Assembly (NCBI GenBank): GCA_026388315.1
Contig: JAPLKA010000020.1
Coordinates: 1-46,654 of the forward strand
Direction of reading: 5' to 3'
Length of the DNA: 46,654 nt
From: Pseudomonadota bacterium
Lineage (GTDB): Bacteria > Desulfobacterota > Syntrophorhabdia > Syntrophorhabdales > Syntrophorhabdaceae
Below, piece after piece: positions 1-46,654 of this stretch. The position numbers were made by a program, and so were the translations under genes. The notes below the pieces were generated by a model that was not told the DNA's origin, made no database searches, and was given only the letters and a program-made list of their open reading frames with translations. Every line of letters starts with the position of its first letter. Position 1 is the stretch's first letter.

Positions 1-1
1 T

Positions 2-163
2 ATCCGCAAGGCCGGAAACAATTTGTTCTATTTCACTCTTGGTGAATTTAGAGCATATCCAGATGATGAAACGGGCTATTTTGGGCATGTTGGGCTTGTC
101 TCCTTTATGGTCTCGCAAACACATAAAAACCCTATTTCGGTGGGGGGAGACAAGCTCTTTTGA
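2..163 (+). CDS. C-terminal end of an unidentified protein (partial)
   Basis: An open frame enters from the left edge and ends at TGA 161-163, giving the last 53 residues of a protein. The residues are mixed, with several Phe/Tyr/Gly (FYFTLGEF, GYFGHVGLVSF). I do not recognise a family. It runs in the same direction as the following genes and ends 84 bases before the next likely start, so it may belong to the same operon. The frame has no start inside the window, so its length and function cannot be judged. Confidence 0.45.
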   Translation: MRKAGNNLFYFTLGEFRAYPDDETGYFGHVGLVSFMVSQTHKNPISVGGDKLF

Positions 164-247
164 AATAATAGTTTGGAATTAAAAGAGTTTTGTGAAATAA
201 GATCAGAATCATTTTACAAAACCCATTTAAAAGGAGAGAGAGGATTC

Positions 248-673
248 ATGAAAAGTCTCGATGAAAAAGAAACAGAGGCCATTAAAAATGTTTTGAAAAC
301 AATTGAAAGACATCATAAGGAAAAAAGCCGATGGGTTACCCGTTCAAGCGTTGAGGCATTTGATAATGATTTTGTTCAAATCAATGCCATATGGGGTATG
401 GATGGATCCAGTTTTGAGGAGATCTTCGAGATAGACAGGAGGATTCTTCTTAAACCAGGGCTCACAGAATCTTTGTATTCGCCGAAGGAAAAACCATATC
501 GGGTCATTCTTTGGGATTGCAGGTTTGAAAAATCCAAAAAACATACTATAAGCGTTACGGCAATCAATGCGGATGAGGCTGTCACAAAAGCAGCGGAAAA
601 ACTCGGAACAGATAATTATGAGCTCGAATCAACATTCAATAAAATAACAAAAGGAGGAATCCATGAGTTTTGA
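248..673 (+). CDS. hypothetical protein, first complete gene of left operon
   Basis: This is a 141-residue soluble protein that I do not recognise. The frame can be extended to a TTG at 173, but ATG 248 is preceded at a good distance by the purine-rich site AAGGAGAG (231-238), so I chose 248. The N-terminal third is charged and helical (KSLDEKETEAIKNVLKTIERHHKEK). The middle carries an acidic stretch (SSFEEIFEID), and the C-terminus holds a small alpha/beta-looking segment. No signal peptide, membrane segment or cysteine motif is visible. Its last 11 bases overlap the start of the next gene, so the two are probably translated together. Confidence 0.6.
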   Translation: MKSLDEKETEAIKNVLKTIERHHKEKSRWVTRSSVEAFDNDFVQINAIWGMDGSSFEEIFEIDRRILLKPGLTESLYSPKEKPYRVILWDCRFEKSKKHTISVTAINADEAVTKAAEKLGTDNYELESTFNKITKGGIHEF

Positions 674-1469
674 GGTATTGGCTAAACAAAATGAGATAGA
701 CGAAGAGTATCACAAGTCCATCGAAGAGGGTGAAACAAAAGTAAAGACTGATACCGCTTCCGGTTTTATTAATGGAATCAGCGCGTCCATGCAGAAAACA
801 ACTGTGGACGATTATGTATCAACACATGAAAATGCAATCGAAAATGCAGATAAGTTAGAGGAACTCGTTAAGAAAGCAAATGTCACCAGTATAGAGACCT
901 ACAAGAGTGCATTCGAACTGAAAGGTCTCCTTTCGTCATTGTTCTGTTACACGTTTAATAACAATAAGGATACTTTCAAAAAGGTTAGTGCCCTCGAAAG
1001 TGAACTCGGTCACAAGATCGGAACGTTTGCAAAAAAATATGGCAAGGCGTCCAAGGATATGCGGCCCGCTATCAAGTATCTCCTTTGGAACAGAAGATAC
1101 ACAAGCACGGACTATGCGAAGGTTGCCAACAATTTAATCAAAGCCGGGCATCTATGGAAAAGCAATAAAGGCAATTACTTTGTTACAGGGCTTCATCTGG
1201 CTGTCGGAGACAACACATTCACATTTAGCAGAAACACCGGAAAAGAATACAGAAATTACGTGAAAGTCTGCGCTATCCAGTGCTTCTATGTCTCTTCTTT
1301 TTGGCAGGATACATTGAAGGTATTTGAAGATAAAGGAATCATTGGTACCATCCCGTTGATTGATGAGACAATTTACCATCGCACATCTATCGGGGATTAC
1401 AAGGGCTCTGCAAAAATATCCTTTTGTTACAAGGATAAGCAGCACATCCTTAACCATTATGTTAGTTAG
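663..1469 (+). CDS. hypothetical protein (268 aa)
   Basis: This 268-residue protein starts at an ATG preceded by AAAGGAGG and overlaps the upstream gene by 11 bases. I do not recognise the family. The N-terminal part (residues 1-130) is charged and predicted helical. The central part (about 115-185) contains KYGKASKDMRPAIKYLLWNRRYTSTDYAKVANNL, which could be a winged-helix-like or other DNA-binding segment, but that is only an impression. The C-terminal third is richer in aromatic residues and beta-like. There is no signal peptide or membrane segment. Its position upstream of the PRTRC genes on the same strand suggests an element-specific role, which is inference. Confidence 0.6.
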   Translation: MSFEVLAKQNEIDEEYHKSIEEGETKVKTDTASGFINGISASMQKTTVDDYVSTHENAIENADKLEELVKKANVTSIETYKSAFELKGLLSSLFCYTFNNNKDTFKKVSALESELGHKIGTFAKKYGKASKDMRPAIKYLLWNRRYTSTDYAKVANNLIKAGHLWKSNKGNYFVTGLHLAVGDNTFTFSRNTGKEYRNYVKVCAIQCFYVSSFWQDTLKVFEDKGIIGTIPLIDETIYHRTSIGDYKGSAKISFCYKDKQHILNHYVS

Positions 1470-1478
1470 GTGGCGATT

Positions 1479-1862
1479 ATGATTACTTACCAGGTAAAAA
1501 CATATATCACGACCACGATAGTAGCAAACGGATTTCCGATTGGTAAGTTTGTACAAAACCGACTCGATACCTATGAAGAACCTCAAAGGGAGGGCACAAA
1601 AAAAGGTGATCGGATAGGCTTCTCAAAAAAGAAGTATCTCGCCACATTAATGATGCTCTTTAACACAACGCAGGATTGCATCGCTAAAACCATCGGCGTC
1701 TCTTATGGTTTATTGAGAAAGTGGAACACCGAGGCAGAATTCAAGAAGATAGTTGAAGCTCATTGCAGGGAATTCGCCAAAACATTGAACGATACAGCGT
1801 CAAATGACGTGCAGTATTACAGCAAATTACTCAGGCAATGCATAACAAAAAATCAAGGATAA
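1479..1862 (+). CDS. small protein with a helix-turn-helix-like segment
   Basis: This is a 127-residue protein. A GTG at 1470 directly abuts the previous stop, but ATG 1479 has AGGTGG just upstream, so I prefer 1479. Residues about 50-80 read like a helix-turn-helix of the kind found in small phage regulators and terminase small subunits: TTQDCIAKTIGVSYGLLRKW, followed by a basic/acidic helix. The protein has no other recognisable feature. It follows the 268-aa gene with only 9 bases between, so it is in the same transcript. It could be a DNA-binding regulator of the operon. The HTH call is by eye and uncertain. Confidence 0.5.
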   Translation: MITYQVKTYITTTIVANGFPIGKFVQNRLDTYEEPQREGTKKGDRIGFSKKKYLATLMMLFNTTQDCIAKTIGVSYGLLRKWNTEAEFKKIVEAHCREFAKTLNDTASNDVQYYSKLLRQCITKNQG

Positions 1863-1925
1863 AGCAGCACATCTTTGAACATTATGTACCATAGATAATT
1901 ATCAAAATTTAAAAGAAGGTTAAAG

Positions 1926-2081
1926 ATGGGAAAAATGAGCATCAGATACAAAGGGAGAACCATTGATCTGGAGAACTGCGATCTTGATGAAGCCCGCAAA
2001 CTGTACTGGAGTTATTTTTGGCGCACCGGGAATTTTCTCCATGCTGTATGGACTGATTTAACAAACAAAGTATATCTGTAG
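1926..2081 (+). CDS. short hypothetical protein (51 aa)
   Basis: An ATG at 1926, nine bases behind AAGAAGG, opens a 51-residue frame ending at TAG 2079-2081. The peptide has an acidic middle (DLENCDLDEARKL) and an aromatic C-terminal half (YWSYFWRTGNFLHAVW). It fills the gap between the HTH-like gene and the PRTRC E gene in the same direction. No family is recognised. Support comes only from the ribosome-binding site, the position and the orientation. Confidence 0.4.
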   Translation: MGKMSIRYKGRTIDLENCDLDEARKLYWSYFWRTGNFLHAVWTDLTNKVYL

Positions 2082-2129
2082 GCAAAACCACAGACAAAAA
2101 ATACCAACAAAAAAAAATAAGGAGGCACC

Positions 2130-2612
2130 ATGTTAGATTTCGTAAAAATCAGCGGGATTATTCCGTCTGAAGGAACACTCTCGCTCACAATGTCAAAGAT
2201 CAAAGACGGACGCATCGTTGTCAGCTATGCGCCGAAATTCAAAGACAAAAATCACGAGGAATTTTCCCCGATTACACTGGCAGGCACGCCGGAAGAACTT
2301 AATGCAGAGTTTTCCGCTGCAATCGCTGATATTGCCAAACAGCAGGAAAAGCTGTACGGGCTTCTGAAGGTCAGCGCGGTGGTCTCGAAGAAAAAGGCAA
2401 GCATTACCAAAGCCGTTGCTGCCGAGGAACAGAAGGTTGCCAAGTCAGGCAGCGCTGACATTAAAGCTGATGTGAAAACGGATACAGTAAAACCCACTCA
2501 GTTCGACCTGTTCTCAGCGCCCCCCGTTAAACAGACTCCAGATACACCGTTGGAGACGAAACCGGTACCGGTCAAAGAGAAAGAAGAAGAAATTGAGGAG
2601 GACATTCTATGA
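2130..2612 (+). CDS. PRTRC system protein E
   Basis: This 160-residue protein matches the PRTRC E family in layout. The N-terminal domain (about 1-90) begins with a hydrophobic segment ending EGTLSLTMSKI. It continues with a beta-rich part ending SPITLAGTPEELNAEFSAAI, where the pattern LTGTPEELDAE is typical of the family. A low-complexity tail rich in Lys, Pro and Glu (about 90-160) follows. The start has a strong AAGGAGG. The stop overlaps the next start by four bases (ATGA), so E and C are translationally coupled. PRTRC genes occur on plasmids and integrated elements and encode a ubiquitin-like gene set. The biochemical role of E is unknown. Confidence 0.8.
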   Translation: MLDFVKISGIIPSEGTLSLTMSKIKDGRIVVSYAPKFKDKNHEEFSPITLAGTPEELNAEFSAAIADIAKQQEKLYGLLKVSAVVSKKKASITKAVAAEEQKVAKSGSADIKADVKTDTVKPTQFDLFSAPPVKQTPDTPLETKPVPVKEKEEEIEEDIL

Positions 2613-2941
2613 GTATAGAAACATTGCAAAGAATATTCTCATACAACAACCTCAGGCTCGAAGACCCTGATCCCTCGATGACACCAGAAAAGGTCAAAGA
2701 GTTTTATGCGGGTATCTATCCGGAACTCACTCAATCCATTATCGAAGAACCGCAGGTCAGCGAGAATGCAGTCACATATAAGTTTGCAAAAACCTATGGC
2801 ACAAAAGGGGCGGAAACGTTGGAAGATACCGATGACGATACCCCGGCTTCATTTTCTGATATGGAGACGTTCTGCAATATCATGTTCACACATGATATCA
2901 GATATGAGGCATTTCCTTCCGAGGTACTGGAGGCGATATGA
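2609..2941 (+). CDS. PRTRC system protein C, ubiquitin-like (Prok_Ub) domain
   Basis: This 110-residue protein contains the PRTRC C hallmark near the N-terminus: FSYNNLRLEDPDPSMTPEKV and then EFYAGIYPELT. The family is classed as a prokaryotic ubiquitin-like (beta-grasp) domain and is encoded beside E1-, E2- and JAB-like proteins. The core (about 1-72) ends near YGTKGAETLE, and an acidic C-terminal extension follows. There is no C-terminal Gly-Gly, so conjugation through a free di-glycine end, if it happens at all, is not evident. It is coupled by ATGA overlaps to E upstream and to F downstream. The family call is firm; the function as a modifier is inference. Confidence 0.85.
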   Translation: MSIETLQRIFSYNNLRLEDPDPSMTPEKVKEFYAGIYPELTQSIIEEPQVSENAVTYKFAKTYGTKGAETLEDTDDDTPASFSDMETFCNIMFTHDIRYEAFPSEVLEAI

Positions 2942-3906
2942 ATCTCCCGACACGGATCGAAGCGCCAGTGGTCATAGAAATCAAGGATGTCCTGTCTATG
3001 TATTCAAATAGCAGGATAATCGAAGAAATGGCGAATACCTATCCCCTTCTCGGAGGGGACAGGCCTTTTATTTTACAGAAAGATACTTGCTCAGATATGG
3101 AGCTTGTTATCAATGAAAAGTTAAAGGAACACCTGTTCCGGTATGATCGGTTAAGTAACGAAGACAACATCCTGTCTTATGAGGTGATGCACCGCTACAA
3201 CGTAACGGAGTATCACCTGGCTGTGAGAATGCATATCTGCTATGTCTGTAAATGCACGTTCGATTTTGTGCTGGAAACTGACCCCGCAAGGCATAAGGCG
3301 GTAGATGCGATACGCCTCGTGGGGAAAATGATGGTACACGATCTGCTTCTGTCGGTAAGCAACCCTCCGGCATTCTATGAAGAGAAGGCTGAAATGGGTA
3401 TGTTACATGAAGAATACGACATCGAACCTGAGACGATAAAAGAGTTAGAAAAAGACGTTAAGCAATTCAAGACACAATTCGGCAAAGGCCGGAAAGCGAC
3501 AAAAAGCAGCAGGTTGGCGCGTCTGAAGAAGGCGAGACAATCCCTGAAAAATGAACTTGCCCTACAGGAACGCTCGATACTGGACAATGCGATAGAGCTA
3601 TTTACCATATGTGCCGACCCGGAATTATCGAATAAAATGTTAAATGCAATAAATTTCGATAACTGGGAAGAAGGAGAGATAACACCACTGGCGCTGTTTT
3701 CTTTTATTGGACTACAAAGGTATTCGTCCATGGAGGATTGGTGGTGGAATGAACTCGAAGGATATAGCCAAAGCGGTTGCGCTGAGCCTGTGATTGAGGT
3801 GTCAATCCAAACAAAGGAGGATGCGGAGGGTCTAATCGGCCTTTCCAGATACTTTACGCTGCTCAAAGATCTGTTCTGCGCCATCGATAAACTGTCAGGG
3901 AATTAA
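2938..3906 (+). CDS. PRTRC system protein F
   Basis: This 322-residue protein starts with an ATGA overlap on the PRTRC C stop. Its length, its place directly after E and C, and its lack of other homology to anything I know fit PRTRC protein F, which is about this size. The first 150 residues look alpha/beta. A charged helical segment (about 165-215, rich in Lys/Arg/Glu, e.g. KQFKTQFGKGRKATKSSRLARLKKARQSL) follows. The last third contains a Trp-rich stretch (SMEDWWWNELEGY). No catalytic motif is visible. The assignment relies mainly on synteny, so it is less certain than C, B, A and ThiF. Confidence 0.7.
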   Translation: MNLPTRIEAPVVIEIKDVLSMYSNSRIIEEMANTYPLLGGDRPFILQKDTCSDMELVINEKLKEHLFRYDRLSNEDNILSYEVMHRYNVTEYHLAVRMHICYVCKCTFDFVLETDPARHKAVDAIRLVGKMMVHDLLLSVSNPPAFYEEKAEMGMLHEEYDIEPETIKELEKDVKQFKTQFGKGRKATKSSRLARLKKARQSLKNELALQERSILDNAIELFTICADPELSNKMLNAINFDNWEEGEITPLALFSFIGLQRYSSMEDWWWNELEGYSQSGCAEPVIEVSIQTKEDAEGLIGLSRYFTLLKDLFCAIDKLSGN

Positions 3907-3940
3907 TAACAAATTAGAATAACAAATCAGGAGGTTATGA

Positions 3941-4231
3941 ATGCCGGAAATGGCAGAAGCTAAAGGGAAATCAGCAATAAAGATTATTACATGGGATATC
4001 ACGGAGAACCAAGTTGTGGAGCGTAGAAAAGAGTGTAGCAGGGATGAACTCGCTAAAATCCTCGTAGGCGAGACCGTAGAAGTTCCGGACCCGGAAGACC
4101 CAGAAAAAGAAGGGTATAATAACGGCTTTGTAGGAACGGTAAAAGCGTTAAAAGTTAATTACACCACGGTTGCCGACCAGGATGAAAATTGTTTCGACAT
4201 CGAAGTATCAAAACTTACGGTAATGCTGTAA
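3941..4231 (+). CDS. small unknown protein inside the PRTRC locus
   Basis: This 96-residue protein begins at an ATG after a clear AGGAGG. It is rich in acidic residues, with a Pro/Asp/Glu cluster in the middle (EVPDPEDPEKEG), and otherwise reads as a compact beta-rich fold (FVGTVKALKVNYTTV, FDIEVSKLTVML). I do not recognise it. It sits between PRTRC F and PRTRC B in the same direction. It could be an accessory protein or a second small modifier-like protein, but there is no Gly-Gly end and no motif to support that. Confidence 0.6.
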   Translation: MPEMAEAKGKSAIKIITWDITENQVVERRKECSRDELAKILVGETVEVPDPEDPEKEGYNNGFVGTVKALKVNYTTVADQDENCFDIEVSKLTVML

Positions 4232-4242
4232 GGAGGGGCGAT

Positions 4243-4425
4243 ATGCAGCGGTCATGGAAATGGTACATAAAGTTCCCCCAGGATGCGTATGCCCTGGGAC
4301 CCGTTGAGTTCAGCCGGAAAGAATATGAAAAACCGCCAGACGAAAAAGATGTACGCGAATACGCCAGGGGATGGGAGGGCGTCAAAAGACTCCCGCGTGG
4401 GTTTGAGTGCTGGCCCGCAAAGTAA
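4243..4425 (+). CDS. small Trp/Pro-rich protein (60 aa)
   Basis: ATG 4243 is preceded by AAGGAGGGGC, a very strong ribosome-binding site overlapping the previous stop. The same frame is open upstream to 4189 inside the previous gene, but the internal ATG is clearly the better start. The 60-residue product is rich in Trp, Lys, Pro and Tyr (WKWYIKFPQDAYALGPVEFS). It has the pattern REYARGWEGVKRLPRGFECWP near the end. Such short proteins are common on phages and plasmids. No function can be stated. Confidence 0.6.
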   Translation: MQRSWKWYIKFPQDAYALGPVEFSRKEYEKPPDEKDVREYARGWEGVKRLPRGFECWPAK

Positions 4426-4490
4426 AAATCAAATACCGGGTGACGCCACACGGCGTTGCCCGGCAACACCTTCAAGGAGGATACATATAT

Positions 4491-4688
4491 ATGACAAAAC
4501 TGGAACAGATAAAACCCCGGCTGCCGATGGAGGCAGCACTGAAGCTGAGAAAGTGCGGGGTAATTAAAGACAAAAGAAAGCAGTCGCTCAAGTATGGCTG
4601 CAGAAAAACAAAAGGAAGGAAGGTGAATAATGGCAATCACACATCGTTGCAGTTTCGAGAAGGAGCCTCAGGGAATAAGCAGGCGTGA
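4491..4688 (+). CDS. small basic protein overlapping the PRTRC B start
   Basis: The ATG at 4491 follows CAAGGAGGATAC, an excellent ribosome-binding site. The frame gives 65 residues, strongly basic in the middle (KLRKCGVIKDKRKQS, CRKTKGRK). It overlaps the first 59 bases of PRTRC B in another frame. The first 45 residues look like a real small DNA- or RNA-binding protein. The last 20 or so lie inside the B gene and may be incidental. No family is recognised. Confidence 0.45.
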   Translation: MTKLEQIKPRLPMEAALKLRKCGVIKDKRKQSLKYGCRKTKGRKVNNGNHTSLQFREGASGNKQA

Positions 4689-5367
4689 ATACAACTATAT
4701 CTGTAAGCAGGCGCTTTTGATATACAAGTGTGCAGATGATAATGACGATTTGCCGCAATATGTTATCACGCAGCACCCTATGGACGAACACGGAATTATT
4801 CGCAGCGGGTCTCCCCTGACAAGAGGAACTATCAGAAACATTTACAGAGGTCTTGCGTCCGGGCATGATACGAAACCGTGTTATTTGCCCCCGGAAATCA
4901 TCGCATATGTATCCGGCCTTTTTGTCATGTGGTGGCGTCCCGGCGATGTGCGATACCTGTTGTTTGCGAATAACACAGGCATAAAAAGCGGGTATTCGCC
5001 CGTACCGCCTGCGCTGTTTCTTGCGAACGATCAGGGTCTGATGGTGTGGGCGCTGGAGGAAAATAAAAGACCTTTACCCGAGACAAGGCTGCATCATTAC
5101 CCGCTATTTAATATTCATAGCAATGGAAGCTGCTGTATGGGGAATATCAGAGTGCCCGACAAAATGAACATCGAGGTGACAAAAGAATATGAACAACTAT
5201 TCTTCGGTGGTGTGTGCAACAACGATCTACCGCCAACGCTGGATAAAATTACCGGAAAAGATTTATGGAACATGCTCATTCGTAAAAAAATGAAGCATTT
5301 CCCCATGGAGTATCTTGCAGATACAAAGAATACCATCGAAAACATATTGAACGGAGGACATATATGA
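4630..5367 (+). CDS. PRTRC system protein B, E2-like (Prok-E2 family D)
   Basis: This 245-residue protein matches PRTRC protein B, the family described as a bacterial E2-like (ubiquitin-conjugating) fold. The central region holds the family pattern around PLFNIHSNGSCCMGNIRVP (about residues 160-178). There the Cys before Met-Gly-Asn is the candidate thioester cysteine. Residues about 85-135 contain the conserved block ending FVMWWRPGDVRYLLF. The start has AAGGAAGG upstream, and the stop overlaps the PRTRC A start by four bases (ATGA). The expected role is to receive a ubiquitin-like protein from the E1-like ThiF protein encoded two genes downstream. This is a family-based prediction. Confidence 0.85.
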   Translation: MAITHRCSFEKEPQGISRREYNYICKQALLIYKCADDNDDLPQYVITQHPMDEHGIIRSGSPLTRGTIRNIYRGLASGHDTKPCYLPPEIIAYVSGLFVMWWRPGDVRYLLFANNTGIKSGYSPVPPALFLANDQGLMVWALEENKRPLPETRLHHYPLFNIHSNGSCCMGNIRVPDKMNIEVTKEYEQLFFGGVCNNDLPPTLDKITGKDLWNMLIRKKMKHFPMEYLADTKNTIENILNGGHI

Positions 5368-5978
5368 ATAGACTCGATGCAATTATACAAGGTACGTTTC
5401 CGACCGTGATGGTTCCGGCACACCAGGAACTCGAACCCTTGAAAGAAGGAATGACGCGCCTGCTGATGGCAAAAAACGGTCTTTATTTAGAAACAAACCC
5501 CCCGTGGGGGCATCTGACAGAACAACTGTGGGACTCTTCAAGAGAACTCCCTTACGGAGTAGTTGAAGAAAGGGATACGTTTAAAGAAGTGATTGCGAAC
5601 ACCGATGTGCTGGAGATAATCCGTGACGAAATCTTGCCTGTCGCAGTAGACTATGCTCTCCGCAGAAAAGAATGGGCGGGCTGGATAATCCGGCAAAACG
5701 GTAACTACAGCTTTATGCCGCTCAACATAGACGCTTCAAGGGAAAGTGTCCGCTATAATGCGGATTCCCTTGATGAAGGAGCCTGTGTCGTGGTCGATAT
5801 TCATTCCCACGGGCGTATAAAGCCTTACTTCTCTGAAACAGACGACCTTGATGATGCTGGCGGAGTAAAAATATGCATCGTTATGGGGAATTTTAGAGAA
5901 GTATATTCCCATTCTCCCTTCGACCCGCAGATACGGTACGCTGTACAAGGATTTTTCATCAAAAGGGAGTGGTTATGA
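5364..5978 (+). CDS. PRTRC system protein A, JAB/JAMM metallopeptidase
   Basis: This 204-residue protein carries a JAB/JAMM zinc-peptidase signature near residues 148-168. It reads VVVDIHSHGRIKPYFSETDD, with the H-x-H pair, the serine and the following aspartate in canonical spacing, and the upstream glutamates (VVEERD) give a candidate catalytic Glu. JAB peptidases remove or process ubiquitin-like proteins, so here it could mature or recycle PRTRC C. It starts at an ATGA overlap with B behind GGAGG, and it overlaps ThiF at its 3' end. All visible active-site residues are intact. Confidence 0.88.
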   Translation: MNRLDAIIQGTFPTVMVPAHQELEPLKEGMTRLLMAKNGLYLETNPPWGHLTEQLWDSSRELPYGVVEERDTFKEVIANTDVLEIIRDEILPVAVDYALRRKEWAGWIIRQNGNYSFMPLNIDASRESVRYNADSLDEGACVVVDIHSHGRIKPYFSETDDLDDAGGVKICIVMGNFREVYSHSPFDPQIRYAVQGFFIKREWL

Positions 5979-6799
5979 TGCACTACCTCAAAAAAGATAT
6001 TGTCATTGCGGATCAATTTTCTCCCGTAAAAATACTGCTGGCAGGGGTAGGTGGCACAGGCAGTCACATATTAACAGGGCTTGCCCGTATGAACCAGGCT
6101 TTAAAAGCGCTCGGACATCCCGGCTTGTATATATTAGCAATAGACGGAGACAACGTATCTGAAGCCAATGTCGGTAGACAATTATTCTCGAAGGCTGACA
6201 TAGGCAGAAACAAGGCAACTGTTCTTGTCACACGCCTGAACGCTTTTTTCGGGACAGACTGGATGTCCTACCCATACGAGATCACGAAAGAATTCTCAAA
6301 TGGAGATGGTTCGCCTCAAATCATTATCACTGCTGTCGATAGCCTCAAATCCCGCATTCTCTTTTATAGGTCCGCAAAAAACCTCACTGCACACTACTGG
6401 ATGGATACCGGGAACACGGCGGATACGGGGCAGGTTATATTCGGATCGGTTAATCCTGTGGAACAACCCGATAAACCAGGAGTAACACCGTATCTTCCGA
6501 ACGCTGTAGACCTCTACGGCAATAATCTCTCAGTCGGGGAGGAAGACAGTCAGGGTCCAAGCTGCTCTATGGCGGAAGCCCTAAACAGGCAGGATCTCTT
6601 TATCAATCAAATGGTTGCAACCTGCGCACTTCATATTCTGTGGCAGGGATTCAGGTACGGCTATCTCACGCAGCATGGCGCATTCATCAATATGCAGTCG
6701 ATGACGACGCGACCGCTTCCCGTAGACCCTGAAACATGGAATAGAATGGGGTGGAAGGGAATCAAGGAAAAGAAGAAAAAATCTAAGTCGGCAAAATAA
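5975..6799 (+). CDS. PRTRC system ThiF family protein, E1-like adenylating enzyme
   Basis: This is an E1/ThiF/MoeB-type protein of 274 residues. The Rossmann ATP-binding loop is ILLAGVGGTGSHILTG (about 20-35). It is followed by the E1 pattern LAIDGDNVSEANVGRQLFS (about 60-78), in which the Asp and Arg contact ATP. A second family block is PSCSMAEALNRQDLFINQ (about 197-214), whose Cys may be the thioester residue. I chose ATG 5975, which overlaps the PRTRC A stop behind AGGGAG; an ATG follows at 5978 and a GTG lies at 5969. It would activate the ubiquitin-like protein for transfer to PRTRC B. The tail is very Lys-rich. A terminator lies 20 bases downstream. Confidence 0.87.
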   Translation: MMHYLKKDIVIADQFSPVKILLAGVGGTGSHILTGLARMNQALKALGHPGLYILAIDGDNVSEANVGRQLFSKADIGRNKATVLVTRLNAFFGTDWMSYPYEITKEFSNGDGSPQIIITAVDSLKSRILFYRSAKNLTAHYWMDTGNTADTGQVIFGSVNPVEQPDKPGVTPYLPNAVDLYGNNLSVGEEDSQGPSCSMAEALNRQDLFINQMVATCALHILWQGFRYGYLTQHGAFINMQSMTTRPLPVDPETWNRMGWKGIKEKKKKSKSAK

Positions 6800-6820
6800 A
6801 GTGTGCTATCAGCTTCGCAA

Positions 6821-6851
6821 GCCTCTAACTCAAAAAGTTAGGGGCTTTTTT
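6821..6851 (+). terminator. rho-independent terminator of the PRTRC operon
   Basis: The stem GCCTCTAACT pairs with AGTTAGGGGC (one G-U pair) around a CAAAA loop, and six T residues follow. It starts 22 bases after the ThiF stop, a classic intrinsic terminator. Confidence 0.9.
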
Positions 6852-7030
6852 ATGCATTATATGTTTGCTGTAAGATAAACTGTATGTGGTAACTTTTGAT
6901 GAAAGCGATGTATTACTTTGAAGAAAATTAACAGTTAATGACTGTTTTTGATGAACTTGAGAAACAAAGATAGCCTGAAGGCCCCATAAACTAAAGCCTG
7001 CCACAGCAAACCTGACTGTTTTCTTCTGGC

Positions 7031-7049
7031 TATTGTTACAATAACAATA
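7031..7049. promoter_or_regulatory. perfect inverted repeat in front of recQ (possible operator)
   Basis: The 19-bp sequence reads TATTGTTA, CAA, TAACAATA, a perfect 8-bp dyad around three bases. It ends 12 bases before the recQ start codon. It could be a repressor site covering the recQ promoter or start region; the protein that would bind is unknown. The surrounding 6852..7061 stretch has no gene that I can see. Confidence 0.45.
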
Positions 7050-7061
7050 TTAAAGTAAACA

Positions 7062-9536
7062 ATGGAAACAGCTTCCTCGGCTTCCCCTCATCACATATTG
7101 CGCTCATACTTTGGTTATGATGCGTTTAGAGGCAATCAAGAAGATGTTATTCGACACCTTCTGTCTGGAAAAGATGCATTCGTTCTCATGCCCACAGGAA
7201 GCGGTAAATCGTTATGTTATCAGATCCCTGCCATTATTCTTCCGGGAGTATGTGTAGTCATTTCCCCTCTTATTGCCCTTATGCAGGACCAGGTGGACGG
7301 GATCAGTGAACTTGGAATTAAAGCAGGATTTCTTAATTCTACCTTAAGTCCAGGTGAAGCATACAGAGTTGAGAAAAAAGTAATCGCCGGTGAACTGGAT
7401 TTACTTTATGTAGCGCCAGAAAGGATGATGACAGAAAACTTCATGAGGCTGCTTAAAAGGATAAAAATAAGCCTGTTTGCAGTAGATGAAGCACATTGCG
7501 TCTCTCAATGGGGCCATGATTTCAGGCCAGAGTATTTAAAACTCAACATCCTTCCGGAAGAGTTTCCTCATGTGCCGCGTGTTGCCCTCACTGCTACCGC
7601 TGACGAGATTACGAGAAAAGAAATAATAGAAAAGCTGCACCTTGAAAACGCCAGTCATTTTGTATCAAGCTTTGACCGTCCAAACATATATTACAGGATA
7701 GATGTGAAACAGAACGAAAAAGTCCAGCTTGTAAATTTTATCCAGGATGAACACCCTGGTGATTCGGGAATTATTTATTGCATGACGAGAAAAAAGGTTG
7801 AAGCTATTGCAAGCTTCCTCTCTGAAAAAGGTTTTACTGCTCTTCCTTATCACGCAGGCCTTGAACAAGAGCTGCGGCTTCAAAATCAGAGGAGGTTCCT
7901 CCAGAACGAAGGCATGATTATGGTTGCAACTATAGCATTCGGGATGGGCATCGACAAGCCGGATGTTAGATTTGTAGCCCATTTAAATCTGCCAAAAACG
8001 CTTGAGAGCTATTACCAGGAAACCGGACGTGCAGGACGTGACGGTGAAAAAGCTGATGCATGGATGATATATAGCCTTGCCGATACAATTATTCTACGGC
8101 AGATATTGGAATCTTCTGACGGGAACGAACAATTCAAATGGATTCAGAGACGCAAGATGGAAGCCATGCTGGGATATTGCGAAACAACAAAATGCCGCAG
8201 ACAGGTCCTGCTGGGATATTTCGGGGAAAAACTTTCCGAAGCATGCGGAAAATGTGATGTGTGCGAAGGGAGAGTGGAAACCATAGACGGAACACTGATT
8301 GCCCGGAAAGCCCTCACATGTGCATACAAGACAGGGCAGATGTTTGGAGCTGCGTATTTGACCGATGTATTGCTTGGAAAAGAATCAGCGAGAATCCAAG
8401 GTTTCGGTCACGATAAACTGCCTGCTTTCGGTGCTGGAAAAGAACTTTCTGAAACAGAGTGGAAGTCTGTATTCAGGCAGCTCGTTGCTGCAGGCCTGTT
8501 AAGGGTGGACATTGATGGTAAGGGTGGTTTTAGATTGACCTCAAAGTGTAACTCTATATTCAAAAATGAACAGAAGGTCGAGTTACGGAAAGACCCTGTT
8601 CCTGCTTATCTTACAAAAAAAGCTAAACCTGTAAAAGCCAAATCTGAAACATCTAACGAAAGGAATAAAGTCAAAACCATTGCCTACCCCTTTCAAAACG
8701 AAATCTGGAATGCGCTTCGTTCACTAAGACACGAAATCGCAGAAAAGAAAAGGCTGCCGGCATATGCTATCTTCCATGACAGCACACTGAAAGCACTCTG
8801 TGAACATCTCCCGGGTTCGTTGGAAGAAATGCGGAGCATTCCGGGAGTAGGTGAAAAAAGGCTTGAGATGTATGGCGAACAGATTCTGAAAATTATCAAA
8901 CAGATTAAAGGGAAAAATATTAATAATTCTGAATCTCTGAAAAAATCATCCAATTCTACAGATAATCCATCTACAGATACAGAACCCACAGAAGAAGCAG
9001 ACCATAGTGCTGCCAAAAACGAAAAAGAGATGAAAAAAGAGGAAATACTTCAGCTCATTAGTCACAGTAAACTTACCTCGAATGAAATAGCTGAAAAAGT
9101 TGGTGTCTCAATGCAGACCGTATGGGCATACAAGGGCCATATAAACATGGGTACTTACGAAAATAAAGCAATAACAGACGAAGAAAACACCTCCGGGTCA
9201 GATGAAACGATTGACAACCCCATGGGCTCTGTAAGTCAACAAACCGGGAATCCACAACAAATAACCATAGCGGAAGCTGTTGAGATTGTAAATAATCTTC
9301 CGTTGGTCATACAGAATGATGAAAATACGGATAGTCTAATCTCGGAAACCAGAGCAAGCTATAGAAGGGCTTTTGAACCGTGGAGTAAAAAAGAGGATGA
9401 TCTTCTCATAGAACTGTATCGCAGCGTTGAAGCAACCAAGGCTCTGGCTGAGATTTTATGCAGACAACCAACTGCCATAGAATCCCGTATCTTCAGGCTG
9501 CAACAAAGTGCTATCAAGCAACCCGGTAATGCTTAA
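7062..9536 (+). CDS. recQ: RecQ-type ATP-dependent DNA helicase with C-terminal HTH and SANT-like extensions
   Basis: This 3'-5' superfamily 2 helicase unwinds recombination and repair intermediates. The Walker A motif MPTGSGKSLCYQ is near residue 43. The motif II/aromatic-rich loop VDEAHCVSQWGHDFRPEY lies near 140-157, and motif VI YYQETGRAGRDG near 318. The RecQ zinc site (CETTKCRR ... CGKCDVC) lies near 370-400, and an HRDC domain (PGSLEEMRSIPGVGEKRL) near 585-605. Typical RecQ proteins stop at 600-730 residues. This one has 824, with an added HTH-like segment (LTSNEIAEKVGVSMQTVWAYK, about 670-690) and a Myb/SANT-like helix set near the end (EPWSKKEDDLLIELYRS, about 773-789). The start is an ATG without a strong ribosome-binding site. 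Confidence 0.93.
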   Translation: METASSASPHHILRSYFGYDAFRGNQEDVIRHLLSGKDAFVLMPTGSGKSLCYQIPAIILPGVCVVISPLIALMQDQVDGISELGIKAGFLNSTLSPGEAYRVEKKVIAGELDLLYVAPERMMTENFMRLLKRIKISLFAVDEAHCVSQWGHDFRPEYLKLNILPEEFPHVPRVALTATADEITRKEIIEKLHLENASHFVSSFDRPNIYYRIDVKQNEKVQLVNFIQDEHPGDSGIIYCMTRKKVEAIASFLSEKGFTALPYHAGLEQELRLQNQRRFLQNEGMIMVATIAFGMGIDKPDVRFVAHLNLPKTLESYYQETGRAGRDGEKADAWMIYSLADTIILRQILESSDGNEQFKWIQRRKMEAMLGYCETTKCRRQVLLGYFGEKLSEACGKCDVCEGRVETIDGTLIARKALTCAYKTGQMFGAAYLTDVLLGKESARIQGFGHDKLPAFGAGKELSETEWKSVFRQLVAAGLLRVDIDGKGGFRLTSKCNSIFKNEQKVELRKDPVPAYLTKKAKPVKAKSETSNERNKVKTIAYPFQNEIWNALRSLRHEIAEKKRLPAYAIFHDSTLKALCEHLPGSLEEMRSIPGVGEKRLEMYGEQILKIIKQIKGKNINNSESLKKSSNSTDNPSTDTEPTEEADHSAAKNEKEMKKEEILQLISHSKLTSNEIAEKVGVSMQTVWAYKGHINMGTYENKAITDEENTSGSDETIDNPMGSVSQQTGNPQQITIAEAVEIVNNLPLVIQNDENTDSLISETRASYRRAFEPWSKKEDDLLIELYRSVEATKALAEILCRQPTAIESRIFRLQQSAIKQPGNA

Positions 9537-9654
9537 CATTGTGAATCAGTTATTGTTTTTGCCTCGACTTGCCAGACGAGCTTTTATCGCAGCTTTCACT
9601 TCATAATACACAGAAATGACCAGTGAGAAAGTTAAAATTACCAATTATTTTGTA

Positions 9655-9673
9655 CACCTACCTATACGTACCA
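9655..9673 (+). repeat. left end of the tyrosine-recombinase element (core plus arm)
   Basis: The crossover-like core CACCTAC is followed by the arm CTATACGTACCA, whose exact reverse complement is the right-end arm. Outside it lies ATTTTGTA. The left end is 78 bases upstream of the first recombinase start. The remaining sequence between recQ and this end (9537-9654) shows no gene. Confidence 0.75.
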
Positions 9674-9751
9674 AAATATCTTGACCTCCGGTAATGCAGG
9701 GGTTAATCATTTATCCTGCTTTCTCTAAACAAAAGAAAAAGGAGGAAGAAG

Positions 9752-10750
9752 ATGGAACATGTAAATGCAATACCTAAACAGGCAGACAGCAGCAAAGAAG
9801 GAGTACGTGAGCGGACCACGCTCGACCATATCATCGAAAGACTTGCCTCTATGGAGCTTCCCGGCAAGGAGTACCTTGAGCAGTACATGCATTACAAATG
9901 GCGGGTAAACCACAAGCCCAAAACTATGAAAGGCTCTTTCACTTCGATTGTGCTTTTTCTAACGTTTTATGGGGCATCGGGCAAAAGCGACATTACCCGC
10001 CTTGAACGTTCTGATCTTGAGGCCTTTATCGAGCACGAGCAGGATCGCGGCATGTACATCTCGACGGTAAAAGTGCGCATGGCCTCCGTAATCGCTTTCG
10101 TCCACTTCCTCATGGAACAGGACATCCTCTCCTCATTGCTCCTTAAGAAAACAATCAGATTAAAACTTCCCGAGACCCTCCCCCGGGCAATGAACCCGGG
10201 TGATGTAAAAAGACTCATCGGGTCGATCGACGTCGTGAGGGATCGCGCGCTTATCCTTCTCCTTTTGCGGACAGGAATACGTATCGGCGAGGCCTTAAGC
10301 CTCACCATGAACGACATCGACCTCGCAGAGAAGAAGATCCATGTGCTGGAGGGGGAGAAAAACAGCATGGGCCGAGTGGTCTATCTCTCGGGAGATGCCG
10401 TCTTCGCGTTGAAGCGGTGGCTGGCTGTACAGAATAAGGAAAACGCTTACATCTTCTCCGGACGGGGCAATTCCCCCATCTGCTACAGCACCGCCAGAAG
10501 CCGCTTCTTTGTCTACCTCAGGAAAGCCGGACTTGAACATAAAGGCTATACGGTTCACTGCCTTCGTCACACCTTTGCAAGCGAGCTCCTCAATGCCGGC
10601 ATGCGTCTCGAAGTCTTACAGCAACTCTTAGGCCATCGGGATATTGAGGTCACCCGGCATTATGCGAGGCTTACCGACAGAACCAGGGAAGAAGAATACT
10701 TCCGTGCCATGGCGATCATCGAAAAAGGAGGGATCCATGGAGATTACTGA
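9752..10750 (+). CDS. tyrosine recombinase/integrase, first of a pair
   Basis: This 332-residue XerC/D-like recombinase has an N-terminal SAM-like core-binding domain (about 35-125) and a catalytic domain (about 145-325). The catalytic residues are visible: Arg in LLLRTGIRIGEALSL, His-x-x-Arg in CLRHTFASELL, the second His in LLGHRDIEVTRHYARL, and the tyrosine in the same block. A strong AAGGAGGAAG precedes the ATG. The stop overlaps the start of the second recombinase by 14 bases. The pair probably act together as a heteromeric strand-exchange enzyme on the element ends. Confidence 0.9.
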   Translation: MEHVNAIPKQADSSKEGVRERTTLDHIIERLASMELPGKEYLEQYMHYKWRVNHKPKTMKGSFTSIVLFLTFYGASGKSDITRLERSDLEAFIEHEQDRGMYISTVKVRMASVIAFVHFLMEQDILSSLLLKKTIRLKLPETLPRAMNPGDVKRLIGSIDVVRDRALILLLLRTGIRIGEALSLTMNDIDLAEKKIHVLEGEKNSMGRVVYLSGDAVFALKRWLAVQNKENAYIFSGRGNSPICYSTARSRFFVYLRKAGLEHKGYTVHCLRHTFASELLNAGMRLEVLQQLLGHRDIEVTRHYARLTDRTREEEYFRAMAIIEKGGIHGDY

Positions 10751-11717
10751 GAGATACGGCAGGTCGCTTAAGAGAAAAAACTGTGCCCCGTACACAATAA
10801 AGAACTACATGAACAGGATAGCTCATTTTACCCGTTGGCTTCGTATTCCCCTCTTTGAGGTAACCCGCCGGGAGATAGGGTTGTATGTGGACCGCCTCCT
10901 GAGGAAACACTGCTCGCCGAAGACGATCGCCTGCCATTTGCAGACCCTGCATCTGTTCTTCGCCTACCTCATCGAGGAAGAAAAAATAGCGATGGACAAC
11001 CCTGTTCGAAAGGTCTCTATCCGTCTGCCTAAACCTTTGCCCCGGTGCCTGAAGGACAAAGATGCAGAGAGGTTTTTTGCCGTTATCACCGATCCGAGGG
11101 ACAAAGCCATGTTCATGCTCATGCTCCGCTCGGGTCTGAGGGTCGAAGAGGTTGCCGGCCTCACAGTCGATGCAATAGACTACCGGAGACGGCAGTTGTT
11201 TGTAGTAAGGGGAAAAGGCGCCAAGGACAGGGTGGTCTATCTCAGCGACGATGCTATATCCGCCCTTGGCGTCTATCTGGCAAAACGGCCGTCGAAGGCA
11301 AAGAAGCTCTTCCTCGTTCAGAAAGGGCTGCATAAAGGAACACCGATCTCCGTCCGGGGGATCCAAAGAAGGATGGAACGCTATGCACAAAAGAGCGGGG
11401 TCACTGTATCATGCCACGCACTGAGGCACACATTCGCAACCCAGCTTCTGAACGCAGACGCCGACCTCGCCACGATCCAGGACCTTTTAGGCCATGCGCA
11501 CATTACAACGACCCAGCGGTACTGCCGGGTGGCCAACCTCAAGGTCGAACGGGACTATCACAAGGCCATGGAAGTGGTCCTGCAAAGAACCCAAAAGATG
11601 GAGGACGGGCACAACCGTCCTCACTGGTCAAACCCGGTCAGGAAAATGTGCATCCCCCTTAGTTCGCCGGAAGATGAAGAAAGGAGCTTTAAATGGCAAA
11701 AAGTAAAGATGAACTGA
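10737..11717 (+). CDS. tyrosine recombinase/integrase, second of a pair
   Basis: This is a 326-residue recombinase. The frame is open further upstream to 10644, but ATG 10737 sits four bases after AAAGGAGGG and removes a tail overlapping the first gene, so I use it. Catalytic residues: Arg in LMLRSGLRVEEVAGL, His-x-x-Arg in CHALRHTFATQLL, His in LLGHAHITTTQRYCRV, and Tyr in the same block. All are intact. It overlaps both neighbours, so the three genes form one translational unit. It resembles XerC/XerD but is clearly part of the element and not a chromosome dimer-resolution enzyme. Confidence 0.9.
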   Translation: MEITERYGRSLKRKNCAPYTIKNYMNRIAHFTRWLRIPLFEVTRREIGLYVDRLLRKHCSPKTIACHLQTLHLFFAYLIEEEKIAMDNPVRKVSIRLPKPLPRCLKDKDAERFFAVITDPRDKAMFMLMLRSGLRVEEVAGLTVDAIDYRRRQLFVVRGKGAKDRVVYLSDDAISALGVYLAKRPSKAKKLFLVQKGLHKGTPISVRGIQRRMERYAQKSGVTVSCHALRHTFATQLLNADADLATIQDLLGHAHITTTQRYCRVANLKVERDYHKAMEVVLQRTQKMEDGHNRPHWSNPVRKMCIPLSSPEDEERSFKWQKVKMN

Positions 11718-12856
11718 ATAACATGGTCGATGAGATCACCATCGATGCGTACAACGACGACGAACAACTCAGCGCCTTCGGGCAAGCCTTTGAGGACGAC
11801 CTCTCCCTGCCCGCGGAGGCCTTTGTGGTAGGAGAGCCTGTGACAGTGATGGCAATCGGATACGAGGGGAACGAGCGTCAGGGGCTCACCGCTACATGCC
11901 GGCGGGACGGATCCATATATATGGTTGCGGCCCACAGCCTCATCTTCCCTGACAACTCAAAAGCGGGCGATTATATAGCGGCCTACCGCACATGGCTCGG
12001 CATCGAGCCTTACCTGCATGTCAAGAAACGACCAACAGACGACCTCGACATGAGCAGGGCCGCCGAACTCATCGTCCTTTCGGTTAGAACAAACGCCATC
12101 TCATGCCGTATCCCCGGAAAGGACCGTAGCCTTACCCTTCGTCCCTCCGGATACCGGGAGATCGCGCCGGGCGAGATCATTACCGTATCTCCACGGAAGA
12201 AGTGGCAATATAAAGGCCATCTGTACCTTGCCGGCGAGATCATCGCATCTCGCACCGATATACCAACTCTGGGGCTTGCGCCTTTAACGCTCCATGAAAT
12301 TGGAGTGTGGGACCCCGGAGAACACTATTGGGGAGAGCCTCCATTGGAGTTATGGGCCAGGCCCGTAATCAAGCGGGGCATACGCCCCGAATATGAAATG
12401 GAGCAGGTGCTTCCCGGCGAAGACCCCGACAATCCCGACACAGACCCGATCCTTGATGCCGTCGACCTCGAACAGTCAGGTGACCACAAAAATGCCCGCC
12501 GCATACTCATGGATATGCTCGCATCGGATCTGCGCTGTCTCGATGCCCATGCACATCTGGGAAATTTTGCGTTCCCCCGGAACCCCGACATGGCAGTCCG
12601 CCATTACGATATGGGAATCAAAATAGGAGAGTTCTCCCTCGGTTCAAACTTTGACGGTCTCCTTCCGTGGGGGTGCATACACAACCGGCCCTTCCTCCGC
12701 TGCCTCCACGGTTACGGCCTTTGCCTGTGGCGCTTTGGCCGGTTGAGGGATGCGGAAAAAATATTCACCCGCATGCTCTGGCTCAATCCGACGGACAACC
12801 AGGGTGCACGTTTTAACCTGTCCGAGGTAAAAGGAGGAAAGACCTGGCATGAATAA
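11693..12856 (+). CDS. unknown passenger protein with TPR-like C-terminus
   Basis: This 387-residue cytoplasmic protein starts behind GAAAGGAGC and overlaps the second recombinase by 25 bases. The first 230 residues look beta-rich (EPVTVMAIGYEGNERQGLTATCRRDG, and a segment with EIITVSPRKKWQYKGHLYLAGE). The C-terminal part (about 255-375) reads as TPR-like helix pairs: DAVDLEQSGDHKNARRILMDML, then HLGNFAFPRNPDMAVRHYDMGI, then YGLCLWRFGRLRDAEKIFTRML. It has no transposase or nuclease motif. Its coupling to the recombinases suggests either an accessory recombination factor or a selfish cargo protein. I do not know the family name. Confidence 0.75.
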   Translation: MAKSKDELNNMVDEITIDAYNDDEQLSAFGQAFEDDLSLPAEAFVVGEPVTVMAIGYEGNERQGLTATCRRDGSIYMVAAHSLIFPDNSKAGDYIAAYRTWLGIEPYLHVKKRPTDDLDMSRAAELIVLSVRTNAISCRIPGKDRSLTLRPSGYREIAPGEIITVSPRKKWQYKGHLYLAGEIIASRTDIPTLGLAPLTLHEIGVWDPGEHYWGEPPLELWARPVIKRGIRPEYEMEQVLPGEDPDNPDTDPILDAVDLEQSGDHKNARRILMDMLASDLRCLDAHAHLGNFAFPRNPDMAVRHYDMGIKIGEFSLGSNFDGLLPWGCIHNRPFLRCLHGYGLCLWRFGRLRDAEKIFTRMLWLNPTDNQGARFNLSEVKGGKTWHE

Positions 12857-12882
12857 AGATCTATCAATAAAACAGGAAGTTA

Positions 12883-12929
12883 TCTGTGGGAATGTGGAAA
12901 GCTGTTCCACCTTCCCACATTCCCACAGA
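12883..12929. repeat. perfect 15-bp inverted repeat at the element's right side
   Basis: TCTGTGGGAATGTGG (12883-12897) is the exact reverse complement of CCACATTCCCACAGA (12915-12929), with a 17-base loop. It starts 26 bases after the passenger gene stop. It lacks a following T run, so it is not a standard terminator; it may stabilise the transcript or bind a recombinase. The rest of 12930..13051 shows no gene. Confidence 0.65.
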
Positions 12930-13051
12930 CACGGCGGCGGCGGATGTGATGGCCTCAGAAAAGGAAACAAATTGTCTTGACAGAAGCATGGAGAAAAGCG
13001 ATAATAAAAAATGGTGTTTAACTATATAATATCAATAGAGAATGTAGGATA

Positions 13052-13070
13052 TGGTACGTATAGCACCTAC
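13052..13070 (+). repeat. right end of the tyrosine-recombinase element (arm plus core)
   Basis: The arm TGGTACGTATAG is the inverse of the left arm and is followed by the same 7-bp core CACCTAC in direct orientation. Joining the outer flanks around one core gives TTGTA, CACC, TACAA, a palindromic empty site. Confidence 0.75.
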
Positions 13071-13124
13071 AAGTCTACACCATGACGGTTTTGCCTTTAT
13101 GCACCATTACCACAAAAAAGCTGC

Positions 13125-13153
13125 AAGACGACGGCCTTCAAGGCGTTCTTTTT
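13125..13153. terminator. imperfect hairpin with T run downstream of the permease gene
   Basis: An imperfect stem (ACGGCCT against AGGCGT, with a bulge) is followed by TTCTTTTT on the plus strand and flanked by an A run. It could therefore stop transcription arriving from either side. It lies just past the stop of the minus-strand permease gene. Confidence 0.4.
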
Positions 13154-13157
13154 GGCT

Positions 13158-13934
13158 TTACGCATACGATTTTTTACCCGATAAGAGCCTTACTCCGTAC
13201 AGAACCCCCAGCCCAATGGTGATCAAAATCAGAACAAGAACCGCAGTGCCCTCGATATCCGCTCCGGAAAGTCGCATAAATATGGCAACCGGAAGGGTTT
13301 CAGTCTTCATAGACATCGAACCGGCTACAGTGATTGTTGCGCCGAACTCCCCTACAGCCTTTGCCCAGGTGAGAACAGAGGAGGCAATAATGCCCCGTTT
13401 GCTCAACGGCAGAACAACACTGAAAAAAACGTCGGAGGGTGTGGCTCCAAGGGTTCTTGCTGTTTCTTCGTAGACTCGGGGAATTTCATCCATGGCTGCC
13501 TTGATGAGCCGAATGGCTACCCCTACCGTGGTAACGAACTGAGCGAGAAGTATCCCGTATACCGTGAAAACAAACTGTACCCCCCGCTCCTGTACAAATT
13601 GTCCTGCAGGAGTGTTGAAAGAAATGAGAATCATCGCGCCCAGCGCTACCGGGGAAACGATCATAGGAAGTTCGAGAAGGGTGTCTATAATCTGTCTGCC
13701 GAAAAAGGTGAACCTCGACAAGGCGTATGCCGAAGGAAGGGCAACGAAAACGGAAATGGCCGTGGCGACAGTCGCAGTGATGAGACTCAATCGAACGGAA
13801 AACAGTACTCTTTCTGAAAAAAGCGTCTCGGTAAACAATGAGCCTTTATAGAAGTAAAAAAGGCAAAGGATAAGTCCTGCATAGACGCAGAAAACCCCTA
13901 CACTGAACGCGATAGTAAGCCGCTTAAAGCTCAC
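13158..13934 (-). CDS. modB: molybdate-type ABC transporter permease
   Basis: This 258-residue inner-membrane protein has about six hydrophobic spans. It carries the permease signature loop that contacts the ATPase (VYEETARTLGATPSDVFFSVVLP, about 160-183, an EAA-type loop). The family is the molybdate/tungstate/sulfate permease group. Its start overlaps the end of the binding-protein gene by four bases, so the two are coupled. The assignment to molybdate comes from the neighbouring binding protein and the ModE-like operator. The ATPase subunit (ModC) is not in the window, so the transporter is incomplete here or borrows an ATPase from elsewhere. Confidence 0.85.
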   Translation of the reverse strand: MSFKRLTIAFSVGVFCVYAGLILCLFYFYKGSLFTETLFSERVLFSVRLSLITATVATAISVFVALPSAYALSRFTFFGRQIIDTLLELPMIVSPVALGAMILISFNTPAGQFVQERGVQFVFTVYGILLAQFVTTVGVAIRLIKAAMDEIPRVYEETARTLGATPSDVFFSVVLPLSKRGIIASSVLTWAKAVGEFGATITVAGSMSMKTETLPVAIFMRLSGADIEGTAVLVLILITIGLGVLYGVRLLSGKKSYA

Positions 13935-14791
13935 TTACCCACCCACTGGGCGGGAACCACATACTCTCCCCCAACCGGCTTTTTTTCTCCAATCCAGGTG
14001 ATAGCTTCCTCCGGGCTCATAAAGTAATGGTATTTCTTAAACAAGGCTTTTCCTTCATCGGACAGAATGAAATCAATGAATTTTTGGGCAAGGGGCCTAT
14101 TGGAAGTGAATTTTGAAATCCCTATTGGAATATATCCGATACGGACTATTTCGTGTTTCTTAAGGGCAATGGTCTCAATACGTGCAGGGTCCCAATACTG
14201 AAACACTTCCCACCCTATTACTGCATCAGCCGTCTTTAAGGAGATGGCCGTTGCTGTTTTCTCACAGCTTTCGGTATAATTGACGAGGTTCTTTCTGAAC
14301 GCGGCCTTTTCTTCCAAGGTAAAATTCTTTTCTATAATTTCTACCGCGTAAAGTCCGACACAGACACCGTCGGGGTTGGCTATGGCAACTCGAATAGAAG
14401 GCTTTGTAAGATCTCGTAGTGATTTAATCACTTTCGGGTTACCCTTCTGCACGTTAATCGCGGGAACAAGGTACACTACATAACGTTCCGTCTCCGGGAA
14501 CACCAGCCCCTTCTTTTTGGCTATTTCCATATAATCAGATGAACCTGGGAAATAGATGTCCCCTTTCTTCGCGAGGGTCATCTGAGAAAGAACAAAACCC
14601 GATCCACCGAAGGTCACATTAACTTTGACTCCTGTTTTTTTCTCAAAAACCTTGGCTGCTTCTTCGGTTGGTGGCTTGCTTGCAGCACCGGCAAACACAA
14701 GAAGTTCTTCGCTGTGCGAATTGGGCGTTCCGGTGAAGAGGAAGAGCAGACCCATCGTAAGGGCAAACAGAATGATTTGTTTGGACATCAT
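13931..14791 (-). CDS. modA: molybdate-type ABC transporter periplasmic binding protein
   Basis: The 286-residue precursor begins with a cleavable signal peptide (hydrophobic core IILFALTMGLLFLF). The mature part opens with the ModA-like pattern ELLVFAGAASKPPTEEAAKVFEKKTG, in which the Ala-Ala-Ser segment lines the oxyanion pocket. Later blocks include SGFVLSQMTLAKKGDIYFPGS and DAVIGWEVF. It delivers molybdate or tungstate to the permease. A TTG in frame lies six bases further up, but ATG 14791 has AAGGAGGA ten bases upstream, so I use it. An inverted operator sits 34 bases before the start. Tungstate selectivity cannot be excluded. Confidence 0.88.
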   Translation of the reverse strand: MMSKQIILFALTMGLLFLFTGTPNSHSEELLVFAGAASKPPTEEAAKVFEKKTGVKVNVTFGGSGFVLSQMTLAKKGDIYFPGSSDYMEIAKKKGLVFPETERYVVYLVPAINVQKGNPKVIKSLRDLTKPSIRVAIANPDGVCVGLYAVEIIEKNFTLEEKAAFRKNLVNYTESCEKTATAISLKTADAVIGWEVFQYWDPARIETIALKKHEIVRIGYIPIGISKFTSNRPLAQKFIDFILSDEGKALFKKYHYFMSPEEAITWIGEKKPVGGEYVVPAQWVGK

Positions 14792-14824
14792 TGACAATAT
14801 TCCTCCTTGGTAGTTTCTTGATTC

Positions 14825-14848
14825 CGTTATATAATATCATAGATAACG
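14825..14848 (-). promoter_or_regulatory. ModE-type molybdate operator upstream of modA
   Basis: The plus strand reads CGTTATATA, six bases, TAGATAACG. Half-site sequence and six-base spacing match the known ModE operator of the E. coli modA promoter. It overlaps likely -10 sequences of modA, so molybdate-loaded ModE would repress. No modE gene is in the window. Confidence 0.8.
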
Positions 14849-15221
14849 CCTAAAGGGAATAGCAAAAAGGCGACCAGAGGGCAATCGATTACCACTTGAT
14901 ATGTTTATATCGTGGAAAATAAGCAGAAACTTGCTTTCAGGAAGTTGCAAACGCCATCTTCTGCTGAAAAAATCACAATCAAATATCTGCACCTTTCAAC
15001 CCATAATAAACGGAAATTTATCATAAATATTGGCACATTGGCGGGGATTGCACACACCTACAAGTCAGGCATAGGGTCTTTTGACTTTGCTACGTATAGA
15101 AGGAAGAAATGTTGGTTTATGGTAAACCGGTATCATCGGTAAATATAATGATACCGGTTGAATTGAATAATTTAATGGGTCTTGAGGTCTCGAAGTCCCT
15201 GAAGTCTAGAAGGGAGCAGGA
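14849..15221. other. gene-free spacer with a perfect 12-bp inverted repeat
   Basis: No convincing gene lies here. A GTG-initiated frame at 14912 lacks a ribosome-binding site and looks accidental. A perfect dyad, AACCGGTATCAT (15125-15136) and ATGATACCGGTT (15148-15159) with an 11-base loop, lies 60 bases past the peptidase stop and may protect or end that transcript, although no T run follows. A motif CGATTACCACTT at 14886-14897 recurs at 22409. Confidence 0.5.
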
Positions 15222-17375
15222 TCAGGGGAGTTGGCGGAGGTATTCCACCGCGTAGTTCAGTTCTACGTCTACTCCTCTCGTGAAGTTCAGGACATTTTCC
15301 ATCGTCTTCGGTACCCGGAGGCCCGGGGCAATACCGCCTGTCCCTTCTGTTCCGCTGTCGAGCTGGATGATGCCGTTTACGTCAAGTGAACGCCCATAGG
15401 GATAGCCGAAGGAATAGCCTCCCGGCATATAAATTTTTCCTCCCACCATGCCGAAGGAACCGTTGGTGCCGTGAAAACCGATGACCTTCCCTTTTGGCGC
15501 ACGGCTTATTCCCATGGCCACCCCTTCACCGGAACTGACACAGGAGGGGTTGACGATGGCAACGACAGGGCCGCCGTAATGGGGGGTCTGCGGGGTAATG
15601 TACGTTGGCGGACCACCGATCGTTGTGGTTCCCGCCGCTTCGTTAAGGAAAACATCCTCGAACGCCCCGGTCTGCGCGTTGTACTGGTTTATTGTTTCGT
15701 AGAAGGCAGTGGAAGAATGGAAGAACCCCGATATGTCCGCCGCAACCTGGTCAGAACCGCCATGGTTTCCACGGAGGTCAATGATGATTCCGGGCACGCT
15801 GTTGGTCACGAAGTATTGGACTGCCTCCAGAAATTGATCGTACACCCCAAGAGGACGGCCCGAAGGATCATTTTCGCAGTGTATCTTTATGTATCCGTAG
15901 CCGTTGTCCAGCCTTCTGTATTCAACCATCTTGTCAAGCTTCAAGAGCTCTTCAATCGTAAGGGATGGGGAGAAATAGGCCATCGACAGGGTTGCCATAT
16001 TATCGTCCACAGAGATGAGGGTAGCCGATGAATCGGAAGAGGCATCCCGGTTCCTGAACGAGAGACTCAGCACTGTACTGATGGGGGCGCGGGCGAGGAA
16101 ACGTATCTTTTCCAGCCGCCGATGTTCTTTGGTGGCGGTTGGAGAGGTCCAGAGAAGCCTTACATCGTTTATCGCCTGTTCCATTGACTTGCCGTTCCAG
16201 GAGAGGATTTCCGCTCCTTCGGCTATGCCGGCTATGCCGGCGGGGCTCCCCGTTATAACGGCAGCAGCGATGATCCGGCCGTCGTCGAGCCCGGCAAGCG
16301 CGAGCCCGTAACCTCCGCCGGCCTGTTCGGAAAAGATTACCTGGTCTATGGCAGGGGGGCTTACATGCCCGTCGGGAATAGACGTAACGTAGTCCAGTAG
16401 GGCACAATAGTACGCTTTCTGGTCTTTTGCCGCTTCTGCGGCGGCAATGTGGGGCCTGAACGCGGTGAAGAGACCGTTCCAGTCAATTCCCTTCCACTCG
16501 GTGAAGGCATACTCGGCAGAAAATTTGGCATGGGCTGCATCAAACGCCTTCGACCAGTTCAGGCAACTAAAATCGGATGGTGGAGGGGTCAAGTACCCCG
16601 TCTCCACGCCTTGGACCCAGTCCACGCCTTGCTTTGCCTTAATCCAGTATGCCTTTGCTTGGTTGAAGGTACAAATCGGGGGGAAGGGACTGTTCACAAG
16701 GTTCCAGCCTGCATGGAGCCTGAAAGCCGGCGGGGTGGCAGGCTGGCCGGTCAACAAAAGCTTCGCCGGGGCTTCCAGATAGATCCAGTAACCTTTGCCG
16801 AACTCAAATGATGTCAAGGTGTTTTGACCTTCCACCCCTGCTCCTTGCCCCTTGTATTTCAACCAGGTTTTGTTCACGTTGTCATATCCCCAGATGATGC
16901 GGACACTGGGGGATATATCCTTGAGCACCGACCCGATAGAGGTATCAGATGAAGGGAGTTGGGGAAATGAGACAAAATTCCAGCCCCCGGAGAGGGAAAT
17001 GGAGGTCTCCCGGGATTCCATATAAAGGTTGACCGTTTTATCAGGGCTTGCGTCGGTGAGCATAATGAGGTCGGGAGGAGATGAATCCATATACCCCCTC
17101 CTTGAAAGGAGAAGGGTATAGGTGCCCGGAGATTGCGGATAAATAGTGTAATTGCCTGACGTATCCGTGAAGACGTTACCCGTGTATGCGCTGCTGGAAA
17201 TATCCTTCGCGGTAACAAGGACATCTTTGAGGGGGCTCTGTGTGGACAGATCCCTTATTACACCGGAGATGGTGTAGGCCTGTGCGGCCGATGCGTCGGC
17301 GGAGAGCAGAAAAATCAGACACAGGGTAACGGTCAGGAGTACAGGCAGGGACACGGTCGATAATGTCTTTCTCAT
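15222..17375 (-). CDS. secreted S41-family (tail-specific-like) serine peptidase with N-terminal adhesion-like domains
   Basis: The 717-residue protein starts at the ATG behind AAAGGAGG (an in-frame ATG six codons earlier lacks this). It has a signal peptide (hydrophobic core to about residue 30). A carboxypeptidase-regulatory-like beta sandwich (YTISGVIRDLSTQSPLKDVL) covers about 35-115. Two GWN-type modules follow (GGWNFVSFPQLP ... GKGYWIYL; then AGWNLVNSPFP). The peptidase part (about 285-710) has a PDZ-like segment (ITGSPAGIAGIAEGAEILSW), the block IIDLRGNHGGSD and the nucleophile region NPSCVSSGEGVAMGIS. It should act outside the cytoplasm on unknown proteins. It appears complete and monocistronic. 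Confidence 0.85.
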   Translation of the reverse strand: MRKTLSTVSLPVLLTVTLCLIFLLSADASAAQAYTISGVIRDLSTQSPLKDVLVTAKDISSSAYTGNVFTDTSGNYTIYPQSPGTYTLLLSRRGYMDSSPPDLIMLTDASPDKTVNLYMESRETSISLSGGWNFVSFPQLPSSDTSIGSVLKDISPSVRIIWGYDNVNKTWLKYKGQGAGVEGQNTLTSFEFGKGYWIYLEAPAKLLLTGQPATPPAFRLHAGWNLVNSPFPPICTFNQAKAYWIKAKQGVDWVQGVETGYLTPPPSDFSCLNWSKAFDAAHAKFSAEYAFTEWKGIDWNGLFTAFRPHIAAAEAAKDQKAYYCALLDYVTSIPDGHVSPPAIDQVIFSEQAGGGYGLALAGLDDGRIIAAAVITGSPAGIAGIAEGAEILSWNGKSMEQAINDVRLLWTSPTATKEHRRLEKIRFLARAPISTVLSLSFRNRDASSDSSATLISVDDNMATLSMAYFSPSLTIEELLKLDKMVEYRRLDNGYGYIKIHCENDPSGRPLGVYDQFLEAVQYFVTNSVPGIIIDLRGNHGGSDQVAADISGFFHSSTAFYETINQYNAQTGAFEDVFLNEAAGTTTIGGPPTYITPQTPHYGGPVVAIVNPSCVSSGEGVAMGISRAPKGKVIGFHGTNGSFGMVGGKIYMPGGYSFGYPYGRSLDVNGIIQLDSGTEGTGGIAPGLRVPKTMENVLNFTRGVDVELNYAVEYLRQLP

Positions 17376-17449
17376 GGCGTCCTCCTTTATCAATCAATGG
17401 GTACATATTTCCGTTTGTTCCGTTATTCGATCAGAATGATGTCCATTAA

Positions 17450-17905
17450 TATAGTATACCACATATAACACGCTGAGTTTGAATTTTGACGCATTGTACA
17501 GCATAAAATATTGATGCGGTGAAAGAAACAACGCATGACCGCCCACGCTTTCGGTCCGGGACAAATCGAGATATTATGGAAAAACCTGTTACGAACAGCA
17601 TGGAGCCGCCCAAACCCTGAATGAACCGCGAAATTACAAGAAAAGACAGGCTGTATGCGATACCACAGAAGTAATGAGCCGAGAGAAAATAACAGGTATC
17701 CGCCGATAAAAACTCTTTTCAATCCGACTCTGTCGGCTATCTTCCCGAAAAGAAGCATTGTGCTCACGATGGCAATTATATAGCTCAAGGCAACCCGGCT
17801 CGATGTGTCAGTACTCCTAAAAATGCTGCTATTGTTGGGAGGGATATATTGACGATATACTCATCGACATTGACGATGAATGCAACAAAGGCAAGGTTTA
17901 AAACA
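17450..17905 (-). pseudogene. decayed MFS transporter fragment
   Basis: Reading the minus strand with two frame changes gives a continuous MFS N-terminus. The first frame has AFIVNVDEYIVNISLPTIAA (about 17880). The next frame has ALSYIIAIVSTMLLFGKIADR plus VGLKRVFIGGY, the classic loop between helices 2 and 3. A third frame has SLSFLVISRFIQGLGGSML and ISRFVPDRKRGR. It then runs out near 17450 without the remaining helices. No usable start is visible. It is therefore a frameshifted and truncated remnant of a drug/sugar-type major facilitator protein. Confidence 0.75.
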
Positions 17906-18373
17906 ACCCGAAAAAATGATCATTGACTAAAAAAACCTGCATTTTTTGTGTATAATATTGAACTTTAAACTTGGGTATGAACCTAACGCAATCGAACAGC
18001 AATAAATTGTAAAATCTATAAGCATCTTGATTTCTTAGATATTGATTTATCGCCCCCCCCCATATAACTGATTTTCTAACAACCACATTTAAAATTCAAG
18101 AAAAAGCATCATGCTTTATTGCTTTCCGCTTGTAACATTGAACTGTAAAGGAAAGCGTCCTATGCTTGGTTACAGGAAGGCTTTGATAAAATGTTATCCA
18201 TAACTTGTTTAAAAACAATGAAAGTGACAAAGCTGCGTTTGGCACCCGCAACTAAATGACCTCCCATCAAAGGGAAAAACAATGATTATCACTTGAATGG
18301 TGCTGATATTTAATGAGATGCCCATCTTCTCTTATTAGACCAGGGGTTTCAGGATGGGCGTCTTAAGGGAATG
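17906..18373. other. gene-free region with an inverted repeat near the phosphoesterase 3' end
   Basis: No gene is supported here. The notable features are a run of nine C (18053-18061 area) and a near-perfect 11-bp dyad (AGATGCCCATC at 18316-18326 and GATGGGCGTCT at 18353-18363) just past the end of the large minus-strand gene. There is also a stretch around 18140-18175 resembling one at 22428-22470 (both have ACTGTAAAG, then CTATGC, then AGGAAG). The dyad may stabilise or end the minus-strand transcript. Confidence 0.45.
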
Positions 18374-21300
18374 CTAATTCAGGAGGCTATGTTTATGGCG
18401 ATAAAGGCTCCTCATGCCTAGCCAGACAATTGTCACCAGGAGAATTAACATGAGGAGCGCAGGCACGACGCCGATGGTGAGACAGAGATAACCGAAGCCC
18501 ACGGCAGGGAGCAGGAGCATCCTCACCCCGGTCTTCATGGCCTCGCTCGTACTTATTGTATCTGCTATGGAAGGCGATACCCTGTAATACCACTCCACAA
18601 AAGATCTTCCAACTGAGTTCACAGAAAGAAATGCATCCCTGAACTCTCTCAGGATTTGCACATAGGGGTGGAGGTATGACCCGTAGGCAGCTGTTGCAAT
18701 GAAGCACCCGCCTCCGCCGCCTCCTCCTGATACCGCGGTTGCCGTGGAGATACCGACACCGACGGGATCGGATATATTGCCGTCCGCTACACCGTCATTG
18801 TCGCCTGCGCCTCCATCGGTGACGGTCAGCGTTGCAGTACTTCCATTGATCGTTACGTTTGTGAACTGGTAAAAACCGCTGCTGTCGCTTACCTTGTATA
18901 TCCTGCTCCCTGCCGGAATCCCGCTGGGGAAAGCAAGGCTGACCTGAACGGTTCCTCCGACAGGAACACCGGTCAGATTGTACGAGACCACGCCGTCCTT
19001 AAATATGTATCCCGTGGGTTTATTTGTCTGGTTAAGGCTTGGGTCTGTATCGAGAAGGACGTTCACATTGCTGATGGTCGTGGCGGCGGTGTCTATGGTA
19101 ATCTTCCCTGTACCTGTCGGTGTGGAAGGAGAAGCCTTGTTGGTCGCTATCGTTGTGAAGCTCCACCGGGCATTCCCGGCCGTCGATTGAATTGAAGCGG
19201 CATATGTTTCTCCATTTGATAAATTGCCTGATGGCGTGAATGTTACTATCTTTCCGTTGAAGGATACAGCGCCCTGTACGGGGGTGTTCCCGCTGCCTGT
19301 GACGGTGAATGTGGTCGTAGCTGCAGGAGGCGCGGTTGCAAAGGTTGCGGTAATAACTGCATTTACAGACACGTCTACTGCATTAGCAGCAGGGGATGTG
19401 GAGGTAAGAGGCGTTGGCGGCTGGTAGCCCTGAAAGGTTCTGCTGTAGACCTTATTTCCAAAGTCATTGTACAGATCAGCGGTGACCGTTTCTCCATTGA
19501 CAGTCCATAGAGTCCAGTGGTTCTGACCCGGCATGGGGTTGCCCGAGGCATCGAAGACAGACCCCGAATCCCCGTTCATCCAGTGGATAACACTTTTGCC
19601 GTCCCATTTTGTGCCTGATACCTGGCCCCACTGATCGTTAGAGGAGTGGATGTGTCCTGTGATATAGGCATCTACATTGTAATCGACGAGTATCTGCCAG
19701 AGGGCATCCCTGTCTGCCGGATGGCGGACCATGCCTTCGGCAGGATCCCCTGGTTTGACAAAGGCCTGGGCATGGCCGAGGACAAAGATATGACGGACAC
19801 CCCGGGCCTGGGCATCCTGCAAATCCTTTTTCAACCAGTTCTGCTCCGCTGTGCCGAACCGGTACATTCCATACTCGGGGGGTCCATCTGCTTCATCATA
19901 CCGGCAGTTGTCTATGGAGACGAAATGGGAGTTGCCCCAGTCGAATGAATAGACCGTACCGGGATACTTAGCGGTGATAAGATTGAGCGGGTCGGGACCG
20001 GTCGGCTGTGCGAACTGCTGATTGAAAATGACAATCGGGTCCTGCCCGGCCGGTATGGTTCCCGCCATTAACATCTCGTGGTTCCCGGGGCTGATGAGAA
20101 ATGGTGTAGTTGCAGCGAGCACATCGGTAGCATTTTTGTAATTACTGTAAAGGGTTTCTCTGTACGGCCAGTTTGCGTGGAAGAGATCGCCTGCATTAAT
20201 AGCAAAACTCGGCTTCTTAGCCGCTGCAAGCTTTATAATATCAATAAATGCCTTCGGCAGACCTTTTACATCATCTGCTGTTGTAGGCCCCCTGTTGTCA
20301 GCCATGGTGACAAAGGTGAACGGGGTCTCCGGAGGGACGGCGGTAGAGAATGTGTAATCCGGCGATGCGGCATTCCCTGTAACGACCTGATAATGATATG
20401 CAGTAGCGGGGGAAAGGCCGGTAATAGTCAGCCTGTGGGCATTCGTCGATACATCTTCAAGTTTGGAGAAGGTATAATTTTGGGTCAGTCCCCATTTTAT
20501 CTCTCCTATTTCCGGTTTATCGGTATCCCAGTAGATGGTTGCATCCGTTTTGGTAACGAGCCCGATCCTTGGTCCGTGGACAATAGTAATATTTTCCGGG
20601 GTTGTAAAGGCAGTCATGGAGGATGGGGCAGTTGTATTGCCGTTATTATCTTTATAGACGACCCTCCATTGGTATTGCCGTGCTGCCTGGAGGGTGCCCG
20701 CTGGAAGGGTGAACTGTGTCAGATTATTGGTATCAAAACAGCTGTAAGTGTTACCTTTGGCATCTTTACAATTTGTTACGAAAACCACATTATTCGAGCT
20801 GTCCCGGACGATCCACTGGCTGGCCTGATGGATGCCCGGCATAGATGATGCAGTGAGCGTCGGGGTGAGTGTATTAACTGTTTCACCCTTTGCGGGAGAT
20901 ATGTTTGTGGCGGGAGGCAGTATTTCAAAGGCATCGATGGTATTTCCTGATACGTCCATGACAGTTGCAACCATCGTGTTGCCTGATACATCAAACCTGG
21001 CAAAGTGATAAATAGATTGTGCCTTTATTATATAGGGCGCTGACACCGGGTCATATGGCGTATCCGAGGTCAGGTCTGCCCCGCCGCCGCCAAGGGTAAG
21101 GTAGGTGATGCCGTTTACGAGGAGCCGGGAATAGAAGTGCTGGTGGCCCTGGATAACAAGGGGAACATTGTTTGCCTCAAAGACCGGGCCGAGGGCATCT
21201 CTGATATCCACCGCCAATGCTGCATCTATGGGATACCGGGAGGCCCACATGGGGGCATGGAAGACCGGGATATTCCACTGCGTCGAAGATCGCATGTTAC

Positions 21301-22258
21301 CTGAAAGCCAGGCATACTGGGGAGTACCGCTGGTAAACTCGGAAAAGAATACGTCCAGCATCAGGAACCTCGCAGGTCCGTAATCGGCGAGGTAATAGTA
21401 ATCCTTGTACTGTCCAGGGCCTTTTGGTAAGGGATAAAGACTATAGGGTAAGTATTTATAGAAGATCTCCCCGGGACTTGTCTTTTCGTTTATATGGCAG
21501 GCGTTGGCAGCGGTCATGCCGGTATAGGGATATGTGCTCAGATTACACTTGCCTTGCTCATCAAGAATCCCCGGCCAGTAGTGCTCGTGGTTCCCTACGC
21601 AGGCCAGAAGGGGAAGATTCGCCATGAATGTCAGCGAGCCCGCGAGGGTCCTGTTGAAGTACTGATGATCCCAATAGTGCTCGTCCATTCCGCAATTGAC
21701 AAAGTCGGAGGCGTTAATGAGTAATGTCTGCCGTATCGGAACATTCTGGCTCACATCGCTCATGATCTGCTCTTCTACCACGCTGTGCTGGGTGAATGAG
21801 GTGTCTGAAGGGAGCTGCGCCCCCCTGATATCCCCATATCCGTAAAAGGTGAGGGACGTTGATGCGGGGTCCGGAGGGGTCATAAAAGAACCGCTCGCCG
21901 ATGTGCCGTCAACAGCAATCCGGTAGTAGTACGTCGATCCAGCGTTGAGGCCTGTTATGATATATGAGAATTGATGCTCGTTCTGGCCGCTTCCGCTTTC
22001 CGGGACCGGAACCGGGAGTCCGTAATTGCCCGGGCTTGTCCCCCACTGAATGGTCGCGCTTGTTGGCGTTGAATCGGTCTGCCAGAGGACGGTCATGGCA
22101 TTGTTGTCAACAGTCGTAGTGCCTGTCTTAGCAGCAAACAATAAATATGGTCCCTTCCTCAGATTCGCACCTGCACCAGAAGAGACTCCGGCTAAAATAA
22201 CGAAAATGAAAAGCATGCAAATAGCTGCGACAAAAATATGTTTTAAAAGGGAGAACAT
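18374..22258 (-). CDS. giant secreted double metallophosphoesterase with CFI-box C-terminal anchor
   Basis: The 1294-residue protein has an N-terminal signal peptide and two purple-acid-phosphatase-like halves. The first has an Fn3-like N-domain (about 35-130) and a calcineurin-type domain with motifs GYGDIRG, NASDFVNCG, VGNHEHYW and IQGHQHFYS. The second has an Fn3-like part (about 555-640) and MADNRG, NAGDLFHANW, SPGNHEM, LGHAQAF and TGHIHSS. An Ig-like Big_5-type domain (about 925-1010) and further beta regions follow. The end has a poly-Gly stretch, the CFI-box CFIATAAYGS and two membrane spans with a basic tail, an envelope-sorting signature common in Deltaproteobacteria. Both halves keep metal ligands. 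The substrate is unknown; phosphomonoesters or nucleotides are plausible. Confidence 0.85.
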   Translation of the reverse strand: MFSLLKHIFVAAICMLFIFVILAGVSSGAGANLRKGPYLLFAAKTGTTTVDNNAMTVLWQTDSTPTSATIQWGTSPGNYGLPVPVPESGSGQNEHQFSYIITGLNAGSTYYYRIAVDGTSASGSFMTPPDPASTSLTFYGYGDIRGAQLPSDTSFTQHSVVEEQIMSDVSQNVPIRQTLLINASDFVNCGMDEHYWDHQYFNRTLAGSLTFMANLPLLACVGNHEHYWPGILDEQGKCNLSTYPYTGMTAANACHINEKTSPGEIFYKYLPYSLYPLPKGPGQYKDYYYLADYGPARFLMLDVFFSEFTSGTPQYAWLSGNMRSSTQWNIPVFHAPMWASRYPIDAALAVDIRDALGPVFEANNVPLVIQGHQHFYSRLLVNGITYLTLGGGGADLTSDTPYDPVSAPYIIKAQSIYHFARFDVSGNTMVATVMDVSGNTIDAFEILPPATNISPAKGETVNTLTPTLTASSMPGIHQASQWIVRDSSNNVVFVTNCKDAKGNTYSCFDTNNLTQFTLPAGTLQAARQYQWRVVYKDNNGNTTAPSSMTAFTTPENITIVHGPRIGLVTKTDATIYWDTDKPEIGEIKWGLTQNYTFSKLEDVSTNAHRLTITGLSPATAYHYQVVTGNAASPDYTFSTAVPPETPFTFVTMADNRGPTTADDVKGLPKAFIDIIKLAAAKKPSFAINAGDLFHANWPYRETLYSNYKNATDVLAATTPFLISPGNHEMLMAGTIPAGQDPIVIFNQQFAQPTGPDPLNLITAKYPGTVYSFDWGNSHFVSIDNCRYDEADGPPEYGMYRFGTAEQNWLKKDLQDAQARGVRHIFVLGHAQAFVKPGDPAEGMVRHPADRDALWQILVDYNVDAYITGHIHSSNDQWGQVSGTKWDGKSVIHWMNGDSGSVFDASGNPMPGQNHWTLWTVNGETVTADLYNDFGNKVYSRTFQGYQPPTPLTSTSPAANAVDVSVNAVITATFATAPPAATTTFTVTGSGNTPVQGAVSFNGKIVTFTPSGNLSNGETYAASIQSTAGNARWSFTTIATNKASPSTPTGTGKITIDTAATTISNVNVLLDTDPSLNQTNKPTGYIFKDGVVSYNLTGVPVGGTVQVSLAFPSGIPAGSRIYKVSDSSGFYQFTNVTINGSTATLTVTDGGAGDNDGVADGNISDPVGVGISTATAVSGGGGGGGCFIATAAYGSYLHPYVQILREFRDAFLSVNSVGRSFVEWYYRVSPSIADTISTSEAMKTGVRMLLLPAVGFGYLCLTIGVVPALLMLILLVTIVWLGMRSLYRHKHSLLN

Positions 22259-22685
22259 ATAATTATTTCTTAATTTTGTTCGTATTGTACCACAGATATC
22301 TCAAATGTCAACAATGACCGCAAGGCGTCAAGTCAAAACATGAATGTCCGGTTTAATTCTGTTGCGTCTTCTCCCTGCATACCATGATTCATTTCCCTGC
22401 CAGAAAAACGATTACCACTTCAAGTTCTGTACTGTAAAGTAAGCTGCTCTATGCAACATTAAGGAAGAAGCCCGGAATCTAAAGGAACAGAAAACAAGCC
22501 TTCAAAACATTACGTATTTCTAACCGTATTCAATAAGCCTTTCCGATAATTCAAACGACTCAAAAAGTTTCCGGCATAATCAAATAAGTAATACATAATC
22601 AAAATCTTCAGTAGGTTTATCCGAAAACTTTTCAAATAAACTTTCAGAACAACCTTCAAAAAAATCCAAATAATAAGGAGCCGCC
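22259..22685. other. gene-free AT-rich spacer upstream of the dnaN operon
   Basis: I see no gene. It must hold the promoters of the divergent phosphoesterase gene and of the plus-strand dnaN operon. The AT-rich stretch 22540-22680 is the likely control region, but I cannot assign -10/-35 boxes with confidence. It contains CGATTACCACTT (22409-22420), also present at 14886, and the ACTGTAAAG block shared with about 18145. Confidence 0.4.
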
Positions 22686-22901
22686 ATGAGAACGCCATTG
22701 TTCATTATTGTGTCGTTAATCAGGAAAGTGCTGTTAGCTGTCGCATGTTGCGAACTGCCAGAAATACAGCACCGACTGAACGCCGTCCGTCTGAGGGCAT
22801 ATCTGAATCAAAAAGCATGTTCGAGAAAACACGCGAAAAAAATCGCATGTATCTATGAAGCAATCGTACACCCAATAATTTATACCAAGGAGGCAATATG
22901 A
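22686..22901 (+). CDS. small basic protein coupled to dnaN
   Basis: This 71-residue protein starts at an ATG behind AAGGAG and ends in a four-base overlap (ATGA) with dnaN. The first 20 residues are hydrophobic (LFIIVSLIRKVLLAVACCELP), and the rest is basic, with Cys, His and Arg (LRAYLNQKACSRKHAKKIACIYEAIVHP). No family is recognised. The ribosome-binding site and the overlap make a real gene likely. It is the first gene of the second element operon. Confidence 0.55.
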   Translation: MRTPLFIIVSLIRKVLLAVACCELPEIQHRLNAVRLRAYLNQKACSRKHAKKIACIYEAIVHPIIYTKEAI

Positions 22902-24001
22902 TCATAGACAAAAACACGTTATTAAAACCTTTATCAGCAATCAGCAGCATCAGCGAACAACGCGGATATACAAATCTTCTGCCCATTCTGAATAACTGCC
23001 TGATAGAGTTTAATGGCAGTTTCAGCATCTTCGCAACGAACCTGGAAGTGTCCGCAACAATCGAAACGCCCTACAATCACAGCGGGGAGTCTCAAAAGAT
23101 ATGCATTCCCACAAAAATGTTCCTCGAATATCTCAAATCACTCAACGATGGCGACGTAGAACTCACCCTCGAAGTAAATGTCTTGAGGGTACAGCAGGGG
23201 AGAACAAAGGCGGAGTTTTCTTTGGCAGAAGCTGATGAGTATCCTGCTGCATCACAAAACGTCGATGCAGATGAGAAGAAGATGGAGTTTACCATCAAAA
23301 AAGACATCTTAAGATCGCTGATTAAAAAAGTAGCATTTGCCATTGCGGCTGATGGAGCGAGAGGTCAGGCCGTGACGGGTGCATACCTCGAACTCAGCAA
23401 CGGAAAAATCAAGATGGCAGGAACAGATGGCTTCAGGCTCGCTGTTATCGAATATAGTGATCCGTCTCTGACCACCGTCGATACATCAAGTATAATCATC
23501 CCGCGGAGGGGGCTATCAGAAATTGCCCGGTTAGCAAACGAAGAAATAAAGATAACAGCGGGCAGGGGAAGTGTCACTGTCATATCAGGAAACACGACGC
23601 TCGTATCAAAACTGATCGATGGCATATATCCAGACGTTGACGACGTGATACCGGAGTACCGGGAAGGAGCAACCATAGGCAGGGAAGCCTTGCTCAGATC
23701 ATTAGGGCAGGTCGGTACCGCAAGCGAAAAAGGGGCAGTGAAAATCAGTTTTGATGACAAATCTATGAAGGTAGAAGCGGAAGGTGGTATCGGGAACATA
23801 GAAACCGTAGTTGATGTTGAGTACACGGGGGAACCAATGACTTTCCTTTTTAATCAGCGGTATCTCACGGATGCGCTTTCTCACTTAGAGGAAGAAACCA
23901 TCGTACTGGCACTGCCGACCAACGGCTACGGTGCGGTGATGATGCGCGAGGTTAAAGACACAACTGTTTATACCAACATAATCATGCCGATCAGAGGATA
24001 G
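22898..24001 (+). CDS. dnaN: DNA polymerase III beta subunit (sliding clamp)
   Basis: This 367-residue protein has the three-domain clamp layout and usual length. It opens MIIDKNTLLKPLSAISSI, with FATNLEVSATIETP in domain 1. Domain 2 has GTDGFRLAVIEYS, the well conserved clamp block. It ends with VYTNIIMPIRG, close to the family's usual ...YVIMPMRL end. The clamp encircles DNA and tethers polymerases and repair enzymes. A copy in an accessory operon next to small unknown genes is probably a paralogue of the chromosomal clamp, perhaps dedicated to element replication. AAGGAGG precedes the start. Confidence 0.92.
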   Translation: MIIDKNTLLKPLSAISSISEQRGYTNLLPILNNCLIEFNGSFSIFATNLEVSATIETPYNHSGESQKICIPTKMFLEYLKSLNDGDVELTLEVNVLRVQQGRTKAEFSLAEADEYPAASQNVDADEKKMEFTIKKDILRSLIKKVAFAIAADGARGQAVTGAYLELSNGKIKMAGTDGFRLAVIEYSDPSLTTVDTSSIIIPRRGLSEIARLANEEIKITAGRGSVTVISGNTTLVSKLIDGIYPDVDDVIPEYREGATIGREALLRSLGQVGTASEKGAVKISFDDKSMKVEAEGGIGNIETVVDVEYTGEPMTFLFNQRYLTDALSHLEEETIVLALPTNGYGAVMMREVKDTTVYTNIIMPIRG

Positions 24002-24008
24002 AAGACAC

Positions 24009-24042
24009 AGCAACAGCCTATGGAGACATGTAGGCTGTTGCT
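24009..24042 (+). terminator. 12-bp perfect hairpin after dnaN
   Basis: AGCAACAGCCTA pairs perfectly with TAGGCTGTTGCT around a ten-base loop, eight bases after the dnaN stop. Only CCACAAAAAA follows, not T residues, so it is more likely an mRNA-stability or attenuating structure than a strict terminator. Confidence 0.55.
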
Positions 24043-24065
24043 ACCACAAAAAAGGAGTAGACATT

Positions 24066-24566
24066 ATGTATAAATGGATAAAACAATGGAAAGTGCAGGG
24101 CTCAGGCAAAGAAGTATATACGGTATCCGTGGATAAAAACGGTTGCTACGGCTGCTCATGCCCCGTTTGGAAGTTCAAAAGGGTAGGGTGCAAGCACATA
24201 GACCTCATAAAAAGCAACCCAAACCATATGAACGGCAGCAATACATACCGGTCCGCGACGCCCGGTAATGTCGGAGAGGTGACGATTGTCGGTGTCAACG
24301 TATTATATCCCTTAGTCCCTTTTAATCCGGGGATTCAGACTCATCTTATCGCGACAATCATTTATGATATGCAAAGGGCAAACGTGGATCCAAATTATAT
24401 AAAAGATTACAAAGACCGGATGTTTAAAGAAAAGGTCAGCTTCAAGGCGGTGGACGGATATATCAGAAGCAAAGGTAGGCTCGTCTACTCTAAATGGGTA
24501 GAAAAACAAGGGTGGACGGGTCTTGAAACCGTACCATATGATACACCATTAAAAGAAGATGGATAA
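24066..24566 (+). CDS. SWIM zinc-finger-like protein
   Basis: This 166-residue protein begins with a SWIM-type zinc site at about residues 26-44: GCYGCSCPVWKFKRVGCKHI. The C-x-C then C-x-H arrangement is the SWIM signature. SWIM domains bind DNA or proteins and occur in helicases, transposases and recombination proteins. The rest has no recognised fold; a basic region ends near 145. AAGGAG lies at the proper distance from the ATG. It follows dnaN by 64 bases in the same operon. Confidence 0.7.
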   Translation: MYKWIKQWKVQGSGKEVYTVSVDKNGCYGCSCPVWKFKRVGCKHIDLIKSNPNHMNGSNTYRSATPGNVGEVTIVGVNVLYPLVPFNPGIQTHLIATIIYDMQRANVDPNYIKDYKDRMFKEKVSFKAVDGYIRSKGRLVYSKWVEKQGWTGLETVPYDTPLKEDG

Positions 24567-24617
24567 ATAAAATAAACCATAATTATGTGGTGTTATAAGG
24601 AATAAGGGAGAAATAAC

Positions 24618-25091
24618 ATGAAGAGAAAAAAGAGAATAATATGGTACTGCGATATGTGCGGAACGGCCCTGTTTGATGGGGATCATGCATACGCTACCAC
24701 GGTAGGAGATATCTCAGAAAAGGATGATGGTTTTGTTGCAGCCTGTGATGAGCCTTGGCTTACAGTAGCATGCAAGAAATGCGGCGAAAAAATATCTGAC
24801 GCTCTATGCAGGATAATTAATCCGGAGCCTAAGGCAGAACCTATCATGTATCTCCTGTTCACCTGTGACGATTGGCAGTCATGCAGCAGCATGGTGCTGC
24901 GCGGTATATTTCCTGACAGGGCGGAATTGGAAAAGGCAAGAAGCGTACTTCTCGAAAACAATGTCATTCGTGACATATACAACAATACTCTGGTTTACGA
25001 GGGGCATGTCGGCGTTTTTGAGGTAGACGGCGGTTATATTTGTCCGAGTCAGTATGAGGTGCAAAACACGGCATTATCGGAGGTTGCCTGA
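24618..25091 (+). CDS. hypothetical protein with two CxxC motifs
   Basis: This is a 157-residue protein. Two pairs of cysteines, CDMCG (about 11-15) and CKKCG (about 52-56), suggest a zinc ribbon-like N-terminal domain of about 60 residues. The C-terminal part has an alpha/beta feel (MYLLFTCDDWQSCSSMVLRG, then an acidic end). The start follows GGGAGA. Its stop overlaps the next gene start (TGATG). No family is recognised. Confidence 0.6.
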   Translation: MKRKKRIIWYCDMCGTALFDGDHAYATTVGDISEKDDGFVAACDEPWLTVACKKCGEKISDALCRIINPEPKAEPIMYLLFTCDDWQSCSSMVLRGIFPDRAELEKARSVLLENNVIRDIYNNTLVYEGHVGVFEVDGGYICPSQYEVQNTALSEVA

Positions 25092-25354
25092 TGGGCACTA
25101 TCGAAGGCATAGAAATACTCAAAAATTATACCGCCGGTAATTATGTCGGCTATTTCCCACAGACGATATATACCCTTACCGGTATGCCGATTGGGTGGGA
25201 CACAATGGTACCGTTAAAACGGATACCGCTGAAAATATCTAATTTTTTCAACAATTTTGTAGAAGTAAGGCGGTTCTGTCTGAAAGACGATTTCTCAAAA
25301 AATCAGTACTTCTTTAAAGCGACTTCAGGGAAATTTTTTGAAGTGCTTTATTAA
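25091..25354 (+). CDS. hypothetical protein (87 aa)
   Basis: The ATG overlaps the previous stop by one base, with GGAGG about 8 bases upstream inside the previous gene. The product is rich in aromatics and Lys, with no signal peptide. No motif is recognised. Its direction, spacing and ribosome-binding site support expression with its neighbours. Confidence 0.55.
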   Translation: MGTIEGIEILKNYTAGNYVGYFPQTIYTLTGMPIGWDTMVPLKRIPLKISNFFNNFVEVRRFCLKDDFSKNQYFFKATSGKFFEVLY

Positions 25355-25437
25355 AATCTCGTAACGAACCACATCTTACCTAAGAATAAAACGTACCAAA
25401 AATCTTAGAACAGCCAAATTAAAATTAAGGGGGCAGT

Positions 25438-25768
25438 ATGTATAAAGCGTTAATTACCAAAAAAACGATAGATAACATTTTTAAAAATGCTAAACACCAG
25501 TCCGAGGTAGTCGTTGCATTGTATCGTAACGTATTCGGAAACGACTACGACAGTATACGGAAACTTCACGGTTTCCCATACGCCTCAAGAGCATTCAACG
25601 ACTAAAATCCATCACCCCGATATCTTCGCCGGTGGAACTTGGCTTAACCACGGTTTCAGCACAGCCGAGATTGAGAATATCAGTCTCGATTCGCCGTGGG
25701 AGGTCAAATGGATTGATGAGAAAAAGATCGAATGGGCTGAGAATATTTTAGAGGTTGCCAATGGGTAA
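25438..25768 (+). pseudogene. small protein gene apparently split by a +1 frame change
   Basis: ATG 25438, behind AAGGGGGC, opens a 55-residue frame ending at TAA 25603-25605 (KNAKHQSEVVVALYRNVFGN). Without a break, the +1 frame then continues KIHHPDIFAGGTWLNHGFST to TAA 25768. The second part has no convincing start of its own. Together they resemble a single small phage/plasmid-type protein of about 108 residues. Either there is a disabling or sequencing frameshift near 25600, or the two are separate peptides. The downstream gene starts inside the last bases, behind GAGG. Confidence 0.5.
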
Positions 25769-25982
25769 AATCGAAGTGTTTTACCAGGCGATAGATGGTT
25801 GTCATCAGACAAGATTTTACCGCACCTTGAAGGGTGCTCAGAAATACGCCCAATTAATGATCGGCACACACCCTGAGATTGGTTGCGGATATGCAATAAG
25901 CCACGACGGAATAGGCAAAATAATGGCGACAGGCTGCAAGCTGGCAGATCTGTTTCCAAAGAGAGCGCAGGAGTTGGCATGA
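25761..25982 (+). CDS. hypothetical protein (73 aa)
   Basis: I chose ATG 25761, which overlaps the preceding stop; a TTG two codons earlier is less likely. The 73-residue product looks like a compact alpha/beta protein (IEVFYQAIDGCHQTRFYRTL, then HPEIGCGYAISHDGIGKIM). It contains two cysteines and no other motif. Its stop overlaps the next start by four bases (ATGA). Confidence 0.55.
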   Translation: MGKIEVFYQAIDGCHQTRFYRTLKGAQKYAQLMIGTHPEIGCGYAISHDGIGKIMATGCKLADLFPKRAQELA

Positions 25983-26251
25983 AATCGGAGAAAATAGAAA
26001 CATACGCTACAATCCTGCGTAAAGATTCCGGCTGCATCGGATGTATGGGGCCAGAAACTCCGTACATCCTTTTTAAGCTCAATGATGGAAGGGAACTCCT
26101 CTGGTGGTCCGATAAGGTAGATCGCGAATGGCGGCGGGAGGAAGGTGACACTGTGAAGATCGCCGCTTTTGTAAGACAATCTACCGGCAGGTTGTTCCGG
26201 GTGAGAATCAGCAGTGACCCGAAAAACTATGTGAAACAATTAAGGAGGTAG
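25979..26251 (+). CDS. hypothetical protein (90 aa)
   Basis: The frame is open upstream to 25883, but ATG 25979 has AGGAG at the right distance and overlaps the preceding stop. The 90-residue protein is charged, with a Trp-rich centre (ELLWWSDKVDREWRREEGD), and reads as beta-rich, possibly an OB-like or SH3-like barrel (DTVKIAAFVRQSTGRLFRVRIS). No family is recognised. Confidence 0.55.
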   Translation: MKSEKIETYATILRKDSGCIGCMGPETPYILFKLNDGRELLWWSDKVDREWRREEGDTVKIAAFVRQSTGRLFRVRISSDPKNYVKQLRR

Positions 26252-26252
26252 G

Positions 26253-26603
26253 ATGAGCACCACATGTAAAATATATGATATCGACGAAGCGCCGAGGAAA
26301 ATAGAATTATTCGGCATTAAATCAAAGGAACAAGAATCTGCTACGCATGTCATTGAATTTCCTGGAGGGGCTGTCGAGGTATCAAGAACCTCAGACGGGA
26401 ACTACTGGGCACACATCATCGTAAATAAAGATTATATCGTCGAAGGCTGTAATGGCATCCGCAAATCTTACGGTGCAATCATAGGCAGCCGGGTCGATAC
26501 CGGTAATGGTGTCAATAAGATACCCAGTCATGAAGACATAACACAAGTGGCATTGTTGATTAAACCAATTTGTAGACCAGGAGGTATTGATAGATGCAAA
26601 TAA
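26253..26603 (+). CDS. hypothetical protein (116 aa)
   Basis: ATG 26253 follows AAGGAGG and lies one base beyond the previous stop. The protein is soluble, beta-rich in its first half (HVIEFPGGAVEVSRTSDGNYWAHIIV) and acidic overall. It overlaps the start of the RadC-like gene by ten bases. No family is recognised. Confidence 0.55.
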   Translation: MSTTCKIYDIDEAPRKIELFGIKSKEQESATHVIEFPGGAVEVSRTSDGNYWAHIIVNKDYIVEGCNGIRKSYGAIIGSRVDTGNGVNKIPSHEDITQVALLIKPICRPGGIDRCK

Positions 26604-27016
26604 AAATCAAAGACAAAGAAAAAGTTGTTTTTAACGCACCCGGCAACGTTGCCGAGATATTCCAGAAGATTCTTGCCACAGAAAATGAAATCGATCGCGA
26701 TAAGGAACATTTCTGGGCAGTAGGCATAAACGCCAATAATACAATCAAGTACATAGAACTTGTAAGTCTCGGTACGCTCGAATCATCGCTCGTTCATAGT
26801 CGTGAAACATTTCGGCTTGCAATTTTGAAGGCAGCATCAAGAATCGTAGTTGCACACAATCATCCATCAGGAACCCTCTCGCCGTCAGAAGAAGACATCA
26901 AGATCACAAAAAGACTGGTCGATGCAGGAGATATAATCGGCATCAAAGTTCTGGATCATGTGATAGTCACCAAGGGCGGATTCACGAGCCTGAAGGAACA
27001 AGGCTATATTATTTAA
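26594..27016 (+). CDS. radC: RadC-type JAB-domain protein, short form
   Basis: This 140-residue protein has the RadC JAB core. The block LVHSRETFRLAILKAASRIV is followed by VAHNHPSGTLSPSEEDI, with the H-N-H and S/D ligands, and the end reads VLDHVIVTKGGFTSLKEQG. Chromosomal RadC proteins have an N-terminal helix-hairpin-helix part; this short version lacks it, as plasmid and phage copies often do. JAB folds can be metalloproteases, but RadC's biochemical role is unsettled. AGGAGG precedes the ATG, which overlaps the prior gene. Confidence 0.88.
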   Translation: MQIKIKDKEKVVFNAPGNVAEIFQKILATENEIDRDKEHFWAVGINANNTIKYIELVSLGTLESSLVHSRETFRLAILKAASRIVVAHNHPSGTLSPSEEDIKITKRLVDAGDIIGIKVLDHVIVTKGGFTSLKEQGYII

Positions 27017-27025
27017 GGGGGAGCC

Positions 27026-27328
27026 ATGGGAGCAGATTTTTTTGGAACATATTCAAAAGGGAAAACAGCACGGGAAGCCTTTGCGATGTCTAAGAATAAG
27101 GCTTTTCATGATTATGGGCACAGCGGGTACACAGGGAGCATAGCCGAAAAGAACACATTTACAATGATCGATGTTCCTGAAAGTTTTACGCCGGTGAAAT
27201 ATGCTTCAAAATTGTTGAAAGAAGATGATGACAGGGTATCCGATAAATGGGGTCCAGCCGGATGCATATTCATCAGACAGGATAACGATGAAAATGTGTA
27301 CTTGTTTTTCGGATGGGCAAGCTCATAA
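27026..27328 (+). CDS. hypothetical protein, last gene of the dnaN operon
   Basis: This 100-residue protein starts behind AAGGGGG. It opens MGADFFGTYSKGKTAREAF, and the middle contains GHSGYTGSIAEKNTFTMID, which recalls small phage proteins of unknown function. No signal peptide or membrane span is seen. A terminator follows 24 bases later. Confidence 0.6.
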   Translation: MGADFFGTYSKGKTAREAFAMSKNKAFHDYGHSGYTGSIAEKNTFTMIDVPESFTPVKYASKLLKEDDDRVSDKWGPAGCIFIRQDNDENVYLFFGWASS

Positions 27329-27351
27329 AGTGGAATGTCGCATAAAAGCAA

Positions 27352-27379
27352 AAAGCGTCTCTTCGGAGGCGCTTTTTTT
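27352..27379. terminator. terminator between converging operons
   Basis: AAAGCGTCTC, loop TTCG, GAGGCGCTTT, with seven T residues at the end. The stem has one G-U pair. The opposite strand also shows a T-rich tail, so it can serve both the dnaN operon and the VKOR-like gene. Confidence 0.88.
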
Positions 27380-27407
27380 ATACCTTTTCTATGGTTCGAT
27401 ATGGTTG

Positions 27408-27896
27408 TTACGGAAAGTGAACCGTTCCGAATGAGGGGGCAAGTGTCTCTGATGCATACAATGGGGTAACTGAACCCTTAAAGAATATAGAAAAAAGTAT
27501 CAGGGTCAGAACTGCGCTGATAATTGCAATTTTTGTCAATATTTTGCGAAGATTGAGAAAAAACATGACCATAATTATACTTCCGAATGCGAGGCAGTAT
27601 GTGCAGTACGTATCGTACCACACCTGAAATCCGATGAGATAGACTTCAGTTCCAACCCCTGCAGAAAGAGCAATGACAAGGAGAAGGTCTTTTTTTAAAA
27701 TGCTCAGCAGGATAACGAGCGCCATAAAGGCAATACCGATGTACTGCAGGCCAATACCGAAGAGATTACCACTCAGGTACGAGCATGCACCCCCGCAGAT
27801 GCTGTAGTAAATCTCCAATACGATTGCTATACACGCAAGTATAACATTCAGTATGTGTCTTTTTCGCTCCAACCATTTCAATGAATTATCTTTCAA
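27408..27896 (-). CDS. VKOR-family membrane thiol-disulfide protein
   Basis: This 162-residue protein has four to five membrane spans. A loop cysteine pair (CGGACSY, about 34-40) comes before the second span and a C-x-x-C pair (YCTYC, about 96-100) before the third. This is the arrangement of bacterial vitamin K epoxide reductase homologues, which pass electrons from quinones or substrates to a thioredoxin-like partner. No fused thioredoxin domain is present. The start is TTG one base after the RecD2 stop, so it is translated by coupling. The VKOR call is by motif and topology. Confidence 0.65.
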   Translation of the reverse strand: MKDNSLKWLERKRHILNVILACIAIVLEIYYSICGGACSYLSGNLFGIGLQYIGIAFMALVILLSILKKDLLLVIALSAGVGTEVYLIGFQVWYDTYCTYCLAFGSIIMVMFFLNLRKILTKIAIISAVLTLILFSIFFKGSVTPLYASETLAPSFGTVHFP

Positions 27897-27897
27897 A

Positions 27898-30075
27898 TTA
27901 CAGGTACCCGCCCAACCCGCTGAATCTTAAAATCTGTCTGTTGTTTTTAATCGCAATTGCAAGGGCTTTTTCAGATCCTATTAGCACAAGTTTTTCCCTT
28001 GCCCTTGTGATCGCAGTATATATTAGATTACGATAAAGCATGACATAGTGCTGTGTTGTTACCGGCATGATAACGCAAGGAACTTCGCTCCCCTGAAACT
28101 TATGAACAGTGAGCGCATAGCCAAAATCAACCTGGTCAAGCTCAAAATCTTCGTAATCAATGATCCTGTCATCGAAGAGGATGGATACCTTTCTCTCTTC
28201 GCTGTCTGTTTTTATCACGTATCCGATCTCTCCGTTGAATACCTCTTTTCCGTAGTTGTTCTCTACCTGTATAACCTTGTCGCCAGGTAAAAATCCGCCA
28301 ACCTGAATAACGCCCAATAATTTCTTAACCCTGTGATCCTTTTTGAGCATCGCAAGATTATGATTTCGCATAGTGTTTCTCAGGGCGGTATTCAGTTCCC
28401 TTGTTCCGGTAGTCCCCTTTTTCATAGGAGATAGAACCTGGGTTTTTTCCATCGGCGAATACATCTGTGAACTGACCGCTTCAACAATCCTCTCCCTGAT
28501 GTCCAGGGGATCAACCTCGTTTATAAAAATAAAATCTTTTGAACCCACCAGATGTTGTATCGTCTCTCCCGCATGGATACAGTGTGCTGCCCTGACAATA
28601 TTCGAATCCTCTGCCTGCCTCTGTATCCTTGTGAGAACATTCACCGTGCAGAGGCTGTGTTCGACCATATCTTTCAGGACACGCCCCGGGCCCACAGATG
28701 GAAGCTGGTTGTAATCGCCTACCAGGACGAGGCAGGTACCCCGTATCGCCTTTAAGAGCGATTCCATAAGGAGTATGTCGGTCATGGACATTTCATCTAT
28801 AATGACAAAGCCGGCTGACAAAGGGTTTGACTCGTTTCTTTTGAACCTCAGAGATGCGCCGTCAAATTTGGCTTCAAGGAGTCTGTGTATTGTTTTTGCT
28901 TCCCTGCCTGTAACCTCGGAGATCCTTTTTGCCGCCTTACCTGTCGGCGCTGCGATGGCGTAAGAAATCTGCAACTTTTCAAGTATCTGTATCAGGCTCA
29001 ATAACGAGTATGTCTTTCCGGTTCCCGGTAATCCGGCAAGGACGGAGAGTTTCTTCAACAATGCCGATTTGACAGCGCTCCTTTGTTCTTCAGTCAGGTA
29101 TGTGAACTCGTCGATAATCTTCTCTATGACTTCCTTTTGTATCATGGATTGCTCATATGCCATCCTGTTTATTCTGCCCGCAACATACCGTTCTGCATTG
29201 TATATCCGTTTGAGATACACGCAATCGCTGGTAAGCACAAGATTGTCAAACCTGTTTTCATGAAGGTGATCGGAGATGATTATCCCGTCGAGTTGCAGTA
29301 TCTCGCAGGCCCGCTTCAGCAGTTCCGATTCGGCGAGGTAACAATGACCCTCCTTGAATGTTGCGTTATCAAGACAGTACATGATCCCTGCCGTCATGCG
29401 TGCGGGATGGGTGTCCTTTATCCCCAATTCTTTTGCTATAATATCTGCTTTCAAAAATCCTACACCCCGGATTTCTGTTAAGATGTAAGGGTTATTTCTG
29501 ATCTTTTCAATTGCGGATGAACCAAACGCTTTGAGGGCCTTCTTTGCATACGTTACCGTAAGCCCGAACGAACAGAGTGTTGTGATGAGATCTGCGATGT
29601 CTCTCTGTTCTTTCCACGAGGACATGATCTTTTCAGAGGTAACTTGTCCGATGCCCTTCACCTGCAATATTGCCTGAGGGTTTCTGTCCAGGACTTCAAG
29701 GGTATCCTTCCCGAAACATTCCACGATCCTCTGCGCCGTCACAGGGCCAATACCATTAATAAGACCGGATGAAAGGAACCTGATTATCTCTGCCTTGCCG
29801 TGAGGTTCAACGATATCGATCTTTTCTATTTTTAGCTGAAACCCGTATTTTGTGTTTGTCCACTTTCCGGCAATGATGTGCTTTACACCATCATAGAAGA
29901 ATCCCTCTGGAATCGACCCTACACAGGCAATGGTATTGCCTGCTGCTGGGCAATTTCCGTTAAAGCCGGAGCCCTTCTCGATGATCTTTACCACTTTGAC
30001 GAGCATTACAGAAAAGTTTTCGCTTTGGTACAGGAACCTGAGAAACTCACCCATTATCGAAAGGTTGTTGTTCAT
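27898..30075 (-). CDS. recD2: RecD2-type ATP-dependent 5'-3' DNA helicase
   Basis: This 725-residue protein has the RecD2 layout. An N-terminal OB-like part leads into a helix-hairpin-helix region with GLINGIGPVTAQRIVECF and ILQVKGIGQVTSEKI (about 105-155). The motor has Walker A VLAGLPGTGKTYSLLSL (about 340-356), DExx FVIIDEMSMTDILLM (about 424) and the C-terminal motif LTVHKFQGSEVPCVI (about 654). RecD2 unwinds DNA with a 5' overhang and works without RecBC. The length equals that of typical RecD2. ATG 30075 is preceded by AGGAA. It is complete. Confidence 0.92.
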   Translation of the reverse strand: MNNNLSIMGEFLRFLYQSENFSVMLVKVVKIIEKGSGFNGNCPAAGNTIACVGSIPEGFFYDGVKHIIAGKWTNTKYGFQLKIEKIDIVEPHGKAEIIRFLSSGLINGIGPVTAQRIVECFGKDTLEVLDRNPQAILQVKGIGQVTSEKIMSSWKEQRDIADLITTLCSFGLTVTYAKKALKAFGSSAIEKIRNNPYILTEIRGVGFLKADIIAKELGIKDTHPARMTAGIMYCLDNATFKEGHCYLAESELLKRACEILQLDGIIISDHLHENRFDNLVLTSDCVYLKRIYNAERYVAGRINRMAYEQSMIQKEVIEKIIDEFTYLTEEQRSAVKSALLKKLSVLAGLPGTGKTYSLLSLIQILEKLQISYAIAAPTGKAAKRISEVTGREAKTIHRLLEAKFDGASLRFKRNESNPLSAGFVIIDEMSMTDILLMESLLKAIRGTCLVLVGDYNQLPSVGPGRVLKDMVEHSLCTVNVLTRIQRQAEDSNIVRAAHCIHAGETIQHLVGSKDFIFINEVDPLDIRERIVEAVSSQMYSPMEKTQVLSPMKKGTTGTRELNTALRNTMRNHNLAMLKKDHRVKKLLGVIQVGGFLPGDKVIQVENNYGKEVFNGEIGYVIKTDSEERKVSILFDDRIIDYEDFELDQVDFGYALTVHKFQGSEVPCVIMPVTTQHYVMLYRNLIYTAITRAREKLVLIGSEKALAIAIKNNRQILRFSGLGGYL

Positions 30076-30193
30076 TTCCTATGTATTACTTATTTCCAAG
30101 TTCAGACCGTACCATATTCCTGGCTCATCCGTCCGTCCCCATTCGACGGTGCGATGCAACGGGTAAGCCTTATTCTGGGCTGAATTGTAATGA

Positions 30194-30346
30194 TTCTCCC
30201 TTGCCAAGGTGATTTACCAGTATGAGCCGTATAAAACCCATATTATGATATCAGCCTTCTTTGCTGCGTTTTGTTTCAGAGAAGCCATGATAATCGCACA
30301 GGCAGTAATGAAGGAACCGCAGGGAACCCTTGAAGCAAAAGCTTAG
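30194..30346 (+). pseudogene. short coding remnant between recD2 and the tRNA
   Basis: The frame between stops 30191 and 30344 reads as a plausible protein end: LAKVIYQYEPYKTHIMISAF, then a helical EAMIIAQAVMKEP and a stop. There is no ribosome-binding site, and only GTG 30209 or ATG 30245 could start it. I take it as a leftover C-terminus of an unknown gene near the element boundary. The rest of 30076..30427 shows nothing else. Confidence 0.3.
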
Positions 30347-30427
30347 ATACATTGTTTTTAATGATTTTATTGAAATAATTTATGGTAAGACCTGAAGCTT
30401 AAATTAAGAGATTCGGCACTTTCATGG

Positions 30428-30477
30428 TGGGCGCATTTTGGGCGCAAATTCGTTTTTCAATGGTCGCTTTTGGGCGC
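30428..30477 (+). repeat. TGGGCGC direct repeats beside tRNA-Thr (possible integrase arm sites)
   Basis: TGGGCGC occurs at 30428, 30439 and 30471 in the same orientation, the last two inside TTTTGGGCGC. They lie 65-115 bases from the 3' end of the tRNA gene, where integrase arm sites of tRNA-targeting elements are expected. Confidence 0.45.
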
Positions 30478-30541
30478 GTTTGACACTTTGGTTGTTTTTG
30501 GGAATCTCGTATAAAGTGGCGTAAATGCTTGGTATTGGTGA

Positions 30542-30613
30542 AGCCGACGCGGGGAATTGAACCCCGGACCTGCTCATTACGAGTGAGCTGCTCTACCCCT
30601 GAGCTACGTCGGC
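30542..30613 (-). tRNA. tRNA-Thr (anticodon CGT)
   Basis: The minus strand folds as a full cloverleaf. The acceptor GCCGACG pairs with CGTCGGC, and the D arm contains AGCTCAGGGGTAGAGC. The anticodon stem GCTCA/TGAGC surrounds the loop CTCGTAA (anticodon CGT, reading ACG, Thr), and the T arm is CGGGG TTCAATT CCCCG. CCA is not encoded directly after the discriminator. The 3' end faces the accessory region, a common integration target. Confidence 0.93.
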
Positions 30614-30624
30614 GTGAAGTTTTT

Positions 30625-30654
30625 TATATAGCATATTCAATGGTTTACGTCCAA
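30625..30654 (-). promoter_or_regulatory. likely sigma-70 promoter of tRNA-Thr
   Basis: On the minus strand TTGGAC (30654-30649) and TATATA (30630-30625) are 18 bases apart, with the tRNA 5' end 11 bases past the -10 box. Confidence 0.6.
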
Positions 30655-30933
30655 TACAAATTTCCGAATTTTTATAGTTCTAATATTTTTTTCTTTCGTT
30701 CATTTTCGTTCATTAATGTCGTTCATCCGTCCTGTTCGATCAATCTTATCTTTCCGATCAATCAAATTCACTAAAATAAGTTTTGACATGCTCCTTTACC
30801 AACTCATCAGGCAAACAATTTCACATTCATAAGTTATGTTCTGCCGTTAAGATATGATATTGAGATTGCATTAAAGAAGGCTATTTTGATATAGTATGAA
30901 AATGAGTTATCTTAAAAGGGGCCAGGAGGGGTT
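30655..30933. repeat. spacer with TCGTTCAT triple repeat
   Basis: TCGTTCAT occurs three times (30696, 30706, 30719), and GATCAATC occurs twice shortly after. No gene is visible. The repeats may be a regulator-binding array for the downstream gene or simple sequence. The last 40 bases hold an AT-rich promoter-like stretch before the next gene. Confidence 0.35.
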
Positions 30934-31401
30934 ATGGCGAATGAGGACTTAATAGTCGATCTGGATGAAGAATTAACAAGTCTCTTTGACAAAGAGGAAA
31001 TGTTTGCCTTCTTTAATCTTGAGGTCAATACACCTTCAGAGAAAATTGTGTCAGGTCTTTGTAAGGTAACAAAACCGAAGGTAGGTGAAGCGCAGTCTGT
31101 CTATTTCTCGCTTCTTTTTATTCTTGATATACAGGACAATGAAACCTGGAGAGAGGTTGACGCGTTGATTAACGACATTCCGTGGGACAGCTTTGAACGT
31201 TATTCGGAACGGATAAAATATGTTCTCCCCATGTTATCGAGAAGCCTTTCAACCGGTAATTATTTCAAGGAAGTATGTATTTATTTAACCAGTATAAATG
31301 ACCTTACAAAGCAATATATTTTCAATAAGGTATACTCTATCTTACCGGTAGTAACAAATTTTAAAACCGGTGATTTAACGTTCTGGGATGATTTAAAGTA
31401 A
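30934..31401 (+). CDS. hypothetical protein (155 aa)
   Basis: This soluble, acidic, helix-rich protein starts behind AGGAGGGG. The N-terminus reads MANEDLIVDLDEELTSLFDK; the remainder looks like a helical repeat or bundle without catalytic motifs. It is a single gene, convergent with the HD-GYP regulator. No family is recognised. Confidence 0.65.
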   Translation: MANEDLIVDLDEELTSLFDKEEMFAFFNLEVNTPSEKIVSGLCKVTKPKVGEAQSVYFSLLFILDIQDNETWREVDALINDIPWDSFERYSERIKYVLPMLSRSLSTGNYFKEVCIYLTSINDLTKQYIFNKVYSILPVVTNFKTGDLTFWDDLK

Positions 31402-31484
31402 ACAGAATAAGAGCTTGGAAGGGAAACAATCTACATCAACTCAGCTTCTTTGCGGAATTTTTTTGCAACCTCATATAATTCTCT

Positions 31485-32471
31485 TTATATTTCGATAAAT
31501 GTATCAACGATATCCGGGTCAAAGTGGGCAGCATATCCATTCTTGATAATATCAACAGATTCCTCCTGGGCAAATGCAGGCTTGTATATACGGCGGGTAA
31601 TGAGGGCATCATAAACATCCGCAACTGCCATGAGACGTGCTGATATAGGAATGTCGTCACCTGTTAAACCTTCAGGGTAACCGCTTCCATCCCATTTTTC
31701 CTGATGCGAATAAGCGATCTCACGTGCAAATGTGAGAAAGGACGTAGGTGATTCAAGACGTCTTTCTGCCGCCATAATAGCGTCACGACCGTATGTTGTG
31801 TGCTTTTCCATAATCTCAAATTCTTGCGGGGTGAGTCTCCCCGGTTTAAGTAGAATATGGTCAGGCACTCCAACCTTGCCAATATCGTGGAGGGGTGCAG
31901 ATTTATAGAGAAGGTCGATGTTTTCGTTTGTTAAAAACTGTTTAAATCTCGGATTATTTTTCAGCTTCATGGCAAGCATTTTGACATAATTCTGGGTTCG
32001 CCTTATGTGGTTGCCTGTTTCGCTGTCCCGTGTCTCAGCCAATGAGCCCATGGCGATAATGGTAACGTCCTGGATGGCAACAATCTCCTGGGTTCGCCTC
32101 AAAACTTCATGTTCGAGAAACATATTTTTGTCAATAAGAAAATCCCTTGAATCTTTCAAGAGAAGGTGTGTCTTTATCCGCGCAAGTACGAGAGGCGCAC
32201 TGATTGGTTTGGTGATGTAATCTATTGCGCCAACTTCAAAACCCCTTTTTTCATCTTCAATATCAGATTTTGCGGTGAGGAATATCACTGGAATCTTTGC
32301 TGTTTTTGGGTCTTCCTTGAGGCGTTGGCATACTTCATATCCATCCATTCCCGGCATCATAATATCGAGAAGAATAAGGTCGGGCGGATCATCTGAAGAC
32401 GCTATTTTGAGGGTTTTTTCACCGTTTGTAGCGATTTTAGTCCTATAAAAGTCTTTCAGCAGCCTGCTCAT
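31485..32471 (-). CDS. response regulator with HD-GYP c-di-GMP phosphodiesterase domain
   Basis: A receiver domain (phosphoacceptor Asp in LILLDIMMPGMDGYEV, Lys in YITKPISAPL) is followed by a linker helix and an HD-GYP domain. The latter has SAPLHDIGKVGVPDHILLKP, HTTYGRDAI and SHQEKWDGSGYPEGLTG (the GYP-type block). It would hydrolyse cyclic di-GMP in response to a sensor kinase. The annotated ATG lies inside the receiver. The frame continues upstream without ATG/GTG/TTG to 32579 and encodes the missing beta strand and acidic pair (ILIVDDS), so the true start is non-canonical or a frame change has occurred. It lies downstream of cobD with a 50-base gap. Confidence 0.85.
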   Translation of the reverse strand: MSRLLKDFYRTKIATNGEKTLKIASSDDPPDLILLDIMMPGMDGYEVCQRLKEDPKTAKIPVIFLTAKSDIEDEKRGFEVGAIDYITKPISAPLVLARIKTHLLLKDSRDFLIDKNMFLEHEVLRRTQEIVAIQDVTIIAMGSLAETRDSETGNHIRRTQNYVKMLAMKLKNNPRFKQFLTNENIDLLYKSAPLHDIGKVGVPDHILLKPGRLTPQEFEIMEKHTTYGRDAIMAAERRLESPTSFLTFAREIAYSHQEKWDGSGYPEGLTGDDIPISARLMAVADVYDALITRRIYKPAFAQEESVDIIKNGYAAHFDPDIVDTFIEI

Positions 32472-32628
32472 TAAGATAATATTGTCCGAAGAGTCGTCAA
32501 CAATAAGAATCGTATGTGCTTTTGGATATTCAATTATATCTGACGTAGAGCCTCCCCGCGATCCACTAAAGCTTGTTTGTTAATACCGGCTAAAATAATA
32601 TAAGATCTTTTGACAGGGTTTTGCATAT

Positions 32629-33726
32629 TTACAGATTGATAGTATAACTGAAATCTTTTGTTCTATCAAAATAATCCTTCAGATATTTCAGTAACATTTT
32701 GATATGTTTTTTTGAGCTTACCGCTACCCTTATGTACGTATCGTCAAGACCCCTGAAGTTTGAACAATCTCTCACGATAATATTTTTCAATCTAAGCATC
32801 TCCGCGATTTTCTTTCCATGGAGCGAATTAAGGAGGTAGTAGTTTGCGGCAGTTGGGGTATAATCTATTCCAAGCCTTGTAAACCCGTTCTCAAGAATCA
32901 CTTTGTTCTGTTTTATGATTCTCATGGATCTGCTTTTGTAATGAGAATCTTCTAAAGCGGCAACGCCTGCAATTTGCGCGAGCATATTTACACTCCATGG
33001 TTCCTTTTGCTTCTTAATGGCTTCAACCAATCCAAGCGGCAAGATGCCATATCCCAATCTCAAACCTGCAAGGGCATAAATTTTAGTCATTGACCTCAGG
33101 ACTACAAGGTAGGGGTTATTTTTTACAGCATCTATCACCGACCCATCAGGACAAAAATCAATAAATGATTCATCGACGATGAGGTAAACTTTTTGTCTTG
33201 TTGCCGCTTCGGCAATCTCCAGCATATCTTCTCTTTTGATCAGCCTCCCAGTCGGGTTGTTGGGGTTACACAGAAAAACCGCATCAGCTTTATTTTTAAT
33301 TATTGTATTGATAAATGATACGTGATTTATATCAAAGTCTTCAGCCTTTTTCAGATCATAATAGATTAACACAGATTCAGGATTTGCAATCCTGCATGCC
33401 TTTTCGTATTCACCGAATGTTGGAGCAGGAATGAGAATCTTTTTGAATCGCATAGTTCTGGCAATCAAATAAATCAATTCAGTACAGCCATTCCCGCAGA
33501 TTATCGATTCAGGGCTTATATTGAATATATTCCCGAGCTTTAATCTCAGCCTTTTTGCATCAGGGTCAGGGTAATGGATAAGATTTTTCAATTGTTTCTT
33601 TATTTCATTCACAACAGATTCAGGTGGTCCCAATGGGTTTATTGATGCACTAAAATCAATAATTTCCCCTTCAGGGAGGCCTGTCTCATCCATTAAACTG
33701 TAAATATCCCCACCGTGATCAATCAT
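32629..33726 (-). CDS. cobD: threonine-phosphate decarboxylase-like (CobD/HisC family) aminotransferase-fold enzyme
   Basis: This 365-residue PLP enzyme has fold-type I aminotransferase motifs: NPNNPTGRLI near 154, DESFIDFCPDG near 190, and the PLP lysine in SMTKIYALAGLRLGYG near 213. It resembles CobD, which decarboxylates L-threonine O-3-phosphate to the aminopropanol phosphate arm of cobalamin; HisC is the close alternative. The cobalamin operon context favours CobD. Its start overlaps the cbiB stop by eight bases. Confidence 0.88.
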   Translation of the reverse strand: MIDHGGDIYSLMDETGLPEGEIIDFSASINPLGPPESVVNEIKKQLKNLIHYPDPDAKRLRLKLGNIFNISPESIICGNGCTELIYLIARTMRFKKILIPAPTFGEYEKACRIANPESVLIYYDLKKAEDFDINHVSFINTIIKNKADAVFLCNPNNPTGRLIKREDMLEIAEAATRQKVYLIVDESFIDFCPDGSVIDAVKNNPYLVVLRSMTKIYALAGLRLGYGILPLGLVEAIKKQKEPWSVNMLAQIAGVAALEDSHYKSRSMRIIKQNKVILENGFTRLGIDYTPTAANYYLLNSLHGKKIAEMLRLKNIIVRDCSNFRGLDDTYIRVAVSSKKHIKMLLKYLKDYFDRTKDFSYTINL

Positions 33727-34711
33727 AGCTCAAAAAGAATAATATCAGTAATACGATAAAAAAGCCAAAGAATGAGGAAAATCTTACGATTCGTATTGCC
33801 TCAACAGAAGCGTCAAGATAATCTTTTTCTGTTTCCGCTCCAATATAGGGCTTTGAAACCTCTAATCCATCATATGTAGAAGGACCACCAAGCATTATCC
33901 CTAATGCACCTGCCATTGCTGCTTCCGGATAACCACTATTGGGGCTTAAATGTTTTTCTCCGTCATGGTAGGCAGTTTTCAGGGCATTCAGCATAATGAC
34001 CCTTGATTTATAGATAATTCCCGATGAAAGGGCTATAAGAATTCCCGATAAACGTGATGGGATGTAATTAAAAACATCGTCGAGTCTTGCAGATGCCCAG
34101 CCAAGGTTTATATACTTCTCATTTTTGTAGCCGACCATGGAATCAAGTGTATTGACCGCCTTGTACGACATTGCAAGAGGAAGCCCTCCTATTGTGAGGT
34201 AGAAAATAGGTGCAATAACACCGTCTGAAAGGTTTTCTGAGAGTGTTTCTATGGTAGCCCTTAATATGCCTTTTTCGTTGAGTTTGACTACATCACGACC
34301 GACTATCATACTTAAATGCTGCCTTGCAACACTTATTTTTCCTTCTTTCACCGCGTTTATAACGCGCATTGCGGCATTAATGAGCTCCCTGGCTGCGAGG
34401 GTTGTTGCAGTCAGATACACGAGAACAGCAAGGCCGACATAGCGGTAAAAACCTTTCAAGCCGAAGAGTATCCATTTTTCAAGTATATACGTTATGAGAA
34501 AGACGGAACCGGCAATGAGGGTTGTCAGAAGTACACCGGCAAATCTCTCATCGTTTTTAAAAGCCTTTCTTAACAGACGTTCAAAGATTGTTATTAATTT
34601 TCCAATGAATCTGACAGGGTGGGGGAGGTAAGGCGGATCACCGACAACAATGTCAAGACAGAATGCCAGTACGAATATGAAAAGAAAGATAATGCCATGA
34701 TTTATTTCCAC
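33719..34711 (-). CDS. cbiB: adenosylcobinamide-phosphate synthase
   Basis: This 330-residue membrane protein attaches aminopropanol phosphate to adenosylcobyric acid. Family blocks include DIVVGDPPYLPHPVRFIGKLI near the N-terminus, and then ATIETLSENLSDGVIAPIFY (about 150-170) and NSGYPEAAMAGALGIMLGGP (about 258-277). Several hydrophobic spans are visible. The start is GTG 34711, overlapping the cobS stop, without a strong ribosome-binding site, so coupling is likely. Length is typical. Confidence 0.92.
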   Translation of the reverse strand: MEINHGIIFLFIFVLAFCLDIVVGDPPYLPHPVRFIGKLITIFERLLRKAFKNDERFAGVLLTTLIAGSVFLITYILEKWILFGLKGFYRYVGLAVLVYLTATTLAARELINAAMRVINAVKEGKISVARQHLSMIVGRDVVKLNEKGILRATIETLSENLSDGVIAPIFYLTIGGLPLAMSYKAVNTLDSMVGYKNEKYINLGWASARLDDVFNYIPSRLSGILIALSSGIIYKSRVIMLNALKTAYHDGEKHLSPNSGYPEAAMAGALGIMLGGPSTYDGLEVSKPYIGAETEKDYLDASVEAIRIVRFSSFFGFFIVLLILFFLSYD

Positions 34712-35583
34712 AGGAGCGCAACCATCAGGAAGATGAATTCCGATACTTCATGGATAGCACCGAAATTGTCCCCGGTAAGACCACCGAACTTGCTGACAAA
34801 CCATCGTGACAGCAGATGGCAGATAAAGAAGAGTATTATCATTTCAACAACACAGAAAATGGATAACGCCCATATATGAGAACCGAATGATGTATTTACA
34901 AGCTGAGATGTGAGTAAAACAAAAAGGCTGAAGAAAAGAAATGTCAGGAAAAGGGTTAAAAGGGTTGCAACGAGGAAGTACGAGCAGGTTCCTTGTTTAA
35001 GGAATATTTTTCCAAGCCCGTCCGGTTTTGCGCTCTTCCCGAGGCGCATGGTTAGAACCATTACCCACTTCGAGAAGACCGGCACAAGAAAGAGCACAAA
35101 GTAGGGATTAAATTGCCTCCCTGACAGGAAAAGCTCTTTTACAAAAATATATTTCAGAAGAATTGCAAGGCATATAGCTGTTGCACCGATGGCCCCGGTT
35201 GAGCTGTCTTTCATAACCGCGAGTCTTCGTTCTTTGTCGTAATTTGCATTACCTGTTGATTTAACGGATAATGCGTCACAGGTGTCTGAGAGACCGTCCA
35301 GATGAAAGCCCCCGTTCAGGAGAACATAGACAAGGATGATCATCCCGCTCGTGACGGATGATGAGAAGAAAATGTTGAGGATGAAAGCGGAAAGGGTGAT
35401 GACGAGACCCTGGAAAGCGCCGGCAACCGGAAAGAACATGGATGAACGGGCTATGTCTTTCTCAGAAATGTTCCTTTCGGTTTTCATTCGAATTGGTATG
35501 ATTGTTAAGAATTGAAAAGCAAGAAATACCCATTCTATAAACTTAAAACTTAAAACTTTAAACTTAAAACTGTTATTTTTCAT
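34702..35583 (-). CDS. cobS: adenosylcobinamide-GDP ribazoletransferase
   Basis: This integral membrane enzyme joins adenosylcobinamide-GDP to alpha-ribazole (phosphate). Motifs: FQFLTIIPI near the N-terminus, [15 protein letters not shown] near 97, and DSSTGAIGA near 128. The frame is open to 35610, but ATG 35583 is closer to the cobT stop, which it overlaps by 11 bases. The first codons come from a simple-sequence AT-rich stretch that gives a KFKVLSFKF segment, so the exact start is uncertain. It lies between cobT and cbiB in the cobalamin operon. Confidence 0.9.
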
Positions 35584-36622
35584 TTTCTTTCGATACACCT
35601 GCTTCATCAAAGGTGGCCATCTCTGTGTATATTTTCAGTCCTGCCTCTATGATGAACATTCCCAGCGCAGCACCCGTGCCTTCGCCAAGTCGTAAGCCAA
35701 GGTCCAGGATGGGGGCTAACCCCATAGTTTCGAGCATCACCTTGTGGCCTATTTCAACAGATTTGTGGGCAGCGAACATATAGTCCCTGGATTTTGGTTC
35801 AATAGCATATGCAATCATACCACCGGCAGTAGATATAAAACCGTCTATAACAACCGGTATTCTCTTTGATGCAGCACCGAGGATGAGACCTGCTATCCCT
35901 CCTATTTCTGTACCCCCGACCTTCGAAAGCACGTCGATTGGATCCTTCGGGTCAGGCTTGTTAAGGGCAATAGCGTCTTCGATGACCTTGATCTTGTGTT
36001 TGAGGGCATCGTTTGATATTCCGGTTCCTTTGCCGGTAACTTCAGGAACGGGCCTGCCTGTCATGATTGATGCAATAGCACTGGATGGCGTTGTATTGGC
36101 AATGCCCATATCGCCGGTTCCAAACATGCTGTAGCCATATCCGGAATACTCAACGGCAAGCTTTATCCCTACTTCGATGCATTCTTCGGCTTCCTGCCGG
36201 GTCATGGCAGGCCCTTTCCGCATATTTTTTGTACCCCGTACAACCTTCCTGACAATGAGATCCGATTGTCCTTCAAAGTCGCAATCAACGCCGATATCAA
36301 CCACTACCACATCCGCAGCCGCGTGTCTCGCGAGGACGTTTATTCCAGCCCCGCCCCGAATAAAGTTGTAGACCATCTGTTCCGTGACCTCTTTCGGGAA
36401 GAGGGAAACGCCTTCTTCGGCCACCCCATGGTCACCGGCAAAGGTGAAGATGGCCTTTTTGGAGATTGCGGGAGGCATTTTCTGCCCCGTGATGGCCACA
36501 AGCTGTTGCGCGAATTCTTCAAGCCTGCCAAGGCTCCCCATCGGTTTCGTAAGGTTATCGAGCCTTGCCGTGGCTATCTTAAAAAATTCAGTATTTACAG
36601 CTTCAATATTGATTGGTTTCAC
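35573..36622 (-). CDS. cobT: nicotinate-nucleotide--dimethylbenzimidazole phosphoribosyltransferase
   Basis: This 349-residue enzyme activates the lower ligand base of cobalamin as alpha-ribazole phosphate. Motifs: [18 protein letters not shown] near the N-terminus, [37 protein letters not shown] and the catalytic Glu in [14 protein letters not shown] near 310. The open frame starts at GTG 36640, but AAAGGAG lies before the GTG at 36622, which I prefer. It is operonic with cobU and cobS. Confidence 0.93.
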
Positions 36623-36650
36623 TGTCTTCACTCCTTTCACTTTTCACTTT

Positions 36651-37172
36651 TTACCTTTCACTTTTTATTTTTATTGGAATTCCTGCCACCATGAAGACAA
36701 CGTCCGTGGCTGTTTCCGCAACGGCACGGTTGAGGCGTCCAAGGTGGTCTCTATATTCCCGCCCGAGAGGTGTCTCCGGTACGATTCCAAGGCCTACTTC
36801 GTTGGAGACCAAGTAGATCGCGGAAGGGGAGGGCGATAAAAGAACAGACAACAGTCCTTCTATCTCCTTTTCGACATCAAGATTTGCATGCACAATGTTC
36901 GACAACCACAGGGTGAGACAGTCTACGAGAATCATATCATAATCACCTTTGATCTTCATGAGGAGCGAGGCGATATGGAGAGGTTCTTCAAAGGTATCCC
37001 AGTGTTTGCCTCTTTCTGTTTTATGTTTTTCGATGCGAACCTGCATTTCATTGTCCAGGGATTCGGCGGTTGCAAGGAATGCCTTTTTTCCGTTTAAAAA
37101 CGATGCTGCTTTCAGGACATAATCGCTTTTTCCGCTTCTTGCGCCACCCAGCACAAGGACTATTTTCTGCAT
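36651..37172 (-). CDS. cobU: adenosylcobinamide kinase / adenosylcobinamide-phosphate guanylyltransferase
   Basis: This 173-residue bifunctional enzyme phosphorylates adenosylcobinamide and adds GMP. The P-loop LVLGGARSGKSDYV is at the N-terminus. The block RIEKHKTERGKHWDTFEEP carries the region of the guanylylated His, and the Walker B-like MILVDCLTLWLSN follows. The start follows AGGAGG and overlaps the btuD stop. A direct-repeat A/G-rich stretch with AAAAGTGAAAGG separates cobU from cobT. Confidence 0.93.
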   Translation of the reverse strand: MQKIVLVLGGARSGKSDYVLKAASFLNGKKAFLATAESLDNEMQVRIEKHKTERGKHWDTFEEPLHIASLLMKIKGDYDMILVDCLTLWLSNIVHANLDVEKEIEGLLSVLLSPSPSAIYLVSNEVGLGIVPETPLGREYRDHLGRLNRAVAETATDVVFMVAGIPIKIKSER

Positions 37173-37960
37173 CTGTTTTTTACCTCCTCAGAAACTATCA
37201 GTACGAAGGGTTTGGAAGTAAGGGGGTTGGACTCTACAACCACCACCGTTTTATATACGTCTTCAATATCCCGGTAATTGAGGACGTCTTCAGGTCGTCC
37301 TGTGTTCTTTATTGTACCTTTGTCCATGAGCACGAGGCGGTCACAGTATTCTGCAGCAAGGTTGAGGTCATGGAGAACAATGATGATTGTAAGGGAGTAT
37401 TCCCTCTTTAGTTTTCTTATGAGGTCAAGGATGGCAACCTGGTGGGTAATATCGAGGTGCGCCGTTGGTTCGTCAAGGAGGAGAAGAGCCGGTTCCTGCG
37501 TGAGGGCGCGCGCAATAAGCGCGAGTTGAAGTTCACCGCTGCTGATTTCGGAAAGATACCGGTCTTTCAGGTGTATTATATTGGTCATTTCCATGGAACG
37601 TCCGGAAATTGCAAGATCATGTTCCGATTCATAAAACTGGAACCTTCCATAATGAGGGATCCTTCCCAGGAGCACATATTCTTCTATGGTCATCTCTGTT
37701 CCCGGAACTCCCTGAGAGACAACGGCAATTGTTTTGGCCAGTTCTTTAAAGGTTTTTTCTTGAATATCTCTCCCCTCGAAACGGATTGTGCCTTCCCATG
37801 GCTTGACCAGTTTCGTGATAGCCTTAAGAAGCGTGGTTTTACCGGAACCGTTTGGTCCTATAATGCCGATGAATTCTCCTTTTTCGACATCAAGATCGAT
37901 ATTATTGAGTATAACCTTTGAACCGTATCCGCCTGCGAATTTCTTTATTTCGAGAATCAT
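37160..37960 (-). CDS. btuD: corrinoid/iron-siderophore ABC transporter ATPase
   Basis: This 266-residue ATPase has Walker A GIIGPNGSGKTTLLKAI, signature YLSEISSGELQLALIAR and Walker B ALLLLDEPTAHLD, with the switch His in IIIVLHDLNLAAEYC. It is of the FecE/BtuD type. The cobalamin riboswitch at the operon head and the BtuF- and BtuC-like partners make vitamin B12/corrinoid import the likely role. The start is preceded by AGGAAGC. Confidence 0.88.
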   Translation of the reverse strand: MILEIKKFAGGYGSKVILNNIDLDVEKGEFIGIIGPNGSGKTTLLKAITKLVKPWEGTIRFEGRDIQEKTFKELAKTIAVVSQGVPGTEMTIEEYVLLGRIPHYGRFQFYESEHDLAISGRSMEMTNIIHLKDRYLSEISSGELQLALIARALTQEPALLLLDEPTAHLDITHQVAILDLIRKLKREYSLTIIIVLHDLNLAAEYCDRLVLMDKGTIKNTGRPEDVLNYRDIEDVYKTVVVVESNPLTSKPFVLIVSEEVKNRCRK

Positions 37961-37969
37961 GTAAGCTTC

Positions 37970-38977
37970 CTAACGTGCATGATATTTTTTACTCAAGACG
38001 TACACAAACAAGCTGCCGCCGAGTATGCCGGTAATTACACCGACAGGCAGCTCCACAGGTGAAATGACAGTCCGTGCCAGGGTGTCGCAGAATATGAGAA
38101 AGCCTGCACCGGTCAGGTAAGAGACTAAAAGGAGTACCCTGTGGTCGTGTCCCGCGAACATCCTGACGAAGTGCGGTACAACAAGTCCCACAAAACCTAT
38201 TATGCCCGTAATTGAAACGCTCACGCCGGTCAAGAGAGAGGCGACAAGAAAAAGCACCTTCTTTGCCCGCTCAACGTTAATGCCTAAGTGTCTTGCCTCA
38301 TCCTCTCCAAGGAGAAGCGCGTTTAAATCCAGAGAGAAGACATAGGATAAAGCAAGACAGATGAAAGAAAGAGATAGGGCGGTCAGGATAAGTAACCAGC
38401 TTGGTTCCTCAAGTGAGCCCATGATCCAGAATATGATGCTTTGAATATCTTCTGTCCGGGAAACGGCCAGGATGAGGGTTACTATGGACGACGATATGTA
38501 GCTTATCATAACGCCCGTCAAAAGAAGTCCTTCTGTCTTTACAATACCTCTTCTGATATTGATGAGAGAAATAGGAAGGGCAACGAAAAAGGCGCCTATG
38601 AATCCGGACAGAGGCATGGCAAAATCAGGAAAGATTCTGTTTAGGCCCGTGACAATACAGAGTGCTGCTCCAAGTGCTGCTCCTCCGGAGATTCCAAGGG
38701 TGTAAGGTTCAACAAGAGGGTTTCTGAACATTCCCTGGAGAATGACCCCTGCGAGACTTAAGGAGCCTCCGATGGCAAGCCCGAGCAGTATTCTTGGTAT
38801 CCTGATATCAAGGAGTATACTGTACTCTGTTGTTCCGCTGCCTTTCATGAGCGTGGGCAAAATCTCCATGAGCGATATACCCGATGAGCCGCTTCCGGAG
38901 GCGTAGAACATTGATGCAAGGAGAAAAACGAAAGAGAAAAGAATGGAGAGTAACGCGGCCCCTGTTTTTTTGCTCAT
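37970..38977 (-). CDS. btuC: corrinoid ABC transporter permease
   Basis: This 335-residue permease of the FecCD/BtuC family has about nine to ten spans. Family blocks include RIPRILLGLAIGGSLSLAG, ILQGMFRNPLVEPYTLGISG, and near the end IIGFVGLVVPHFVRMFAG and PVELPVGVITGILGGSLFVY. It imports the ligand delivered by the binding protein. The start overlaps the btuF stop (ATGA). Confidence 0.9.
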   Translation of the reverse strand: MSKKTGAALLSILFSFVFLLASMFYASGSGSSGISLMEILPTLMKGSGTTEYSILLDIRIPRILLGLAIGGSLSLAGVILQGMFRNPLVEPYTLGISGGAALGAALCIVTGLNRIFPDFAMPLSGFIGAFFVALPISLINIRRGIVKTEGLLLTGVMISYISSSIVTLILAVSRTEDIQSIIFWIMGSLEEPSWLLILTALSLSFICLALSYVFSLDLNALLLGEDEARHLGINVERAKKVLFLVASLLTGVSVSITGIIGFVGLVVPHFVRMFAGHDHRVLLLVSYLTGAGFLIFCDTLARTVISPVELPVGVITGILGGSLFVYVLSKKYHAR

Positions 38978-39852
38978 TTAAAGGCCTCAGGGTGGAATAT
39001 TTTTGCAATGTCTTCCAATGAATCGGCAAAGCTGACAGGTGTGGGGCTGCATATCTTATCGGAATCTACAAGAAAGATATTTTTGTTTTTTACGGCATTT
39101 ATCGTTTTATACCGCTGCCACATCTTCATTTCTTTCTCGCCGGTATTTTCTCCGGTATCGCCCATTGTTGCAATAATCACGATTTCGGGGTTGCGGCGCA
39201 CTACCTCCTCTCTACTTACGAGTCCTGATCGGGCATCCTTGAATATATTAATTCCCCCGGCGTATTCGATAAAATCATTTATAAAGTAGTCTCTTGAAGC
39301 AGCAAAGAGGGGTTTGGCGCCAAGTTGAATGAAGACCTTTTTTCGGGGCAGAGCGCTTACCTTTCTCTGTGTCTGTAATAGTCTTTTCTTTGATTCGTCG
39401 ATCATGGTCCGGGCAAGGTCTTCTTTGTTCAGGAGCCTCCCAAGACCGGAAAATGATTCGCAGAGTTGAGTGAAGTCTTTTGTTATACTGAAGATAACTA
39501 TATTAATGCCGAGGGTTTTCAACTTCTTTACATCTTTCTGATTGGTAAGACCAGTACCGATAACGAGGTCCGGTTTCAGGCTTACCACCTTTTCGATGTT
39601 GGTCTCCATTACAGAGCCGACTTTTTCTTTTTTTACTGCTTGAGGAGGCTTGTGGCAGTAGGTGGTAACACCCACTATTCTTTCTTCGGCGCCGAGAAGG
39701 AAGAGTCCTTCCGTTATGGCCGGGCTCAATGAAATAATCCTTTGCGGAGCGCCTTTCGGGGTGTGTCCCTCTGCGTAAGCAGCGTCCGGCAGGATATGGA
39801 TTGAAACAATAAGGCTCATCAGAAAAAGGTAAATCACACAAAATCTGCGCAT
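38974..39852 (-). CDS. btuF: corrinoid ABC transporter binding protein
   Basis: This 292-residue protein has an N-terminal signal (FCVIYLFLMSLIVSI). The helical-backbone fold opens IISLSPAITEGLFLLGAEER and continues VVSLKPDLVIGTGLTNQ. The C-terminal lobe has EVVRRNPEIVIIATMG. It is the periplasmic receptor for the BtuCD-like transporter. Siderophore specificity is possible from sequence alone, but the operon favours corrinoids. Confidence 0.88.
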   Translation of the reverse strand: MRRFCVIYLFLMSLIVSIHILPDAAYAEGHTPKGAPQRIISLSPAITEGLFLLGAEERIVGVTTYCHKPPQAVKKEKVGSVMETNIEKVVSLKPDLVIGTGLTNQKDVKKLKTLGINIVIFSITKDFTQLCESFSGLGRLLNKEDLARTMIDESKKRLLQTQRKVSALPRKKVFIQLGAKPLFAASRDYFINDFIEYAGGINIFKDARSGLVSREEVVRRNPEIVIIATMGDTGENTGEKEMKMWQRYKTINAVKNKNIFLVDSDKICSPTPVSFADSLEDIAKIFHPEAFK

Positions 39853-39874
39853 TAGATTTTTGTTGCCTTCATAA

Positions 39875-40543
39875 TTATTTTATTTTACCCGGTACGAGCT
39901 GTAAAAACCAGTACGAGTCCGTCAATACCTTCTCAAGGGGGGTAAATCGAACAGGATTCTCAAAAATAGGACCGTCATACACAAAGGTATGATATTCTCC
40001 TTTCTCCCCGCAAAGGTCAACCGTCTTCAACGATTTTATATCATCGATAAAGGCATTGTCTATGGAGCGGCCAAGCCATTCTTCACCAAGGAAACGGGCG
40101 TCTGTTGCAACGACGATAGCCTTGAAGCCTGCATCAATGAATGCATTTATAAGCTCCGCCCTTCCTTTGAGCCACAGGGGAAGGACCGGTTCTACGGGAA
40201 TGTTGGAGCAGACCCGTTCTACCCATTCCCTGTGCTCTGCCATATCGATGTCACCGAAGACGCCTGTTGTGATGCCTTTGTTTTTTAGTGCTGAAACAGC
40301 TTTTTTGAACTCATTTTCGTAGGTTTCCCATGAGGCCCGCTGCTGTAAAAGGGGGATATTCAAAGCCTTGGATTGTGCCCTGAGAAGCTCTGATGAGAGT
40401 CCGTGAGTCCGTGAGTGGTTTCCGTCCTCTTGAGCCATATTGAGGAGATATTCCACATTTATCGACTGTTTTTGTGCTTCATATAGCGCCATTGCGCTCT
40501 CTTTGCCGCCGCTCCAGGAACAGAATGCCTTTTTATTCTTCAT
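39875..40543 (-). CDS. DUF71/Dph6-like PP-loop ATP pyrophosphatase, B12-associated subgroup
   Basis: This 222-residue protein is in the DUF71 (COG2102) family of adenylating PP-loop enzymes. The PP loop is CSWSGGKESAMALYEAQ at the N-terminus, and conserved blocks GVFGDIDMAEHREWVERVC and FIDAGFKAIVVATDARFLG follow. Archaeal and eukaryotic members amidate diphthine. A bacterial subgroup has been proposed from genome context to act in B12 salvage, and this gene is in such a context. The frame is open to 40621, but ATG 40543 overlaps the upstream stop (ATGA) behind GGAGGAAG. The reaction is unknown. Confidence 0.85.
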   Translation of the reverse strand: MKNKKAFCSWSGGKESAMALYEAQKQSINVEYLLNMAQEDGNHSRTHGLSSELLRAQSKALNIPLLQQRASWETYENEFKKAVSALKNKGITTGVFGDIDMAEHREWVERVCSNIPVEPVLPLWLKGRAELINAFIDAGFKAIVVATDARFLGEEWLGRSIDNAFIDDIKSLKTVDLCGEKGEYHTFVYDGPIFENPVRFTPLEKVLTDSYWFLQLVPGKIK

Positions 40544-41508
40544 GATAATTCTTCCTCCATCCAACCGCATATTGCGCAGTGTGATTTCCCCGTTTTGACA
40601 CCTGCGCCGCAGCCCGTGCAAACTCTTTCACCTTCACGAGGGCAGGGGACATCACCAACTTCTCTGCGAAATATCTCATAGTAGTAAAGGTGTTCCTTGT
40701 TTCTCAATCTTACCGGGTATTCGCCACATTTTTTACTGAAATATTCATCGGATATCCGGGCAGTGATGATACTTCTTAAAATGCTCATGCCCGAGCCAAC
40801 TTCAAGGGGTCTTTTTGTTTGCCACAGAAACTTGTCCGGAATGAGTCCGCTGAAGGCCTTTCTGAGTATCCATTTACCATGTGTTTCTCCATTTTCCTGA
40901 GCAATCTTCAGACCGTCGGGGATATTGAGGGCAAGGTCTATGATGGCGTCATCAAGGAAGGGCTGATTTACCTTCATCCCCAGAGAGGCGGCAAGTGTAT
41001 TGGAACTGAAATTCATGTGTGGTGTAATCATTTTTATGTAGTCTGACAGGTTTTCAAAATCTCTCATAAAATCGTAGCCTCCGAAGAGTTCATCGGCGCC
41101 ATCTCCTGCCATTACATGAGCGGCACCCTTCTCGTGAAAGGTTTTCAAACCGAAATATGCGGCAAGGTCGTTAGGTATGGCCGGATCAAAGCTTCTTAAT
41201 GTTTTAATAACAAAAGGGATTGTGCCTATCGCCTCATTGACGCTAATTGAAATATGTTTGTGATGGAAATGTAAATGTTCAGCCAATTCTCTTGAATAAT
41301 GGATGTCCTCTCCTTCAGATGAGAGACTCACTGAGATGGCAAAAACTTTCGAGGGGTCAGTCATGGCGCATACGATGCCGGCCAGTATGCTTGTATCAAG
41401 TCCCCCGGAAAAAAGGATGTTCGGCGTCATGTTTTTTGCTACCGTATTCATCAGAGCGTCACGCAAAGATGAGGCAATTTTCGTGATTGAATCATTATCA
41501 TTATACAT
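40540..41508 (-). CDS. asparagine-synthetase-like PP-loop protein without glutaminase domain
   Basis: This 322-residue protein carries the synthetase part of an AsnB-type amidotransferase. The PP loop is LFSGGLDTSILAGIVCA (about 33-49), and the block HVMAGDGADELFGGYD (about 135-150) and RPLEVGSGM follow. It lacks the N-terminal Cys glutaminase domain of AsnB, so it would need free ammonia or a partner. The C-terminal 35 residues hold five or six cysteines (CPREGERVCTGCG ... HCAICGW), a likely zinc-binding knob. It lies between btuB and the DUF71 gene, behind GGAGGT. A role in amidating corrinoid side chains is inference. Confidence 0.82.
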   Translation of the reverse strand: MYNDNDSITKIASSLRDALMNTVAKNMTPNILFSGGLDTSILAGIVCAMTDPSKVFAISVSLSSEGEDIHYSRELAEHLHFHHKHISISVNEAIGTIPFVIKTLRSFDPAIPNDLAAYFGLKTFHEKGAAHVMAGDGADELFGGYDFMRDFENLSDYIKMITPHMNFSSNTLAASLGMKVNQPFLDDAIIDLALNIPDGLKIAQENGETHGKWILRKAFSGLIPDKFLWQTKRPLEVGSGMSILRSIITARISDEYFSKKCGEYPVRLRNKEHLYYYEIFRREVGDVPCPREGERVCTGCGAGVKTGKSHCAICGWMEEELS

Positions 41509-41565
41509 CAGTTACCTCCCTTGAATATATCTGGGTATAGTTTTTTACGCAATATTCTCCTCTCT

Positions 41566-43482
41566 TTAAAAACTGACAGTAACTCCGCCGTAACATGCAA
41601 AACCAGGAGATGTATATCCCCAGACTTCCTGATATTGTCGGTTTAGGAGATTATCAATCCTGCCTGTCAATTTGATCTGTTTTACCAGTTCATATTGAAC
41701 TGCCATATTGACTACAGTGTATCCACCCATAATCCCGCTGCTTGGGTAGGGGTCATAATCGCGCCGTTTTCCCACGTAAAAGACCCTCAGGTTGATATTC
41801 CCCTTGTCAAGAAACCGGTAATTCATGTCGACGCCAAATTTGTTTTGAGGCCGACGGATCAGAGATTCACCGGTAGTCCTGTTTTCCGTATCGGTATATG
41901 TATAATTGAATTTCGCTTCGAGGTTTTCTATCACTTTGATCTTTGTTGAGAATTCAATGCCGTCAGACCTTGCCTTAGATATATTTACGTAACCCTGAGC
42001 GTTATCATATTCAATGAGGTTTTTAAAGTCATTCCGGAAATAGGTGAGACCAAGGGAAATTTTTTCATCGAGGAACGCCTGATCAATACCGAGATCCCAT
42101 CCCTTACTCTCCTCTGCTCTGAGATTGGTGTTTCCCACTGGTGCCCACAGGGTAGCCGGCGCATAGAGCTGATAAAGCGAAGGTGCCCTCACTCCGGTGC
42201 CGTAAGTTCCCCTTAATTTCATAGCCAATTCCTTAATCAGGTAGGCCGGTGCAATACGATATGTAGTATTGGAACCGATCTCGCTGTGATCGTCAATTCT
42301 GATTCCTGCCGTACCAAAGAATCGTTCCCCGATTTTGATCTGATCCTGGAGATAGTAACCTTTGTTTCTGGCAGTCTCGCGGGGGAAGTTGTTGAATCCC
42401 GGCCCCCATGCGCTTACCCAATAATAATTCGATTTTCCCGTCTCTTCCTTATATTCTGCACCAAATGTCAAAGTATTGGTCTTATGAACTTCGACGGTAT
42501 GCTGCCATCCGAACCTGTCAAGCCTTCCCTGATAGCTGGATTGTTCCGAGTCTGTCGGGTGCTGGAAATCGGTAGGGTTGTTATATGATCTGTCGTTTTT
42601 ATTTGTTCCGAATTCTATTGACTGAAGCCAGCGACTATCGAAAAGGTCTATTTTCACCTTTCCGTTTGCCAACAGTTGAGTGGATTTGCCAACGTTATTC
42701 ACGTCGTCTCTACCTGGCCCTCCCCCATTATCGAGGTCGTTTTCTGTTCTTGTATATCTGACGGAAAAGTCGGTATCAACATGTTTGTTGAATGTGTATC
42801 CGAAACGTGATGAGACGGATTTGTTATCATAACCATCTCTTTCGATGTTGCCATATTTACTGTTTGCCGAAGAAAGACCCCTTGAATTGATGTGGGAAAG
42901 ACTAAGAGAGTAATTGAAGTCCTTTGATGAACCGCTGATTCCTGTCGACTCTCTGAAGGTGTTGAAAGAGCCTCCTTCACCCGATATAAAGAATTTTGGT
43001 TTCCCTTCCCCCTTTTTTGTAATGATGTTGATAACCCCGCCGATTGCGCTTGAGCCGTACAGTGTACTTTGGGGCCCGCGGACTACCTCGATCTGTTCAA
43101 TGTTATCCACCGTAAGATCGGCAAAGTCGAATAGACGACCGAAGTGCATGACATCATTCGCTTCCATGCCGTCTATCAAAACAAGGGTATGTTCCGGGTT
43201 GGCCCCCCTTATATAGACTGAGGCAGTTCCTCCGAGACCTCCCGTTTGAACGGCATCCAGTCCGGGCAGACCTCGAAGGACGTCTATAAGCGCCGGTTCG
43301 TTCTTTTCCTCAATTTCTTTGGCCGATATAACACTTACAGAGCTTGCGGTTTCTTCTACGGGGGTCTCGACCCTGGAAGCGGTAACAACGATATCTTCGA
43401 GCCTGTGAGGCTCGCTGCAAAGTAATACCTTTGGACTGAAAAAAACAAAAGAAACGATAAGTGTAATTATGAAGCGGTACAT
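41566..43482 (-). CDS. btuB: TonB-dependent corrinoid receptor
   Basis: The 638-residue outer-membrane receptor has a signal peptide (FIITLIVSFVFFSPKVLLC). The TonB box LEDIVVTASRVETPVEE is near residue 27. The plug domain has VVRGPQSTLYGSSAIGGVINII, and a 22-strand-type barrel ends in a terminal phenylalanine (GGVTVSF). It is directly downstream of the cobalamin riboswitch, so B12-type import is the expected role. GGGAGG precedes the ATG. It appears complete. Confidence 0.92.
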   Translation of the reverse strand: MYRFIITLIVSFVFFSPKVLLCSEPHRLEDIVVTASRVETPVEETASSVSVISAKEIEEKNEPALIDVLRGLPGLDAVQTGGLGGTASVYIRGANPEHTLVLIDGMEANDVMHFGRLFDFADLTVDNIEQIEVVRGPQSTLYGSSAIGGVINIITKKGEGKPKFFISGEGGSFNTFRESTGISGSSKDFNYSLSLSHINSRGLSSANSKYGNIERDGYDNKSVSSRFGYTFNKHVDTDFSVRYTRTENDLDNGGGPGRDDVNNVGKSTQLLANGKVKIDLFDSRWLQSIEFGTNKNDRSYNNPTDFQHPTDSEQSSYQGRLDRFGWQHTVEVHKTNTLTFGAEYKEETGKSNYYWVSAWGPGFNNFPRETARNKGYYLQDQIKIGERFFGTAGIRIDDHSEIGSNTTYRIAPAYLIKELAMKLRGTYGTGVRAPSLYQLYAPATLWAPVGNTNLRAEESKGWDLGIDQAFLDEKISLGLTYFRNDFKNLIEYDNAQGYVNISKARSDGIEFSTKIKVIENLEAKFNYTYTDTENRTTGESLIRRPQNKFGVDMNYRFLDKGNINLRVFYVGKRRDYDPYPSSGIMGGYTVVNMAVQYELVKQIKLTGRIDNLLNRQYQEVWGYTSPGFACYGGVTVSF

Positions 43483-43519
43483 GAAACCTCCCTATGCCTC
43501 GTAAGGATTGTGTCGTTAA

Positions 43520-43695
43520 GAATTCAACCCAAGGTTTCCTGACTGAGGTTAAGCTTTTGCACCTTCCCATGCTGTTTTGAACAGCACAGTGGCTGGGTTT
43601 AATTACCCACGCAAAGCCTTTTACCCTTCACAGTTGCGGGACAGCGGAAGATTTTCACTTCACTTCCCTTGAAAGGTTGAATTTATTGCACTGGT
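43520..43695 (-). ncRNA. cobalamin riboswitch
   Basis: The minus strand has the conserved B12 riboswitch blocks in order: GGGAAGTGAAGTGAAAATC, CCGCTGTCCCGCAACTGTGA, the B12 box region CCAGCCACTGTG, CATGGGAAGG and finally AGTCAGGAAACC. The last block is about 40 bases upstream of the btuB start. Coordinates are by eye. Ligand binding should reduce expression of btuB and the long operon after it. The rest of 43483..43753 holds no gene. Confidence 0.93.
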
Positions 43696-43753
43696 GATTT
43701 TTTAGCATGTGTTAATCTTGAATGCAATAGTATTTTTTGTGATATACTGTGTC

Positions 43754-44179
43754 ATGCACGAAGAATACATACAAAAATTATTTAATGAGTGTAATGTTGG
43801 CAGACTTCTTGGCATAGAGATTTACGAGGTAGAAGAGGGCAGGGCAAAAGGGAAGCTTACCATAAAGAAAGAACATATCAATGTATTCGGTAATGCCCAC
43901 GGTGGTATACTTTTTACATTAGCAGATCATGTGGGTGGGGCGTGCGGTAACAGCCTCGGGAAGATGGCCGTATTGGTTGAATCGTCGATACAGTATATGA
44001 AAGGAGCTAATGAAGGCGAGACCGTCTTTGCAGAGGCAACGCTTATACATAAAGGGAAAAAAATCGGAAGGATCGATATAAAAATCTCCCGTGAAAACGG
44101 TGATTTACTTGCATTGATGCATATGGTCTTTTATATGAAAGGCGATGACCACAAAACGAAGACTCCTGAAAATCTTTAA
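43754..44179 (+). CDS. PaaI-like hotdog-fold thioesterase
   Basis: This 141-residue protein has the hotdog block NVFGNAHGGILFTLADHVGG (about residues 40-60), with the His-Gly-Gly catalytic loop, plus KAKGKLTIKKEH-type strands and IGRIDIKISREN near the end. Enzymes of this family hydrolyse aryl- or acyl-CoA thioesters. The frame is open to GTG 43709, but ATG 43754 is preferred because a TATACT box ends only 5 bases before it, which would give a leaderless mRNA. It overlaps the next gene by 35 bases. Confidence 0.85.
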   Translation: MHEEYIQKLFNECNVGRLLGIEIYEVEEGRAKGKLTIKKEHINVFGNAHGGILFTLADHVGGACGNSLGKMAVLVESSIQYMKGANEGETVFAEATLIHKGKKIGRIDIKISRENGDLLALMHMVFYMKGDDHKTKTPENL

Positions 44180-44798
44180 CATTCTTCTCACTTCTTTCGG
44201 TAAAAGGAACTGGTGGCCCGGAGAGACACCTCTGGAAATTATTGTCGGTGCCGTACTAACCCAGAATACCTCCTGGAAAAACGTTGAAAAGGCCATCGAG
44301 AATATGAAAAAAGAGGGGATATTAGATGTTGAGAGGCTCTACGAGATAAACACCGAAAAATTGAGCGAAATCATAAGGCCTTCAGGATTTTTTAATATAA
44401 AATCAAAGAGGTTAAAAAATATTATTAATGTTATTTATAATGAATATGATGCAACTATTGAAAATATGACAAATATCAAAACTGATATATTGAGAAATCT
44501 ATTACTCGGCATAAATGGGATAGGGCCGGAAACCGCTGACAGCATTTTGCTTTATGCATTAAATAAGCCTGTTTTTGTTGTTGATGCCTATACGAAAAGG
44601 TTTTTGAAGAACCATGACCTGTATAATGGCGACGGTGATTACCACGAGATACAGAAATTCTTCATGGACAACCTCCAATCGGATGTCTGCTTATTTAACG
44701 AATTTCATGCGCTCATTGTTTGCCTGTGCCAGATTCATTGCAGGAAAGTGCCGGTATGCACAGGATGTCCTTTAGAAGGGGACAAGGATAGAAATTAG
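44145..44798 (+). CDS. HhH-GPD DNA glycosylase with iron-sulfur cluster, endonuclease III-like
   Basis: This 217-residue base-excision enzyme has the helix-hairpin-helix INGIGPETADSILLYALNKP and the GPD aspartate in FVVDAYTKRFL. Near the C-terminus is a four-cysteine cluster motif (CQIHCRKVPVCTGCPL). In endonuclease III the helix-hairpin-helix carries the lyase lysine (G-x-G-R-K-T); here Glu occupies that place, so it may be a monofunctional glycosylase, as in the MagIII or MutY-type branch. The ATG overlaps the thioesterase gene. Confidence 0.82.
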   Translation: MTTKRRLLKIFNILLTSFGKRNWWPGETPLEIIVGAVLTQNTSWKNVEKAIENMKKEGILDVERLYEINTEKLSEIIRPSGFFNIKSKRLKNIINVIYNEYDATIENMTNIKTDILRNLLLGINGIGPETADSILLYALNKPVFVVDAYTKRFLKNHDLYNGDGDYHEIQKFFMDNLQSDVCLFNEFHALIVCLCQIHCRKVPVCTGCPLEGDKDRN

Positions 44799-44810
44799 TT
44801 TGTAAATTAG

Positions 44811-45848
44811 CTAATAGCTTATATGAACCTTTTCTCCGTCCGGGGTCTTCTGAATAGAGCCTATTTCAAATGCATTCTCTCCAGATTCCATAAGCTGTCC
44901 AATAATTGCTTTTTCGTCGGCCATATTGGCAATAATTATAAATCCGATGCCCATATTGAACGTTGAATACATTTCATCCAGGGGTACATCCCCCAGTTTC
45001 ATGATAAACTTGAAAATAGGTGGAATTTCATAATCGGACAGGTCTATTCTTGCAGAAAGTCCGTCAGGGATAATCCTTTTAATATTTCCAGGCAGACCGC
45101 TACCTGTAATGTGGGCCATGCCTTTTATCGAAAACTTATCGAGGATATTGCTGATAGATTTTACATAAATTCTTGTTGGTTTCAGGAGTTCTTCATATAG
45201 TTTGTCATGCAGTTCCTCAAACTTTTCATTCAGATCAAGATTGTGTATTTCAAGGAGAACCTTTCGTACGAGCGAGTAACCATTGCTGTGCAATCCGCTG
45301 GAAGATAAGGCAATTATTCTATCTCCATCCTTTATATCTGCGCCGTCAATGATGTTTTCTTTGTCAACGAACCCTATTGCAAAACCGGCAAGATCATATT
45401 CACCTTCCTTGTAGAAAGAGGGCATTTCTGCAGTTTCACCACCTATGAGTGCACACCCGGCCAATGAGCATCCATCACAGATACCTGAAATTACATCTCT
45501 GTAAATCTTTTCTTCTATACTGCCGCAGGCAAAATAATCGAGAAAGAAAAACGGTTTTGCGCCTAATGTAAGAATATCATTAACAGACATGGCGACAAGG
45601 TCAATACCAATCGTATCGTGTTTACCGCTCATGAATGCTATTTTTAGTTTTGTTCCCACCCCATCCGTAGAGGTTACGAGGATAGGGTTTTTGTATCCAC
45701 CAGGCACCTCCGTGAGGGAACCAAAACCGCCTATACGGTTTAACACAAAAGGGTTGAATGTATTGTGAATCTTGTCTTTTAAATTACCCATTAACCTGTC
45801 TGCCTTATGTATGTCCACTCCAGCATCTTTATACGTTAATACACCCAT
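44811..45848 (-). CDS. purM: phosphoribosylformylglycinamidine cyclo-ligase
   Basis: This 345-residue purine biosynthesis enzyme (AIR synthase) has the expected length and motifs. LTYKDAGVDIHKADRLMGNLK is at the N-terminus, followed by VTSTDGVGTKLKIAF and MSVNDILTLGAKPFFFLDY. Later blocks are ALIGGETAEMPSFYKEGEYD and HITGSGLPGNIKRIIPDG. It converges with the glycosylase gene with 12 bases between. AAAGG precedes the ATG. Confidence 0.95.
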   Translation of the reverse strand: MGVLTYKDAGVDIHKADRLMGNLKDKIHNTFNPFVLNRIGGFGSLTEVPGGYKNPILVTSTDGVGTKLKIAFMSGKHDTIGIDLVAMSVNDILTLGAKPFFFLDYFACGSIEEKIYRDVISGICDGCSLAGCALIGGETAEMPSFYKEGEYDLAGFAIGFVDKENIIDGADIKDGDRIIALSSSGLHSNGYSLVRKVLLEIHNLDLNEKFEELHDKLYEELLKPTRIYVKSISNILDKFSIKGMAHITGSGLPGNIKRIIPDGLSARIDLSDYEIPPIFKFIMKLGDVPLDEMYSTFNMGIGFIIIANMADEKAIIGQLMESGENAFEIGSIQKTPDGEKVHISY

Positions 45849-45900
45849 TTTTTTACCTTTATAATTATAGAGTATTGTGAAAATTACATGCTAACTATTC

Positions 45901-45962
45901 CAGCATTCAGCTTTCAGCTACCAAAAAACCTGCATGCTGATAGCTGAATGCTGATAGCTGAA
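45901..45962. repeat. REP-like inverted and direct repeats between purM and the GYD gene
   Basis: CAGCATTCAGCT (45901-45912) is the reverse complement of AGCTGAATGCTG (45942-45953), and GCTGATAGCTGAA occurs twice in the right part. It resembles short palindromic repeats found between genes in many bacteria, and may stabilise the GYD transcript's 3' end. Confidence 0.55.
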
Positions 45963-45970
45963 CACAAAAA

Positions 45971-46255
45971 TCACGTCATTTTTGTGATGAATTCGTCTAC
46001 CGGAATAGCAGGCAAGGTTACTATCTGTACCGTACCTCTTGAGCCAAGATCAATAGAGATTTTCGCTATGGCTTCATTGTTGGCGGCATCAAGGATACTG
46101 ATAAAATCATACTGCCCCAATACAGCGTACTGGGCAAGCACCTTTGCACCCATATTTTCGATCTCTCTGTTTACTTCCTCGATCCTTTCCGGATGTTTCT
46201 TAATCGTTTTCCTACCGTCGTCTGTTAATGTACTTATCATAATATATATTGGCAT
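45971..46255 (-). CDS. GYD-domain protein
   Basis: This 94-residue protein is of the GYD family, small ferredoxin-like alpha/beta proteins. The signature lies at VLAQYAVLGQYDFISILDAAN, and the N-terminal strand is PIYIMISTLTDDGRK. The function of the family is unknown. The start is preceded by GGGGGTGAT, a strong ribosome-binding site. It is upstream of purM on the same strand, so the two may share a transcript. Confidence 0.85.
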   Translation of the reverse strand: MPIYIMISTLTDDGRKTIKKHPERIEEVNREIENMGAKVLAQYAVLGQYDFISILDAANNEAIAKISIDLGSRGTVQIVTLPAIPVDEFITKMT

Positions 46256-46549
46256 GTAATCACCCCCTTTCTTTCCTATATTTTAATTGAGAAGGATTTA
46301 TTGTCAACAATTATTTTTCTTTTTAAAAGTAATTAGACGGAAAATAACATGCAATAATTTTCACATAATACACTTTATGTTATTTTTGTGTTGCAATGGG
46401 ACAATCTTTATACTAAAAATAAGAGCCAAAATACGTGATGTATTTTTTTATTTATTGTTATTTTATTCACATATATTTAATTATTTTGTCTTTGATGTAC
46501 GAAAGATGTATTTTGTAATATTTTCAAATATACCCGAGGGGGTCCCTGT
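46256..46549. other. AT-rich divergent promoter region
   Basis: No gene is supported here; an AT-rich open frame at 46287 has no ribosome-binding site and low-complexity codons. The stretch must hold the promoters for the GYD gene and for the porD-like gene at the right edge. Confidence 0.4.
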
Positions 46550-46654
46550 ATGGCAAAACCAATGGATCAATACAAATGGCACGAACTTAATGTGGGATGC
46601 GTCATCGAGGAGGTTGGTAATGCCAGTGAGTACTTAACCGGTGACTGGCGTTCT
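46550..46654 (+). CDS. porD: 2-oxoacid:ferredoxin oxidoreductase delta subunit (start only)
   Basis: The first 35 residues are visible, starting at the ATG behind GAGGGGG: MAKPMDQYKWHELNVGCVIE followed by EVGNASEYLTGDWRS. The pattern G-x-V-I-E-E-x-G-N-A-x-x-Y-x-T-G-D-W-R is typical of the N-terminus of the PorD ferredoxin-like subunit of pyruvate/2-ketoisovalerate ferredoxin oxidoreductases. The two 4Fe-4S motifs would follow beyond the window. It suggests an anaerobic metabolism. The por alpha/beta/gamma genes presumably follow. Confidence 0.75.
   Translation, partial: MAKPMDQYKWHELNVGCVIEEVGNASEYLTGDWRS

Follow-up and report, generated by a model that had tools for sequence, protein, structure and literature searches.

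CTnDOT and Tn916 are conjugative elements that carry a single integrase together with accessory excision factors. Transposon groups with tyrosine recombinases comprise ICE/IMEs, SEs (strand-biased circularizing elements), GInts, RITs, and Tn554 (PMC10214605, published in 2023), and a recent review names few such groups, of which the non-conjugative ones require three or four genes. RITs carry their recombinases as a trio (PMC3414803; Ricker 2013) and end in 34-bp repeats (PMC10214605), and Tn554 pairs an ordinary recombinase with a large one, adds TnpC, and leaves a 6-bp footprint (PMC10214605). SEs and GInts have four conserved genes (PMC10214605, PMC5385486). Tsy combines a large TnsF-like protein with an HTH gene and, in many cases, a GIY-YIG gene, targets comM, and has no detectable inverted ends (PMC10293859), and BIM (bipartite module) consists of one recombinase and a protein of unknown function, which is SMC-like in the table of the paper (PMC3414803).

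Here we describe an element of 3416 bp at positions 9655-13070 of a 46,654-nt stretch of DNA (the window) from a Desulfobacterota genome of the Syntrophorhabdaceae (GCA_026388315.1, contig JAPLKA010000020.1). It reads core, arm, rec1, rec2, passenger gene, arm, core, and it is very probably an intact autonomous tyrosine-recombinase transposon that is excised as a circle, inserts at ANTW-N7-WANT, and belongs to a passenger-bearing sub-lineage. Like RITs, the elements have adjoining tyrosine-recombinase genes that overlap and inverted repeats at their ends, and they occur in multiple copies and in a wide range of hosts, but every complete rec1-rec2 element has two such genes rather than three, the ends are 12 bp with a 7-bp core, and the proteins fall outside RitA, RitB, and RitC of the one trio compared (pHG1). 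With the Tn554 family it shares two tyrosine recombinases, passenger genes, and a preferred target, whereas both recombinases here measure about 290-415 aa, a third gene is absent from basic elements, and the core spans 7 bp. SEs and GInts likewise have two active tyrosine recombinases and att-type recombination, with short inverted ends in SEs, but their four genes include a recombinase-fold protein without catalytic residues, and the basic elements here have two genes. Tsy resembles the family as a transposon that needs two tyrosine recombinases, both essential (PMC10293859), yet the TnsF-like zinc-finger protein is absent here and the insertions adjoin many different sequences, not comM. 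BIM is similar in having a recombinase with a partner gene. CTnDOT and Tn916 also use a tyrosine recombinase over a crossover region of ~6-7 bp, but they are conjugative with a single integrase, in contrast to the recombinase pair here. Gene content excludes ICE/IMEs, RIT, Tn554, SE, GInt, Tsy, and BIM, and the broad kind of tyrosine-recombinase transposon fits, with R-K-HxxR-H-Y present and the core repeated at both ends beside inverted arms. The first-pass annotation had separated the element from RIT and Tn554, which the gene content and the separate clades from the pHG1 Rit proteins support, and had suggested an undescribed family; the literature searched, with subscription papers and ISfinder outside its scope, yielded no description of a two-recombinase element of such form.

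The rec1 gene (9752..10750, + strand, 332 aa) overlaps rec2 (10737..11717, + strand, 326 aa) by 14 bp. Both proteins match Phage_integrase (Pfam PF00589; E 7e-37 and 6e-38, respectively), and SAM-like and integrase domains are the only domains in either. The catalytic R, K, HxxR, H, and Y are present in both proteins and invariant across relatives in the rec1 and rec2 families alike (about 290-415 aa), in agreement with the two coupled recombinases proposed earlier. The two families form two clades of their own, with support of 100/100 and 100/99, apart from XerC and from RitA/B/C of pHG1, the one reference trio in this comparison, to which they are 23-31% identical. Because both proteins resemble XerC/XerD-type recombinases and the arms are inverted, one could think of a fixed module, either an invertible switch or a site for dimer resolution of the Xer type, instead of a transposon. 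This is extremely improbable, since the best XerC/XerD equivalog score (NCBIfam) is 198 bits, far under the cut-off of 335, the cores are direct rather than inverted, so that exchange would delete and not invert, and the flanks differ between copies, which lie at numerous unrelated sites.

At the left end of the element, the 7-bp core CACCTAC is outermost (9655..9661, + strand) and is followed by the 12-bp arm CTATACGTACCA (9662..9673, + strand). At the right end, the 12-bp arm (13052..13063, - strand), which reads TGGTACGTATAG on the + strand, is followed by the core CACCTAC (13064..13070, + strand). The arms are complementary at 12/12 positions and the cores, in direct repeat, are identical at 7/7; the rough chance expectation for such an arm/core pair in 4.1 kb is 3e-5, and the structure is seen again in related elements. 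The four end sequences of the first-pass annotation are therefore correct to the letter and in position, as is its description of perfectly inverted arms with a directly repeated core. Inside the arms, a sub-terminal motif lies 53 bp from the arm start on the left (CCTGCTTTCTCT, 9715..9726, + strand) and 15 bp from it on the right (CCTACATTCTCT, 13037..13048, - strand), and a hairpin with 22-nt arms lies near the right end (12883..12929, no strand assigned), with similar sequence in the element of genome G012. Across elements, the motif YCTGCTTTYTCT reads inward at each end, with its best match at +52 to +55 on the left in 12/12 elements and at +15 on the right in 11/12; more distant elements keep the position but match it less well. 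The fixed, unequal spacing suggests that the motifs may serve as accessory recombinase sites distinguishing left from right.

Relatives of rec1 were found in 13/148 genomes and those of rec2 in the same 13, nearly always adjacent, and a rec2 profile search across the phylum found 11/395 genomes, partly overlapping this set. A scan of their contigs for paired inverted arms, each adjoined by a direct copy of the core, gave at least 13 rec1-rec2 elements of the same phylum with both ends and the same anatomy. Most complete elements are ~2.05-2.5 kb without the passenger, and rec1 and rec2 are the sole genes always present. They include L090 (core CACCTAC, 2056 bp), L096 (CACCTAC, 2060 bp), L104 (CAGGAAG, 2063 bp), L249 (CATCTAC, 2048 bp), L102 (CAAATAC, 2131 bp, arm CTATACGTACTA), L097 (CTGCGTC, 2438 bp, arm CTATACGAACCA), L098 (TATAGCA/CATAGCA, 2565 bp, arm CTGCACGTAACA), and, with the arm CTGTACGTAAC, L251 (CTTGCCA/CTTGCTA, 2267 bp), L252 (CTTGCCA, 2087 bp), and L253 (TGTTGTA, 2506 bp). 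L095 (CAGGAAG, 6975 bp) has two arm mismatches and a 3.3-kb insertion in rec2, and L101 and L103 have unlike cores (CAGGAAG/CTCCCTG and GCTGCCT/CTCTCCT, respectively). The arms vary with the recombinase lineage, as shown by CTATACGAACCA, CTGCACGTAACA, and CTGTACGTAAC, which is expected if the recombinase pair reads the arms. A search of the L099/L100/L105 subfamily for the family arms found none, and the ends of this subfamily differ. Plasmids gave no match to the recombinases at 1e-40 and at 1e-8 gave generic recombinases only, at <60% identity (28-34% among the matches listed), and viral contigs gave distant recombinases only (identity <=30% for rec1 and <=37% for rec2).

Left and right cores agree at 6-7 of 7 bp in 13/15 complete elements, a set that includes the cargo-only element L140 described below. 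When core partners were shuffled, the mean was 2.4 matches, and 0/20,000 shuffles gave 13 agreeing elements. The cores differ between elements, with GTAGGTG/CACCTAC and CAGGAAG/CTTCCTG dominating. The size, the terminal inverted repeats, and the 7-bp direct repeats also resemble a standard insertion sequence, in which the repeats would be target-site duplications of a trans-acting DDE transposase and the recombinases its passengers. We consider this highly improbable: the two recombinases take up the whole of the ~2-kb elements, the arms co-vary with them, and the cores are restricted and set in a fixed target pattern. Over 86 ends, the general target pattern has ANTW beside the 7-bp core on each side, giving ANTW-N7-WANT, and the bases outside the core include A at -4 in 63/86 ends and T at -2 in 75/86. 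The joined flanks of the window element do read TTGTA-CACC-TACAA, the palindrome that had been proposed for the empty site, but this dyad is particular to the window site and fits the general pattern only in part. The target was also considered as a dispersed repeat; with one mismatch allowed, GTACACCTACAAGTC gave matches at the control level. The orthologous empty site, which the first-pass annotation had advised looking for in close relatives, was not found there, and neither was one for the element of genome G120, because the gene order around both is not conserved (in the relatives, the neighbourhoods of TupB show no synteny with the window).

Comparisons between close elements place the boundaries at the same bases. 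Where the cores differ, pairwise DNA homology begins with the arm itself (offset 0), and the homology of the window element to L101 starts exactly at 9662; where the cores are alike, the homology takes in the core too and reaches offset -7 or a few bases beyond. The same holds at the right edges. Exceptions are the pairs that include L102 and the pair window element/L104, for which the left end, being more diverged, was lost by blastn, and the pair L104/L101, which has a common core CAGGAAG plus 12 further bases. The ends are therefore fixed by comparison and not by symmetry alone. L101 and L094, which come from separate genera within one family, show 93% DNA identity over 2.07 kb, and their homology extends no further than the outer boundary of the right core, which points to horizontal spread.

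The 12-bp arm is also repeated within genomes, with 15 matches vs 1 control match in the genome of the window, 17 vs 2 in G002, 18 vs 1 in G010, 13 vs 3 in G005, and 12 vs 1 in G016. One intact copy was found in the window's own genome, the window element itself, which may still be active; contigs C10 and C53 carry decayed left ends that retain fragments of rec1. Across these genomes, many ends stand alone with no detectable partner, and a search for partners yielded a single marginal pair (L234), the same number as in the control; some solitary ends hold rec2 remnants, indicating that those are truncated copies. In G005, near-identical element ends are joined to 5 different left flanks and 6 different right flanks, the core is CACCTAC throughout except for one CACGTAC, and the contigs break ~75-155 bp inside the element, as expected of recent multi-copy DNA, consistent with 5-6 recent insertions. 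The family accounts for assembly-breaking repeats in these bacteria.

In the mechanism that we propose, Rec1 and Rec2 would act together on the inverted 12-bp arms, binding them probably in a mixed tetramer of the kind formed by XerC/XerD, and would cut both edges of the 7-bp core. Excision would give a circle carrying the arm-core-arm junction TGGTACGTATAG-CACCTAC-CTATACGTACCA, and this circle would insert at ANTW-N7-WANT, where the target core usually matches that of the element, so that the core would be left on both sides after insertion; the unequal motif spacing (+15 on the right, +53 on the left) would distinguish the ends. An arm-core-arm junction, TGTTACGTATAG-GTAAATA-CTATACGTAACA, is present on contig C238 of G010 between truncated left-type and right-type interiors; it is no proof of a circle, because a head-to-tail pair gives the same sequence. 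Alternatively, the same element could move by a copy-out/coupling-sequence route as in Tn916, CTnDOT, Tn554, or SEs, which would place the donor core on one side and the target core on the other and would not require an empty site. The unlike cores of L101 and L103 speak for it, as does G016, where the left ends carry CACATTG, ACACCTG, and CCATTTG and the multi-copy right ends are both CATCGCC, equal to GGCGATG in direct orientation, if left and right ends are paired as we infer; in the G016 and L103 cases, the two bases adjoining the left arm match, as partial homology predicts. The 13/15 elements with agreeing cores and the single core of nearly all G005 copies argue against copy-out, which we regard as unlikely though far from negligible, and conservative movement through a circle remains our preferred reading. 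The unlike cores and the variety of left cores in G016 show that core homology is not absolute, so that partial-homology or copy-out routes are possible for some elements, and such natural core variants let one ask how much core homology insertion requires. With two genes in ~2 kb, base-exact ends, and a readable target, the basic element is a very small system for a reaction shared between recombinases.

One element in the window's genome, L140 (contig C60, 1096-3373), is cargo-only, with one right-type end and one arm-only end. Its arms match at 11/12 and its cores, CAAGAAG, at 7/7, and it encodes an FMN reductase and a radical-SAM/B12 protein and no recombinase. This single case suggests mobilisation in trans by recombinases supplied elsewhere. 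Tentatively, the elements could represent an undescribed family of minimal transposons with an obligate pair of small recombinases, 12-7-12 sites, direction-setting sub-terminal repeats, and mobilisation of cargo in trans. If true, host genes would be carried about by cargo-only segments with the same ends, which would amount to a cassette-like economy outside integrons.

The passenger gene (11693..12856, + strand), which overlaps rec2 by 25 bp, encodes 387 aa and occurs in 3 elements only, in the window, G012, and G045, of which L095 is the second TPR-bearing one. The gene trio had been taken as the defining unit; this was rejected, as TPR relatives occur in other phyla without the recombinases and most recombinase pairs, including most of the ~2-kb relatives, lack the third gene, so that it is the pair that defines the family. 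Passenger relatives at about 43-62% identity occur in Verrucomicrobiota, Acidobacteriota, Spirochaetota, Actinomycetota, Myxococcota, and others, and these recombinases were not found beside the relatives of other phyla. The three element-borne copies form one clade with 100/100 support, and the gene was therefore most simply captured once by this sub-lineage and afterwards travelled with the recombinase pair; on the proposed mechanism, a basic two-gene element of ~2 kb would have gained it behind rec2. The overlap with rec2 and the retention of the gene in three elements whose copies make up this single clade would also suit a role in the transposition machinery of the sub-lineage, but we consider this quite unlikely, given its absence from most complete elements and the spread of relatives at 43-55% identity across many phyla without rec1 and rec2. 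The TPR protein is most likely cargo, and the family shows one route for carrying single genes between these bacteria. The predicted structure of the protein is confident (mean pLDDT 87), with an N-terminal CcbP-like part, a central beta-barrel, and a C-terminal TPR part. Model residues 241-384 match solved TPR domains (Z 13.4, rmsd 2.0, 116 aligned), so that the earlier label 'TPR-like' holds for the C-terminal third. For the remainder, weakly supported matches suggest a possible resemblance to Anabaena CcbP in the N-terminal part and to EF-P/eIF5A-like barrels in the middle.

Two direct copies of the core CTTCCTG enclosing a 15-bp scar (CTTCCTG-CTATACGTAACATAR-CTTCCTG) are found in the window's own genome at C54:24041 (locus L139:5042) and C116:34235 (L142:5247), and on contigs C91, C161, and C228 of genome G002, where the first core of the C228 copy reads CATCCTG instead of CTTCCTG. 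The 22-bp scar pattern gave eight matches in 3 of the 45 genomes searched, and its reversed control gave none. Imprecise excision may have produced this scar; alternatively, the scar may represent a minimal remnant.

A right-end-like arm, TGCTACGTATAG, with AAGGAAG on its outer side, lies at 15089-15106 of the window, 2 kb past the element; a matching partner for this arm was sought and none was found. At two other loci (L003:1501-2200 and L004:1501-2060), solitary right ends are followed by several short hairpins, the stems of which differ (e.g., CTCCGCAACAGTTGCGGAG and GCGGACACATTGTCCGC) and which are separated by related, AAAGTCAAYRAAGAC-like spacers.

A related 1.73-kb module occurs in three genomes (L099:6601-8333, L100:1390-3123, and L105:5003-6723) in copies that are 85-93% identical; its rec1 lacks the N-terminal ~140 residues, and its ends are unlike those of the window-type elements. 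In the TPR-bearing element of genome G012, rec2 is split by a 3.3-kb insertion (L095:1953-5314; contig C157). Stand-alone TPR-protein genes (L018:1-762 and L037:5706-6011) lie near ORFs that, judged by eye, resemble other tyrosine recombinases or their remnants, suggesting that this gene may also be carried by other mobile elements.
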